Part shown: one piece after another, positions 1 to 51,059 of the stretch
Layout of the letters: the number at the start of each line of letters is the position of its first letter
How positions within the stretch are numbered: the stretch's first letter is position 1
Assembly (NCBI GenBank): GCA_017403185.1
Contig: JAFQON010000025.1
Coordinates: forward strand, 1 to 51,059
Source of the DNA: Clostridia bacterium
GTDB lineage: Bacteria > Bacillota > Clostridia > Oscillospirales > Acutalibacteraceae
Direction: 5' to 3'
DNA: 51,059 nt
Program-made: the position numbers and the translations under genes
Notes under the pieces: generated by a model
What the model saw: the letters and a program-made list of their open reading frames with translations, nothing else
What the model was told of the DNA's origin: nothing
The model's database searches: none

Positions 1-41
1 TCAACGGTAATTCGCTGATACGGCATTTCCGAAACTTTCAT
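1..41 (-). CDS. 5' end of a gene cut by the window edge (possibly an M3-family oligopeptidase)
   Basis: A reverse-strand ATG at 41-39 follows a good ribosome binding site (AAGGGGAGA) and opens a frame reading MKVSEMPYQRITV before the window ends. The SEMPY start resembles N-termini of clostridial M3 oligoendopeptidase F-like proteins, but thirteen residues cannot prove the family. The start is well supported; the identity is a guess. Confidence 0.4.
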   Translation of the reverse strand, partial: MKVSEMPYQRITV

Positions 42-172
42 AATATCTCCCCTTTTGCTAATGTTTAACAGTTATAGTATACTATGGAAAGGGTGATAAA
101 TACAACAATAATTTTGCTGTTCGGTGAAAGTATGTAAGATTGATTTAAAGATTTTTGTTTCTGAACAAAGAA

Positions 173-200
173 AACTCGGAATGTCAAAACATTCCGAGTT
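173..200 (-). terminator. Rho-independent terminator after the flavodoxin gene
   Basis: A perfect 12-bp stem (AACTCGGAATGT / ACATTCCGAGTT) with a 4-nt loop. Read on the minus strand it is followed by a T-rich stretch. It lies about 65 nt beyond the stop of the flavodoxin gene and should end the marR-citrate synthase-flavodoxin transcript. Confidence 0.8.
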
Positions 201-265
201 ATTTTCAGGTTTCATTATTAAGCAATGAACATTATTCACAGCAGAATTGCTGAAACCGATTTAAT

Positions 266-778
266 TTAGTTTACATTCAGCTTTTTGTGAACGAATTCAC
301 AGGCTTCGTTAATGTCGTTTTGGTTCGGACGGCCTAAAGTATGCCTGCAGTTTTCCATAGCGGCATTTGCCCATTCGTTATCCGGTTCTTGATTGAGAAC
401 GGTTTGCAATTTTTCAAGTGTTTCATCTGAAACCTGACCGGGACATAAATACAAGCCTCTGTAATCACAGTTGCTCGGCATAAAGGGTTCTAATCTGCGT
501 TCAATCTCCTTAATGTGAACCTCCGTAGGTTTTAAAGAAGCGGTAACAAAAAACAATATGGTTTTATCTTCAAGTTCCTCAAGAATTTCCATAATTTTAA
601 GTGGAATAGCTTCTCGCTTCATTCCGAATCCGATCAGGTAAACATCCGCCTGCTTTGTTATTTCTTCACAGGAAAGATCTGTTACAAATGTATCTGTTTG
701 AGGAAGACTGTCAGCAATGCCGTGAGCAAGTTTTTCAGTGTTTCCCGAACCGCTTATATAAGCAATTTCATATTTCAT
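266..778 (-). CDS. Flavodoxin family protein
   Basis: A 170-residue flavodoxin-fold protein. The N-terminus (YISGSGNTEKLAHGIA) is the phosphate-binding loop that holds FMN, as in flavodoxins and short NAD(P)H:quinone-type flavoproteins. It has no signal peptide or membrane segment, so it should be a cytoplasmic one- or two-electron carrier. It is the last gene of a minus-strand cluster behind a MarR regulator and citrate synthase, 30 nt after the latter, with a terminator downstream. The partner is unknown. Membership of the flavodoxin superfamily is clear; any narrower role would be inference. Confidence 0.85.
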   Translation of the reverse strand: MKYEIAYISGSGNTEKLAHGIADSLPQTDTFVTDLSCEEITKQADVYLIGFGMKREAIPLKIMEILEELEDKTILFFVTASLKPTEVHIKEIERRLEPFMPSNCDYRGLYLCPGQVSDETLEKLQTVLNQEPDNEWANAAMENCRHTLGRPNQNDINEACEFVHKKLNVN

Positions 779-808
779 TTGAATAACTCCTTTATCGGTA
801 TTCGCAGG

Positions 809-2143
809 TTATGCTTTTCGCTCTTCCATAACGCTCATATATGCGGGACGGATAATTTTATCCGTGCATATCAGTTCTTCAATCCGATGGGCACTCCAGC
901 CCACAATACGGGCGATGGCGAACATAGCGGTATATAACTCCTGCGGAATTCCCAGCATATCATATACAAATCCGCTGTAAAAATCCACATTGGGGCTGAC
1001 GCCCTTGTAGATGCGTCTGTGCTGCGCAATAATTTCCGGAGCAAGCTCCTCGATATTGCGATATAATTCCAAATCCTTTTCACGGCCTTTTTCCAGTGCA
1101 AGTTTTTCCACATAGCCTTTAAACACCCGTTCTCTCGGGTCAGACAGGGAGTAAACTGCGTGTCCCATGCCGTAAACAAGCCCTTTTCTGTCAAAAGCTT
1201 CTTTATTTATAATCTTTGTCAGATACGCAGCCACTTCATCTTTGTCGGAACAGTCGGAAATATGCTTTTTAATATCCGCCATCATTTCCATAACCTTGAT
1301 ATTTGCGCCGCCGTGCTTCGGCCCTTTCAATGATGACATTGCCGCCGCCATTGTGGAATAGGTGTCTGAACCCGACGATGTAATAACTCTTGTGGTGAAG
1401 GTTGAGTTGTTGCCTCCGCCGTGCTCCATATGAAGAATCAACGCAGTGTCAAGAACCTTCGCTTCGGTTTGGGTATATTTTTTGTCGGGACGCAGCATCA
1501 TAAGAAAATTCTCTGCCGTGGAAAGAGACGGGTCGGGGCGGTGAATGAACATACTGTCCATATTATCGGAGTAATTGTATGCGTGATAACCGTATACCGC
1601 AAGCAGCGGAAATTCTCCGATAAGCTGAATGCACTGACGAAGAGAGTTGCTGACGGAAGTATCGGCAATGTGCTCATCATAAGATGCCAGAGTAAGAATG
1701 CTTCGGGTCATTGAATTCATAATATCTTTGCTCGGAGCCTTCATAATGACATCTCTTGTGAAGTTAGAGGGAAGTGTACGGCACTCGCCGATCAAATTCC
1801 TGAATTGACAAAGCTCCGATTCATCGGGCAGTTCGCCCATAAGCAGGAGGTAGGCAATCTTCTCATAACCGAGTTCATTTTCGCTCAAGCTGCTCAAAAG
1901 CTCTTCCACACGATATCCGCGATACCACAGCTCGCCGTCACAGGGAATCTTTTGACCGTCTTGTGTTTTTGATGAAACAATTTTTGAAATATTGGTAAGC
2001 CCTGCAAGAACGCCGTTACCGTTCTTGTCACGAAGACCTTTTTTTACGCCGTATTCCTCGTAAAGATTCGGGTCTATCGCATCATTTTTCTGACACAAAA
2101 TTTCTTTGCCTGCAATGTATTCAATTACTTCCGACTTTATCAT
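809..2143 (-). CDS. gltA: Citrate synthase
   Basis: A 444-residue citrate synthase condensing oxaloacetate and acetyl-CoA to citrate. The family active-site blocks are present: LILHMEHGGGNNSTF with the substrate-binding His, GMGHAVYSLSDPR with the second His and an oxaloacetate-binding Arg, and NVDFYSGFVY with the catalytic Asp. The length fits the longer bacterial Si-type enzymes. The start is supported by AAGGAGATG upstream. It lies 37 nt after marR and 30 nt before the flavodoxin gene, so the three are probably cotranscribed. In an anaerobe it most likely feeds 2-oxoglutarate and glutamate synthesis. Control by an adjacent MarR protein is unusual for citrate synthase. Confidence 0.93.
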   Translation of the reverse strand: MIKSEVIEYIAGKEILCQKNDAIDPNLYEEYGVKKGLRDKNGNGVLAGLTNISKIVSSKTQDGQKIPCDGELWYRGYRVEELLSSLSENELGYEKIAYLLLMGELPDESELCQFRNLIGECRTLPSNFTRDVIMKAPSKDIMNSMTRSILTLASYDEHIADTSVSNSLRQCIQLIGEFPLLAVYGYHAYNYSDNMDSMFIHRPDPSLSTAENFLMMLRPDKKYTQTEAKVLDTALILHMEHGGGNNSTFTTRVITSSGSDTYSTMAAAMSSLKGPKHGGANIKVMEMMADIKKHISDCSDKDEVAAYLTKIINKEAFDRKGLVYGMGHAVYSLSDPRERVFKGYVEKLALEKGREKDLELYRNIEELAPEIIAQHRRIYKGVSPNVDFYSGFVYDMLGIPQELYTAMFAIARIVGWSAHRIEELICTDKIIRPAYMSVMEERKA

Positions 2144-2179
2144 ATGCCGTTCATCTCCTTTACTGTTGTTTATAAAAAT

Positions 2180-2614
2180 TCAATTTTTTGCACTGTGATA
2201 TATCTTGATATTTGTTGAAACTCTTTCAAGATAATTTTTAAGATTTTCTTTTTCCGAGTCCGAAAAGCCTTCAAACAGAATATTAAAAAATGTGTTTTGT
2301 GCCGCTTGGCTTTCTTCAAGAATGGTTTTTGCCTTGTCGCAGACATTGAGATGAATTGAACGGTGATTGCCGTCAATAAATTCACCGGATACAAGTCCTT
2401 TTTCGTGAAGTGATCTCACCGCCACAGATACGGCCGATTTTGTTAATCTCCGTCCTTTAACGACATCTGTAGCGGTGTTCAGTTCGGGATTACCTGCAAG
2501 GAAAAGCAAGGTTATCATTTCGGCGTGTGTCATTTCGTGCTTTAAGCAAACCGGAGCTAAAATTGATTGATACAATTCTTTGCTCAAAAAGATATTTTCA
2601 AGAATATTATTCAT
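2180..2614 (-). CDS. MarR family transcriptional regulator
   Basis: A 144-residue winged-helix protein of MarR size. The central part (TATDVVKGRRLTKSAVSVAVRSL) is the recognition-helix region, followed by the wing (EKGLVSGEFIDGNHRSIHLNVCDKA). It starts at an ATG preceded by GGGAGG. It is first in the operon with citrate synthase and flavodoxin. An inverted repeat sits between its -10 box and the start codon, which suggests autoregulation of the operon. The ligand is not evident; MarR proteins usually sense small phenolics, thiol oxidation or metabolites. Confidence 0.85.
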   Translation of the reverse strand: MNNILENIFLSKELYQSILAPVCLKHEMTHAEMITLLFLAGNPELNTATDVVKGRRLTKSAVSVAVRSLHEKGLVSGEFIDGNHRSIHLNVCDKAKTILEESQAAQNTFFNILFEGFSDSEKENLKNYLERVSTNIKIYHSAKN

Positions 2615-2642
2615 AGAACCTCCCTATCAACGCAAACAGATA

Positions 2643-2656
2643 GTTCACAAATGAAC
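2643..2656 (-). promoter_or_regulatory. Candidate MarR operator
   Basis: An inverted repeat GTTCA-CAAA-TGAAC, with a further half-site AGTTCA beside it at 2657-2662. It lies directly downstream of the -10 box of the marR promoter, where a bound dimer would block transcription. No binding data are available; position and symmetry are the evidence. Confidence 0.5.
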
Positions 2657-2662
2657 AGTTCA

Positions 2663-2691
2663 ATTATAAACCGTCACAAACACCATGTCAA
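2663..2691 (-). promoter_or_regulatory. Sigma-A promoter of marR-citrate synthase-flavodoxin
   Basis: On the minus strand a perfect TTGACA (2691-2686), a 17-nt spacer and a perfect TATAAT (2668-2663). This is a full consensus housekeeping promoter about 50 nt upstream of marR. Such a strong promoter is typical of an operon held down by a repressor. Confidence 0.85.
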
Positions 2692-2840
2692 GCATTCTAC
2701 CCGTAATGTCACAAATTATTTACATATGAAATTGGTGTGTTAACCGTACTGCATAAGAAACAACTGTTTCAGACAATTATGTTGATACATCGGTTGTGTT
2801 TTATTTGATATTTAATTTAAAATAATATGATATTATTAAA

Positions 2841-2881
2841 GCAAACAGGTTCCAAATCAAAAAAGTTTGAAACCTGTTTGC
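2841..2881 (-). terminator. Hairpin terminator after the histidine kinase gene
   Basis: An 11-bp perfect stem (GCAAACAGGTT / AACCTGTTTGC) lies 12 nt beyond the histidine kinase stop. The T-tract is weak on the minus strand (TTTAATAATA) and better on the plus strand (GTTTTTT), but no plus-strand gene ends here. Confidence 0.6.
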
Positions 2882-2892
2882 TGTTTTTTCGT

Positions 2893-3912
2893 TTATAAAG
2901 CAACCTCAAACCTTGCGCCGCCGTTTTTGCCGTCGGTCACGGATATTTCACCGCCGCAGAGGGTCAGGATTTTTTTGACGAGAGCAAGACCCAAGCCGTT
3001 GCCTTCGGATTTATGTGAGCTGTCGCTCTGATAGAACTTATTGAAAACGTGCTTCTTTTCTTCGTCGCTTATGCCACAGCCTTCATCTTCTATGGTGAAG
3101 GTTATTTTATCATCTGATCTTTCCAGCTTCATTCTTATCAAGCCGTTTTCGGGGCTGAACTTGATTGCATTGTCGAGAAGATTGTTCCACACATGGAACA
3201 TCAGGCTTTCATCACCCGTATATTCAATCTCATCCAAATCAACATCAAAGCCAATTTCTTTTGTGCTCCATTTCGGTTCAAGAAGAACGATTGACTGCCT
3301 TATCTGCTCATCAAGACGGTAGGTTGTTTTCTTTGCCTGAATAGCTTTGTTATCAACCTTTGAAAGCAGAAGAATGTTGCTGACAAGCTCTGAAAGACGC
3401 TTTGTGTTGAAAAGTATCTTTTCGATATATTCGTTTTCAACCTCGTCTATGTTTTCGGTATTCTGCAAAAGGGTTGCATAGCCGTCAATCGCAGTTATCG
3501 GTGTTTTGATTTCGTGGGAAACGTTTGAAACGAAGTCGGTCTGCAATGTTTCGGTTGCACCGAGCTCTTTTACCATAAGATTGAAATTCGTATAAATATC
3601 CTGAATTGCTTCAAGCTTGCTTTCGGTTTCAATCTGCGTTTCAAAATCTCCTTCAGCAACCTTGTTCATTGCAGAGCTCAAATTTGTCAGCGGAGTAATA
3701 AGTCTTTTTGAAATAAAAGACATAACAATTCCGCCGACAATTATGCTGACAAACACAATCCATATCAGATTAGGAATGCTTATCTGAACATCAAAATAAT
3801 ACTTTGCAATATATGCAAGCGAAAGCTCCAGCGGAATGGTTACACCGAAGCCGACGATGACCGAAGTGATAAAATATCTCCACAGCTTTTTTGAATTCGG
3901 ATTCTTTTTCAT
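2893..3912 (-). CDS. Two-component sensor histidine kinase
   Basis: A 339-residue membrane kinase. Two hydrophobic helices at about 13-35 and 47-67 flank a very short external loop, which points to sensing within or at the membrane. A HAMP-like linker (about 68-120) leads to the HisKA box VSHEIKTP with the phospho-accepting His, and then an HATPase domain with the N box (WNNLLDNAIKF), G1 box (EDEGCGISD) and GNGLGLAL. The start overlaps the response regulator stop by 4 nt (ATGA), so the pair is translationally coupled. The signal is unknown. Short-loop kinases often respond to cell-envelope stress. Confidence 0.92.
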   Translation of the reverse strand: MKKNPNSKKLWRYFITSVIVGFGVTIPLELSLAYIAKYYFDVQISIPNLIWIVFVSIIVGGIVMSFISKRLITPLTNLSSAMNKVAEGDFETQIETESKLEAIQDIYTNFNLMVKELGATETLQTDFVSNVSHEIKTPITAIDGYATLLQNTENIDEVENEYIEKILFNTKRLSELVSNILLLSKVDNKAIQAKKTTYRLDEQIRQSIVLLEPKWSTKEIGFDVDLDEIEYTGDESLMFHVWNNLLDNAIKFSPENGLIRMKLERSDDKITFTIEDEGCGISDEEKKHVFNKFYQSDSSHKSEGNGLGLALVKKILTLCGGEISVTDGKNGGARFEVAL

Positions 3913-4580
3913 TTCTTCTCCACCTTATATCCGACGCCTCTCATGGTGACGATTCTGAAATCGGAGTTATCCTTGAAGCGGTCACGCAGTCTGCCGATAT
4001 GAACATCAACCGTATGGGTATCGCTCACGGCATCATAGCCCCATATCTCGTCCATCATCTGCTGACGGGTAAAGATTTTGCCCGGATAGGATGCCATTTT
4101 ATACAGAAGCATAAATTCCTTCTGCGGCAGAATCATGTTTTCGCCGTTGCAGGTTACGGTTAATGAATCGCATTCCATAACGGTTGAGCCGATAGTCAGC
4201 TTGCGTTCATTCATAACCTGCGCCCTGCGAAGAAGTGCACCCACACGAAGCACCATTTCGTTAACATTAATGGGTTTGACCATATAGTCATCCATACCCG
4301 AAAGGAAGCCGAGCCGCATATCGTCAAACGCATCCTTTGCGGTAATTGTAAGAACAGGTATGTTGTTGCCTGCTTCACGCAGGGAGTGAACAAGCTCATA
4401 GCCGTCCATAACAGGCATCATTATATCGGAAATTATAAGGTCAAAATATGTGTTATCCATGGCATCGAGCGCTTCTTTTCCGTTGGAAACACCCGTTACC
4501 GAATATCCGTTTTTAAGAAGAACATGTGTGAAAAGCTCACGAAGCTCAACATCGTCTTCAGCAATAAGTATTTTAAACAT
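3909..4580 (-). CDS. OmpR/PhoB-family response regulator
   Basis: A receiver domain (about 1-115) carries the acidic pair (EDD), the phospho-acceptor Asp in LIISDIMMPVMDG and the conserved Lys (VKP). A winged-helix effector domain (about 130-223) follows, with DTHTVDVHIGRLRDRF and the terminal GVGYKVE hairpin. An in-frame GTG lies 9 nt upstream, but GAGGTG is correctly spaced for the ATG at 4580, which gives 223 residues. It is the partner of the overlapping downstream histidine kinase. Targets cannot be read from the sequence. Confidence 0.93.
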   Translation of the reverse strand: MFKILIAEDDVELRELFTHVLLKNGYSVTGVSNGKEALDAMDNTYFDLIISDIMMPVMDGYELVHSLREAGNNIPVLTITAKDAFDDMRLGFLSGMDDYMVKPINVNEMVLRVGALLRRAQVMNERKLTIGSTVMECDSLTVTCNGENMILPQKEFMLLYKMASYPGKIFTRQQMMDEIWGYDAVSDTHTVDVHIGRLRDRFKDNSDFRIVTMRGVGYKVEKK

Positions 4581-4600
4581 ATGAATCACCTCTCGGTTTT

Positions 4601-4629
4601 ATTTTACAGTTAATATGTGAACAAATCAA
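4601..4629 (-). promoter_or_regulatory. Promoter of the two-component operon
   Basis: Minus strand TTGATT (4629-4624), a 17-nt spacer and TAAAAT (4606-4601), 20 nt upstream of the response regulator start. It is a good but not perfect sigma-A match. Confidence 0.65.
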
Positions 4630-4639
4630 GAAGGTGCAA

Positions 4640-4673
4640 AACGGACAGCACCATTGTTACGGAACTGTCCGTT
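4640..4673 (-). terminator. Terminator after cdsA
   Basis: A 9-bp perfect stem (AACGGACAG / CTGTCCGTT) whose minus-strand exit reads GTTTTGC. A smaller hairpin (GGTTC/GAACC) lies between it and the cdsA stop at 4719. Together they probably end the ftsH-cdsA transcript. Confidence 0.6.
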
Positions 4674-4718
4674 CAGCGGTTCTGCGGAGGAACCATATAC
4701 GAAAAAACTTGGAGGAGA

Positions 4719-5546
4719 TTAGAAACATCTGAAAATAAAATAGCAAACGGGAACAACGAAAAGTGTACTGTCAAAGCGGTCAAGCACTCCACCGTGACCG
4801 GGCAGAAAATTGCCGAAATCTTTGATTTTGCATTCCCTTTTTATGTATGAGAGGAATAAATCTCCGAGCAATCCGAAAACCGATCCGACAATACCCATAA
4901 CAATAAAATTCAGCCAAGGCACATCGGTTTTGCAAAAATGAAGGATAATTCCGTAAATGAGCATACCGAGTATTCCGCCCGCAACTCCGCCGAATGCACC
5001 TTCAACGCTCTTTTTCGGGCTGATTGACGGTGCAAGTTTATGTTTTCCGAATTTTGAGCCGATAAAATATGCTCCCGCATCCGCACACCAAGCGGATATA
5101 AACGGAATCAGAGCAAGATTTCTGCCGTTTTCAAGGTTCATCATCGGGACAAGAAGCGAGATGAAGAACGGAAAAACATAAGCACCGAAGAATGATGCAA
5201 AGATTGCGCTTGTGCCGCTTTTTTTCTTTGAAGATATTTCAGCAAAAAACAGAATGAACACAAAAACAAACATCATTGCAATAAACATATATATATCCGC
5301 TTCGTAATATATCAGCCACGGAACCATCATCGCCTGAATGATGCAGAACGCACACATCAATTTGTTTTTAACAAGTCCTGTGTTACACACAAGCTCTTTC
5401 GCCATAAAGAAGCAGGCGATTGTTTCAAGAATTCCCGTTGCCCATACAGGCAATTTAAGCAGCACTATCAGACAGACAGCAATCCAAACAACCGCAACGG
5501 CAAGCCGTGTGCCGAGCGACTGAAATTTCGTTTTTGAATTTCCCAT
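4719..5546 (-). CDS. cdsA: Phosphatidate cytidylyltransferase
   Basis: A 275-residue polytopic membrane enzyme that makes CDP-diacylglycerol from phosphatidate and CTP, the branch point of phospholipid synthesis. The C-terminal family signature is intact: SYIKRECKIKDFG followed by LPGHGGVLDRFDS, with the acidic and basic residues of the active site. Roughly eight hydrophobic segments precede it. It follows pgsA by 10 nt and is last in the ftsH operon. The product is the substrate of PgsA, so the two neighbours catalyse consecutive steps. Confidence 0.95.
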   Translation of the reverse strand: MGNSKTKFQSLGTRLAVAVVWIAVCLIVLLKLPVWATGILETIACFFMAKELVCNTGLVKNKLMCAFCIIQAMMVPWLIYYEADIYMFIAMMFVFVFILFFAEISSKKKSGTSAIFASFFGAYVFPFFISLLVPMMNLENGRNLALIPFISAWCADAGAYFIGSKFGKHKLAPSISPKKSVEGAFGGVAGGILGMLIYGIILHFCKTDVPWLNFIVMGIVGSVFGLLGDLFLSYIKRECKIKDFGNFLPGHGGVLDRFDSTLFVVPVCYFIFRCF

Positions 5547-5556
5547 TTTAAATCCC

Positions 5557-6117
5557 TCATTTTTTAGCTTTTATTACAGCTTTTATTCTGTGAATTCCGT
5601 AAAGCACGGTTGAAATAACCATAGCTGCTATCGAAATTATAATAAGTGTATTCGCAAGCCATAGCGGAATATTTGTGAAAAACAGTAAAATGAGCATCAC
5701 TGCATAAAGGATAACCGTGCAGGCTTTGCCGTACCATAAAGCACTGTTGATTTGAGCAGAATACTTTGTTTCCATAATCGCAGTGACCGTCATAAAAATT
5801 TCTTTTGCAATAAGAATAGCAAGTGCAGGCAGCATAAGCTCATATTTGGTTAGCAAGCAATACATCATTGCCGCTTGCGTCAGCTTATCTGCAATAGGGT
5901 CAAGCACTTTGCCGATATCCGTTACCATATTGAAACGACGTGCAATTTTGCCGTCAATAACATCGGTAAGTGCCGAAAGAGCAACGAATATTACCGTCAG
6001 AAATCCGTTCTCTTTTTCGCAGTAAGCCCAAATAATAACGGGAATAAGAAGCAAGCGAAGATAACTGATTAAATTAGGCACGGAGAAAAAATCTTTGAAT
6101 TTGATTTTTATATTCAT
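5557..6117 (-). CDS. pgsA: CDP-diacylglycerol-glycerol-3-phosphate 3-phosphatidyltransferase
   Basis: A 186-residue CDP-alcohol phosphatidyltransferase. The diagnostic motif D-x2-DG-x2-AR-x8-G-x3-D-x3-D is visible at about residues 52-75 (DVIDGKIARRF, then IGKVLDPIAD). It transfers the phosphatidyl group from CDP-diacylglycerol to glycerol-3-phosphate, the first step to phosphatidylglycerol. Several membrane helices follow. The start has AAGGAG upstream. It lies between a CmpB-like membrane protein gene and cdsA, in an operon with ftsH. Confidence 0.92.
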   Translation of the reverse strand: MNIKIKFKDFFSVPNLISYLRLLLIPVIIWAYCEKENGFLTVIFVALSALTDVIDGKIARRFNMVTDIGKVLDPIADKLTQAAMMYCLLTKYELMLPALAILIAKEIFMTVTAIMETKYSAQINSALWYGKACTVILYAVMLILLFFTNIPLWLANTLIIISIAAMVISTVLYGIHRIKAVIKAKK

Positions 6118-6128
6118 AATATCGCTCC

Positions 6129-6800
6129 TTACGGTCTGATTGTTTTGGCAATAGATTTAGTATTACGGTCAATTTCATCAACATCTCTTGAATTTGCATA
6201 AATCTTTTTCATTCTCTCATCGGGAAAATACTCATCAAGGAAAATTTCTAGTCTGTTTGAAGGCTCTGCTCCTTTTTTTCTTTTATTCCATCGGAGTGCG
6301 GCAACAGCGGAAAGCCCTGCATCGAAAATAAAGAAAACTATAAATGACCAAACAAGGATATGACTTAAATTCGCAGGAACAATTTCTGTAAATTTATCTG
6401 TCAGCGGCATAACGAGCTTAACCCATACAATACCGAGCATTCCCCAAAATATCGAATACAGCAAACACACTCTACCATTAATATTCAGCGGTAAATGGCT
6501 GTAGTCCCATGCAACGGATCCGAAAACTATTTCCTGACCGAGCGAGCATATATATTCTGCAGCCGTGCCCACAACAAAAGAAACAAGAAACACTTTCAAA
6601 AGAGAAGAATCTGTGAAATTTGTAAGAACGGCAGAAAGCAAAACGCCGCCCATTCCGTATGCAACACTGAAAGGTCCGTAAACCAACGATTTACGGCTTT
6701 CAATATAACCGTTTTTTATCAGGCACCAAAATGTTTCAACCGCAAACCCCACCACACAACACACAATAAAAATATATACATACTTATAAAATGTGTTCAT
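6129..6800 (-). CDS. CmpB-like putative ABC-transporter permease family membrane protein
   Basis: A 223-residue integral membrane protein with about five or six hydrophobic helices. The N-terminus (FAVETFWCLIKNGYIESRKSL, then YGPFSVAYGMGG) is the hallmark of the small CmpB-type family annotated as putative ABC transporter permease and common in Clostridia. No ATPase partner is nearby, so the transporter label is unproven. It lies between ftsH (23 nt) and pgsA (11 nt), suggesting an envelope or lipid-related role. The C-terminus (about 170-223) is charged and cytoplasmic. Confidence 0.75.
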   Translation of the reverse strand: MNTFYKYVYIFIVCCVVGFAVETFWCLIKNGYIESRKSLVYGPFSVAYGMGGVLLSAVLTNFTDSSLLKVFLVSFVVGTAAEYICSLGQEIVFGSVAWDYSHLPLNINGRVCLLYSIFWGMLGIVWVKLVMPLTDKFTEIVPANLSHILVWSFIVFFIFDAGLSAVAALRWNKRKKGAEPSNRLEIFLDEYFPDERMKKIYANSRDVDEIDRNTKSIAKTIRP

Positions 6801-6823
6801 AGTTTTATAATTTTCCTTTCTTT

Positions 6824-8632
6824 TTATGAGTTTAAAATATTCATAAACTCTTCGCCCGTAATGGTTTCTTTTTCGTAAAGATACTGTGCCAATCTGTCAA
6901 GTTTTTGTTTGTTTTCGGTAAGTATTGTCATTGCTTTGTCATACTGCTTTTTGATAAGTGCAACAACCTGACGGTCGATTTCAGTCTGTGTTTCTGCCGA
7001 GCAAGCAAGCGAAGCATCTCCGCCGAGATACTGATTTGTAACAGTTTCAAGAGCAACCATACCGAATTCATCGCTCATGCCGTAGCGGGTTATCATCGCT
7101 CTTGCAAGCCTTGTAGCCTGCTCAATATCATTGGCTGCACCCGTTGACACCGAGCCGACCGCAAGCTGCTCTGCAGCCCTGCCGCCTGTATAGGTGGCAA
7201 TTTTATTTTCAATCTCTTCCTTGCTCATTAAATAATGATTCCCTTCGTCAACCTGCATTGTGTATCCCAATGCACCCGAAGTTCTCGGAACTATCGTGAT
7301 TTTCTGAACGGGTGCGGAATTTGTCTGCATTGCGGCGACAAGTGCGTGACCGATTTCGTGATATGCAACAATCATCTTTTCCTTATCGGTCAGCAAAGAG
7401 TTTTTCTTCTGATAGCCTGCAATAACAACCTCTATGCTTTCTTCAAAATCCGCCTGCATAGCTGCTCTGCTTCCTCTGCGTACCGCACGCAAAGCAGCTT
7501 CATTAACAATGTTTGCAAGCTCTGCACCCGATGCACCCGATGCCATTCTTGCAACAGCAGAAAAATCAACATTCGGTCCCACGCAGATTTTTCTTGCGTG
7601 AACTTTGAGAATTTCTTCTCTGCCTTTCAAATCAGGCAGTTCAACGGGAACCCGTCGGTCAAATCTGCCGGGTCGTGTCAAAGCAGGGTCAAGGGATTCG
7701 GGTCTGTTGGTTGCGGCAAGGATAATAACACCCGTATTGCCCTCAAAGCCGTCCATTTCGGTCAGAAGCTGGTTGAGAGTCTGCTCTCTTTCATCGTTGC
7801 CGCCGATATGATTATCACGCTTTTTGCCTATGGCATCAATCTCATCAATAAACACGATACACGGTGCTTTTTCTTTAGCCTGCTTGAAGAGGTCACGCAC
7901 CTTTGATGCACCCATACCAACAAACATTTCAACAAATTCCGAACCTGAAATCGAGAAAAACGGAACATTTGCTTCGCCTGCAACAGCCTTTGCGAGCATT
8001 GTTTTACCCGTACCCGGAGGCCCGACAAGCAGAATGCCTTTGGGCATTGAAGCACCGATAGCCTTATATTTATCGGGGTTGTGAAGATAGTCAACAACCT
8101 CTGTCAGGTTTTCCTTTGCTTCATCTTCGCCTGCAACATCGCTGAATTTTATTCCGCTTGACGATTTAACATAAATCTTGGCGTTGCTCTTGCCCATGTT
8201 AAACATCATGGAGTTGCCGCCGCCCGCTTTATCCGTGAATTTTTTCATCACAAGCTGACCGAGTCCGACCATAAGAGCCATAGGCAAAATCCAACTCAAA
8301 AGTATACTGAGAATCGGCGACATTTCCTGAACTATTTCCGTTGAGAATTTTGCTCCTGCGGTGTAAAGTCTTTGAGTTAATGCAGGGTCATCCATAAGTC
8401 CTGTTTTATAGTAATTGCCGTTCTTATCACTGAAAACAATCTGATTATCCTGAATTTCAACCTCGTCAATATTCAGCTCCGTTGTCATTCGGATAAAAGT
8501 ACCGTAGTCAACCTCTTTAACTCTCATATTGTTGAGAAGCGGCATAACAATCGCATTGAAAAGAATGATTACCGCAAGAAAAATGCCGTAATAGAACATC
8601 ATCGGCTTTTTAGGCGTTTTAACTTCGTTCAT
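6824..8632 (-). CDS. ftsH: ATP-dependent zinc metalloprotease FtsH
   Basis: A 602-residue membrane AAA+ protease that extracts and degrades membrane and regulatory proteins. Two transmembrane helices (about 12-35 and 110-135) enclose an external domain. The AAA module shows Walker A GPPGTGKT, Walker [12 protein letters not shown] and the second region of homology ([21 protein letters not shown]). The peptidase domain has the zinc site HEIGH. A longer frame begins at 8662, but AAGGGG is well spaced for the ATG at 8632, and FtsH usually starts just before its first helix. It heads an operon with phospholipid genes. Confidence 0.96.
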
Positions 8633-8700
8633 AAAATACCCCTTTATCACTTTATGCCGCAATTATAAAACACTTTCCTCAACCAAACTTCAACTGAATT

Positions 8701-8757
8701 TCAACAATTGTTGAGATTTATGACGGTCTTGAAATTAAACCCCGTTGGGTGTATAAT
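8701..8757 (+). promoter_or_regulatory. Promoter of the MATE-GH43 pair, with an adjacent palindrome
   Basis: TTGAAA (8729-8734), a 17-nt spacer and TATAAT (8752-8757), about 30 nt from the MATE start. A perfect 14-bp palindrome TCAACAATTGTTGA (8701-8714) lies just upstream, between this promoter and divergent ftsH. It may be a regulator site for either direction. Confidence 0.75.
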
Positions 8758-8786
8758 ACCGAAAGACTTTATTTCAGGTGATAAAT

Positions 8787-10148
8787 ATGGATAACAACAA
8801 AGAATTTTTAGGAACAGAGCCTGTGGGCAAACTGCTTTTCAAGCTTGCCGTGCCCACGGTTATTGCCCAGCTCGTAAATATGCTCTATAACATCGTTGAC
8901 CGCATTTATATCGGTCACATTCCCGAAGAAGGCAGCCTTGCACTCACGGGTGTCGGCGTTTGTATGCCGATAATTATGATTATCTCAGCTTTTGCGGCTC
9001 TCATAAGCTCGGGCGGTGCTCCGAGAGCATCAATAAATATGGGTAAGGGTGACAAAAAATCCGCAGAGAAAATTCTCGGCGGATGCTTCACACTTCAGAT
9101 TATTATTTCAGCCGTTTTAACTGCGGTTTTGCTTATATGGAACAAGGATTTGCTTCTTGCCTTCGGTGCAAGCGAAAACACAATCGGCCACGCAACCGAC
9201 TATATGAACATCTACGCCGTCGGCACGGTTTTCGTTCAGCTCACGCTCGGTATGGGCGCATTTATCAATGCGCAGGGCTTCACAAAAATCGGTATGATAA
9301 CGGTGCTTATCGGTGCTGTCAGCAATATTATTCTTGACCCTATATTCATTTTTGCATTTGATATGGGTGTCAGAGGTGCGGCACTTGCAACCATTCTTTC
9401 ACAGGCAATTTCGTGCATATGGGTCATCTCTTTCCTCTGCGGCAAGAAAACATATCTTAAGCTTAAAATGTCGGATATGAAGATTGATGCAAAGCTCGTT
9501 TTCCCTTGCGTTGCGCTCGGTCTTGCAACATTTATTATGCAGGGCAGCGAGAGCGTGATTTCCGTTTGCTTCAACTCATCGCTTCTCAAATACGGCGGAG
9601 ATATTGCCGTGGGCGCAATGACTATTCTGACAAGCGTTATGCAGTTTGCAATGCTGCCTATGCAGGGAATCGCTCAGGGTGCACAGCCGATTTCAAGCTA
9701 TAACTACGGCGCAAAAAATGTTGACAGAGTTAAGAAAACATTCAGGCTGCTGCTCACCTGCTGTCTGACATATTCGGTTGTTTTGTGGGCATTGATTATG
9801 ATTTTTCCTCAACTCTTTGCAGGAATATTCACACCCGATGCAGCACTTATCGAATTCACTGCAAAGGCACTCCGTATCTATTGCGGAGCTATGTTCCTTT
9901 TCGGCATTCAGATTGCCTGCCAGATGACATTTGTTTCAATCGGCAACGCACCCTGCTCAATAATCGTTGCAATTGTGCGCAAATTCGTGCTTCTTCTGCC
10001 GTTCATCTACATTATTCCGAATATTGTTGCTGACAAAACAATGGGCATTTACCTTGCTGAGCCCGCTGCAGATGTTATCGCAGTAACTTTCACCGCAATA
10101 CTTTTTGCCGTACAGTTCAAAAAATCGCTGAAAAAGCTTGCTGAATAA
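8787..10148 (+). CDS. MATE family efflux transporter
   Basis: A 453-residue protein with about twelve membrane helices in two homologous halves, typical of cation-coupled MATE exporters. Recognisable pieces include KLLFKLAVPTVIAQLVNMLYN at the N-terminus and QGIAQGAQPISSYNYGAKN in the second half. An in-frame GTG at 8778 exists, but the AGGTG overlapping it is placed to serve the ATG at 8787. The gene is followed after 20 nt by a GH43 glycosidase gene, so the two may be cotranscribed. The substrate is not predictable. Confidence 0.92.
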   Translation: MDNNKEFLGTEPVGKLLFKLAVPTVIAQLVNMLYNIVDRIYIGHIPEEGSLALTGVGVCMPIIMIISAFAALISSGGAPRASINMGKGDKKSAEKILGGCFTLQIIISAVLTAVLLIWNKDLLLAFGASENTIGHATDYMNIYAVGTVFVQLTLGMGAFINAQGFTKIGMITVLIGAVSNIILDPIFIFAFDMGVRGAALATILSQAISCIWVISFLCGKKTYLKLKMSDMKIDAKLVFPCVALGLATFIMQGSESVISVCFNSSLLKYGGDIAVGAMTILTSVMQFAMLPMQGIAQGAQPISSYNYGAKNVDRVKKTFRLLLTCCLTYSVVLWALIMIFPQLFAGIFTPDAALIEFTAKALRIYCGAMFLFGIQIACQMTFVSIGNAPCSIIVAIVRKFVLLLPFIYIIPNIVADKTMGIYLAEPAADVIAVTFTAILFAVQFKKSLKKLAE

Positions 10149-10168
10149 ACCATACAGGAGTGTTGAAA

Positions 10169-11026
10169 ATGAAAAACAGTGAAATAAATATCCGTGACCC
10201 GTTTGTTCTGTATGAAAACGGAAAACATTATATGTACGGAACAAGAGCAAATAATTTCGGAAGGAACACAAAAGGTTTTGATGTGTATGTTTCTGAAGAC
10301 CTTGAAAATTGGAACGAGCCCGTTGAGTGCTTCAATTCGGGAAAGCACTCATTGAATATTGAAGTGAATTGGGCACCCGAAGTGCATAAATATAATGATT
10401 TTTATTATATGTTTGCTACTTTCACAAAAGAAAGCAACGGGTTAAGAGGCACTTTTATTCTTAAGGCGGATAATCCGCTCGGCCCGTTTGTTCCTCACAG
10501 CAACGGCGCCGTAACGCCCGAAGATTGGGAATGCCTTGACGGCACACTTTACATAAACCGTGAAGGCAAGCCGTATATTGTTTTTTGCCATGAGCACACT
10601 CAGATTATTGACGGCACAATCTGTTATGCACCATTAAGCGATGACCTGAAAGAAAGAGCAGGCGATGCAGTGACTCTGTTCAAAGCCTCCGAGCCTTATT
10701 GGGCTGAAAAAAGCAAGGATGAAAATGAGCACAGAATAACAGACGGTCCTTTTATGTACCGCACAAAAACAGATGAGCTTCTGATGCTCTGGTCAACCTT
10801 TATCAAGGGCAAATACGCCGAATGTCTTGTGAAATTTGACGGCGGAGAAATCGGCACAAGCTTCACTCACCTTGAACCTCTTATTGATGATGACGGCGGA
10901 CACGGTATGATTTTCTGCAGCGGAGAAAAATTATATCTCACATTCCATTCCCCGAACAAGTCAGGCTTTGAAAAGCCCCGCTTTGTTGAAATTGAAGATA
11001 AGGGGTATGCCGTTTCGCTTAAATAA
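10169..11026 (+). CDS. Glycoside hydrolase family 43-like protein
   Basis: A 285-residue five-bladed beta-propeller protein of the GH43 type. The catalytic base is in NIRDPFVLYENG near the N-terminus, WAPEVHKYNDFYYMF marks the second blade, and LDGTLYINREGKPY carries the pKa-modulating Asp. At the usual proton-donor position (normally EGP) it reads ITDGPFMYR, with Asp for Glu. There is no signal peptide, so it should act on oligosaccharides inside the cell, most likely arabinose- or xylose-containing. The start at 10169 is set by CAGGAG 8 nt upstream. A strong terminator follows. Confidence 0.82.
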   Translation: MKNSEINIRDPFVLYENGKHYMYGTRANNFGRNTKGFDVYVSEDLENWNEPVECFNSGKHSLNIEVNWAPEVHKYNDFYYMFATFTKESNGLRGTFILKADNPLGPFVPHSNGAVTPEDWECLDGTLYINREGKPYIVFCHEHTQIIDGTICYAPLSDDLKERAGDAVTLFKASEPYWAEKSKDENEHRITDGPFMYRTKTDELLMLWSTFIKGKYAECLVKFDGGEIGTSFTHLEPLIDDDGGHGMIFCSGEKLYLTFHSPNKSGFEKPRFVEIEDKGYAVSLK

Positions 11027-11044
11027 TAAAATTAAATAAAATAT

Positions 11045-11076
11045 GGGGATGTAAAAACTTGCGTTTTTACATCCCC
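11045..11076 (+). terminator. Strong rho-independent terminator after GH43
   Basis: A perfect 14-bp stem (GGGGATGTAAAAAC / GTTTTTACATCCCC) with a 4-nt loop, followed by TTTGGTTTT, 18 nt after the GH43 stop. Confidence 0.85.
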
Positions 11077-11093
11077 TTTGGTTTTACAATCTG

Positions 11094-11249
11094 CTATGCC
11101 ATTCTTTCAAGCATTTCTTTTGTGACTTCATAGTTCAACGGATTTCCGTTTTGGTAATTTTCAAGCTGTTCAAGCATATAATCAGCCATACGCTCTGTTT
11201 CATTGCCGAGGCTGCCCGCAATATGAGGTGTTATTATCGCATTGGGGCA
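11094..11249 (-). pseudogene. C-terminal remnant of a D-2-hydroxyacid dehydrogenase
   Basis: About 50 codons encode PNAIITPHIAGSLGNETERM and continue to the normal-looking terminus LNYEVTKEMLERMA. ITPHIAG is the conserved active-site His region of D-isomer-specific 2-hydroxyacid dehydrogenases, here preserved with the natural C-terminus. More than 80 percent of the gene is missing: the frame is joined upstream to unrelated flavoprotein remnants. It looks like deletion debris with no start of its own. Confidence 0.75.
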
Positions 11250-11359
11250 CCCGTGGCGCAGATAACATTTTGAGTGTAAAAGCATTCAAACGCATTTGTT
11301 TCGGTGTTCAAAGCGGCGGCACCGCTGCCGATTATTATTGCATCATATGTTTTTTTCAT
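11234..11359 (-). pseudogene. Collapsed FAD-dependent oxidoreductase remnant
   Basis: A 41-codon frame starts at an ATG overlapping the stop of the SDR remnant (TTATGA) and encodes KKTYDAIIIGSGAAALNT. This is a textbook GxGxxx FAD-binding N-terminus. It then jumps to FYTQNVICATGAP, which resembles the later ATG motif of such flavoproteins, and ends. The usual several hundred intervening residues are absent, so a large internal deletion is inferred. It overlaps the dehydrogenase remnant in another frame. The ATGA overlap suggests the genes were once a coupled operon. Confidence 0.65.
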
Positions 11360-11592
11360 AAGCATCTCACATTGAATCCGCCGTCACAGTCAATAACCGT
11401 GCCCGTGCAAAAATCAAAATCGCCTTTTGCGATTGAAGCAACGCATTTTCCTATATCCTCGGGCTTGCCTATTCTTCTGACAGGTGTAAGACCCTCATCT
11501 ATCATCTTTTCGTATTTCTCTTTTACCTTTGCGGTCATATCCGTTTCGATAATACCGGGTCTGATTTCAAGAACGCTTATGTCTATACCTCT
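11356..11592 (-). pseudogene. C-terminal remnant of a short-chain dehydrogenase/reductase
   Basis: An open frame reads GIDISVLEIRPGIIETDM and continues through TPVRRIGKPEDIGKCVASIA to TGTVIDCDGGFNV. This matches the last third of an SDR-family oxidoreductase: the PG-x-x-x-T motif after the active site and the GG-x terminus. The Rossmann half and the Tyr-x3-Lys catalytic site are missing. Its upstream edge lies inside the last codons of the adjacent GH43 gene, whose stop is at 11583, so the deletion joined the two. Confidence 0.75.
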
Positions 11593-12521
11593 TTGTAAAA
11601 ATTTTTAATCCTTATATATTCCTCATCGGTTATCTCAATCACCCTGCCGTGCTTGAAGCCGTAGGGGAAGCTGAAGCTTTCGGGCACCCGTTCAAAATTC
11701 ATATCGCCCGCCGATGGGGAAACAAAAGGCACATAGCCCATCTTCTCTTTTTCGCAGCCGAAGAAATCAAGCATCATGCACCATTTGCCGTCAGGCAGAG
11801 TATAAACCGTCGGTCCCTCATATGAGCCGGGGTGATAAATCTCTTCATCCATGTATTTTTCAAACGAGGTATCATGCTCAAACGGGCCGTAGAGGTTATC
11901 GGACACTGCGTGCATATTCATGGGCGGATTGTTTGCATTTTTATAAAAAAGATGGTATGTTTTGCCGACCTTGATTATGTGAGAATCAAGAATTTCGTTA
12001 TCCTTCGTAAAATAAAGCTCAGGCTCGGAAAATGTCTCAAAATCCTTTGTTTTGCTGCAATAAATTGACATATGTGTGTATCCGTCTGCAGCGACGGTTG
12101 AACCCCAATGAATGAGGTATTCTTCGTTCTCTTCATCAAAGAACACTTCCGGTGCCCACATACAGCCGAAATCATCCCTGCCGAAGTGAACAAGCTTTTC
12201 CTCGGAAAAATCAACAAGATTATCCGTTCTCCACATTCTCAGGCACTTGCTGCCCGTGCTGTTCACCTTTTTCCAGTCAACCTGATGGTTTTCATCCATT
12301 CTGTAAGCTATGCAAAGGTCGGTTGTAATAACCATAAAGCCGCCCGTGTGAAGCCTCACAACCTCAATATCACGGCAGCCTCTTTCACCAAGAGCTGCTG
12401 TTAATACGGGCTGACCGCCGTTCACCTGCTCGAAGCTGTATCCGTCACGGCTGATACCAAAATATACCTGCTCACCGTCAGGAGTTATTTTTTCTTTAAA
12501 ATGTGCAAAAAGATACGGCAT
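11583..12521 (-). CDS. Glycoside hydrolase family 43-like protein (second copy)
   Basis: A 312-residue GH43-type beta-propeller. It shows RDIEVVRLHTGGFMVI (base Asp on the first blade), CMWAPEVFFDEENEEYLIHW, LDSHIIKVGKTYHLFY (pKa modulator) and YEGPTVYTLPDGKWCMM with the usual donor Glu. It has no signal peptide, implying cytoplasmic processing of imported oligosaccharides. It is only distantly like the GH43 gene at 10169. The 3' end abuts the remnant of an SDR gene, so its final residues may have been rewritten by that deletion. It has its own consensus promoter. Confidence 0.82.
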   Translation of the reverse strand: MPYLFAHFKEKITPDGEQVYFGISRDGYSFEQVNGGQPVLTAALGERGCRDIEVVRLHTGGFMVITTDLCIAYRMDENHQVDWKKVNSTGSKCLRMWRTDNLVDFSEEKLVHFGRDDFGCMWAPEVFFDEENEEYLIHWGSTVAADGYTHMSIYCSKTKDFETFSEPELYFTKDNEILDSHIIKVGKTYHLFYKNANNPPMNMHAVSDNLYGPFEHDTSFEKYMDEEIYHPGSYEGPTVYTLPDGKWCMMLDFFGCEKEKMGYVPFVSPSAGDMNFERVPESFSFPYGFKHGRVIEITDEEYIRIKNFYKEV

Positions 12522-12553
12522 AAAAAACCTCTTTTCATAATTTTCATGTGTAT

Positions 12554-12582
12554 ATTATAGTATAAAAATACACTTTGTTCAA
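12554..12582 (-). promoter_or_regulatory. Promoter of the second GH43 gene
   Basis: Minus strand TTGAAC (12582-12577), a 17-nt spacer and TATAAT (12559-12554), 33 nt from the start codon. Confidence 0.75.
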
Positions 12583-12616
12583 TGCTTTGAGTAAATTTTA
12601 TACAGCAGTCGGTTTG

Positions 12617-12645
12617 TTGACAAAAGCATATGTCAATGATATAAT
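12617..12645 (+). promoter_or_regulatory. Promoter of the radical SAM gene
   Basis: TTGACA (12617-12622), a 17-nt spacer and TATAAT (12640-12645): a perfect sigma-A consensus, 35 nt before the ATG and divergent from the GH43 promoter. Confidence 0.85.
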
Positions 12646-12679
12646 TGAACGATAATAAAATGCGGTTTCAGGTGAAAAA

Positions 12680-14608
12680 ATGAAGAAAAACATATATTTC
12701 GTTCAGGTCAGTGCAGTTTACGGAGAATCCGTAAAAACAGCCTATCTTCCCTATGCCTCGGGCTGCCTCGCCGCCTATGCGTGGAGCGATAATGCAGTTG
12801 CCGATAATTACAACATAGGCAGATTTATATTCATAAGAGAAAATATTGACCGTGCAATAGAGTCGTTGGAGGAGCCCTTCCTTGTCGGCTTTTCTTCTTA
12901 TATCTGGAACATGGAATACAACAAAGAATTTGCACGCAGGCTCAAGAAACGCTACCCCGAATGCACGGTGCTTTTCGGCGGCCACAATGTTAACCCCGAC
13001 GGCAGCAACCTTGACGATATGCCTTATTGTGACATTGTTATGCACGGCGAAGGTGAAGAGCCCTTCAAAGCATTGCTGCTCGCACTCCATGAAGGCAAAC
13101 CGCTTTCATCGGTGAATAATATTTCTTACCGTGAAAACGGCAAGACGGTTTCAACCGAAAGAACAGCACCCGGTGATATTGAAAATTATCCTTCGCCCTA
13201 TCTTGCGGGCTGTTTTGATTCAATAATAGAAGAATCGGGGATTTCTCCGTCAATTATATGGGAAACAAACCGGGGCTGCCCCAACAGATGCGCCTTTTGC
13301 GATTGGGGTGCACTCAAAGCAAAGGTGCGCCACTTCCCGATTGAAAGAATCAAGGCAGAGCTTGACTGGATGGTTAAGAACAAGGTTGAATATGTATACT
13401 GCGCAGATGCAAACTTCGGTCTTTTCCCGAGAGATACCGAGATTGCGGATATGATAATCACATACCGTGACACCTACGGATATCCTCAGGTGTTCAAAAC
13501 CAATTACACCAAAAACCGTGACGATGTTGTTTTTGAAATCAGCCGCAAGCTTCTCGGCAAAAGCATCGGCAAATCCCCCACGCTCTCGTTCCAGAGCCTT
13601 TCGCCCGATGTGCTTAACGCTATAGGAAGAAGCAACATGGAGCTCGACCATTTCAAAAACCTCATGGTCCGCTACAACAAGGCGGGCGTGCCCGTTTATT
13701 CCGAGCTTATTCTCGGGCTTCCCGAGGAAACATATGAATCATTTTCAGACGGCATCTGCACATTGCTTGACTGCGGTCAGCACACCTGCATAGGTATTTA
13801 CCCCTGTGAGCTTTTACCGAATTCGTTGCTTGCAAACCCCGAATACATGAAAAAATACGGCATAAAAACCGTGCGCACGCCCTTCAGCCAGTATCACTGT
13901 ATACCGAACAGCGACGACGTGAGCGAGCTTTCAAATATAATAGTTTCAACCAATGCAATGAACCTTGAAGCTTGGAGACGCTCCTTCATATTCTCAATCT
14001 GCGTTCAGGCATTCCACAATTTAGGGCTTACGAGAGCTGTTGCAATGTATCTTAAGCACGAAAACGGAATTTCTTATAAAGAATTCTACGAAAAGCTGAT
14101 TGAATGGCTTGATTCAATGCCCGATTCGTCGGTAAGCGGCGGCGCATACGCCCACCTGAAGCAGCTGACCGTTGATGTGAGTGAGGGCAAAGGCACTTTC
14201 TCGGTGCCCTTCGGCGAAAAAGAAATCATCACATGGAGCTTTGAGGAATACATCTTCTTCCGCCTTGTCAAAGAGCTTGACGGGTTCTGCAATGAATTCT
14301 CGAAATTCGCAAAAAGCTTTGATGCGGATGATGAAATAATAAACTCATTGCTTGCATATCAGAAGACGATTATAAAGCAGCCCTGCAAAAGCTGCATTGA
14401 AGCAGAAAGCGACTACGATTTCTACGGCTATTTCAACCGCATTTATGCAGACTCATACTCACCTCTTGAGCACAAAAAAACTCACCTTCGCATTGAAGGC
14501 GAAGCCTTTGACGGTTGGGATGAATATGCAAGGGTTTGCATATGGTACGGCAGGCGTGACGATGCACAGCTTTACACAGGCAAGAAAAACAAGGTCATAA
14601 AGATATAA
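12680..14608 (+). CDS. B12-binding-domain radical SAM protein
   Basis: A 642-residue protein. The N-terminal part (about 1-150) has the cobalamin-binding Rossmann layout (FLVGFSSYIWNMEYN, VLFGGHNVNPDG, DIVMHGEGEEPF) but no DxHxxG, so any B12 would bind base-off without a protein His. The SAM domain follows with GCPNRCAFCDWG (CxxxCxxC, the [4Fe-4S] ligands), then YVYCADANFGLFPRD and a GLPEETYESF segment. About 200 C-terminal residues are family-specific. Such proteins methylate or rearrange unactivated carbons in natural products, lipids or peptides. No precursor peptide or pathway gene lies beside it; it is a single-gene unit. Confidence 0.85.
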   Translation: MKKNIYFVQVSAVYGESVKTAYLPYASGCLAAYAWSDNAVADNYNIGRFIFIRENIDRAIESLEEPFLVGFSSYIWNMEYNKEFARRLKKRYPECTVLFGGHNVNPDGSNLDDMPYCDIVMHGEGEEPFKALLLALHEGKPLSSVNNISYRENGKTVSTERTAPGDIENYPSPYLAGCFDSIIEESGISPSIIWETNRGCPNRCAFCDWGALKAKVRHFPIERIKAELDWMVKNKVEYVYCADANFGLFPRDTEIADMIITYRDTYGYPQVFKTNYTKNRDDVVFEISRKLLGKSIGKSPTLSFQSLSPDVLNAIGRSNMELDHFKNLMVRYNKAGVPVYSELILGLPEETYESFSDGICTLLDCGQHTCIGIYPCELLPNSLLANPEYMKKYGIKTVRTPFSQYHCIPNSDDVSELSNIIVSTNAMNLEAWRRSFIFSICVQAFHNLGLTRAVAMYLKHENGISYKEFYEKLIEWLDSMPDSSVSGGAYAHLKQLTVDVSEGKGTFSVPFGEKEIITWSFEEYIFFRLVKELDGFCNEFSKFAKSFDADDEIINSLLAYQKTIIKQPCKSCIEAESDYDFYGYFNRIYADSYSPLEHKKTHLRIEGEAFDGWDEYARVCIWYGRRDDAQLYTGKKNKVIKI

Positions 14609-14612
14609 CAAA

Positions 14613-14645
14613 AAAGCATCTCTTCGGGTTTCGAAGGGATGCTTT
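14613..14645. terminator. Bidirectional terminator between convergent genes
   Basis: A 14-bp stem with one G-T pair (AAAGCATCTCTTCG / CGAAGGGATGCTTT) and a 5-nt loop. The minus-strand exit is TTTTTTGTT, and the plus-strand exit is TTTCTGTTT. It separates the radical SAM gene from the convergent Spx/ArsC-like gene. Confidence 0.8.
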
Positions 14646-14649
14646 CTGT

Positions 14650-15000
14650 TTATTTGAGTTGTTCCCACTCCTGAGGCTTAAAGCCCGTGAGAATAAGATT
14701 ATCCGCTATTATCAACGGCCTTTTCACAAGCATACCGTCTGTTGCAAGAAGCCTTAGCTTCTCATCATCCGTCATTGAATCAAGCTTGTCTTTGAGGTTC
14801 ATCGATTTATAAAGCAAACCGCTTGTGTTGAAAAATTTCTTAAGGGGCATACCGCTTTCGGAATACCATTTCTTAAGCTCATCATAGGTCGGATTCTCTT
14901 CTTTGATATGCCTGTCAACATACTCGATTTTGTTATCGTCAAGCCATTTTTTTGCCTTTTGGCAAGTTGTGCATTTGGGATATTCAATAAAAAGCACCAT
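14650..15000 (-). CDS. Spx/ArsC-family thioredoxin-fold protein
   Basis: A 116-residue protein of arsenate reductase family size. It starts with MVLFIEYPKCTTCQKAKKWL, where CTTC is a CxxC in the position of the ArsC/Spx active Cys, and has the family RPLI motif near residue 94 (MLVKRPLIIADN). In true Spx this fold binds RNA polymerase; in ArsC it reduces arsenate; the many YffB-like relatives are uncharacterised. No arsenic genes are nearby. Its ATG overlaps the stop of the NUDIX gene (TGATG), so the two are coupled. Confidence 0.85.
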   Translation of the reverse strand: MVLFIEYPKCTTCQKAKKWLDDNKIEYVDRHIKEENPTYDELKKWYSESGMPLKKFFNTSGLLYKSMNLKDKLDSMTDDEKLRLLATDGMLVKRPLIIADNLILTGFKPQEWEQLK

Positions 15001-15383
15001 CAGAATTCCTCCTTTATCTTTTCAAGAATCGCATCATCCGCAGGGCAGAATCGGTATTGCGGAATTTCGTCGGGAGTTATGCACCTTATATCATTATGCT
15101 CAAGCTTTTCGGGAATACCCTGCGCAATTTCCGCATTAAAAAGGGTCAGATGAATCGTTATGTCGGGATATTCGTGGTCAACCTCCATAAAGATATCTCC
15201 CACCTTGACCGTAACGCCGATTTCCTCACGGCATTCACGGATAAGCGCCTCTTCAAGAGTTTCGCCCGCTTCAACCTTTCCGCCGACAAACTCCCACTGA
15301 AAAGCACGGGTTTTTGTAACGGGTCGCTGAAATATCATAAATTTATCGCCCTGACGGATAAGGGCTGCCACAACCTGCACCAT
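15000..15383 (-). CDS. NUDIX hydrolase (MutT-like)
   Basis: A 127-residue NUDIX protein. The box G-x5-E-x7-REUxEExGU is complete (GGKVEAGETLEEALIRECREEIG). The opening VVAALIRQGDKFMIFQRP is typical of MutT-type 8-oxo-dGTP or (d)CTP pyrophosphohydrolases that clean the nucleotide pool. It is upstream of and coupled to the Spx/ArsC-like gene, so the pair may serve oxidative or nucleotide stress, which is inference. The start has GGAGTG upstream. Confidence 0.9.
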   Translation of the reverse strand: MVQVVAALIRQGDKFMIFQRPVTKTRAFQWEFVGGKVEAGETLEEALIRECREEIGVTVKVGDIFMEVDHEYPDITIHLTLFNAEIAQGIPEKLEHNDIRCITPDEIPQYRFCPADDAILEKIKEEF

Positions 15384-15598
15384 ATTATCACTCCGATTGA
15401 TTATGTTGATTTTAATTTATAGCATCAAAGACGAAATGTCAATAAATTTTTATTGCGCAGATAATTATGTTTTAGAAATTTCACCAAATTTTCACAAAAG
15501 TATATATGCAATATGCACATATACAATTCACACAAAAGATTGTAAGTTGTGCCAATATATGATTTTATTTTTATGCGTTTTTCTGTAAGTAATTATCA
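15384..15598. promoter_or_regulatory. AT-rich upstream region of the VOR operon with a 25-bp near-palindrome
   Basis: No credible gene lies between the NUDIX start and the VOR-operon promoter. The stretch is very AT-rich. At 15500-15524 there is a 25-bp near-palindrome whose arms (GTATATATGCA / TGCACATATAC) match at 10 of 11 positions, about 75 nt upstream of the -35 box. It could be an activator or global-regulator site. Confidence 0.4.
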
Positions 15599-15627
15599 TT
15601 GACTTTGACGGCTCTTTTATATATAAT
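15599..15627 (+). promoter_or_regulatory. Promoter of the ten-gene VOR/acyl-CoA ligase operon
   Basis: TTGACT (15599-15604), a 17-nt spacer and TATAAT (15622-15627). Predicted initiation near 15634 would give an 80-nt leader. No comparable promoter or terminator was noticed in the short gaps between the ten downstream genes, so one long transcript is inferred. Confidence 0.8.
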
Positions 15628-15637
15628 ATTAAGAAAC

Positions 15638-15652
15638 CTTATAGTGCATAAG
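15638..15652 (+). promoter_or_regulatory. Candidate operator in the VOR operon leader
   Basis: Inverted repeat CTTAT-AGTGC-ATAAG, a few nt past the predicted start site. A hairpin (GCATATTCC TGC GGGAAATGC, 15673-15693) follows before the ribosome binding site AAGGAGA. The XRE-cupin protein encoded in the same operon is the obvious candidate regulator, which is inference. Confidence 0.4.
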
Positions 15653-15713
15653 TGTTATTTATTTATTTCAGGCATATTCCTGCGGGAAATGCTGTTCAAA
15701 AGGAGAGATTCGC

Positions 15714-17126
15714 ATGAAAAAAATCACAATCGCAGACGCAACGCTCAGAGAGTGTGCAAAAAAGGGTGATATCGCCCTCAGCTTCAAAGAGAAAATCGAA
15801 ATTGCAAAGCTTCTTGATAAGCTCAGCATTGATGTTATAGAAGCTGCTCCCATCTCGGATGAGAAAATTGACACACTTGTATTGCGCACTATAAGCCCCC
15901 TCCTACAGAACAGCATTCTATCATGCCCCGTCGGCAGCTCAGTTGAGGAAGCGGACAGAGCCATGAAATCAATTTCAGGCACAAAGAAGCCCCGCCTTCT
16001 TGTTTCACTTCCCGTTTCTGCCGTTCAGATGGAATATTTCTGCCACAAAAAGCCCGCTCAGATGCTTGAGCTGATTTCCTCACTCACAGCTCACTGCTCA
16101 ACTCTTTGCAATGATGTTGAGTTTGCTGCGGTTGATGCCACAAGAGCGGATAAGGCATATCTTTTTGAGGCAATCAAAGCTGCAATTGAAGGCGGAGCAA
16201 AAACAATCACGGTTTGTGACACTGCAGGCGCACTTCTGCCCTCAGAGTTTGCAGCACTTATTGAAGATATTTACGAAGCTGTTCCCGCCGCAAAGGATAT
16301 TACCGTCTGTGCAGAATGCAGCGATGCGCTTGACATGGCAAATGCGTGCGTATTCTCGTGCATTGATGCGGGAGCAACTCAGATTAAAACCTGTATCGGC
16401 AGTGAAGCGCTCCCCAACCTTGAACATGTTATGAAAGCTCTTCAGGTCAAGGGTCACACTCTCGATGTGAGCTACGGCGTTAACTCAATGGCAATCAACC
16501 ATTCTGCAAATCAGATTCTCAGAATGACGAGCGAAAGCCACGGCGGCTCATCGCTTGCAAATGTTTCTTCCGAATCCGCAAGCACCGTGCTGCTTGATGA
16601 TACAGCCGATATCGCAAAGGTGAGCAAGGCAATTGTCACTCTCGGCTACGAGCTTACGGAAGACGACACCTCAAAGGTCTTTGAAGCATTCAAAAATGTT
16701 TCGGGCAAAAAGCAGGTTGGTGCAAAGGAGCTTGATGCAATCATTGCTACCGTTGCCCATCAGGTGCCCCCCACATACAGAGTGCAGAGCTATGTGCTCA
16801 ACTCGGGCAATCTTATTTCATCAACAGCAAACATTGTTCTTGAAAAAGGCAGCCGCACCCTTAAGGCGGTCGGCATGGGCGACGGACCCGTTGATGCCGC
16901 ATTCAGAACAATCGAGCAGATTATCGGTCACCACTATGAGCTCGACGATTTTCAGATTCAGTCAGTAACCGAAGGCCGTGAGGCTATGGGTGAGGCTCTT
17001 GTTAAGCTCCGCTCAAACGGCAAGCTTTATTCGGGCAAGGGCATTTCAACCGATATTATCGGTGCAAGCATCATCGCCTATGTAAATGCACTCAACAAAA
17101 TCGTTTATGAGGAGGAAAATATATGA
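15714..17126 (+). CDS. 2-isopropylmalate synthase-like protein with substituted metal ligands
   Basis: A 470-residue protein with LeuA architecture: a TIM-barrel HMGL-like domain (about 1-260), a linker, and a C-terminal LeuA-type dimer/regulatory domain (about 350-465; SGNLISSTANIVLEKG, MGDGPVDAAFRTIEQIIG, GKGISTDIIGASIIAYVNAL). Normal enzymes have LRDG and an HxH pair that bind the divalent metal. Here the first motif is TLREC (Glu13 for Asp; Arg12 kept) and the HxH position reads CAEC (Cys199, Glu201). The overall fold and the allosteric domain look intact. It is either an altered metal site with new chemistry or a noncatalytic sensor. It overlaps the next gene by 4 nt. Confidence 0.8.
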   Translation: MKKITIADATLRECAKKGDIALSFKEKIEIAKLLDKLSIDVIEAAPISDEKIDTLVLRTISPLLQNSILSCPVGSSVEEADRAMKSISGTKKPRLLVSLPVSAVQMEYFCHKKPAQMLELISSLTAHCSTLCNDVEFAAVDATRADKAYLFEAIKAAIEGGAKTITVCDTAGALLPSEFAALIEDIYEAVPAAKDITVCAECSDALDMANACVFSCIDAGATQIKTCIGSEALPNLEHVMKALQVKGHTLDVSYGVNSMAINHSANQILRMTSESHGGSSLANVSSESASTVLLDDTADIAKVSKAIVTLGYELTEDDTSKVFEAFKNVSGKKQVGAKELDAIIATVAHQVPPTYRVQSYVLNSGNLISSTANIVLEKGSRTLKAVGMGDGPVDAAFRTIEQIIGHHYELDDFQIQSVTEGREAMGEALVKLRSNGKLYSGKGISTDIIGASIIAYVNALNKIVYEEENI

Positions 17127-19633
17127 AGCTTTCATTCTCAACAAACGGCTGGCAGGATCTTTCATGGTCTGAATTCATAAATACCGCCGATGACCTCGGT
17201 TTCAGCGGTATCGAAATCCACAATATAACAGACAGCAGATTCACGGGCAGCGACGCACCTTTCAACAAGGTAAATTCCGCTGCAACGGTTCACAGACTCC
17301 TTGAAAAATCAATCTCAATCCCCTGTATAGATACTTACTGCAACATTGCAGACGAAAGCGAAGCCGACAAGGGCTTTGAAGAAATTGCAACCGCAATTGA
17401 AATTGCAGCAAGGATAAGATGCCCATATGTAAGAATTCATGCTTACGCAACCGGTGCAGAAAAGAAGGCGGAGGATGCCGCCGTTATATCGCTTATCGGC
17501 AGGCTTATCGAAAAAGCGGAGCAGGACAAGGTAGCACTTCTTGTTGAAACCGTCGGTCTTTATGCCGACACATCAAGGCTGCGTGACCTTCTCAATGTTT
17601 TTGCCTGCGATTACCTTGCGGCACTCTGGGATATCAACCACCCCTACAGAGATTTCGGCGAAGAGCCTGACACAACAATCACAAACCTCGGCGCATACAT
17701 AAAGCATGTTCATGTAAAGGATTCGGTTGTTGAAGACGGCGAGATGAAATACCGCCTTGTGGGTGAGGGAAATCTTCCCATAGGCACAATGCTCCGTGCC
17801 CTTGATTCGGTTAACTATGACGGCTTCCTTTCGTATGAATGTCAGCCTGAAAAGATGGAGGATTTCGGCGTTGCCGATATCGTATTCCCCCACTTTGTGA
17901 ATGCAATCACAGTCTACGATAACAAGAAGAAAAGCGAAGAGCTTCTCTACACCAACAGAAGCGGAAGCGGCAAATTCGTTTGGGAAAAATACAAGCTCAT
18001 CAACAAGACCTTCTCACAGGTGCTTGACACGATGGTTGAAAAATTCCCCGATCAGCTCGCTTACAAATACACGACACTTGACTACACAAGAACATATTCT
18101 CAGTTCCGTGACGATGTTGATAACTGCGCAAGAGCACTCATTGCTCTGGGCGTAAAGCCCGGCGACAAGGTTGCCGTATGGCTCACAAACCTGCCTCAGT
18201 GGTTCATCACCTTCTGGGCAACCACCAAAATCGGCGCAGTTCTTGTTACGGTCAACACTGCATACAAAATCCATGAAATCGAGTATCTTCTCAGGCAGTC
18301 AGATACTCATACACTTGTAACCATCGAATCCTGCCTTGATTCAAATTACGCTCAGTCAATCGCAGAGCTTTGCCCCGAGCTTGAGGTTGCAGTGCCGGGC
18401 AAACCCCTTCATTGCCGCAAGCTCCCCTTCCTGCGTAACATCATTACGGTCGGCTATCGTCAGAAGGGCTGCCTTACATGGGAAGAAGCAATGGATATGG
18501 CGGTAAGAGTTCCCATTGAAGAGGTTTACCGCAGAGCAGCCAATGTTGACTGCCACGATGTTGCAAATATGCAGTATACATCGGGCACAACAGGCTTCCC
18601 CAAGGGCGTTATGCTCACTCATTACAATATCGTCAATAATGGCAAAACAATCGGCGACAAAATGGATATGTCAACGGCAGACCGTATGATGATTCAGGTT
18701 CCCATGTTCCACTGCTTCGGCATGGTGCTTTCAATGACATCAATGATGACCCACGGCGGCACACTCTGCCCCCTGCCTTATTTCTCGGCAAAGTCATCCC
18801 TTGCCTGTGTGAATCAGGAGCATATCACCTGCTTCAACGGCGTGCCCACAATGTTTATCGCCATGTTCCAGCATGAGGATTTTGCAAAAACAGATTTCTC
18901 ATATATGAGAACAGGCATTATGGCAGGCGCAAACTGCCCGCCCGAGCTTATGAAGCGTGCCGCTGCTGAGATGAATATGACCGAAATCCTCAGCGTTTAC
19001 GGTGAAACCGAAGCTTCTCCCGGCTGCACAATGGGCGAGGTTAACGAATCGCTTGAGGACAGAACCGAAACTGTCGGCAGGGCATTCCCGAATGTTGAGT
19101 GCAAAATCATTGATCCCGAAACGGGCGAAGACCTCCCCGACGGCGAAAACGGCGAATTCGTTGCAAGAGGCTACAACATCATGAAGGGCTACTATAAGAT
19201 GCCCAAGGCAACCGAAGGCGCAATAGACAAAGACGGCTGGCTTCACAGCGGCGATATCGCCTGCAGACGCCCCGACGGATACTATATGATAACCGGCAGA
19301 CTTAAAGACATGATTATCCGTGGCGGTGAAAACATCTATCCCCGTGAGATTGAAGAGTTCATTTTCACTCACGAATATGTTCAGGATGTTCAGGTTATCG
19401 GCGTGCCCGACAAGAGATACGGCGAAGAAATCATGGCTTGCGTAATCCTCAAAGAAGGCCGTTCAATGACTGAGGATGAAATGAAGGATTATATCAAATC
19501 CCATATGGCAAGGCACAAGGTTCCCCGCTATATTGAATTTGTTGAGGATTTCCCCAAAAATGCGGCAGGCAAGATTCTCAAATATAAAATGAGAGAAGAA
19601 TTTGCCAAAAAATTAGGACTTTCCAAAGATTAA
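17123..19633 (+). CDS. Fusion of a sugar-isomerase-like TIM barrel and an acyl-CoA ligase
   Basis: An 836-residue fusion. Residues 1-265 are a xylose-isomerase-like (sugar phosphate isomerase/epimerase) barrel with all four usual metal ligands apparent: Glu in LLVETVG, Asp in ALWDINHP, His in HVHVKD, Glu in LSYECQP. Residues about 290-836 are an ANL-family acyl-CoA ligase with the P-loop YTSGTTGFPKGVM, the YGETEASPG motif, the hinge GRLKDMIIRGGENIYPREIEE and the adenylating Lys near NAAGKILKY. There is no stop or frameshift between them. Short acids would be activated with ATP and CoA, perhaps after isomerisation by the barrel. The gene is translationally coupled (ATGA) to the LeuA-like gene. 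This pairing is not one I recognise. Confidence 0.88.
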   Translation: MKLSFSTNGWQDLSWSEFINTADDLGFSGIEIHNITDSRFTGSDAPFNKVNSAATVHRLLEKSISIPCIDTYCNIADESEADKGFEEIATAIEIAARIRCPYVRIHAYATGAEKKAEDAAVISLIGRLIEKAEQDKVALLVETVGLYADTSRLRDLLNVFACDYLAALWDINHPYRDFGEEPDTTITNLGAYIKHVHVKDSVVEDGEMKYRLVGEGNLPIGTMLRALDSVNYDGFLSYECQPEKMEDFGVADIVFPHFVNAITVYDNKKKSEELLYTNRSGSGKFVWEKYKLINKTFSQVLDTMVEKFPDQLAYKYTTLDYTRTYSQFRDDVDNCARALIALGVKPGDKVAVWLTNLPQWFITFWATTKIGAVLVTVNTAYKIHEIEYLLRQSDTHTLVTIESCLDSNYAQSIAELCPELEVAVPGKPLHCRKLPFLRNIITVGYRQKGCLTWEEAMDMAVRVPIEEVYRRAANVDCHDVANMQYTSGTTGFPKGVMLTHYNIVNNGKTIGDKMDMSTADRMMIQVPMFHCFGMVLSMTSMMTHGGTLCPLPYFSAKSSLACVNQEHITCFNGVPTMFIAMFQHEDFAKTDFSYMRTGIMAGANCPPELMKRAAAEMNMTEILSVYGETEASPGCTMGEVNESLEDRTETVGRAFPNVECKIIDPETGEDLPDGENGEFVARGYNIMKGYYKMPKATEGAIDKDGWLHSGDIACRRPDGYYMITGRLKDMIIRGGENIYPREIEEFIFTHEYVQDVQVIGVPDKRYGEEIMACVILKEGRSMTEDEMKDYIKSHMARHKVPRYIEFVEDFPKNAAGKILKYKMREEFAKKLGLSKD

Positions 19634-19655
19634 ATTACCGAAAGGGTGTTATATA

Positions 19656-20720
19656 ATGTTAAATATCAAAATTGAGAGAACAACCGCTCCCAAGCAGAAG
19701 CCTGACGAGAACAATCTCGGCTTCGGCAAAATCTTCACTGACCATATGTTTATCATGAACTACACAGAAGGTCAGGGCTGGCACGATCCCCGCATAGTTC
19801 CTTATCAGAACCTTGCTCTTTCACCTGCCTGCATGGTTTTCCATTACGGTCAGGAGATGTTTGAGGGTCTTAAAGCTTACAAGGGTGCTGACGGCGAAGT
19901 CCGCCTTTTCAGACCCGAAATGAATGCCAAAAGAACAAACGACACAAACAAGCGTCTTTGCATTCCCGAGCTTCCCGTTGAGGATTTTGTTCAGGCTGTA
20001 AGCGAAATCGTTAATGTTGACCGCGACTGGATTCCTTCCGCTCCCGGCACCTCGCTTTACATCCGCCCCTTCATCATCGCAACAGATGATTTCCTCGGCG
20101 TTGCTCCTTCAAAGACCTACCTCTTCATCGTAATCCTCTCACCCTCAGGCGCTTATTATTCAAGCGGTCTTGCTCCCGTAGGCATCTGGATTGAAGATGA
20201 CTATGTAAGAGCAGTCAAGGGCGGTATGGGCTTTGCAAAAACAGGCGGCAACTACGCAGCAAGCCTTGCAGCTCAGGTCAAGGCTCACGATGACGGTTAT
20301 TCACAGGTTCTCTGGCTTGACGGCGTTGAGAGAAAATATATTGAAGAAGTCGGCGCAATGAACATTTTCTTCAAGATTAACGGCACAATCGTTACCCCCA
20401 TGCTCAACGGCAGCATTCTCCCCGGTATCACAAGAAACTCGGTTATCGAGCTTTGCAAGAGCTGGGGTCTCCCCGTTGAAGAGAGAAAGATTTCCGTTGA
20501 CGAGCTTCTTGAAGCTCAGAAAAACGGCACTCTTGAGGAATGCTTCGGCACAGGCACCGCAGCTGTTATTTCACCCGTCGGCAAGCTCCGCTACAAGGAT
20601 GATGTTATGACCATCAACGGCGGCGAAATCGGCGAAATCAGCCAGAAGCTCTATGACACCGTAACAGGCATTCAGGGCGGCACTTGCGAAGACAAGTTCG
20701 GCTGGGTAACGGTTCTCTAA
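19656..20720 (+). CDS. ilvE: Branched-chain amino acid aminotransferase
   Basis: A 354-residue class IV PLP aminotransferase of the longer (type II) BCAT kind. It has HYGQEMFEGLKAY near residue 70, the PLP-lysine region GFAKTGGNYAASLAAQ, then VLWLDGVERKYIEEVG and the phosphate-binding GSILPGITRNSVIEL. It interconverts Val, Leu and Ile with their 2-oxo acids using glutamate/2-oxoglutarate. Lying just upstream of the VOR genes, it links 2-oxoisovalerate-type acids to amino acids, for synthesis or degradation. Spacing to the fusion gene is 22 nt, with a good AAAGGG site. Confidence 0.93.
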   Translation: MLNIKIERTTAPKQKPDENNLGFGKIFTDHMFIMNYTEGQGWHDPRIVPYQNLALSPACMVFHYGQEMFEGLKAYKGADGEVRLFRPEMNAKRTNDTNKRLCIPELPVEDFVQAVSEIVNVDRDWIPSAPGTSLYIRPFIIATDDFLGVAPSKTYLFIVILSPSGAYYSSGLAPVGIWIEDDYVRAVKGGMGFAKTGGNYAASLAAQVKAHDDGYSQVLWLDGVERKYIEEVGAMNIFFKINGTIVTPMLNGSILPGITRNSVIELCKSWGLPVEERKISVDELLEAQKNGTLEECFGTGTAAVISPVGKLRYKDDVMTINGGEIGEISQKLYDTVTGIQGGTCEDKFGWVTVL

Positions 20721-20721
20721 T

Positions 20722-21417
20722 ATGAACAGTAAAAGAATTACCCTTTTTGCAGGTCATTACGGCAGCGGCAAAACCAACATTGCGGTCAACTATGCTCTTT
20801 GGCTGAAAGAGGAGCACGAAAAGGTTGTTATTGCAGACCTTGACATCGTAAACCCCTATTTCCGCTCAAAAGACAGCGAAAAACATCTTGAAGAAAGAGG
20901 AATCCACCTTATTTCTTCGGAGTATGCAAACTCCAATGTTGATGTGCCCGCAATGCCGTCGGAAGCGTATTCGATAATTGACGATAAGTCACTCAGAGCC
21001 GTTATTGATGTTGGCGGCGACGACAGAGGAGCACTTGCAATGGGCAGATATGCCCCCGCAATCCTCGACGAAAACGATTATGAAATGCTTCTGATTATCA
21101 ACAAATACAGACCTCTCACCCGTGACTGCGCATCAACGCTTGCAGTTATGCGAGAGATTGAAACAGCTTGTCAGATGAAATTCACAGGCATAGTCAACAA
21201 CTCCAATCTCGGCGACGAAACAGATGAAGAAACCGTGCTTTCATCAATTGATTATGCCGAAGAGATTTCAAAGGCAAGCGGTTTGCCGATAAGAATGACC
21301 ACCGTAAAAGAAGATTTATACGATAAACTAAAAGAAAAAGTTGCAAACTGCACTGCGATTAAGCTTTATGTAAAGCAATCGTGGGCTAAACAGGAGGAAG
21401 ATTTATGGCAAAAGTAA
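20722..21417 (+). CDS. MinD/ParA-like P-loop ATPase of the VOR operon
   Basis: A 231-residue P-loop NTPase of the CobQ/MinD/ParA class. Walker A is GHYGSGKTN at residues 11-19, followed by VVIADLDIVNPYFRS (the switch I-like region of this class) and AVIDVGGDDRGALAMGRYA (Walker B/switch II area). The later part has LLIINKYRP. It lacks the signature KGG of true ParA and the CPxC of Mrp/Nbp35 Fe-S carriers. It starts 1 nt after the aminotransferase stop and overlaps the ferredoxin-subunit gene by 13 nt, so it is firmly part of this operon. It may assist cofactor or cluster loading of the oxidoreductase, which is inference. Confidence 0.75.
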   Translation: MNSKRITLFAGHYGSGKTNIAVNYALWLKEEHEKVVIADLDIVNPYFRSKDSEKHLEERGIHLISSEYANSNVDVPAMPSEAYSIIDDKSLRAVIDVGGDDRGALAMGRYAPAILDENDYEMLLIINKYRPLTRDCASTLAVMREIETACQMKFTGIVNNSNLGDETDEETVLSSIDYAEEISKASGLPIRMTTVKEDLYDKLKEKVANCTAIKLYVKQSWAKQEEDLWQK

Positions 21418-21611
21418 CCTTTAATACCGACCTTTGCAAGGGCTGCGGTCTTTGCGTCGGTGCATGCCCCAAAAAGATTGTGGCATTGCTCAAGGATGAA
21501 ATCAACGCCAAGGGTTATCACCCCGCCGGCATCACAGACCAGTCAGCTTGCATCGGCTGCGCATTCTGCGCAACAATGTGCCCTGACTGCGTTATAACCG
21601 TTGAAAAGTAA
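21405..21611 (+). CDS. vorD: 2-oxoacid:ferredoxin oxidoreductase delta subunit (2[4Fe-4S] ferredoxin)
   Basis: A 68-residue bacterial ferredoxin-type subunit with two CxxCxxCxxxCP motifs (CKGCGLCVGACP and CIGCAFCATMCP). It would carry electrons from the TPP-bearing catalytic subunit to free ferredoxin. It starts at an ATG behind AGGAGG inside the end of the ATPase gene and lies 11 nt before the alpha subunit. Four-subunit archaeal-type VOR/KOR enzymes have exactly this small delta chain. Confidence 0.9.
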   Translation: MAKVTFNTDLCKGCGLCVGACPKKIVALLKDEINAKGYHPAGITDQSACIGCAFCATMCPDCVITVEK

Positions 21612-21622
21612 GGAGAATAGAA

Positions 21623-22693
21623 ATGGCTGAAAAAGTTTTGATGAAAGGTAACGAAGCTCTTGCGGAAGCTGCTATCATGGCAGGCTGCCGCCACTACTTC
21701 GGCTACCCCATAACCCCTCAGACAGAAATCGCAGCATATATGGCTAAGAGAATGCCCGTTATCGGCGGCACATTCCTTCAGGCTGAAAGTGAAGTTGCTG
21801 CAATCAACATGATTTACGGTGCAGCAGCAGCAGGCAAAAGAGCAATGACCTCAAGCTCAAGCCCCGGAATCGCCCTCAAGAGCGAAGGTATTTCTTACCT
21901 TGCAGGCTCAGACCTCCCCGCTCTTATCATCAATGTTCAGCGAGGCGGTCCCGGTCTCGGCGGCATCCAGCCCTCACAGTCAGACTACTTCCAGGCAACA
22001 AAGAGTGCAGGTCACGGCGACTTCAAGCTCATTGTTCTCGCTCCCGCTTCCGTTCAGGAAATGGTTGACCTCACCTTCAAGGGCTTTGACCTTGCAGATA
22101 AATACAGAATGCCCGCTATGCTTCTTTCAGACGGCACAATGGGTCAGATGATGGAGCCCGTTTCACTTGAAATGGGTGAAGTTAAGGAATATGACAAGTC
22201 ATCATGGGCTGCCTGCGGCACAAAGTGCGAAAGAGAGCACAATGTTGTCAATTCACTCTTCATCCAGCCTGAAGAGCTTGAAAAATATAACTTTGAGCGC
22301 TACGAAAGATACGCTCAGATTGAAGCAAACGAAGTTATGTATGATGAATACAAGATGGAAGATGCTGAAATCTGCATCGTAGCCTACGGCGTTGCCGCAA
22401 GAGTTTCGCAGAACGCTATCGACAAGGCACGCGAGCAGGGCATCAAGGTTGGTATGATAAGACCTATCACTCTCTGGCCCTTCCCCAAGGCTGTTCTCAA
22501 TGCCGCTGCAGATAAGGTTAAGGCATTTATCAGCGTTGAGCTTTCAATGGGTCAGATGATCGAGGATATCGAGCTTGCAACAAGATGCAAGAAGCCCGTT
22601 CTTCTTTGCAACCGTGTTGGCGGCATGATTCCCACAACAGAGGATGTTCTCAATTCAATTAACAAAGCAAATTCCGTCGGAGGTGACAAATAA
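21623..22693 (+). CDS. vorB: 2-ketoisovalerate:ferredoxin oxidoreductase alpha subunit (VorB)
   Basis: A 356-residue pyruvate:ferredoxin oxidoreductase domain I/II protein. LMKGNEALAEAAIMAGCRHY, then FGYPITPQTEI and LQAESEVAAINMIYGAAAAG are characteristic of VorB-type alpha subunits. The mid-part (TSSSSPGIALKSEGISYLAG, then GLGGIQPSQSDYFQATK) is equally typical. With the beta subunit it forms the TPP/CoA site for oxidative decarboxylation of branched 2-oxo acids to acyl-CoA, CO2 and reduced ferredoxin; the reaction is reversible. The stop overlaps the start of the beta gene. The VOR rather than KOR assignment also rests on the adjacent aminotransferase. Confidence 0.9.
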   Translation: MAEKVLMKGNEALAEAAIMAGCRHYFGYPITPQTEIAAYMAKRMPVIGGTFLQAESEVAAINMIYGAAAAGKRAMTSSSSPGIALKSEGISYLAGSDLPALIINVQRGGPGLGGIQPSQSDYFQATKSAGHGDFKLIVLAPASVQEMVDLTFKGFDLADKYRMPAMLLSDGTMGQMMEPVSLEMGEVKEYDKSSWAACGTKCEREHNVVNSLFIQPEELEKYNFERYERYAQIEANEVMYDEYKMEDAEICIVAYGVAARVSQNAIDKAREQGIKVGMIRPITLWPFPKAVLNAAADKVKAFISVELSMGQMIEDIELATRCKKPVLLCNRVGGMIPTTEDVLNSINKANSVGGDK

Positions 22694-23445
22694 TGATAGT
22701 TTTTGAAAAACCCAAGGCACTTGCCGATGTACCCCTTCATTATTGCCCCGGCTGCACACACGGCATTATTCACCGCCTTGTTGCCGAAGTTATTGACGAG
22801 CTCGGCATTGAAGGCAGAACAGTCGGTGTTGCACCCGTTGGCTGTTCAGTTTTCGCATACAACTATTTCAACTGCGATATGATTGAGGCTGCTCACGGCA
22901 GAGCTCCCGCAGTTGCAACAGGCGTTAAGCGTTCACTCCCCGAAAACATCGTTTTCACATATCAGGGTGACGGCGACCTTGCTGCCATCGGCACTGCAGA
23001 AACAGTTCACTCAGCTGCAAGAGGCGAAAACATCACAATTATTTTCGTTAACAACGCAATCTACGGCATGACAGGCGGTCAGATGGCTCCCACCACTCTC
23101 CCCGGTCAGGTAACACAGACCTCACCCTACGGCAGAAATCCCGAGCAGGTCGGTCTCCCCGTTAAGGTTTGCGAGCTTCTTTCAAATGTTGACGGTGCAA
23201 CCTATCTTGAAAGAGTTGCCGTTAACAACGTAAAAAATGTCAAGAACGCAAAGAAGGCTATCAAGAAGGCTTTCCGGAATCAGCTTGAAGGCAAGGGCTT
23301 CTCGCTTGTTGAGGTTCTTTCAACCTGCCCCACAAACTGGGGTCTCAAGCCCGACAAGGCTCTTGAATGGCTTGAAGAAAACATGATTCCTTATTATCCT
23401 CTCGGTGTTTATAAGGACAAGACAGCTGAAAAGGAGGATAAATAA
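22693..23445 (+). CDS. vorA: 2-oxoacid:ferredoxin oxidoreductase beta subunit (TPP-binding)
   Basis: A 250-residue TPP-dependent subunit. The TPP/Mg motif GDGDLAAIG ends with the NNAIYGMTGGQ segment, and YCPGCTHGIIHRL plus VGCSVFAYNYF supply cysteines for a [4Fe-4S] cluster near the TPP. It binds thiamine diphosphate and splits the 2-oxo acid. It overlaps the alpha gene by 1 nt and is 2 nt from the gamma gene. The C-terminal 40 residues (PTNWGLKPDKALEWL) are usual for this family. Confidence 0.9.
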   Translation: MIVFEKPKALADVPLHYCPGCTHGIIHRLVAEVIDELGIEGRTVGVAPVGCSVFAYNYFNCDMIEAAHGRAPAVATGVKRSLPENIVFTYQGDGDLAAIGTAETVHSAARGENITIIFVNNAIYGMTGGQMAPTTLPGQVTQTSPYGRNPEQVGLPVKVCELLSNVDGATYLERVAVNNVKNVKNAKKAIKKAFRNQLEGKGFSLVEVLSTCPTNWGLKPDKALEWLEENMIPYYPLGVYKDKTAEKEDK

Positions 23446-23447
23446 TC

Positions 23448-23978
23448 ATGACACATGAAATACTTCTTGCAGGCTTCGGCGGTCAGGGCATCCTTTTCTC
23501 GGGAAAATTTCTTGCTTATGACGGTCTTCTTGAGGACCGTGAGGTAAGCTGGCTCCCCTCATACGGCCCCGAAATGAGAGGCGGCACCTGTAACTGCTCA
23601 ATCATTCTCAGCGATTCAAAAATCGGCTCACCCATCGTTTCAAACCCCAATGTTCTTGTTGCGATGAACCTGCCCTCACTCGATAAATTTGAGGCTTCGG
23701 CAGTGCCCGGCGCAAAGATTTTTGTTGACAGTTCACTCATCGACCGCAAGGTTGAGAGAGATGATGTTGAGGTTTATTACATCCCCGCAACAAAGCTTGC
23801 TTCAGACGAAAACCTTCCCGGTCTTGCTAACATGATTATGATAGGTCATGTTATTGCAAAGGCAGGCGTTATGCCCTATGAAAATGTTGAAACAACAATG
23901 AAGAAGCTTGTTCCCGCAAAGAAACAGAATCTTATTGAGCTTAACATCAAGGCTGTTGAGCTTGGTTACAACTACTAA
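23448..23978 (+). CDS. vorC: 2-oxoacid:ferredoxin oxidoreductase gamma subunit
   Basis: A 176-residue gamma-type subunit. The opening EILLAGFGGQGILFSGKFLA and the block WLPSYGPEMRGGTCNC are diagnostic of the POR/KOR/VOR gamma domain, which helps bind CoA. It directly follows the beta gene behind AAAGGAGG, completing a four-subunit enzyme in the order delta-alpha-beta-gamma. It ends 25 nt before the XRE-cupin gene. Confidence 0.92.
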   Translation: MTHEILLAGFGGQGILFSGKFLAYDGLLEDREVSWLPSYGPEMRGGTCNCSIILSDSKIGSPIVSNPNVLVAMNLPSLDKFEASAVPGAKIFVDSSLIDRKVERDDVEVYYIPATKLASDENLPGLANMIMIGHVIAKAGVMPYENVETTMKKLVPAKKQNLIELNIKAVELGYNY

Positions 23979-24003
23979 TAATAACGGTTAAGGAGACACC
24001 CAC

Positions 24004-24552
24004 ATGCTTGAATTAAAAGAAATTGGCCTGCGAGTTGCTTCCCTGCGTGAAACCTGCGGCTTTTCAGCTTCGGATATGGCAGAAAAGCTCGAAATCTCAG
24101 AAGAAAACTACAATGCTTTTGAGCACGGTGAATATGACTTTGCCATAAGCACGCTCAACAACATTGCGCTTATCCTCGGCGTTGATATCCTCGATATCAT
24201 CAGCGGCGAATCCCCCCGCCTTTCATCCTGCACGGTTGTTAAAAAGGGCAAGGGCTATGTTGCAAACCGCAACCCCGGATATGAGTTTTCACACCTTGCA
24301 TACACATTCAGAAACAAGAAGGCAGAGCCCTTCCTTGTTACAATCGACCCTTCGGGCAACCCTCCCGTAATGGATGAGCACGAAGGACAGGAATTCGACT
24401 ATGTTCTTTCGGGCAGCCTTCATCTTTACATCGGCGATATCTGCTACGAGCTCAACGAGGGCGACAGTGCATATTTTGATTCCTCAATTCCTCACGCACA
24501 CAAAAATGTGGGCGATACCAAGGCGCAGTTTATTGCACTTGTGCTTAAATAA
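24004..24552 (+). CDS. XRE-family regulator with C-terminal cupin domain
   Basis: A 182-residue regulator. An N-terminal helix-turn-helix of the XRE/Cro type (about 5-62) is joined to a cupin barrel (about 105-180; HEGQEFDYVLSGSLHLYIGD, then GDSAYFDSSIPHAHKN). Cupin-XRE proteins repress or activate catabolic genes after binding a small ligand or metal. The His/Glu/His set suitable for a metal is present. Its place inside the VOR operon implies control by an operon metabolite such as an acyl-CoA, 2-oxo acid or amino acid. An inverted repeat in the operon leader is a possible target. Confidence 0.88.
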   Translation: MLELKEIGLRVASLRETCGFSASDMAEKLEISEENYNAFEHGEYDFAISTLNNIALILGVDILDIISGESPRLSSCTVVKKGKGYVANRNPGYEFSHLAYTFRNKKAEPFLVTIDPSGNPPVMDEHEGQEFDYVLSGSLHLYIGDICYELNEGDSAYFDSSIPHAHKNVGDTKAQFIALVLK

Positions 24553-24583
24553 GGAATACTAAAATTTATCAGGAGTCAGAATA

Positions 24584-26263
24584 ATGGCGATTTATGAAAA
24601 ATTTATAGGCAGAACAAGAGAGTCGTTTATTTCTCTCAAGGACTGTCAGGAAAATTTTAAAATAACCTATGAGCAGGATTTCAATTTTGCTTATGATGTA
24701 ATTGATGTGCTCGGCACTGAAAAACCCGATAAGCTTGCACTTCTCTATGTCGCAAACAACGGAGAAGAGAAGAGATTCACCTTCGGCGATATGAAGCATC
24801 TTTCGGATAAGGCGGCAAATTACTTTGTATCAGAGGGTGTAAAAAAGGGTGACCCCGTTCTTCTTATTCTCAAAAGAAGCTACCTTTTCTGGGTTATCAC
24901 CCTTGCGCTCAACAAAATCGGCGCAATTATGGTGCCCGCTTCAAATATGCTCAAGGGCAAGGACTATGTTTACCGCTGCAACAAGGCAAAAATAAAATAT
25001 GCAGTTATCACGGGCGATGACGAATGCACAGACGATTTTGACTCAGTAATGGAGCAGTATGAAACCATCGAGAAAAAATTCGTTACAAAGCACAAGCCCG
25101 TTGAAGGCTGGATTGACTTTGAAGAAGGCTTTGAAAAGGCAAGCGAGGACTGGGTGAAGCCCACAGGCGAGGCGGCAACAACAGTTGACGACACAATGAT
25201 TATCAACTTCTCCTCGGGCACAACGGGCTACCCCAAAATCATCGCTCACGATTTCAAATATCCCCTCGGTCACATTATGACGGGCGTTTTCTGGCACCAT
25301 GTTATTGACGGCGGAATTCATTTCACCGTTTCTGACTCGGGCTGGGCAAAATCTCTTTGGGGCAAATACTACGGTCAGTGGATGGGCGAAACCGCAATTT
25401 TCGTTTATGATTTTGATAAGTTTGACGGTGCGGATATCCTCTCAAAGCTCGAACAGTACAAAATCACAACCTTCTGCGTGCCGCCCACGATGTATCGCCT
25501 TATGCTTCAGAATGATGTGAGCAAATATGACCTTTCGTCAATCACTCACTGCTGCACAGCAGGCGAAGCACTCAATGCCGACATCTTCAACAAGTGGAAA
25601 GAGGCTACGGGCCTTGAAATTCACGAGGGCTTCGGCATGAGTGAAACTCCCGTAAGCATATGCACGATTTATCCGTGGACAAAGCCCGTTCCGGGCGCAA
25701 TAGGCTTCCCCGCACCCGGTCTGAGGGTACATATTCTTGATGAAGACGGCAACCACTGCCAGAGAGGTACAATCGGCGAAATTTGCATCAAATCCCCCTC
25801 GCCTGCCGAGCATCCCTGCGGCGTTATAGCAAGCTATAACTTCAGCGAAGAGGATACCAACGAGGCTTACAGAGGCGGATTCTTCCATACGGGTGACCTT
25901 GCCTACAGAGATGAGCAGGGCAGATTTGTCTACTTCGGCAGAAACGACGATGTTATCAAATCCTCGGGCTACAGAATCGGACCCTTTGAAATTGAAAGCG
26001 TTATGCTTGAGCACCCTGCAGTGCTTGAAGTTGCGGTTACGGGCGTTCCTGACCCCGTAAGAGGCTTTGTTGTCAAGGCAACCGTTGTTCTCAGACCAGG
26101 ATTTGAGGGCAGCCCCGAGCTTGTCAAGGAGCTTCAGAACTATGTTAAAACAAACACGGCACCTTATAAATATCCCCGTATTGTTGAATTTGTTGATGCG
26201 CTTCCCAAAACCTTCAGCGGCAAGGTAAGACGAGTTGCAATAAGACAGGCGGATAACAAATAA
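24584..26263 (+). CDS. Acyl-CoA synthetase (medium/branched-chain, ANL family)
   Basis: A 559-residue AMP-forming acyl-CoA synthetase resembling the acetyl-CoA synthetase/MACS group. It shows INFSSGTTGYPKIIAHDF (P-loop), HEGFGMSETPVSIC (the YGxTE-equivalent motif), YRGGFFHTGDLAYRDEQGR, the hinge GRNDDVIKSSGYRIGPFEIES and the catalytic Lys near KTFSGKVRR. It activates a carboxylate with ATP and CoA. As the last gene of the VOR operon its likeliest substrates are isobutyrate, isovalerate or 2-methylbutyrate; this is inferred from context. A strong terminator follows at once. Confidence 0.9.
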   Translation: MAIYEKFIGRTRESFISLKDCQENFKITYEQDFNFAYDVIDVLGTEKPDKLALLYVANNGEEKRFTFGDMKHLSDKAANYFVSEGVKKGDPVLLILKRSYLFWVITLALNKIGAIMVPASNMLKGKDYVYRCNKAKIKYAVITGDDECTDDFDSVMEQYETIEKKFVTKHKPVEGWIDFEEGFEKASEDWVKPTGEAATTVDDTMIINFSSGTTGYPKIIAHDFKYPLGHIMTGVFWHHVIDGGIHFTVSDSGWAKSLWGKYYGQWMGETAIFVYDFDKFDGADILSKLEQYKITTFCVPPTMYRLMLQNDVSKYDLSSITHCCTAGEALNADIFNKWKEATGLEIHEGFGMSETPVSICTIYPWTKPVPGAIGFPAPGLRVHILDEDGNHCQRGTIGEICIKSPSPAEHPCGVIASYNFSEEDTNEAYRGGFFHTGDLAYRDEQGRFVYFGRNDDVIKSSGYRIGPFEIESVMLEHPAVLEVAVTGVPDPVRGFVVKATVVLRPGFEGSPELVKELQNYVKTNTAPYKYPRIVEFVDALPKTFSGKVRRVAIRQADNK

Positions 26264-26267
26264 TATC

Positions 26268-26312
26268 AAACGGATTGCATCGGAATTCACCTTTGCAATC
26301 CGTTTTTTTATA
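26268..26312 (+). terminator. Terminator of the VOR operon
   Basis: A perfect 12-bp stem (AAACGGATTGCA / TGCAATCCGTTT) with a 14-nt loop and seven or more Ts, starting 5 nt after the last operon gene. Its T-run contains the stop codon of the convergent uppP gene. Confidence 0.9.
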
Positions 26313-27129
26313 ACAATAAAACCGCTATGATAATCAGCCCGAGGGCAATCCTGTACCACCCGAACACTTTAAAATCGTGGCGTTTGACAAAATCCGTAAG
26401 AAATTTTATCACGGCAAGCGAAACTGCAAAGGCGACAGCCATGCCAAGAAGGAGCGCAAAAACCTCGTCTCTTGTAAAATCAAAACCGAATTTCAGAATT
26501 TTGAGCATACCTGCACCGAACATTGTGGGCACGGCGAGGTAAAAAGTGAACTCGGCTGCTGCCATTCTTGAAACACCAAAAAGCAGTGCGCCGATAATCG
26601 TTGCCCCCGAGCGGGAAGTGCCCGGTATCATCGAAAGCGCCTGAAAGCAGCCGATTATCAGTGCGAGCTTGTAGTCTATTTCATTCACGGAGTTGATTTT
26701 CGGTTTTCTTTTTCCGGTTTCAATCAAAATAAAAGCAACACCGTAGACAATCAGCATAATTGAAATTGTGAGCGGATTGCCGAAATGTGTTTCAAGAAAA
26801 TCATCAAAAAGCATACCGAGCACTGCGGCGGGGATGCAGGCAATCGCAACATGAACCCACATCATAATTGCATCTGTTCTGAGCTCAAAGATTTTATTTT
26901 TATATTCCAGAGGAATAATCCTTTTCCAAAAATAAACCGCAACGGCAAGAATTGCCCCGAATTGAATAACCACAAAAAACATTTCCTTGAAATTTTCACT
27001 CATGTCAAGCGGAATAAATGCGTCAAAAAGAAGCATATGACCCGTGCTGCTCACGGGCAGCCATTCCGTCACACCTTCAATTATTCCGATTAAAATAATT
27101 TTAAGTATTTCCGTTAAATCAAAAGTCAA
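26308..27129 (-). CDS. uppP: Undecaprenyl-diphosphatase
   Basis: A 273-residue membrane pyrophosphatase that recycles undecaprenyl pyrophosphate for wall synthesis. It has the BacA/UppP motifs GIIEGVTEWLPVSSTGHM near the N-terminus and IPGTSRSGATIIGALLFG in the middle, with about eight helices. No ATG is available at the right place. A frame from a TTG at 27162 is open, but AAGGGGAG is well spaced only for the TTG at 27129, giving a normal N-terminus (TFDLTEILKIIL). The 5' region overlaps the glutamine synthetase terminator. Confidence 0.93.
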   Translation of the reverse strand: MTFDLTEILKIILIGIIEGVTEWLPVSSTGHMLLFDAFIPLDMSENFKEMFFVVIQFGAILAVAVYFWKRIIPLEYKNKIFELRTDAIMMWVHVAIACIPAAVLGMLFDDFLETHFGNPLTISIMLIVYGVAFILIETGKRKPKINSVNEIDYKLALIIGCFQALSMIPGTSRSGATIIGALLFGVSRMAAAEFTFYLAVPTMFGAGMLKILKFGFDFTRDEVFALLLGMAVAFAVSLAVIKFLTDFVKRHDFKVFGWYRIALGLIIIAVLLL

Positions 27130-27163
27130 GTCTCTCTCCCCTTCCCATGCTATTATATACAAA

Positions 27164-27194
27164 AAAGCGTATGCTCATTACAAGCATACGCTTT
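27164..27194 (-). terminator. Terminator of the glutamine synthetase gene
   Basis: A perfect 12-bp stem (AAAGCGTATGCT / AGCATACGCTTT) with a 7-nt loop and TTTTTTG on the minus strand, 4 nt after the glnN stop. The uppP leader begins immediately beyond, leaving very little room for a separate promoter. Confidence 0.88.
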
Positions 27195-27197
27195 ATA

Positions 27198-29288
27198 TTA
27201 TCTTACTCCGTAAAGAAGATCGGCATATGTGGGGAAGGGCCAGTATTCCGCACCGGTTATGCACTCGGCGGCATCGGCATAAGAGCGGATTTCTTCCATT
27301 TTAGGGATAATTATATCCCTGAATTTGCCTGCTTTTTCGACCGCATCAAGAGGCTTGATTTCTTTCAGTGAAGCTTCAAGCTCATTGACCGACTTATAAA
27401 TCGAAGCGGAAAGAGAAGAAAGCTTTTTGACGGTGTTTTCTTCGTAGGTAAAGTCGGCATCTGCAAAGCAGCTTTTCTTTGCCGCAGCAGTGCTGCTGAC
27501 CTTGCCGATATATGAGCTGATTGCAGGCAGGATATCCTTATTAATCATATCAATAACGGTGAGAGCTTCAATGTTAAGAGTCTTGCAGTAATTCTGGAAG
27601 TAGATTTCCTGCCTTGCTTCAAGCTCTGCTCTTGTGAACACTTTGTGCTCTTCAAAAAGCTTCACATTCTTCTCAGCGGTAAGGCAGGGAAGTGCATCGG
27701 GGGTTGTTCTGAAATTGCTGAGACCTCTTGCCTCGGCTTCTTTGGTCCATTCATCATCATAGCCGTTACCGTTGAAGATTATGCGCTTGTGGTCTCTGAT
27801 GGTCTTTTGAATAAGAGCGTGAAGTGCATCTTCAAAATTATCAACATTTTCAAGCCTGTCCGCATAGGATTTGAGAGACTCCGCAACGGCGGTGTTGAGA
27901 ACAATGTTTGCGCTTGCGATTGAATTTGCTGAGCCGAGCATTCTGAATTCAAATTTATTGCCCGTGAATGCGAAGGGTGAGGTTCGGTTTCTGTCCGTGG
28001 TATCCTTGGGAAAACGGGGTAAAACATGAACGCCGACCTTCATCTGCACGGTTTCTTTTGCATCATATGACGCATCGCTCTCTATTGAATCGAGGATTTC
28101 GTTGAGCTCGTCGCCGAGGAACATTGAAACAACTGCGGGAGGGGCTTCATTGGCACCGAGACGGTGGTCGTTGCCTGCGCTTGCAACGGACATTCTGAGC
28201 AAATCCTGATAATTGTCAACGGCCTTGATAACTGCGCAGAGGAAAAGAAGAAACTGTGCATTATCATAGGGTGTTTCGCCGGGCTCAAGAAGGTTGACAC
28301 CCTTACCTGTTGAGATTGACCAGTTGTTGTGCTTACCGCTGCCGTTAACGCCTTCAAAGGGCTTTTCGTGAAGAAGACAGATAAGATTATGCTTCTTTGC
28401 AACCTTCTGCATAACCTCCATCATAAGCTGATTATGGTCAGTTGCAATGTTTGTTGTTGAGAAAATGGGAGCAAGCTCGTGCTGAGCGGGGGCAGCTTCA
28501 TTATGCTCTGTTTTAGCGAGAATGCCGAGCTTCCAGAGCTCTTCGTTAAGCTCCGCCATGAATGCGGCAATTCGGGGCTTGATTGAGCCGAAATAGTGGT
28601 CATCAAGCTCCTGACCCTTGGGGGGCTTTGCACCAAAAAGGGTTCTGCCTGTAAAAATAAGGTCCTTGCGCTTGTTATACATATCGCCGTCAACAAGGAA
28701 ATATTCCTGCTCCGCACCGACGGTTGTTTTAACACTTGCGGTTTCATCCTGACCGAAAAGCTTGAGAATTCTCTTTGCCTGCTTACCGATTGCTTCCATT
28801 GAGCGAAGAAGCGGAGTTTTCATATCAAGAGCTTCGCCGCCGTACGAGCAGAATGCGGTGGGTATGCAGAGCACACCCTCTTTGATAAAAGCGTATGATG
28901 TGGGGTCCCACGCCGTATAGCCTCTTGCCTCGAAGGTTGAACGGATACCGCCTGAGGGGAAGCTTGAAGCATCGGATTCGCCCTTAACGAGCTCCTTGCC
29001 CGAAAACTCCATGATAACCGAGCCGTCACTGTCGGGCGAAATGAAGCTGTCATGCTTCTCTGCAGTAATGCCCGTCATGGGCTGGAACCAGTGTGTATAA
29101 TGGGTTGCGCCCTTTTCAACCGCCCAATCCTTCATTGCGTTGGCGGCGACATTTGCAACCTCGATGTCAAGACGCTTGCCGTCACGCATCGTCTTTTTGA
29201 TTGCTTTATAGGTTTCTTTGGGTAATCTCGACTTCATGGCTTTATCGTCAAAGACCATACAGCCGAAATAATCGGGAACACTGTTCAC
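27198..29288 (-). CDS. glnN: Type III glutamine synthetase
   Basis: A 696-residue GSIII, the large ammonia-assimilating enzyme found in Bacteroidetes, cyanobacteria and Clostridia. It opens with [20 protein letters not shown] and contains [48 protein letters not shown] and [14 protein letters not shown], the GS active-site blocks in the GSIII version. A GTG at 29288 preceded by GGGAG is the best start; a TTG 15 nt upstream is poorer. It is a single-gene unit with its own promoter and terminator. Glutamate supply also links it to the aminotransferase operon next door. Confidence 0.95.
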
Positions 29289-29320
29289 ATTTATCACTCC
29301 CAATGTTTTTTCAGTTAAAA

Positions 29321-29349
29321 AGTATATCCTTATTGAAAGTTAAAGTCAA
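29321..29349 (-). promoter_or_regulatory. Promoter of glnN
   Basis: Minus strand TTGACT (29349-29344), a 17-nt spacer and TATACT (29326-29321), about 32 nt upstream of the GTG start. Confidence 0.75.
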
Positions 29350-29365
29350 GATTGAAATATGATAA

Positions 29366-29393
29366 AAAGCACCCTCATTTAAGAGGGTGCTTT
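29366..29393 (-). terminator. Terminator after the GH13 glucosidase gene
   Basis: A perfect 11-bp stem (AAAGCACCCTC / GAGGGTGCTTT) with a 6-nt loop and a minus-strand T-run (TTTTTATC). It ends the transporter-subtilase-glucosidase operon. Confidence 0.88.
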
Positions 29394-29399
29394 GTTAAA

Positions 29400-31085
29400 T
29401 CAGTCAAAGAGATAAACCCTTGTTTCATAAGGCTTTGTGTCAAAGTGGTTGAGAGTTTTATCCGCCTCAACATCATAGTTTGAAAGCACAAGCTTGCCCT
29501 TGCCGAGCTCAAAGCCTGCAGGTGCGGTGAAATGAACGGGCTGCTCGGTGAAGGAGTTGATTACAAGCATACGCTTGCCCTCATAGTTGCGTTCATAAAC
29601 AAAGAGCTTGCGGCTGTTCTTATAATGAAGCTTGAAATCGCCGTAGATGCAGATTTCATTTTCCTTGCGGAATTTAAGAAGCTTTCTGTAATAGTTAAGA
29701 ATTGAGTTCTCATCCTTATCGGCAGCTTCAACATTGATTTCGGTGTAATTCGGATTAACCTTGAACCAAGCTTCGTCTGCGGTCGTGAAGCCTGCATTTT
29801 TATCGGCAGACCACTGCACGGGGGTTCTCGCATTATCTCTTGATGCACGGTTTGCAATCCTGAGGAACATCTTGTCGCTGAAGCCGAGCTTTTTGAAAAG
29901 CTGATATGTGCTCTTCACCTGAGTATCGGTGTAATCGTCAACACTGTTCATCTTTATGTTGAGCATACCTATCTCCTGACCCTGATAAATAAAGGGTGTG
30001 CCGCTCTGACAGATATACATTGTTGCGAGCATCTTGCCGCTTTCAACCCTGTATTTTTCATCGCCGTAACGGCTGATAATTCTGGGCTGATCGTGGTTTT
30101 CAATATAGTTTGCGTTCCAAGCAATACCGTAAAGCTTGTGCTGCCATCTGTTGTAGGCATTCTTGAGCTTTTTGAGGCTGAAGGGCATGGGAATCCAGCT
30201 TACCATAAAGGAATCCGCCTCCATATGCTGGAAGTTGAACATCATATTGAGAGTCTGACCCGCACCCTCTTTGATAAATCTGAGGGCAAGCTTCGGGGTC
30301 ATCATAGGCGCTTCGCCAACGGTCATACAATCGTAGTTATCGGTTACTTCTCTGAATTCTCTGAGATATTCGTCAAGATGGGGACCGCATTTATAATGCT
30401 CCATACCGCAGGCAACGGGAATGGGGAAGCCGTTGGGCAGCCCCTCCTTCTTAGAAATGAATGTTATAACATCCTCACGGAAGCCGTCAACGCCCATATC
30501 AAGCCAGAAACGGATTATATCCTTGATTTCTTCTCTGACCTTGGGGTTATCCATATTGAGATCGGGCTGTTCCTTGGCAAAAAGAGTGAGATACCATTCG
30601 TCAAGGTGCTCATTATAATGCCAGCCGGGGCCTGCAAAGGTTGAAAGCCAGTTGTTGGGAGGCTTCTTGCCGTTTGGCTTTTTGCCCTTGCGCCAGAAAT
30701 AATAATCGTGATAAGGGTTATCGTGACCCTTCATGCTCTCTTTGAACCATTCATGCTCATTTGATGTGTGGTTAATAACAAGGTCCATTATAACCTTAAG
30801 ACCTCTTTCGTGAGCGGCATCAAGAAGCTCTTTGAACTCCTCAATTGTGCCGTATTCAGGGGCTATCGCCTTGTAATCGGCAATATCGTAGCCATAGTCA
30901 TGCTGAGGTGATTTGTAAAGAGGAGAAAACCAGATTGCATCAACGCCGATGCTCTTAATGTAATCGAGCTTTTCCATAACACCCTTGATATCGCCTATAC
31001 CGTCGCCGTTACCGTCCTTAAAGCTTCGGGGCCAAATCTGATAAACGGACATTTCTTTATACCAATGCTTTTTAATCTCTGCCAT
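29400..31085 (-). CDS. GH13 alpha-glucosidase (oligo-1,6-glucosidase type)
   Basis: A 561-residue GH13 enzyme. It has VYQIWPRSFKDGNGDGIGD at the N-terminus, DLVINHTSNEHEWF, the nucleophile region DGFREDVITFI, the acid/base in TVGEAPMMT and the transition-state Asp in NYIENHDQPR. This arrangement fits oligo-1,6-glucosidase/alpha-glucosidase of the MalL group, which hydrolyses isomalto- and malto-oligosaccharides in the cytoplasm. It has no signal peptide. The start is behind AAAGGAGAG. It lies 15 nt after the subtilase gene, an odd pairing of an intracellular glucosidase with a secreted protease. Confidence 0.93.
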   Translation of the reverse strand: MAEIKKHWYKEMSVYQIWPRSFKDGNGDGIGDIKGVMEKLDYIKSIGVDAIWFSPLYKSPQHDYGYDIADYKAIAPEYGTIEEFKELLDAAHERGLKVIMDLVINHTSNEHEWFKESMKGHDNPYHDYYFWRKGKKPNGKKPPNNWLSTFAGPGWHYNEHLDEWYLTLFAKEQPDLNMDNPKVREEIKDIIRFWLDMGVDGFREDVITFISKKEGLPNGFPIPVACGMEHYKCGPHLDEYLREFREVTDNYDCMTVGEAPMMTPKLALRFIKEGAGQTLNMMFNFQHMEADSFMVSWIPMPFSLKKLKNAYNRWQHKLYGIAWNANYIENHDQPRIISRYGDEKYRVESGKMLATMYICQSGTPFIYQGQEIGMLNIKMNSVDDYTDTQVKSTYQLFKKLGFSDKMFLRIANRASRDNARTPVQWSADKNAGFTTADEAWFKVNPNYTEINVEAADKDENSILNYYRKLLKFRKENEICIYGDFKLHYKNSRKLFVYERNYEGKRMLVINSFTEQPVHFTAPAGFELGKGKLVLSNYDVEADKTLNHFDTKPYETRVYLFD

Positions 31086-31100
31086 ATCTGTATCTCTCCT

Positions 31101-32828
31101 TTAATAAGATGTGATGTTATAATCCTCGGCAACGGTTGTCTGACCCGCCATGACGGTCAAATCAAATGAACCGACTGAATTGCCGTATCTGTCAAAAAGC
31201 TCTGCAGTGCCGCTGCCCTCGGTAGTGACAAAGGAATATGTGCCGTCGGAATAAACGGTGTGGGATTTGCCTGCATAAACAATTCTGTCTGCGCTGCCGA
31301 TTATTTTGCCCGAAACCGTGCCGCAGGAAGCATCGCTTCGTCTTATCGCCTCTTCAACGGCAAGCTTGGCATTAACCATGGGGTATTCCATAAGCTCAAC
31401 ATCATAATAATATTCGCTTTCGGTATAGATTTTTGCAACGGAATCGGTTGATGTGCAAACGATATCCTTAACCTGTGCGCCCGTGAATGAAGGATTTACC
31501 GACCACACAAGCGAAGCAACACCCGTGACAATCGGGGCGGACATCGAAGTGCCCGAAAAAACCTCATATCCGCCGTTGAGCGAGCTGCTGTATATATCCT
31601 CGCCCGGCGCTGCAATTGTAACCGCCGAGCCGACATTGGTGAATTCAGACTGAGTGTATGTTCCGTCGCCGTTGTGCGATGCACTTGCAACAACGATTAT
31701 GCGGTTGAGAATATCCTGCTTGGATACATTCTTTGAGCCGGTAAAAATGTTGCTCTCGGTAAGAGAACAGAAATGACCGTTGTGCCTTGCATCCACGGGA
31801 TCGCCGAAGATATCACCGTTACCTGCCGACTGAACAACCACAAAATCATATCCTTTGGAAAGAAGAGAAGCCATCATGTATGATGTGGCAGCCGTACCGA
31901 TAACTCTTTCAATAAAACCGGTGCTGTTGCTCGTTTTTGAGCCGGAAGTGCCGAGCGACATATTGATAACCTTTGCGCCTGCCTTTACAAGCGTTGAAAC
32001 TCCGAAGAAAATTGAAATATCCGTGCTCCAGAACTGAAGCAGGTCAGGCATCCAGTCAATACAGATAAGATTTGAATTATCGCAAACACCTGCTATGCCC
32101 ACATCATTGTGGTTTGCCGCAATTATGCCCGCAACATGGGTGCCGTGAGAATCGGGAATGTTTCGGCGTGCCTGCTTGCTGTCGGGGAAGGTTATTTTAC
32201 CCGTAAGCTCGGGGTGATCGGTTTCATAGCCTGCATCCAGAACACCGATATTGATTTTGCTGAAATTATCGCTGTAATCCCACGCCTGCCTTGCATCAAT
32301 GGCTTCAAGCCACCAATTGGTGCCGCCGGGAACGGTTTCATCCCAGACAACCGGTTCATCTGCGGTTGAATCAAACGGGTCAGCAGGAGTAATGTTTTTT
32401 TCTGTTTTGTATGCCATAACAGGCACGGAAAGCTCAACGCCGTCCTTCATATCAAGCTCATCGCACTTTTTCATAACCTGCTCGTATGTCATACCGGGAT
32501 AGCTTATGACATAAAGGTCAGCAGGAGCACACCAGCCTGCAAGCACACCGCCGCAGCCTGCAAAAAAATCAAGCTTCTGCGAAAACGACATATCCGAATC
32601 AACAAACACAGCTATTTTGTCATTGATAAATCCGCTGTCATCATCAAGCTCAACCACATCGCTGTCATCAATTTCATTGAAAAAGTCGTATTTCACCGCT
32701 TCAACGGTGTAAGGAACGCCGAAAAGCAATTCACTCACGGAGTCTATCACATCGCTGACTGCCGTTGAAAAAAAGCCGGTGACAGACATAACAAATGACA
32801 GAATAACTGAAACAAGCTTTGCTAACAC
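31101..32828 (-). CDS. Secreted S8 family serine peptidase (subtilase)
   Basis: A 575-residue subtilase with the complete triad: Asp in NIGVLDAGYETDHPEL, His in DSHGTHVAGIIAAN, Ser in SGTSMSAPIVTGVA. The N-terminus (LAKLVSVILSFVMSVTGFF) is a signal peptide or anchor. Residues about 50-150 form a propeptide-like region. The last 75 residues (SCGTVSGKIIGSADRIVYAG, then YSDGTYSFVTTEG) look like a small carboxypeptidase-regulatory-type beta domain. A GTG start is used behind GGGGAG. It is flanked in the same operon by a DMT transporter and a GH13 glucosidase. Confidence 0.92.
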   Translation of the reverse strand: MLAKLVSVILSFVMSVTGFFSTAVSDVIDSVSELLFGVPYTVEAVKYDFFNEIDDSDVVELDDDSGFINDKIAVFVDSDMSFSQKLDFFAGCGGVLAGWCAPADLYVISYPGMTYEQVMKKCDELDMKDGVELSVPVMAYKTEKNITPADPFDSTADEPVVWDETVPGGTNWWLEAIDARQAWDYSDNFSKINIGVLDAGYETDHPELTGKITFPDSKQARRNIPDSHGTHVAGIIAANHNDVGIAGVCDNSNLICIDWMPDLLQFWSTDISIFFGVSTLVKAGAKVINMSLGTSGSKTSNSTGFIERVIGTAATSYMMASLLSKGYDFVVVQSAGNGDIFGDPVDARHNGHFCSLTESNIFTGSKNVSKQDILNRIIVVASASHNGDGTYTQSEFTNVGSAVTIAAPGEDIYSSSLNGGYEVFSGTSMSAPIVTGVASLVWSVNPSFTGAQVKDIVCTSTDSVAKIYTESEYYYDVELMEYPMVNAKLAVEEAIRRSDASCGTVSGKIIGSADRIVYAGKSHTVYSDGTYSFVTTEGSGTAELFDRYGNSVGSFDLTVMAGQTTVAEDYNITSY

Positions 32829-32849
32829 ATCATCAACTCCCCTGTTTAA

Positions 32850-33776
32850 TTATGAGTTTTTCTTTTTAAAGGGCTTTAAGAAAACTTCTGTGGGAACCTG
32901 CGTAAACACAATGGCAATAAACATAATAAGGCAGCCAAAGAGCTCTCTCTGAGAAAGCATCTGATCGAGCAGCAGCCAGCCGAAGAGAACCGCAAAAACG
33001 GATTCAAGGCAGAGCAGAAGCGATGCAACTGCGGGCTCTGCGTATTTCTGACCGAAAATCTGTGCCGTGAAGGCTACACCGCAGCTCATAACGCCTGCAT
33101 AAACAAGCGGCAGCCATGCGCCCGAAATTTCACTGAGCTTGGGCTCTTCAAAAATAAACATACATATTACCGAAAGTGTGCCCGCAACAAAAAACTGAGC
33201 ACATGAAAGCGCAATATTATTAACCTTTTTGCAAAAATGGTCAATAACAAGTATATGGGCGGCAAAGGCAACAGAGCAGCATATTGTTATAAGCTCACCC
33301 TTGCCGATTGAAAAATCGCCCTTGGGGATGCTGAGAAAATATAATCCGATAACACCGAATGCAACGCCTATCCATATATTAAAGCGTGCCTTCTGCTTCA
33401 AGAAAATTCCGATAACGGGAACAAGCACCATATAAAGTGCCGTTATAAAGCCTACCTTGCCAACATCTATGTAGTTGAAGGCGTGCTGCTGAAGATTGCC
33501 GCCGATAAAAAGAGGAATGCCGCAGCATACACCGCCTATCAGAACATCCTTAAACGGGAATTTCTTTTTTTCACCCTCAGGGAGTTTCTTATTTTCACTT
33601 TTAAAGCTGAGAATTACAAGCGGAACAAGCACAATTCCGCCAAGAAGAGTACGCAGACCGTTGAAGGTGAAGGTGCCTATGCTTGCGCCTTCGCTCTGCG
33701 CCACAAACGAAAGACCCCAAACAACCGCTGCAAGAATACAATAAAAGGGGCCGAGTATCTTTTCTTTTTTAATAAT
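32850..33776 (-). CDS. DMT/EamA family transporter, apparently with an ATT start codon
   Basis: A ten-helix EamA transporter. The frame is open from a TGA at 33782-33780, but its only ordinary start is a GTG at 33704, inside the first helix (GPFYCILAAVVWGLSFVAQ). Two ATT codons at 33776 and 33773 sit 6 and 9 nt after a good GGAG and give the expected short N-terminus (KKEKILGPF). No ATG, GTG or TTG exists in between. Either ATT is used, or an ATG mutated, or there is a base error. The later EamA repeats look intact (GEKYAEPAVASLLLCLESVFA-type ending). The substrate is unknown. Confidence 0.8.
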   Translation of the reverse strand: MIKKEKILGPFYCILAAVVWGLSFVAQSEGASIGTFTFNGLRTLLGGIVLVPLVILSFKSENKKLPEGEKKKFPFKDVLIGGVCCGIPLFIGGNLQQHAFNYIDVGKVGFITALYMVLVPVIGIFLKQKARFNIWIGVAFGVIGLYFLSIPKGDFSIGKGELITICCSVAFAAHILVIDHFCKKVNNIALSCAQFFVAGTLSVICMFIFEEPKLSEISGAWLPLVYAGVMSCGVAFTAQIFGQKYAEPAVASLLLCLESVFAVLFGWLLLDQMLSQRELFGCLIMFIAIVFTQVPTEVFLKPFKKKNS

Positions 33777-33807
33777 ATATCACTCCAAAAACCGACTGAT
33801 TGAAAAA

Positions 33808-33833
33808 CCGCCCACAGAAAAAACTGCGGGCGG
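33808..33833 (-). terminator. Terminator of the cmk-plsC-ispH/rpsA operon
   Basis: A 10-bp stem with one mismatch (CCGCCCACAG / CTGCGGGCGG) followed on the minus strand by GTTTTTC, 14 nt after the IspH-S1 stop. Only about 30 nt then separate it from the next minus-strand gene. Confidence 0.85.
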
Positions 33834-33846
33834 CAAAATACAAATA

Positions 33847-35892
33847 TTATTCAGCTGCTTCTTCTGCCGCAGCTTCTTCTGCAACAGCTTCTTCAACAGC
33901 CTCAACTGCTTCTTCAGCTGCTTCCTCAGCGGGCTCGATGAGAGCACGGATTGAAAGGCTTACACGCTTCTTATCGTAATCAATAGCGGTAATCTTGCAG
34001 GTTACGGTTTCGCCAACCTTAAGAACATCCTGAGGCTTGCTGATATGACGGTCAGCAATCTGTGAAATGTGGATAAGGCCGTCAATGCCGGGGATAACTC
34101 TTGCGAATGCGCCGAATGTTGTCATGCCAACGATTTCAGCTTCAACAACCGAGCCTTCGGGATAGTTGTTCTTGAGAATTGCCCAGGGATTGTCCTCGTC
34201 TTTTCTGTAGCCGAGTGAAATCTTCTTGTTTTCTGCATCAAGTGACTTGATGTAAACATCAACTTCCTGACCGATTTCGAATACTTCTGAAGGATTCTTG
34301 ATGCGCTTCCATGACATTTCTGAAATGTGAACCATGCCGTCGATGCCGCCGATATCAACAAATGCGCCGTAGTTTGTCATTGACTTAACAACGCCGTGAT
34401 ATGTCTGACCCTCTGCAGCCTGTGCCCAGAATGCCTCTGCAGCTTCCTTCTTTGCTTCCTTAAGTACGGAACGGATTGAGCCGACTGCTCTTCTGCGCTG
34501 CTTGTTAACCTCGATGATGCGGAACTTAACAGTCTTCTTGAGAAGATCCTCAAGATTCTCATCTCTGCGCTCTGTTGCGTGTGAAGCGGGAACAAATACG
34601 CGAACGCCGTTTGAAACAACTCTTACGCCGCCCTTAACAACTTCTGCAACGGTGCCTTCAAGAACTCTGCCGTCTTCTTCAGCGGCAATAATTTCAACCC
34701 AAGCGTTCTGTGCATCGAAGCGCTTCTTTGAAAGCATAACAGTTCCTTCGGCATCGTTGGTCTTCATTATGATAAGATCGATTTCGTCGCCGATTTTGAG
34801 CTCCTTGGCTGCATCAGCGTTGGGGTCTGCGCTGTACTCATCCATGGGAACATAGCCGGCATGCTTTCTGCCGATGTCAACCTGGATTTCTGTGGGAGTG
34901 ATGCCCATAACAACGCCCTTGACCTTTTGGTCAGTGCTCATGCTGCTGAGTGAAGCTTCAAGTGCTGCGGAAAAATCCATATCGTCTGTTATTACTGCTG
35001 CTTCAGAAGGCACCTCCTCTACCTGCAATTTTGTGGTTTCGTTTACGATTTCGGACATTTCTAAAAGTACCTCCTTAATTATTACGGAAGGGGTTGATGC
35101 CCCTGCCGTGACGCCGACTTCGGCGTGATTGGAAAAATTTATGGTCCTGAGCTCGTCAGCTCTTTCCACCAGATATGTTTCACAGCTGTCACTGCAAACC
35201 GCCTTAAGCTTTGCCGTGTTGGAGCTGTGGCGACCGCCGATAATAATCATCAGGTCGCTTTTCTTTGAAAGCTCGGCAGCTTCATCCTGCCTTTTTCGTG
35301 TCGCACTGCATATTGTATCAAAAATTTTCGGATTTGTACAGTATATTTTTATTTTTTCTTTACAAATTTTCCATTCTTTTTGCGAAAAAGTGGTCTGAGA
35401 AACAACTATTATTCTTTTTTTGCACAATTCAGGCTTCTCACCGAGAATTTTTTCAAGCTCATCGGAGCTGTTAAACACAAAAACCTCACCGTTGCTGTGA
35501 CCCTTTATGCCGATAACCTCGGGGTGATTGGGGTCACCCGCAATAAGAACGGGAATATCTGCCGAGGAATTCTCAGCAACGATTGTGTGGATTTTTTTCA
35601 CAAACGGGCAGGTTGCATCACAGATAACGGCGCCCGTTTCTTCAAGCTCTTTATACACACTTTCAGCCACTCCGTGCGCACGGATAATAACCGTTTCACC
35701 CCTCTGCGCCTGAGACGGAGAATCAATAAGCCTCACGCCCTTGTTCTCCAACTCGGAGGTGACAAAATTATTATGTATAAGCTCGCCGAGAGTTGCAGCC
35801 TTCACATTTTTTTTCGCAAGCTCATAGGCCATTTCAACCGCTCGGTCAACGCCGAAGCAGAAGCCCGCCGTTTTTGCAAGTGTTATTCGCAA
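33847..35892 (-). CDS. ispH-rpsA: Fused IspH (HMBPP reductase) and ribosomal protein S1
   Basis: A 681-residue fusion. Residues 1-285 are IspH, which reduces HMBPP to IPP and DMAPP; the three [4Fe-4S] cysteines are in GFCFGVD, DATCPFV and TICSATRKRQ. From about 320 come four S1 RNA-binding domains (for example GVVKSMTNYGAFVDIGGIDG, then DGMVHISEMSW), followed by an Ala-Glu tail of about 30 residues. This fusion is known from many Clostridia and couples isoprenoid synthesis with an mRNA-binding ribosomal protein. The start overlaps the plsC stop by 10 nt. It closes a five-gene operon. Confidence 0.95.
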   Translation of the reverse strand: MRITLAKTAGFCFGVDRAVEMAYELAKKNVKAATLGELIHNNFVTSELENKGVRLIDSPSQAQRGETVIIRAHGVAESVYKELEETGAVICDATCPFVKKIHTIVAENSSADIPVLIAGDPNHPEVIGIKGHSNGEVFVFNSSDELEKILGEKPELCKKRIIVVSQTTFSQKEWKICKEKIKIYCTNPKIFDTICSATRKRQDEAAELSKKSDLMIIIGGRHSSNTAKLKAVCSDSCETYLVERADELRTINFSNHAEVGVTAGASTPSVIIKEVLLEMSEIVNETTKLQVEEVPSEAAVITDDMDFSAALEASLSSMSTDQKVKGVVMGITPTEIQVDIGRKHAGYVPMDEYSADPNADAAKELKIGDEIDLIIMKTNDAEGTVMLSKKRFDAQNAWVEIIAAEEDGRVLEGTVAEVVKGGVRVVSNGVRVFVPASHATERRDENLEDLLKKTVKFRIIEVNKQRRRAVGSIRSVLKEAKKEAAEAFWAQAAEGQTYHGVVKSMTNYGAFVDIGGIDGMVHISEMSWKRIKNPSEVFEIGQEVDVYIKSLDAENKKISLGYRKDEDNPWAILKNNYPEGSVVEAEIVGMTTFGAFARVIPGIDGLIHISQIADRHISKPQDVLKVGETVTCKITAIDYDKKRVSLSIRALIEPAEEAAEEAVEAVEEAVAEEAAAEEAAE

Positions 35893-36527
35893 TGACCCAT
35901 CCCCCAGAGCTTAACGATTTCAGACATAACGAACTTTGCGCAGTTTTTGACTTCCTCTCTGGCGCCTTCTTCGGTAAATCCGAGCTTTTCGTAGGGGATA
36001 AGCTCGCCGAATCTTATGGTAAGCTTTGTTCCCTTCTTCATTTCGTCGCAATTATAGATTGAAACAGGGAGAATATCCGCCTTTGTTTCCTTGGCGATAA
36101 GGCCGATGCCCGATCTTGCTCTTGCAGGTTTATAATCCTTTGAGCGTGTACCCTCGGGAAAAATTCCGAGAATATGGCCTTCTCGGACAACTCTTTCGGC
36201 ATAGTCGATAGCTTCTTTATCAGATCCGCCTCTCACAATGGGGAAGGCATTTGCCTTCTTGAACAAGGTCTTAACAACGGGTATTTCAAAAAGCTCTTTC
36301 TTTGCCATGAAATGAATCTGCCTTTTTTCAACGCCGATTGCAATGTATACGGGGTCAAAAGCCCTGATATGGTTTGAGGCAATGATAAAGCCGCCCTCTT
36401 CGGGAATATTTTCTGTTCCGATATAATTTATATCATACATACCGTTTATGATTTTTTTGCCGAGAGGACGGAGCTTGTCATAAAGTGCCTCTTCCTCTTT
36501 AACATTTGAATAATCAAAACCCTTCAT
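35883..36527 (-). CDS. plsC: 1-acyl-sn-glycerol-3-phosphate acyltransferase
   Basis: A 214-residue PlsC-type acyltransferase that makes phosphatidate from lysophosphatidate. The catalytic motif is ASNHIRAFDPV (an N-H-x4-D variant), followed by FPIVRGGSD and the substrate-binding GIFPEGTRSKD. There is one weak hydrophobic stretch, as in peripheral PlsC proteins. It sits between cmk (TAATG stop/start overlap) and ispH-rpsA, a gene order common in Clostridia. Confidence 0.92.
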   Translation of the reverse strand: MKGFDYSNVKEEEALYDKLRPLGKKIINGMYDINYIGTENIPEEGGFIIASNHIRAFDPVYIAIGVEKRQIHFMAKKELFEIPVVKTLFKKANAFPIVRGGSDKEAIDYAERVVREGHILGIFPEGTRSKDYKPARARSGIGLIAKETKADILPVSIYNCDEMKKGTKLTIRFGELIPYEKLGFTEEGAREEVKNCAKFVMSEIVKLWGMGHCE

Positions 36528-37201
36528 TATATATTCTCCTTAATAATTCTGATAATTTCGTTTACGGATTCTTCAAGCGAAAGCCCCGTGGTGTCAAGAA
36601 TAACGCCGTCTTCGGCAGGCTTGAGCGGAGCAATTTCACGGTGGGAATCGTTATAATCCCTTTCAATCAGCTCCGAAAGAACATCTTCGTATTTAACATC
36701 AGTGCCCTTTTCGATAAGCTCCTTATATCTTCTGGTCGCTCTTTCCTCAGGTGATGCGGTGAGAAAAATCTTAACCTTTGCATCAGGCAGCACAACGGTG
36801 CCTATATCCCTGCCGTCCATGATGCAGTTGTTCCTCTTTGCGATATCTCTCTGCAAATCAAAAAGAAATGCTCTGACCTCGGGCACCGCAGAAACATCCG
36901 ATGCCGCCATTGATGCGGGGGGAGTTCTGATTTCGGCAGAAACATTCTCGCCGTTAAGCAGCACCTTCTGCTCGCCGTTTTCAAACACAAGGTCCACGCT
37001 GATATCGGCAAGGCTTGCCGCTACTGCAGGCTTATCCTTGGTATCAATACCTTTTCTGAGCGCATTCACACCGACTGCACGGTAAAGCGCACCTGTATCA
37101 ACATAAATATATCCTACCGCTTTTGCGGCAGCACGGGAAACGGTGCTTTTGCCTGCACCTGCAGGCCCGTCAATAGCTACATTAACAACTGCGTTATTCA
37201 T
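36527..37201 (-). CDS. cmk: Cytidylate kinase
   Basis: A 224-residue CMP/dCMP kinase with P-loop AIDGPAGAGKSTVSR, the substrate segment YVDTGALYRAVG and the MDGRDIGTVVLPDA block. A frame from 37222 is open, but GGGAGAG places the ATG at 37201 as the start, giving the usual short N-terminus (NNAVVNVAIDG). It overlaps the flavoprotein gene upstream by 8 nt. It supplies CDP for nucleotide and phospholipid precursors. Confidence 0.94.
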   Translation of the reverse strand: MNNAVVNVAIDGPAGAGKSTVSRAAAKAVGYIYVDTGALYRAVGVNALRKGIDTKDKPAVAASLADISVDLVFENGEQKVLLNGENVSAEIRTPPASMAASDVSAVPEVRAFLFDLQRDIAKRNNCIMDGRDIGTVVLPDAKVKIFLTASPEERATRRYKELIEKGTDVKYEDVLSELIERDYNDSHREIAPLKPAEDGVILDTTGLSLEESVNEIIRIIKENI

Positions 37202-38462
37202 AACAACTCTCCCTGTTTTCAATTATACTTCCGGCAGCGCTCAGCCCTGCAAGCCTGCCCGTTGAAAATGCAATCTGAAGGTTAAATCCGCCCGTATAGG
37301 CATCGGCATCAATTACCTCACCTGCAAAATAAAGACCCTCAACAAGCTTTGATTCCATTGTTTTGGGATTAATCTGTGAAACATCAACACCGCCGGAGGT
37401 GATTATAGCCTCCGCTATGGGTCTGAAGCCCGTAACGGTTATGCACATACCTTTGAGCAGCTCGGCAAGAGCTCTTCTCTGCTCCTTTGTAATCTGATTG
37501 ACCTTGGTTGTAAGCCCGATTTTACTGAGCTTTACAATTACGGGCACAAGCTTTTTGGGCAAAAGCAAATTGAGGGCATTGATAAAATTCTTATTTGTGT
37601 TTTCGGAAAAATCACGCAGAATTCTCGCATCAAGCTGCTCTGCCGTTAAAGCAGGCTTAAGGTCAATATATATTTTGTATTTTCCGCTTTTCATGCTTCT
37701 CATATGCGCCGATGCACTGAGAATCATCGGCCCCGATACCCCGAAATGAGTGAACAGCATCTCGCCGAAATCAGTGTATACGGTTTTGCCGCTCTCGGTA
37801 TCAACAACCCTGATTGTGGTGTTACGCAGCGAAAGACCCATAAGGTCGCTGCAGAAGCCCTCATGAATTTCAAGCGGAACAAGCGATGGAACGATTTCGG
37901 TTATCTTATGCCCTGCCTGCCTTGCAAGCTCATAACCGTCACCCGTTGAGCCGGTGCCCGGATAAGACATACCGCCGGTTGCGACTATCACCTTTTCGGC
38001 AAAGATTTCTTCGCCTTCTTCAGTCCTTACGCCTGCAACCCTGCCGTCATTTATCAAAAGCTCCTTGGCTCTGCCGTGCATTATTCTTGCCCTGCTTTTG
38101 GCATAGCCGTGAAGAGCGTCAACAATATCCGCAGCGCTGTCCGATACGGGGAAAACTCTGTTACCCCTTTCGGTTTTGAGCTCAACTCCCCTGCTTTCAA
38201 AGAAATCAATGACATCCGCCGGCATAAAGCGTGAAAATGCGCCGTATAAAAATCTGCCGTTGCGTGGCACATTTGAAATAAGCTCCTGCAGAGAAGTGCA
38301 GTTATTCGTTACATTGCACCTGCCTTTGCCCGTTATCATTACTTTTCTGGCAGGCTTTTCGTTGCGTTCAAGAACAAGGGTTTCAACCCCTTCGTTTGCG
38401 CAGGAGCCTGCGGCAATAAGCCCTGAAGCACCGCCGCCTATAACAAGCACGGAAGTTCTCAT
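37194..38462 (-). CDS. HI0933/YhiN-family FAD-dependent oxidoreductase
   Basis: A 422-residue flavoprotein of the BaiN/HI0933 family. It has the Rossmann FAD motif LVIGGGASGLIAAGSCANEG at the N-terminus, KVMITGKGRCNVTNN, VATGGMSYPGTGSTGDGY and the C-terminal GLYFAGEVIDADAYTGGFN. The physiological role of these proteins is mostly unsettled; BaiN has been linked to bile-acid reduction, and others are simply annotated as aminoacetone-type oxidoreductases. Its ATG overlaps the stop of the RpiR regulator by 4 nt, and it precedes cmk with an 8-nt overlap. Confidence 0.9.
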   Translation of the reverse strand: MRTSVLVIGGGASGLIAAGSCANEGVETLVLERNEKPARKVMITGKGRCNVTNNCTSLQELISNVPRNGRFLYGAFSRFMPADVIDFFESRGVELKTERGNRVFPVSDSAADIVDALHGYAKSRARIMHGRAKELLINDGRVAGVRTEEGEEIFAEKVIVATGGMSYPGTGSTGDGYELARQAGHKITEIVPSLVPLEIHEGFCSDLMGLSLRNTTIRVVDTESGKTVYTDFGEMLFTHFGVSGPMILSASAHMRSMKSGKYKIYIDLKPALTAEQLDARILRDFSENTNKNFINALNLLLPKKLVPVIVKLSKIGLTTKVNQITKEQRRALAELLKGMCITVTGFRPIAEAIITSGGVDVSQINPKTMESKLVEGLYFAGEVIDADAYTGGFNLQIAFSTGRLAGLSAAGSIIENRESCYE

Positions 38463-39331
38463 TTCTTATCCTCCCCGCCTGTGCGGTATACCTGATATTC
38501 ATCCCATATCTCTTCAAGCGCTCTGAACTGATTATAAACAACATCACTCTTCTGCCTTGCACACGCCGCTATAAGCGCATTGATAAGGCTGAGCGGTGCA
38601 ACAAGCGAATCGACAAACGACACCATGTTGCTCTTGGCAACGAGAAGGTGGGTTGCATAGGACGCAATGGGTGACATCTCACCGTCTGTAACGGAAATAA
38701 TGGTTGCTCCCCTGTCTTTGGCAAAAGAAAGAGCCTTGACGGTCTGATTTGAATATCTCGGGAAGCTTATGGCAATGCAGACATCCTCACTGTTTATGCG
38801 GAACATCTGCTCAAAAAGCTCACTTGACGACGATGTATCAATAAGCACAACATTGTCACAGAGGTATCTGAAATAAAATGCAGCAAAGCTCGCAATAGCT
38901 GCCGAGCTGCGCACACCGAGAATATATATTTTTCTCGCCTTATTGATGGCTTCAACGCTTTTCTCAAAAGCCTCTCTTGAAACGCCGTCACGGGTCGCCT
39001 TGATCATATCAATATCGGCGGCAAAGGCGTTTTCAATGAAATCGTCACCGTCAAATCTGCTCGCAGCAACCTCCATACGCTGAACGCTTGTGAGATGGCT
39101 CTTAACCATTTCCTGCAAATGCTTCTGCAGCTCGGGATAGCCCTCGAAGCCCACATTTGATGCAAAGCGCACAACGGTTGATTCGCTCACGCCGACGGCC
39201 TTGCCGAGGCTTGCCGCAGTCATAAACGATGCTTTCTCATAGTTTGATTTTATGTAGTCCGCAATCTTTTTGTGTCCCTTCGAAAGACTGCCGTAGACCT
39301 CTTCGATTTTTGCCTGAAAATTTTCCGACAT
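38459..39331 (-). CDS. MurR/RpiR family transcriptional regulator
   Basis: A 290-residue RpiR-type regulator. The N-terminal helix-turn-helix (about 1-78; AASLGKAVGVSESTVVRFAS) is followed by a SIS sugar-phosphate-binding domain (about 110-245; IYILGVRSSAAIASFAAFYF, CIAISFPRYSNQTVKAL). Two ATGs 6 nt apart are possible; AGAGGT suits the inner one at 39331. It heads the operon to ispH-rpsA and is divergent from the GH95 glycosidase, so it may sense a phosphosugar and control that gene. Confidence 0.92.
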   Translation of the reverse strand: MSENFQAKIEEVYGSLSKGHKKIADYIKSNYEKASFMTAASLGKAVGVSESTVVRFASNVGFEGYPELQKHLQEMVKSHLTSVQRMEVAASRFDGDDFIENAFAADIDMIKATRDGVSREAFEKSVEAINKARKIYILGVRSSAAIASFAAFYFRYLCDNVVLIDTSSSSELFEQMFRINSEDVCIAISFPRYSNQTVKALSFAKDRGATIISVTDGEMSPIASYATHLLVAKSNMVSFVDSLVAPLSLINALIAACARQKSDVVYNQFRALEEIWDEYQVYRTGGEDKK

Positions 39332-39366
39332 AAGCATACCTCTTTTTTTATCTCATACAAAAAATA

Positions 39367-39395
39367 ATTTTACACCAACCTGCCGCAAAATGCAA
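39367..39395 (-). promoter_or_regulatory. Promoter of the rpiR-type operon
   Basis: Minus strand TTGCAT (39395-39390), a 17-nt spacer and TAAAAT (39372-39367), 36 nt before the ATG. Confidence 0.6.
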
Positions 39396-39437
39396 GTGAA
39401 ATTTACAGTTTTGCAGGATTTCTTTCATTTTTATCAA

Positions 39438-39466
39438 TTGACTGTTTCAAGCTGTTAGTGTATAAT
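39438..39466 (+). promoter_or_regulatory. Promoter of the GH95 operon
   Basis: TTGACT (39438-39443), a 17-nt spacer and TATAAT (39461-39466), 36 nt upstream of the GH95 ATG and divergent from the RpiR-type promoter about 40 nt away. Confidence 0.8.
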
Positions 39467-39501
39467 AATATAAACTTTTTGTTATAAAAGGAGACTGCGT
39501 T

Positions 39502-41793
39502 ATGTCATCTTCAACAGTTTTATGGTATAACTCACCCGCAAAGGCGTGGACTCAGAGCCTGCCCATAGGCAACGGCACGCTCGGCGCAATGATTTACGGC
39601 ACACCTTCAAAAGAGGTTCTCTGCCTCAACCACGATGAATTGTGGAACGGCAGGCCCAAAAACACCGTCAGAGAAGGTGCTCCCGAAGCATTCAGAAAAG
39701 CCCGTGACCTTGCCCTTGCAGGCAGGCTTCATGAGGCTCAGAAAGAAATCGAAACAAACTTCCAGAGCACCTGGAGTCAGGCGTATATGCCGCTCGGCGA
39801 CCTTGAGATTGAATTTGAGGCAAAGGGAAGGGTAAAGAATTACCGCAGAAGCCTCAACCTTGAAAACGCAACCTCAAGCGTTGAATTCACTCGCTCGGAT
39901 GTTACATATAAAAGAGAATATTTTGCATCTTATCCTTCAAAGATTATTGCCGCAAAGCTTACAAGCGAAGGCGGAAAGATGAATTTCTCCGTTGCGCTCA
40001 CTTCAAAGCTTCGCAGCAACAGCTTTGTTGAGGGCAACACCGTTATTCTTGACGGTGAATGCCACGGCGAAAACAATATTGATAACGATGCAAGCAACAA
40101 AAAATACTTTGATGAGCCCGAAATGAAGGGCATGCACTTCAGAGCAGTTGTTAAGGTTATCACCGACGGCACGCTCAAGGCTGTTGAAAACAGGCTTTCC
40201 GTTACCGACGCAACCGAAGCCGTTCTCTTCTTCACAAGCGAAACAAGCTTCAACGGCTGGGATAAGCACCCCTTCCTTGAAGGCAAGGAATACATCAAGC
40301 CCTGCATGGACAGAATCGCCGCCGTAAATAATTATGATAAAGAGAAGCAGGCTCATATCGCAGACTACACCGAGCTTTACGGCAGAGTAAGCCTTGACCT
40401 TGGCGAAGGCAAGGGTGATATCCCCACAAACAAGCGACTTGTTGCTTTCAAAAGAGACAAGAGCGATATTTCACTTATTACTCTGGTTTATAATTACGGC
40501 AGATACCTTTCAATTTCATCATCAAGAATCGGCTCACAGCCCTCAACCCTTCAGGGTATATGGAATGACAAGCTCACTCCCCCCTGGCATTCAAACTACA
40601 CGGTAAACATCAACACCGAAATGAACTATTGGCCCGTTCTTATGTGCCGTATGCCTGAGGTAAACTATCCTCTCATAGAGATGGTCAAGGAGCTGAGCAT
40701 CAGCGGTGAAAAGGCGGCTATGGGTCAGTACGGCGCAAAGGGCTGGACCTCTCACCACAATGTTGACCTGTGGAGGCTTTCAACTCCCGTTGCAGGCAGC
40801 GCATCATGGGCATTCTGGCACGGCTCATCAGGCTGGCTTTGTGAGCATCTTTTTGAGCACTATGAATACACAAACGATGTTGATTACCTCAGAGAAACAG
40901 CTTACCCCGTAATGAAAAAGGCTGCAGAATTCTATCTTGACATTATGACGGAATATGAGGGCAAGCTTGTTCTTGCGCCCGGCACATCACCCGAAAACGG
41001 ATTTATTTATGAAAACGAATCCTGTTATGTTGCGAAATATTCAACCATGTCAATGTCCATTGCCAAAGAGCTGTTCATCAACTGCATAAAGAGCTGTGAA
41101 ATCCTCGGCATTGACGGCGAATTCGCATCTGAACTCAAAAACACTCTTGAAAACATGGCGGATTTCAAAATCGGCAGTGACGGTCAGCTTCTTGAATATG
41201 ATGACGATTACCCCGAAAGAGAGCCTCATCACAGACATGTTTCACATCTTTATGCCCTTCATCCCGCACGCCTTATCACCGTTGACGGCACACCCGAGCT
41301 TGCAAAAGCCTGCCGCAGAACGCTTGAGCGCAGAGGCGATAACGGCACGGGCTGGAGCCTCGGCTGGAAAATCAACTTCTGGGCAAGGCTCTTTGACGGC
41401 GACCACGCACTCAAGCTCATTGAAATGCAGCTTCGCCCCGTTAAGAGCATCGGCGTAAACTACACAAAGGGCGGCGGCACCTACGAAAATCTTTTTGACG
41501 CACATCCCCCCTTCCAGATTGACGGCAACTTCGGATTTGTTAGCGGCATCACCGAAATGCTCATGCAGAGCCACAGCGGCAGGATTTACATTCTGCCCGC
41601 ACTTCCCTCAAAATGGCAAAACGGCAGTGTAAAGGGTCTGCTTGCAAAGGGCGGCGTTATTGTTGACATCGAATGGAAAAACGGCAGGGTATCAAGCTGC
41701 AGCCTTGAGGGCAAGGGCAAATTCACCGTTATTTTTGACGGAAAAGAAAAAGAAATTGAGCTCACGGGCAAAAAGGTAACCTTCAATGTCTGA
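39502..41793 (+). CDS. Glycoside hydrolase family 95 (alpha-L-fucosidase/galactosidase type)
   Basis: A 763-residue GH95 enzyme. It opens with [19 protein letters not shown] and [16 protein letters not shown], the N-terminal domain signature. The (alpha/alpha)6 barrel shows [14 protein letters not shown] (the Asn pair that activates water), [10 protein letters not shown] (the acid Glu region), [17 protein letters not shown] and [14 protein letters not shown]. Known members remove alpha-1,2-L-fucose or L-galactose from glycans. No signal peptide is present, so fucosylated oligosaccharides must be imported first. It is first in an operon with a HAD phosphatase (8-nt overlap). Confidence 0.93.
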
Positions 41794-42388
41794 TAACAAA
41801 TTCGATCTTTACGATTTTGACAAAACGGTCTATCCCGTTGATTCGGAAACGGTATTTCTGTTTTACTGCCTGATTCACAGGCCCTATCTTATCATTCTTG
41901 CACCGTGGCTTCTGCTCAATCTTGCCCTCTTCTTTCTCGGCTTCGGCGATCAATTCAAGGGCAGGTGCTTTTCATTCCTGCGCTTCACAGACGGCGAAAA
42001 AATGGCTGAGAAATTCTGGAATAATCAGCAAAAAAGGATTTATCCGATTTTTGAGCCCGAAAACAGGGGCAGCCGACCGATTGTTGTTTGCTCTGCATCA
42101 CCTGAATTTTTTCTCAGACCGATTTGCGAAAAATACGGTGTGCACACCCTGATTGCAACAAAAATGGACCCGAAAACGGGCAGGATTGACGGCTTCAACT
42201 GCAAGGATAAGCAAAAGCCGTTAAGGCTTGCACAAGCACTTCCCGATGCCGAGTTTATAAATGTGTATTCTGATTCGCTGAAGAATGATATTCATATATT
42301 TGAGCTTGGCCAAAGGTGCTTTCATGCAGTGAAGGGCACTCTTACCGAAATGAGCATTGAGGAAATACGCCGCAAGGTCAATAAATAA
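41786..42388 (+). CDS. HAD-IB family phosphatase
   Basis: A 200-residue HAD hydrolase. Motif I is [15 protein letters not shown] with the nucleophile Asp, motif II is [11 protein letters not shown] and the motif III/IV region is [18 protein letters not shown]. This resembles SerB-like HAD-IB phosphatases acting on phosphoserine, lipid phosphates or similar. A hydrophobic stretch at about 30-52 ([20 protein letters not shown]) suggests membrane association and a lipid-phosphate substrate. It overlaps the GH95 gene by 8 nt and is followed by a terminator and plsY. Confidence 0.85.
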
Positions 42389-42394
42389 ATTTTC

Positions 42395-42429
42395 CACCCG
42401 ACGGATATAATACTGTCGGGTGATTTTTT
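42395..42429 (+). terminator. Terminator-like hairpin abutting the plsY start codon
   Basis: An 8-bp GC-rich stem (CACCCGAC / GTCGGGTG) followed by ATTTTTT and then directly the ATG of plsY. The 3' arm also holds the only plausible ribosome binding site for plsY (GGTGA), and the 12-nt loop contains TATAAT at 42405-42410. It may end the GH95-HAD transcript and also control plsY. Confidence 0.7.
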
Positions 42430-43038
42430 ATGCTTTATATTGTTTTATGTGCTGCCTCGGCATATCTTATAGGCAGCATAAACGCATCGGTCATTATTTC
42501 AAAAAAATATTACGGTAAGGATATCCGCACTCAGGGCAGCGGCAATGCAGGGGCAACAAACACCTTAAGAAGCTTCGGCAAAAAGGCGGCAGCTGCGGTT
42601 TTTATCTTTGATTTTTCAAAGGGACTGTTAACCGTTGCGGCGGCAAAATGCCTGATTCTGTTTCTTGATGCACCGTATGAGTGTATGCTTGTTGCAGGCT
42701 TTTTTGTTCAGTTCGGTCACTGCTTTCCGCTCTTCTTCCGATTCAGAGGCGGCAAGGGAGTTGCAACCGCTGCAGGGGCGGCAACAGGAATAATTCCGCT
42801 CGCCGCAGTTATTCTGCTTGCACTTTTTGCGGTTATCACTCTGTCAACAAAAATCGTTTCCCTTGCTTCGGGAATATGCGCCGCAATCTACCCTCTTCTT
42901 GCATTTTGGGTTGCGGGCAAAAACCAAACAGCCCTCTTTATTTTTGCTGCGGCGTGTTCGGCACTGATTATAGTTATGCACGCCTCAAATTTTGCAAGGC
43001 TTATTGACGGCAAAGAAAAACCCGTTTCCTCCAAATAA
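42430..43038 (+). CDS. plsY: Acyl-phosphate glycerol-3-phosphate acyltransferase
   Basis: A 202-residue membrane acyltransferase that starts phospholipid synthesis by acylating glycerol-3-phosphate with acyl-phosphate. The family motifs are YLIGSINASVIISK, QGSGNAGATNTLRSFGKK and the central FGHCFPLFFRFRGGKGVATA glycine-rich block, with about five membrane helices. Its start sits right on the T-run of a hairpin. It adds to the lipid genes in this window (plsC, cdsA, pgsA). Confidence 0.95.
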   Translation: MLYIVLCAASAYLIGSINASVIISKKYYGKDIRTQGSGNAGATNTLRSFGKKAAAAVFIFDFSKGLLTVAAAKCLILFLDAPYECMLVAGFFVQFGHCFPLFFRFRGGKGVATAAGAATGIIPLAAVILLALFAVITLSTKIVSLASGICAAIYPLLAFWVAGKNQTALFIFAAACSALIIVMHASNFARLIDGKEKPVSSK

Positions 43039-43178
43039 CCCTTAATTTTACAGTAATGTAAAAAATTGAATAGAAATCCGTTTATTTTTACAAAAGTTCA
43101 TTCTGAGTTTGCAAAATATTTTACGTGCGTTCACAATATATTAACAGCGGATATGTAGAAAGAGCACTGCAAAAAAAG

Positions 43179-43255
43179 TATAATCTTTATCGTATTTAAA
43201 GATACTTTGCGGACGGGGACACCGCACACTTCATATTTAATAATGTATCTTTAAA
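43179..43255 (+). promoter_or_regulatory. -10 box and structured leader of the InlB-repeat gene
   Basis: TATAAT at 43179-43184 with a weak -35 (TAGAAA, 17-nt spacing). The leader has a perfect 11-bp long-range inverted repeat (TTTAAAGATAC 43195-43205 / GTATCTTTAAA 43245-43255) that encloses a second stem (TGCGG/CCGCA, 43208-43226). The rest of 43039-43178 is AT-rich, and I see no gene in it. Confidence 0.45.
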
Positions 43256-43279
43256 GAACACATAAAACGGAGGTATTTT

Positions 43280-44545
43280 ATGAAGAAAAGATTAAAACAG
43301 CTCACTGCAGTGTTTGTTGCGCTTGCGTTTGTTCTTACCGCAACTCCCCTTTCGGGCTTTGCGGCTGATGAAGAAACAACGCTTAACAACGAAACGGAAA
43401 TTACAACCGAGGCTGTAACCGAGCCTGAATCGGAAAAAGAAACGGAATCCGAAACAAAACCCGAAACCGAAACTGAAACCGAGTCTGCAACAGAGTACAA
43501 AATCACCTACTACTCAAACGGCAAAAAGTACGGTGATGAGCAGACCTACAAGGCAGGCGAAACCATTGTTCCGCCTGCAGCACCCGAAGCTCCCGAGGGA
43601 CACATTTTCAACGGCTGGGTTATTAACGAAAAGCAGGACAAGCTGCCCGAAACAATGCCCGAAGCAAACCTTGAGGCTTCGGCTTCATGGAAGCTTAAGG
43701 ATATCACTTTAACCTTTGTTTCGGATGAAGCCGAAATTCACAAGGAAACCGCCCCCTACGGCTCAAGCATGGCTGATACCGTGCCCGAGGACCCCTCAAA
43801 AGAGGGCTACACCTTTGCAGGCTGGTATGATGAAAACGGCAAAAATGCCTTTGACCACGCAACCGTGCCTGCCGAGGACATCACCTTCACGGCAAAATGG
43901 CTCAAAAACGGCAATGTTGTTTATATGATGTCAAAGGATAAAACCTACGCTTCCTATGAAGTAAAGGAAGGTGACAAAATCCCCGTGCCCGAAACGGCAC
44001 CCAAGAAATTTGCCCATAAATTTGTTGGCTGGAGCCCCGAAATCCCTGCAGAAATGCCTGCAGAGGACCTTGTTTTTGAGGCACAATACGAGGTCGATAA
44101 GGACTTTGTTACCGTTGTTATCGGCGGCACGCTCATTGCAGGCGGCATCGTTGCAGGCGTTGGTGCGGCAATAACGGGCCTTTCAATCGTGGGCGGTATT
44201 ATCGCTGTTATCGGTCTGTCTTCGGTAATCGGAAATGTTAACAAGACATACACCGTAACCTACAGAGTTGACGGCGATATTTATAAAACCTACAACATCG
44301 CTGCAGGCTCACAAATCACGCTGCCTGCAGAGCCCGAGAAGGAAGGCTATGATTTTGTTGGCTGGACACCCGATGTGCCCGAAAAAATGCCCAAAAAGAA
44401 TCTCTCCTTTGACGCAGTATGGTCAAAGGGCGAAACGGATATACCCGAAACAGGCTCATCAGCAGCAGGAATCACGGCTTTTGCTGCTCTTGCAGTATCT
44501 GCAGCGGCAGCAATAATCTTTATACAAAAGAAAAAGGATAAATAA
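43280..44545 (+). CDS. Cell-wall-anchored InlB-repeat surface protein
   Basis: A 421-residue exported protein. A signal peptide (residues 1-28, ending FAA-DEE) precedes a Thr/Glu-rich stalk (about 30-70), then four InlB B-type repeats of about 60 residues ending in GYxFxGW and a final W-K or similar (for example EGYTFAGWYDENGKNAF). Between the third and fourth repeat is a glycine-rich hydrophobic stretch of about 40 residues (GGTLIAGGIVAGVGAAITGL and onward). The C-terminus is a sorting signal: IPETG, a hydrophobic helix and KKKDK, a variant of LPxTG for sortase. It is probably an adhesin or receptor-like surface protein. No sortase gene is nearby. Confidence 0.85.
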   Translation: MKKRLKQLTAVFVALAFVLTATPLSGFAADEETTLNNETEITTEAVTEPESEKETESETKPETETETESATEYKITYYSNGKKYGDEQTYKAGETIVPPAAPEAPEGHIFNGWVINEKQDKLPETMPEANLEASASWKLKDITLTFVSDEAEIHKETAPYGSSMADTVPEDPSKEGYTFAGWYDENGKNAFDHATVPAEDITFTAKWLKNGNVVYMMSKDKTYASYEVKEGDKIPVPETAPKKFAHKFVGWSPEIPAEMPAEDLVFEAQYEVDKDFVTVVIGGTLIAGGIVAGVGAAITGLSIVGGIIAVIGLSSVIGNVNKTYTVTYRVDGDIYKTYNIAAGSQITLPAEPEKEGYDFVGWTPDVPEKMPKKNLSFDAVWSKGETDIPETGSSAAGITAFAALAVSAAAAIIFIQKKKDK

Positions 44546-44553
44546 TTGATTTT

Positions 44554-44597
44554 TCACCGAGAATCCCCTGTCCCGAGGATTTTCGGTGATTTTTTTC
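44554..44597 (+). terminator. Terminator after the InlB-repeat gene
   Basis: A 13-bp stem with one G-T pair (TCACCGAGAATCC / GGATTTTCGGTGA) and seven Ts, 8 nt after the stop codon. Confidence 0.85.
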
Positions 44598-44608
44598 AAA
44601 AAAAAGGC

Positions 44609-44663
44609 TTGACAAACGAGGTTTATAATTATAAACTTAAGGTGAGGTTTGTAATTACAAACC
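44609..44663 (+). promoter_or_regulatory. Promoter with two palindromic BlaI-type operators
   Basis: TTGACA (44609-44614) is followed at 17 nt by TAAACT. A perfect 16-bp palindrome GTTTATAATTATAAAC (44621-44636) lies across the spacer and -10 box. A second perfect 18-bp palindrome GGTTTGTAATTACAAACC (44646-44663) covers the start-site region. The centres are 26 bp apart. This is the arrangement of BlaI/MecI-repressed promoters. Confidence 0.85.
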
Positions 44664-44690
44664 AAATTTGTATAAACGGAGGACAAAATT

Positions 44691-45053
44691 ATGAGCGACC
44701 TTAACTTATGGGACAGCGAGTACAAATTCATGTGCGTAATATGGGACAGTGCGCCCGTGAATTCAGGCAGGCTTGTTGAGCTTTGCAAGGAAAAGCTCGG
44801 CTGGAAGAAGTCAACCACCTACAACGCAATCCGCAAAATGTGTGAAAAGGGGCTGATAAAAAACGAAAACGCCGTTGTTTCGGTGATAGTGCCGAAGGAG
44901 AGTGTGCAGGCAAACGAAAGCGAAAGCTTTGTTGACCGCACCTTTGAGGGCTCTCTCCCCTCTTTTCTCGCATCATTTCTCGGCGGCAAAACCATTTCTG
45001 AAAAAGAGGCGGATGTGCTCACCGAGCTGATAAATGCTCACAGGGAGGACTAA
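44691..45053 (+). CDS. BlaI/MecI/CopY family repressor
   Basis: A 120-residue winged-helix repressor. SEYKFMCVIWDSAPVNSGRL and GWKKSTTYNAIRKMCEKGLI are the recognisable DNA-binding part. The BlaI cleavage site is less clear. In the classical system the membrane M56 protease, once it senses a ligand, triggers cleavage of the repressor. The sensor gene lies 2 nt downstream and two palindromic operators lie upstream, so the circuit is complete. The start has CGGAGGA upstream. Confidence 0.92.
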   Translation: MSDLNLWDSEYKFMCVIWDSAPVNSGRLVELCKEKLGWKKSTTYNAIRKMCEKGLIKNENAVVSVIVPKESVQANESESFVDRTFEGSLPSFLASFLGGKTISEKEADVLTELINAHRED

Positions 45054-45055
45054 AG

Positions 45056-48000
45056 ATGTTTGATTTTATTGAACAGACCTTTATTAATTTTCTCAACATG
45101 AGCATAACGGGCAGCTACATTATCGTTGCAATAATGCTTGTGAGGCTGCTGCTGAAAAAAGCGCCTAAGATTTATTCCTACAGCTTATGGGCGATCGCAG
45201 GCTTCAGGCTGCTTTGCAAATTTTCATTTTCATCGGTGCTGAGCATTTTCAACCTTTTCTCCGTGCCGACGGACAACTCCTCGTTAAACGGCGCAACGGT
45301 CAACAGCTATGTGCCCGATGACATAGGCACCATGCCCGTGCCCGAAATTTCAACGGGAATTCCCCCTGCAGATGCCGCAATCAATCCTGTTCTGCCGCCT
45401 GCAAGCGTTACGGAAAGCGTAAATCCCATGCAAATCGTAACGGCTGTTGCTTCGGTTTTGTGGATAGCGGGCATGATTGCAATGGCGGTTTACGGCGTTG
45501 TATCTTTTATTAAAGTACATAAAAACATTGAATTTGCAACAAGGCTTGACGGCAATGTGTATGAGTGTGAAAGCATAAAGTCACCCTTTGTTTTCGGCGT
45601 TATAAAGCCCAAAATATATCTGCCCGGCGGTATGGACGAAAAGCAGCGTGAATATGTTATTCTGCACGAAAAAGCTCATATAAAACGGCTTGACCACATC
45701 ATCAAGCTTGTTGCCTTTGCCGTTTTGATGCTCCATTGGTATAATCCGCTTGTGTGGCTCGGCTACAGCCTTATGATTCGTGATATGGAAATGAGCTGTG
45801 ACGAAAGGGTTTTGAAATCCTTGAATGAAAATGACAAGAAAAGCTACGGCTTAACGCTTGTTTCGGTTGGTGCAAACCGCAAATTTGCTGCCTCAGCTCC
45901 CCTTTCATTCGGCGAAAATGTTGTTGAAGAAAGAATAGTCAATATTCTCAAATTCAAAAAGGCAAAAGTCATTGTAGCCGTGTTGTGTATAATTGCCTGC
46001 GTTGCCGTTGCAGCAGTATGCCTTACCAATGCAAAAACCGAAAAAGACGAATACGCCGAGCTTGAACAAAAAATCGAAGAATATATTGAGAAAAACAACC
46101 TTGACAAAGTTGTTGCCGCAGAAATTGTTTCTGTCAGCCTTGACAACGGCGCATATTGCCGTATAAACGAGGCTTATTGTGACTTCAGTTATTCAAGCTA
46201 TCTTAACGGCAAAACAGAAAAAGAAATCGAAATGTTCAGATTTCGTGTTGATGAAGCGCTTGAATCGGGATATTTCCTTACCGAAGAAGGTTTTCTCTCC
46301 TCGGTTACGGCTGAAGTTCATTTTGATGAGAATAATGAAGTTGTTCATATCGAGGGCTTGCTTAACGAAGCACCCGTTGATATGGGGGATGAGGCCGAAT
46401 ACACCGAAATTCTGTGGAAAAAGCTTGCCGATAACGCAGAGGACAAGCTCGAAAACGCATACGGCGGTAAATATAATCTGAAGCACGCCGAGCTTATCGG
46501 CTCTGATAAGCTGAACTATCTTGAAATGTATGCTTTTGAGGTTGTTGACTATCTCGGTTCACCCGTTCTGCTCGTGAAGGTCAAAAACAATCTGCCCGTT
46601 GTCAACACTGTTCAGATTCCGTATTACAGAATTGGCAGCGATTTTGAGCTTCGCACCCTTGATGAAGGCAGTGAAGCCGAAGGTGAGCTTCTGAAAAGAA
46701 AAGACGGAAAATTTCACGAGAATTCGATGTATATGATTGAAGGCGGTTCGGGCAAAGAATATCTTTGCATTTATGAGCTTGCACCTTATCTTGATTCGCT
46801 TGAAAAAAACAAGAATTATTTTGTTGACATTGATATTGAAACACCCTTCGGTGAAAAAGTTGATGCCTCAATCAAATTCAGCGTTAAAAGCGATAAAACA
46901 TATAATAAAAAGCCGTCTTTGACCTACGAGAGTATTTCAGAAGGAGTGTATGCCGAAACAACAGAAAAAATAGTTACACCGATAAGCGGTCGGATTTCTC
47001 AGGGGTATTCAAATCCGATAACTTACGCACTGTCGGAAGAAGACCTTGAAGAAATTGGGAAAGCCTTCAATCAGACAACATTCAAAGAAAAATCCGCCCC
47101 CGATCAGGAAATACTTTATGATGAAGTTTTCTGCGTTCAGATTCAGGCAAAAGACTCCGGAACGCACTCGATTATCGTTGTATCGGCAAATACGGTTCTG
47201 TCTGCAGATTACAGCAGGCGTCTGTATGAAACAAACAACGAAATTCTCTGCAGAACCATAGCCGAGATATTCTATGAAAAGCAAAAAGACGCTGTTGAAT
47301 CATCAACAGCCGCACCCACCCTGCCCGAAGGCTATGTGCCTCAAACAAAGCCGCCGAAAAATCCCGATGATTATACACGGCAGCCTGAGTTATACACGGG
47401 CGTGAAAACCACTCAGGCAGCGGCGACCACAGAGCCGAAGCCCTACTACGCAATTTCGGATATAAAATCATACACAACGGGCAGCCTGAGCAACATTAAA
47501 TTTTGGGGCATCAAATACACCTCGGCATACACGGGCGGACCGTATTTTCTGATAACATTAATAAACGAAAGCAATAACGAATATTATGTAAAAAACGAAA
47601 TGCGCTCTTTGGTAACAAACGGGTATACCCTTGAAAAGCTTGAAGACAACCAATGGAAGGCTTATAATGACTCAAGCGTTGATCTTGACACAGATATGTC
47701 AAAGCTTTACACAAATACGCTTTCCTCTGTTCTTCTGCCTGTTTCGGAGCTGAAAAACGGCAATTACAGATTATCGCTGCCGATATATGAAAGCAACGAA
47801 AAAGCGGGAGATGTAACAGTTGAATTTACCGTTACAAAATATATGTCAAAAGAAGCTCCTGCAGGCTCAAAAATTGAAAAGGCAACCTCGTTCACCGTTA
47901 CGCCCGGATACTCGGGGGTTGAGCATGTGCTCACCAATATCTCAGAAGAGGATAAAAAACGGATTGTTGAATATTACAACAGCTTTGAGGTGATTCCTGC

Positions 48001-48175
48001 CGAAAAGCCGAGCAGCTCATTGGGCTATGACTTTGTTCAGATAACGGACAGCGAGGGTAACCTGCACGCATTCTTTGTTTCTTCAACAGGCATAATCACT
48101 CAGAACGGAACTTCATTCAAGCCGCAGAAAGGCGAGCTCATGTATAAACTGATTCAAAACCTTTATCTGAAATAA
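45056..48175 (+). CDS. M56 (BlaR1-like) membrane metallopeptidase with a giant, duplicated sensor region
   Basis: A 1039-residue membrane sensor protease. Residues 1-330 hold the M56 module: helices near 15-30, 40-65 and 125-150, the zinc motif HEKAH followed by RLDH, and CDERVL, ending in a helix at about 302-322. BlaR1 would then have a penicillin-binding domain; instead there are about 700 extracellular residues without SxxK/SxN/KTG-type transpeptidase motifs. Two Ig-like plus alpha/beta cassettes (about 460-740 and 800-1039) are separated by a Pro/Thr-rich linker (about 743-795; TKPPKNPDDYTRQ). It is coupled to the BlaI-type repressor; the ligand is unknown. Confidence 0.88.
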   Translation: MFDFIEQTFINFLNMSITGSYIIVAIMLVRLLLKKAPKIYSYSLWAIAGFRLLCKFSFSSVLSIFNLFSVPTDNSSLNGATVNSYVPDDIGTMPVPEISTGIPPADAAINPVLPPASVTESVNPMQIVTAVASVLWIAGMIAMAVYGVVSFIKVHKNIEFATRLDGNVYECESIKSPFVFGVIKPKIYLPGGMDEKQREYVILHEKAHIKRLDHIIKLVAFAVLMLHWYNPLVWLGYSLMIRDMEMSCDERVLKSLNENDKKSYGLTLVSVGANRKFAASAPLSFGENVVEERIVNILKFKKAKVIVAVLCIIACVAVAAVCLTNAKTEKDEYAELEQKIEEYIEKNNLDKVVAAEIVSVSLDNGAYCRINEAYCDFSYSSYLNGKTEKEIEMFRFRVDEALESGYFLTEEGFLSSVTAEVHFDENNEVVHIEGLLNEAPVDMGDEAEYTEILWKKLADNAEDKLENAYGGKYNLKHAELIGSDKLNYLEMYAFEVVDYLGSPVLLVKVKNNLPVVNTVQIPYYRIGSDFELRTLDEGSEAEGELLKRKDGKFHENSMYMIEGGSGKEYLCIYELAPYLDSLEKNKNYFVDIDIETPFGEKVDASIKFSVKSDKTYNKKPSLTYESISEGVYAETTEKIVTPISGRISQGYSNPITYALSEEDLEEIGKAFNQTTFKEKSAPDQEILYDEVFCVQIQAKDSGTHSIIVVSANTVLSADYSRRLYETNNEILCRTIAEIFYEKQKDAVESSTAAPTLPEGYVPQTKPPKNPDDYTRQPELYTGVKTTQAAATTEPKPYYAISDIKSYTTGSLSNIKFWGIKYTSAYTGGPYFLITLINESNNEYYVKNEMRSLVTNGYTLEKLEDNQWKAYNDSSVDLDTDMSKLYTNTLSSVLLPVSELKNGNYRLSLPIYESNEKAGDVTVEFTVTKYMSKEAPAGSKIEKATSFTVTPGYSGVEHVLTNISEEDKKRIVEYYNSFEVIPAEKPSSSLGYDFVQITDSEGNLHAFFVSSTGIITQNGTSFKPQKGELMYKLIQNLYLK

Positions 48176-48176
48176 G

Positions 48177-48206
48177 CAAAAACGGGTCGGAAAATCCGAC
48201 CCGTTT
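48177..48206 (-). repeat. Hairpin repeat, copy 1
   Basis: A 30-nt hairpin with stem AAACGGGTCGG / CCGACCCGTTT, starting 1 nt after the M56 gene stop. It is identical to copy 2 at 48408-48437 and in the same orientation. The T-run is on the minus strand (GTTTTTG), so as a terminator it is better placed for minus-strand transcription. Confidence 0.85.
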
Positions 48207-48407
48207 CAGCTTGTCGAAAAACTTGCTTTTTCGGCAAGGTGTGGCTGTTGAGAAAGGAAGCTGAATGCCGTTTTCTTCGACCGAAGGTGTACAAAGGTAC
48301 TCCGATGGGAGAAAAAACGGCAAATAAACGAAAAAACATAAAATGTACGGAGAACACTTGTTTTCTACATATTCTTTCGTTTATGTTTCAGCGACTTTAT
48401 CGGCAGT
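48207..48407. other. Structured region between two identical hairpins
   Basis: There is no convincing gene here. The region is dense in inverted repeats: CTTGTCGAAAAA / TTTTTCGGCAAG (48210-48238), TGCCGTTTT / AAAACGGCA (48266-48322), ATAAACGAAA / TTTCGTTTAT (48324-48384), and an overlapping alternative AAACATAAA / TTTATGTTT (48334-48389). It may be a small RNA gene or a MITE-like repeat. A 64-codon minus-strand frame crosses it but also runs through the hairpin. Confidence 0.5.
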
Positions 48408-48437
48408 CAAAAACGGGTCGGAAAATCCGACCCGTTT
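48408..48437 (-). terminator. Hairpin repeat, copy 2: terminator of the GPH transporter gene
   Basis: Identical 30-nt sequence to 48177-48206. On the minus strand it follows the transporter stop by 4 nt and ends with CCCGTTTTTG, a normal rho-independent terminator. Confidence 0.85.
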
Positions 48438-48441
48438 AATT

Positions 48442-50019
48442 TTATCCTTGTGTGTAATCTTTGTTCATCTGTGCCTTGGCTATTCTTTCAACCTCTTCCT
48501 CATCCTTGGCGTTTTCAATTGCGTTTCGCATTGCTTCACGCCTTGCAAAAAGCTCCTGATACATCTTATCTCTCTTTTCGCCGTTAAGGTTGTGGAAGAA
48601 TTTGGGGATGATACCGAGTGCGCCCGTGATAATGGGGATACCCGTTCCCATTGCGAAAATCCACCATTTTGTGGAGTCTGCCTGAGTGCCGATTGAAAGG
48701 CCCTGAACATAGCCGATTCGCTTCATGATAAAGTTCTGAATCGAGCCCATTGCAATACCCTGCAGCTTCTTGACAAGGTCTCTCGCAACGCCTGTCATCG
48801 CCTCTGCACGGTAGCCGTTTTTCCATTCACAATAGTCCATTGCCTCGTTGAGAATTTCATCGGGGATAACATTGCGCAGGCCGTAAACACACATTTCGAA
48901 GCATTCTTCAATCGCCATAAGAGGCAGCATTACCCATTTGTTTTTGTAAAGACCGTTTTTCATTCCGCCTATGGAGCCTATTCCGAACACCATCATCCAG
49001 CAGGCGTCATTCCACACATCCTCAAGAATCCACAGTGCTTTAGTTGAATACCTTTTGCGCAGCGGAGCTATAAACGCATAGCTTATTGTTGAAATGGGCG
49101 ATGCAGGTATGCCGACAATGGTCTGATATGTAGCAGAGCCGAGAACATCAATATAATAATTGATTCTGCTCTTGCTTACTGCGAAGCCTGCAAGGAATTC
49201 GGAAAGAGTATAAAGCAAAATGGGCCTGTTGTTCATAATCGCTTTAAGACCCTGAATAATGCTCGGCTTTTCGATTGACTGCGGAACTCTTTCTTTGGTT
49301 ACGCAGATAAAATAGAACGACATGAGGCAGCTTGCAATTGCCGTGAAAATACCGAATCCGATAAAAAGATTTGTTCTGTTCCACTGAACAACCTGATTGT
49401 TAACAAGGTCAAGCAGCAGACCGAACACAAGCTCGGGGAGCTTTTCGCCTACAAGACCCGAAAAAAGCTTTGCCATTGTGATAAGGCTCGTTCTTTCAAT
49501 CGGGTCGGGCGTGATGGTGGACATAAAGCCGGTGCCCGCAATTGCGGTGAAGGTGCCCGCCGTTTCACAAATTATGCTGAAAATCGCATAAAACAACAGC
49601 TTGGGTGCGTAATCAGCCGCTGTGTTTGAAAACACAACCGGCATAAACCAATACCACAAACCGATAATGGTGAGGGGAATTTTACCGAGAAGGATGTATG
49701 GTTTGAATTTGCCCCATCTTGTGCGGGTGCGGTCAACAATAACGCCGATAAAGGTGTCATTAAGAACATCCCACAAGCCCGAAAACAAGCCGAATACCGC
49801 TAAAAAGTCAAAGTCAAGCAAAACGATGTCATAAATAAAGCGTTCTTTATATTTATCAATATTAAAGCTGCCCGAAACATCGTTAAGCAGATAGCCTATG
49901 CGCTCCCTCTGACCAATATAACGGCGGTTTTTCAAAAGCGGATTTTTCACACCTTTTTCATAGTCGATGGTCAAGCCCTGATTCTGTTCATCAACAGCTA
50001 AATTCGTATTTTCTGCCAC
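48442..50019 (-). CDS. GPH-family (glycoside-pentoside-hexuronide) MFS transporter
   Basis: A 525-residue, twelve-helix major-facilitator protein of the GPH group. Features include IGVIVDRTRTRWGKFKPYIL, the group's version of the loop 2-3 motif, and GLWDVLNDTFIG ahead of it. These symporters usually import oligosaccharides or hexuronides with sodium or protons. A longer frame begins at 50079, but GGGAGGTGATTC sets the GTG at 50019 as the start. The acidic/basic 45-residue C-terminal tail is cytoplasmic. It could import substrates for the GH43/GH95 enzymes; this is not shown. Confidence 0.9.
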   Translation of the reverse strand: MAENTNLAVDEQNQGLTIDYEKGVKNPLLKNRRYIGQRERIGYLLNDVSGSFNIDKYKERFIYDIVLLDFDFLAVFGLFSGLWDVLNDTFIGVIVDRTRTRWGKFKPYILLGKIPLTIIGLWYWFMPVVFSNTAADYAPKLLFYAIFSIICETAGTFTAIAGTGFMSTITPDPIERTSLITMAKLFSGLVGEKLPELVFGLLLDLVNNQVVQWNRTNLFIGFGIFTAIASCLMSFYFICVTKERVPQSIEKPSIIQGLKAIMNNRPILLYTLSEFLAGFAVSKSRINYYIDVLGSATYQTIVGIPASPISTISYAFIAPLRKRYSTKALWILEDVWNDACWMMVFGIGSIGGMKNGLYKNKWVMLPLMAIEECFEMCVYGLRNVIPDEILNEAMDYCEWKNGYRAEAMTGVARDLVKKLQGIAMGSIQNFIMKRIGYVQGLSIGTQADSTKWWIFAMGTGIPIITGALGIIPKFFHNLNGEKRDKMYQELFARREAMRNAIENAKDEEEVERIAKAQMNKDYTQG

Positions 50020-50050
50020 CGAATCACCTCCCGAGCATATTATTTGTTTA

Positions 50051-50079
50051 ATGATAACATATTTTTTTTCAAAATTCAA
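50051..50079 (-). promoter_or_regulatory. Promoter of the GPH transporter gene
   Basis: Minus strand TTGAAT (50079-50074), a 17-nt spacer and TATCAT (50056-50051), about 32 nt upstream of the GTG. Confidence 0.6.
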
Positions 50080-50125
50080 TATCTTTTAGATAATTTGTAT
50101 GTATTTTAATAAAAGTATACTTTGA

Positions 50126-50154
50126 TTGACACATAATAAAAACTGTGATTTAAT
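50126..50154 (+). promoter_or_regulatory. Promoter of the glycerophosphodiesterase-like gene
   Basis: TTGACA (50126-50131), a 17-nt spacer and TTTAAT (50149-50154), about 20 nt before the ATG. Confidence 0.65.
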
Positions 50155-50174
50155 ATTATTACAGAGGTGATTTC

Positions 50175-50912
50175 ATGAAACTGCTGCTGCCTAGAATTTT
50201 ATGCGCCGCATCTGATTTTAAAATGAACTGTTCATCAAAGAAATATTCTTGTTCAGACAAACTGCCTGAGAGCTTCACGATAACCTGCCATGCCGGATCA
50301 TTCCGCACAAGAGCAAACAGTGTTTATTCCGTAAGAGCTGCCGTTGAATGGGGAGCGGATATCGTTGAGTTTGATGTGAGCTTCCGCCCTGACGGCACTC
50401 CCGTTATAATTCATAACCCGAGCCCTTCAATGGATGAGGGTGTACTTTTGGAAAAGGCGCTTGATGAGGTTGCAAAAAGCGACAGGTGCAAAATTAATCT
50501 TGACATCAAATCAACCGCAAATCTGCCTGCAGTTGATAAGCTTGTTTGCCTTAAGGGGCTTGAAAAAAGAGTGTTTTACACGGGTGTATTTGAGGATTGG
50601 GTTGACACTGTGCGCAAAAACTCATCTATCCCCTATTATGTAAATTATAATCCTTCCGAAGAGGAGGGTGCCGACCCCGAATACATAAAAGGCATTGTGA
50701 ACAAAGCGATTGAGCTCGGTGCAATGGGAATAAATTCAAATTTCAGAGGGGTTTCGCAGCAAATGGTTGATGCCGCTCACAAAAGCGGGCTGCTTGTTTC
50801 GCTATGGACTGCAAACAGCATACCTGATATGCTCACTGCACTTGCACTCTGCCCCGACAATATCACAACAAAAAAGCCCAATGTGCTGAAAAATCTTATG
50901 GCTTGCGGTTAA
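50175..50912 (+). CDS. Divergent glycerophosphodiester phosphodiesterase-like protein
   Basis: A 245-residue TIM barrel of the GDPD type. TCHAGSFRTRANSVYSVRAA corresponds to the family start (normally HRG...PENT), and GADIVEFDVSFRPDGTPVIIHN keeps the metal-binding E-x-D and the catalytic His. However, the Arg after the first His is Ala, the PENT Glu is replaced (RANS) and HD is HN. The later KINLDIKS and LVSLWTANSI blocks agree with the family. It may hydrolyse a phosphodiester with altered metal binding, or be inactive. It is a single gene with its own promoter; a weak hairpin (AATCAAA/TTTGATT) follows. Confidence 0.75.
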   Translation: MKLLLPRILCAASDFKMNCSSKKYSCSDKLPESFTITCHAGSFRTRANSVYSVRAAVEWGADIVEFDVSFRPDGTPVIIHNPSPSMDEGVLLEKALDEVAKSDRCKINLDIKSTANLPAVDKLVCLKGLEKRVFYTGVFEDWVDTVRKNSSIPYYVNYNPSEEEGADPEYIKGIVNKAIELGAMGINSNFRGVSQQMVDAAHKSGLLVSLWTANSIPDMLTALALCPDNITTKKPNVLKNLMACG

Positions 50913-50993
50913 TCAAATTATACTTTGATTAACAACAACACATAAGTCTGAAATACAATAATATCACGCACATTCGTGCATTTTTCTCTTTGA

Positions 50994-51059
50994 CATACGC
51001 GCGTATGCCTGCATCGAAGAAATGCCCGACTGCACGCAATCTATTGCATTTCAGATGCA
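50994..51059. repeat. Palindrome-rich DNA at the window edge
   Basis: A perfect 14-bp palindrome CATACGCGCGTATG (50994-51007) and several shorter inverted repeats (GCAC/GTGC at 50968-50979; TGCAT/ATGCA at 51045-51059). Reverse frames of 30-40 codons are open here but show no recognisable protein. It looks like an intergenic repeat element or the end of a structured RNA continuing outside the window. Confidence 0.35.

Follow-up and report, generated by a model that had tools for sequence, protein, structure and literature searches.

A ten-gene clostridial operon that probably turns branched short-chain acids into amino acids and begins with a seemingly dead 2-isopropylmalate synthase

Introduction

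What is the function of an operon that joins a 2-ketoisovalerate ferredoxin oxidoreductase (VOR) and a branched-chain aminotransferase (BCAT) to two AMP-forming acyl-CoA ligases and begins with a gene resembling that of 2-isopropylmalate synthase (IPMS, LeuA)? The operon lies in contig JAFQON010000025.1 of a Clostridia bacterium of the gut, the full 51,059 nt of which were analysed and are called the window below. The known route from isoacids to branched-chain amino acids uses a ferredoxin-dependent 2-oxoacid oxidoreductase and an aminotransferase. Work by Allison and others, as cited in two sources, describes how rumen bacteria and methanogens convert isovalerate, isobutyrate, and 2-methylbutyrate to leucine, valine, and isoleucine by reductive carboxylation (PMC7356843, PMC10658910), and one of these sources places the discovery of the route in rumen bacteria in the 1960s–1970s (PMC7356843).

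Operon layout and regulatory signals

Ten open reading frames, all on the forward strand, fill positions 15714–26263 (Table 1), with spacings between successive genes of −4, 22, 1, −13, 11, −1, 2, 25, and 31 nt. The maximum of 31 nt agrees with the sequence-only reading of this DNA, which had described ten co-directional genes with overlaps or gaps under 35 nt, one consensus promoter, and one strong terminator. Of 24 promoter-like sites in 13 kb the promoter scores highest (the total itself only slightly exceeds that of shuffled sequences, 18.2 with an sd of 3.6), and it is kept in the relatives aligned over the upstream region; the terminator folds into a stable hairpin. The ten-gene operon with its own promoter and terminator is real. 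The terminator was obtained from folding and is missing from the signal scan that yielded the promoter.

The palindrome just downstream of the −10 box has its sole match in the window at this site, with 0.04 matches expected when up to two mismatches are allowed. A single copy of the pattern CTTATANTGNATAAG is present in each of 17 entries among 150 loci, these 17 representing nine genomes of the window's clade, and the palindrome is not exact in clade members L009–L011. None of the 150 entries has it outside this clade, and the regions preceding distant homologs of genes 1 and 9 yielded no wide motif when scanned for palindromes in common. Rfam, searched at gathering scores over the whole window, gave no RNA family and hence no described T-box or riboswitch.

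Table 1. Coordinates of the operon and its signals in the window.
Feature	Position	Strand	Basis
Sigma-70-type promoter, TTGACT-17-TATAAT	15599..15627	+	11/12 matches
Palindrome CTTATAGTGCATAAG, candidate operator	15638..15652	+	just 3' of the −10 box
Gene 1, IPMS (LeuA)-like, without catalytic motifs, LeuA_dimer kept	15714..17126	+	
Gene 2	17123..19633	+	TIM barrel fused to AMP-forming acyl-CoA ligase
Gene 3, branched-chain aminotransferase (ilvE_II)	19656..20720	+	NF009897, TIGR01123
Gene 4, MinD/ParA-like P-loop protein	20722..21417	+	weak CbiA/ParA matches
Gene 5, ferredoxin with two Fer4 stretches, VOR delta	21405..21611	+	Fer4, PF00037 over cut-off
Gene 6, VorB	21623..22693	+	NF005507, 548 bits (cut-off 399)
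Gene 7, TPP-binding VOR subunit	22693..23445	+	PF02775 over, TIGR02177 below cut-off
Gene 8, VOR gamma subunit	23448..23978	+	PF01558 over, TIGR02175 below cut-off
Gene 9, HTH + cupin regulator	24004..24552	+	domain matches
Gene 10, MacsMa-kind acyl-CoA synthetase	24584..26263	+	best solved relative 3etc
Intrinsic terminator, followed by a T run	26268..26305	+	fold −19.8 kcal/mol, z −7.1

The LeuA-like protein

Gene 1 shares with LeuA its fold and domain order, including the LeuA_dimer regulatory domain, and scores below the LeuA equivalog cut-offs (261 of 598.7 bits for TIGR00973 and 291 of 532 bits for NF002086). Unlike LeuA, it lacks the metal ligands, the GER of the GERAGN loop, and the HCS_D2 domain. 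Specifically, we examined four positions that we take to be the metal ligands of LeuA (the Asp of LRDG, HxH, and the Asn of GERxGN) in 101 gene-1 homologs, a set of 102 from which L126:15841 had been removed as a canonical LeuA. None of the four is kept in 93 of the 101, one is kept in the other eight (the Asn in seven, the second His in one), and two or more never are; the GER is deleted in all 101. By comparison, all eight canonical LeuA sequences (of nine, L142 being excluded, also from the conservation values below) have the four ligands and the GER. The HCS_D2 domain was missing from 30 of 30 gene-1 homologs at E ≤ 0.001. In a tree of 110 rows (107 of them distinct), the gene-1 homologs form a clade separate from canonical LeuA (with SH-aLRT support of 100). 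The motif counts and the tree rule out that gene 1 is the ordinary LeuA of the genome.

Conservation shows which part of the protein is kept. In gene-1 homologs the regulatory domain is more conserved than the barrel (0.76 versus 0.55), whereas canonical LeuA has the opposite trend (0.59 versus 0.71). Judged by these sequence features, gene 1 looks like a dead IPMS, and it may serve as a leucine sensor of gene 2. The alternative, that gene 1 does more than sense and still catalyses some novel HMGL-fold reaction, draws on a barrel that is confidently predicted (pLDDT of 78–97 in 10-residue blocks over residues 1–270), with D141, R144, and D169 invariant among 30 sequences. However, varied residues have replaced the metal ligands and the GER, and the loss of these positions together with that of HCS_D2 makes such catalysis unlikely.

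The fused ligase and its pairing with gene 1

Gene 2 encodes a xylose-isomerase-like TIM barrel (approximately residues 1–285) followed by the ligase (approximately residues 291–833). The barrel falls below the cut-off for sugar epimerases (FrlC and relatives; 42 of 305 bits for NF007360) and has two weak matches (E ≤ 0.01) in a sequence search of the PDB. The ligase domain falls below the cut-off for the PRK12583 fatty acid CoA ligase (670 of 832 bits) and has two PDB matches at E ≤ 1e-70, a fatty-acyl- and a feruloyl-CoA synthetase. Neither this N-terminal barrel nor the kinship of gene 1 to IPMS had been named in the sequence-only reading.

In all 100 loci of a set from four phyla, gene 2 lies immediately downstream of gene 1; every locus was retrieved through gene 1, so the set is silent on gene 2 without gene 1. 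The identical ten-gene order is found in 11 of these loci, or nine distinct contigs, and two of the 11, L061 and L077, retain it in full at 50 per cent gene-1 identity. The 100 loci include duplicates, with at least two contigs entered twice through separate collections (L032/L051 and L034/L053). Given this recurrence, the arrangement is more than chance. Conservation of the gene order, on which the proposal of a dedicated module had been made to depend, therefore stands in that neighbors are kept far beyond the genus, but only the gene 1–gene 2 pair is constant; the fixed core is this pair and not all ten genes. In L126 (Eggerthellaceae), the pair heads a leuC-leuD-leuA-leuB run.

Oxidoreductase and aminotransferase

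Gene 3 exceeds both BCAT equivalog cut-offs (508 of 307 bits for NF009897 and 414 of 250 bits for TIGR01123). Genes 5–8 have the subunit set of VOR, with VorB above its curated cut-off and the TPP-binding, gamma, and ferredoxin subunits assigned by domain match only, and would act on branched 2-oxo acids and acyl-CoA. Unlike in VOR as described, a P-loop protein gene precedes the subunit genes here, and this gene adjoins the ferredoxin gene in those of the retrieved loci that have VOR. VorB exceeds its cut-off in 33 of 35 carriers of gene 1 and in 12 of 25 other relatives, the latter including G001, whose partial gene-1 match keeps it out of all the other carrier counts.

In 14–15 of the 100 loci, the pair adjoins a PFOR-type gene instead of VOR, and the one in L091 exceeds the pyruvate:ferredoxin cut-off. 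This linkage, together with the feruloyl-CoA synthetase match of gene 2 and the fact that the substrate of a ligase is unreadable from its sequence, would accommodate the conversion of aryl acids (phenylacetate, indoleacetate) to aromatic amino acids or, in the PFOR loci, of acetate to pyruvate. Such substrates are very unlikely for this operon, as VorB and BCAT are above their cut-offs, gene 10 resembles MacsMa, and gene 1 has a LeuA-type regulatory domain. Additionally, the window's bin has a second 2-oxoacid oxidoreductase on contig C34 with a 577-aa frame, a size that we take to be typical of indolepyruvate enzymes.

The second ligase and the regulator

The best solved relative of gene 10 is MacsMa of Methanosarcina acetivorans (PDB 3ETC), to which it aligns over residues 5–557 of 559 (624 bits, E = 1.6e-186). 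MacsMa prefers 2-methylbutyrate (PMC10455477), which supports the claim that the operon includes a ligase for branched short acids; MacsMa also adenylates C3–C8 acids, which counts against the assignment. Unlike in MacsMa, the ligase is joined in many carriers to an HTH-cupin regulator of the gene-9 type. Gene 9 itself carries an HTH plus a cupin domain, in accordance with the cupin regulator proposed earlier.

The top NCBIfam match of gene 10 is MbcS of Staphylococcus aureus (421 bits, below the equivalog cut-off of 850), an AMP-forming ligase described in PMC10026030 as accepting 2-methylbutyrate and isobutyrate, taking isovalerate poorly, and feeding fatty-acid synthesis. We propose that gene 10 would be a 2-methylbutyrate/isobutyrate ligase and gene 2 an isovalerate ligase; given how poorly MbcS takes isovalerate, a further ligase devoted to this acid is to be expected. 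That the ligases, as MbcS does, mainly prime membrane fatty-acid synthesis with branched acyl-CoA is highly improbable: the ten genes include none for fatty-acid synthesis, VOR and BCAT share the operon, and it is with genes for leucine and valine that the association is seen.

Leucine and valine synthesis genes in carriers

The sequence-only reading had suggested checking whether carriers lack ilvCD and leuBCD. In a sample of the class, where carriers (≥439 bits) were split from canonical LeuA (≤368 bits) by score only and gene neighbors were read in G000 alone, LeuC (E ≤ 1e-120) is present in 5 of 20 carriers versus 122 of 176 non-carriers (Fisher P = 0.0003, kinship ignored). When LeuC is counted over its cut-off, 109 of 176 non-carriers have it, and the difference from carriers persists (P = 0.003, kinship ignored). 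Similarly, ilvD is over its cut-off in 5 of 20 carriers versus 108 of 176 others (Fisher P = 0.003, kinship ignored), and 15 of the 20 carriers lack both genes at these thresholds, with five having both. Among 60 relatives, the ilvD difference (6 of 35 carriers versus 10 of 24 others, P = 0.07) is weak alone, and many of the bins in these comparisons are incomplete.

The suggestion thus holds in that ilvD and LeuC are rarer in carriers, but G011, Salinivirgaceae, and L126 keep the genes. Both are present in carriers G011, G083, G128, G091, G161, L126, the G000 bin, and three Salinivirgaceae; a canonical-type LeuA occurs in G091 and G161 as well, and a PRK03739-type one in G000, G002, and G011. 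In carriers G006, G008, and G034 the ilv operon lacks the leuA-leuC-leuD-leuB block found in their close relative G011, and it is possible that G011 gained the block instead of the others losing it. Because some carriers retain leucine and valine genes, the module is not always a replacement, and the idea that it replaces the ilv and leu genes everywhere is rejected, as some carriers keep complete pathways. The leu-ilv operon is present in three copies in the bin that holds the window, which is probably mixed, so gene absence is uninformative for the window's own organism.

Import of amino acids would also account for the missing ilv and leu genes, and since the VOR reaction is reversible, BCAT and VOR might ferment branched-chain amino acids to acyl-CoA and reduced ferredoxin, with the ligases recapturing the acids. 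This direction seems quite unlikely. The two AMP-forming ligases consume ATP at a point where fermentation would yield it, and domains of phosphotransbutyrylase, butyrate kinase, and CoA-transferase are missing from the ten genes. Furthermore, what gene 1 conserves is the regulatory domain of an enzyme that makes leucine, and a leucine-synthesis gene run is what the pair heads in L126. Of the earlier proposal of a dedicated module for branched acids and amino acids in either direction, we therefore retain the synthetic direction as the better fit, with substrates that we infer.

Discussion

We consider it probable that the operon is a reductive-carboxylation module that converts isoacids to leucine, isoleucine, and valine, with gene 1 sensing leucine. 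Gene 10 would convert 2-methylbutyrate and isobutyrate, and gene 2 isovalerate, to CoA thioesters at the expense of ATP, which is cleaved to AMP. VOR would add CO2 with reduced ferredoxin to give branched 2-oxo acids, which BCAT would aminate to the three amino acids. Gene 1, a putative dead IPMS retained for its leucine-binding domain, would set the flow into leucine as the partner of gene 2, and gene 9 would control transcription, probably through the palindrome. The sequences establish the gene content, the lost catalytic motifs of gene 1, its pairing with gene 2, the linkage, and the pattern of missing genes, whereas substrates, direction, leucine binding, contact between the products of genes 1 and 2, and the action of gene 9 on the palindrome are proposals. 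Counting against this reading are the carriers with complete pathways, the PFOR in place of VOR at some loci, the fatty-acyl- and feruloyl-CoA synthetase matches of the gene-2 ligase, and the C3–C8 range of MacsMa. More tentatively, and with some doubt, we suggest that leucine-bound pseudo-IPMS throttles the adjoining isovalerate ligase and that the pair has passed from phylum to phylum among gut bacteria.

The acids, the products, and the pairing of oxidoreductase with aminotransferase are those of reductive carboxylation in the rumen, which is known as physiology, whereas here the route is presented as a gene set. Our literature search, with most subscription journals outside its coverage, found no paper on this set, and for a pseudo-IPMS, a TIM-barrel/ligase fusion, and an HTH-cupin/ligase fusion it returned no named gene set. 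The physiology itself is old.

Supplementing the feed of yaks with isoacids is a subject of study (PMC10311502). The operon provides a testable gene set for isoacid use that can be counted in genomes, and the gene 1–gene 2 pair is a candidate marker of isoacid-using bacteria. If our reading is true, a route that has no IPMS step would be under leucine control through an old IPMS sensor, and the dead IPMS would show clearly how an allosteric domain can gain a new use while the entire enzyme is retained.

The ten-gene operon

The ten co-directional genes that the sequence-only reading had assigned to one operon (see table) do have the organization claimed for them, with intergenic spacings of -13 to 31 nt, a strong promoter match, and a terminator hairpin. 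Their contig, C18, belongs to a 2.4 Mb bin (G000; completeness 80 per cent, contamination 4 per cent). A palindrome beside the promoter recurs once each in 17 locus entries, representing nine genomes of the window's clade, and was found in 0 of the other 133 loci examined. The HTH-cupin protein of gene 9 would be the natural reader of this candidate operator.

Features of the window and of comparison loci
Feature	Position	Assignment	Basis or context
Palindrome	15638-15652	candidate operator	just 3' of -10 box
Operon	15714-26263 (+)	ten genes	
Gene 1		HMGL-like + LeuA_dimer	domain/family searches
Gene 2		xylose-isomerase-like TIM barrel + AMP-binding ligase	domain/family searches
Gene 3		branched-chain aminotransferase (BCAT)	domain/family searches
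Gene 4	20722-21417	P-loop protein	weak MinD/ParA/ApbC matches only; directly 5' of VOR ferredoxin gene
Gene 5		ferredoxin	domain/family searches
Genes 6-8		2-ketoisovalerate ferredoxin oxidoreductase (VOR) subunits	domain/family searches
Gene 9		HTH-cupin	domain/family searches
Gene 10		AMP-binding ligase	domain/family searches
Neighbour	27198-29303	type III glutamine synthetase	ordinary
Neighbour	33847-35892	LytB-S1 fusion	ordinary
L126 (Eggerthellaceae)	9992-18546	gene 1-gene 2, leuC, leuD, true leuA, leuB	leuA over cut-off
L041	13726-14529	Amidohydro_2	near gene 1-gene 2
L091	13939-14856	Amidohydro_2	near gene 1-gene 2

Conservation and spread of the gene 1-gene 2 pair

Among 100 loci (20 from relatives and 80 from a gene-1 profile scan, including a few duplicates), gene 2 lies directly 3' of gene 1 in all 100, with a 4-nt overlap in 44; its ligase half is visible in 94, and the locus end falls inside gene 2 in the other six. 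Because many contigs are short, counts of linked genes are lower bounds: VOR in at least 41 loci, BCAT in at least 44, a gene-10-type ligase in at least 43, and an HTH-cupin-ligase fusion in at least 30. This fusion is one protein of ~750-820 aa, often in a tandem pair (L043, L047-L050, L065, and others). The window's ten-gene order occurs in 11 loci, and elsewhere the blocks are rearranged, which argues for a shared function. In 60 relatives, the VOR subunit VorB exceeds its cut-off in 33/35 carriers of gene 1 versus 12/25 others; in 18/35 carriers it is no more than 15 kb away from gene 1. Counting against the proposed function, a gene of the pyruvate:ferredoxin oxidoreductase type is found 3' of the pair in 14-15 of the 100 loci, as a single-chain form where VOR is unlinked (L091, L083, L088, L110, L124, and others). 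An Amidohydro_2 family gene is near the pair in 17 loci.

The scan of named genomes returned at least 594 stretches (591 confirmed), of which the best 80 were used. Titles among these best 80 of at least 594 include Oscillospiraceae, Lachnospiraceae, Salinivirgaceae/Bacteroidetes, Lentisphaeria, and Eggerthellaceae. Forty-two of the 80 name an animal, always a ruminant or horse, which may be a sampling effect because herbivore-gut surveys make up much of the list. In the gene-1 tree, Bacteroidota, Lentisphaerota, and Actinomycetota sequences are nested within the Clostridia part, a topology suggesting likely transfer of gene 1 between phyla.

Leucine and isoleucine-valine genes in carriers

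The possibility that carriers lack ilv and leu genes, raised by the sequence-only reading, holds as a depletion and not as a rule. The relatives comprise 35 carriers and 24 others, with G001, a partial match, set aside. With genomes counted as independent, ilvD is present in 6/35 carriers versus 10/24 others (p 0.07), and a LeuC-sized aconitase-family frame (420-477 aa) in 4/35 (G000, G002, G011, and G036) versus 13/24 (p 0.0009). Seven relatives have a LeuA that exceeds the TIGR00973 cut-off, and all seven are non-carriers; a PRK03739-type LeuA is present in carriers G000, G002, and G011. Among the 16 carriers at least 90 per cent complete, 14 are without ilvD and 15 without a LeuC-sized frame. 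Across 196 genomes sampled from the class (20 carriers, gene-1 profile score of at least 439 bits; 176 others), again with genomes counted as independent, ilvD over cut-off occurs in 5/20 versus 108/176 (p 0.003) and LeuC (E up to 1e-120) in 5/20 versus 122/176 (p 0.0003), or 109/176 others over its own cut-off (p 0.003). However, both ilvD and LeuC occur in the G000 bin, G011, G083, G128, G091, G161, three Salinivirgaceae genomes, and L126. Of carrier genomes searched from the named scan, 7/10 have ilvD and 5/20 a LeuC-sized frame (457-522 aa).

The most telling gene absence is in carriers G006, G008, and G034, whose ilv operon is ~90-99 per cent protein-identical to that of carrier G011. In these three, leuA, leuC, leuD, and leuB are missing from precisely the interval between the ridA-like gene and ilvB, whereas G011 has them, reflecting either loss in the three or gain in G011. 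(In G011, leuA and leuC were named by NCBIfam, ilvC and ilvD in separate searches, leuD and leuB via L126, and ilvA, ridA, ilvB, and ilvN by size and order, the last four being presumptive.) In the three bins (81-88 per cent complete), we found no LeuA besides gene 1 and no whole LeuC-sized frame; G006 has a 405-aa frame truncated at a contig end, with a score like those of the 650-aa aconitases. The pair heads leu genes in 1/100 loci, L126. The window's bin holds three syntenic leu-ilv operons of 87-91 per cent mutual identity on short contigs C23, C28, and C44 (L131-L133). Three such operons indicate that the bin is probably mixed, so they belong to the bin and not surely to the window's organism.

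Substrates and proposed function

Gene 10 matches PDB 3ETC along its whole length. This structure is the acyl-CoA synthetase MacsMa, whose preferred acyl substrate is 2-methylbutyrate, with C3-C8 acids also adenylated (PMC10455477); the synthetase MbcS accepts 2-methylbutyrate and isobutyrate, and isovalerate poorly (PMC10026030). The gene 2 ligase belongs to a different branch, PRK12583-like but below the cut-off; the solved structures that it matches at E up to 1e-70 are those of a fatty-acyl-CoA synthetase and a feruloyl-CoA synthetase. We infer that gene 10 would be the ligase for isoleucine/valine acids and gene 2 that for isovalerate. In the gene 2 TIM barrel, residues resembling the sugar-epimerase metal site are kept in the window's clade and not in L042-L050.

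Our literature searches found no description of the gene set, the seemingly dead enzyme partner, or either kind of fusion; the physiology of converting branched acids to amino acids is already known. Chances are about even that gene 1, an IPMS (2-isopropylmalate synthase)-like protein without catalytic motifs, is a leucine sensor of gene 2. We consider it likely that the module as a whole turns branched acids into amino acids by reductive carboxylation.
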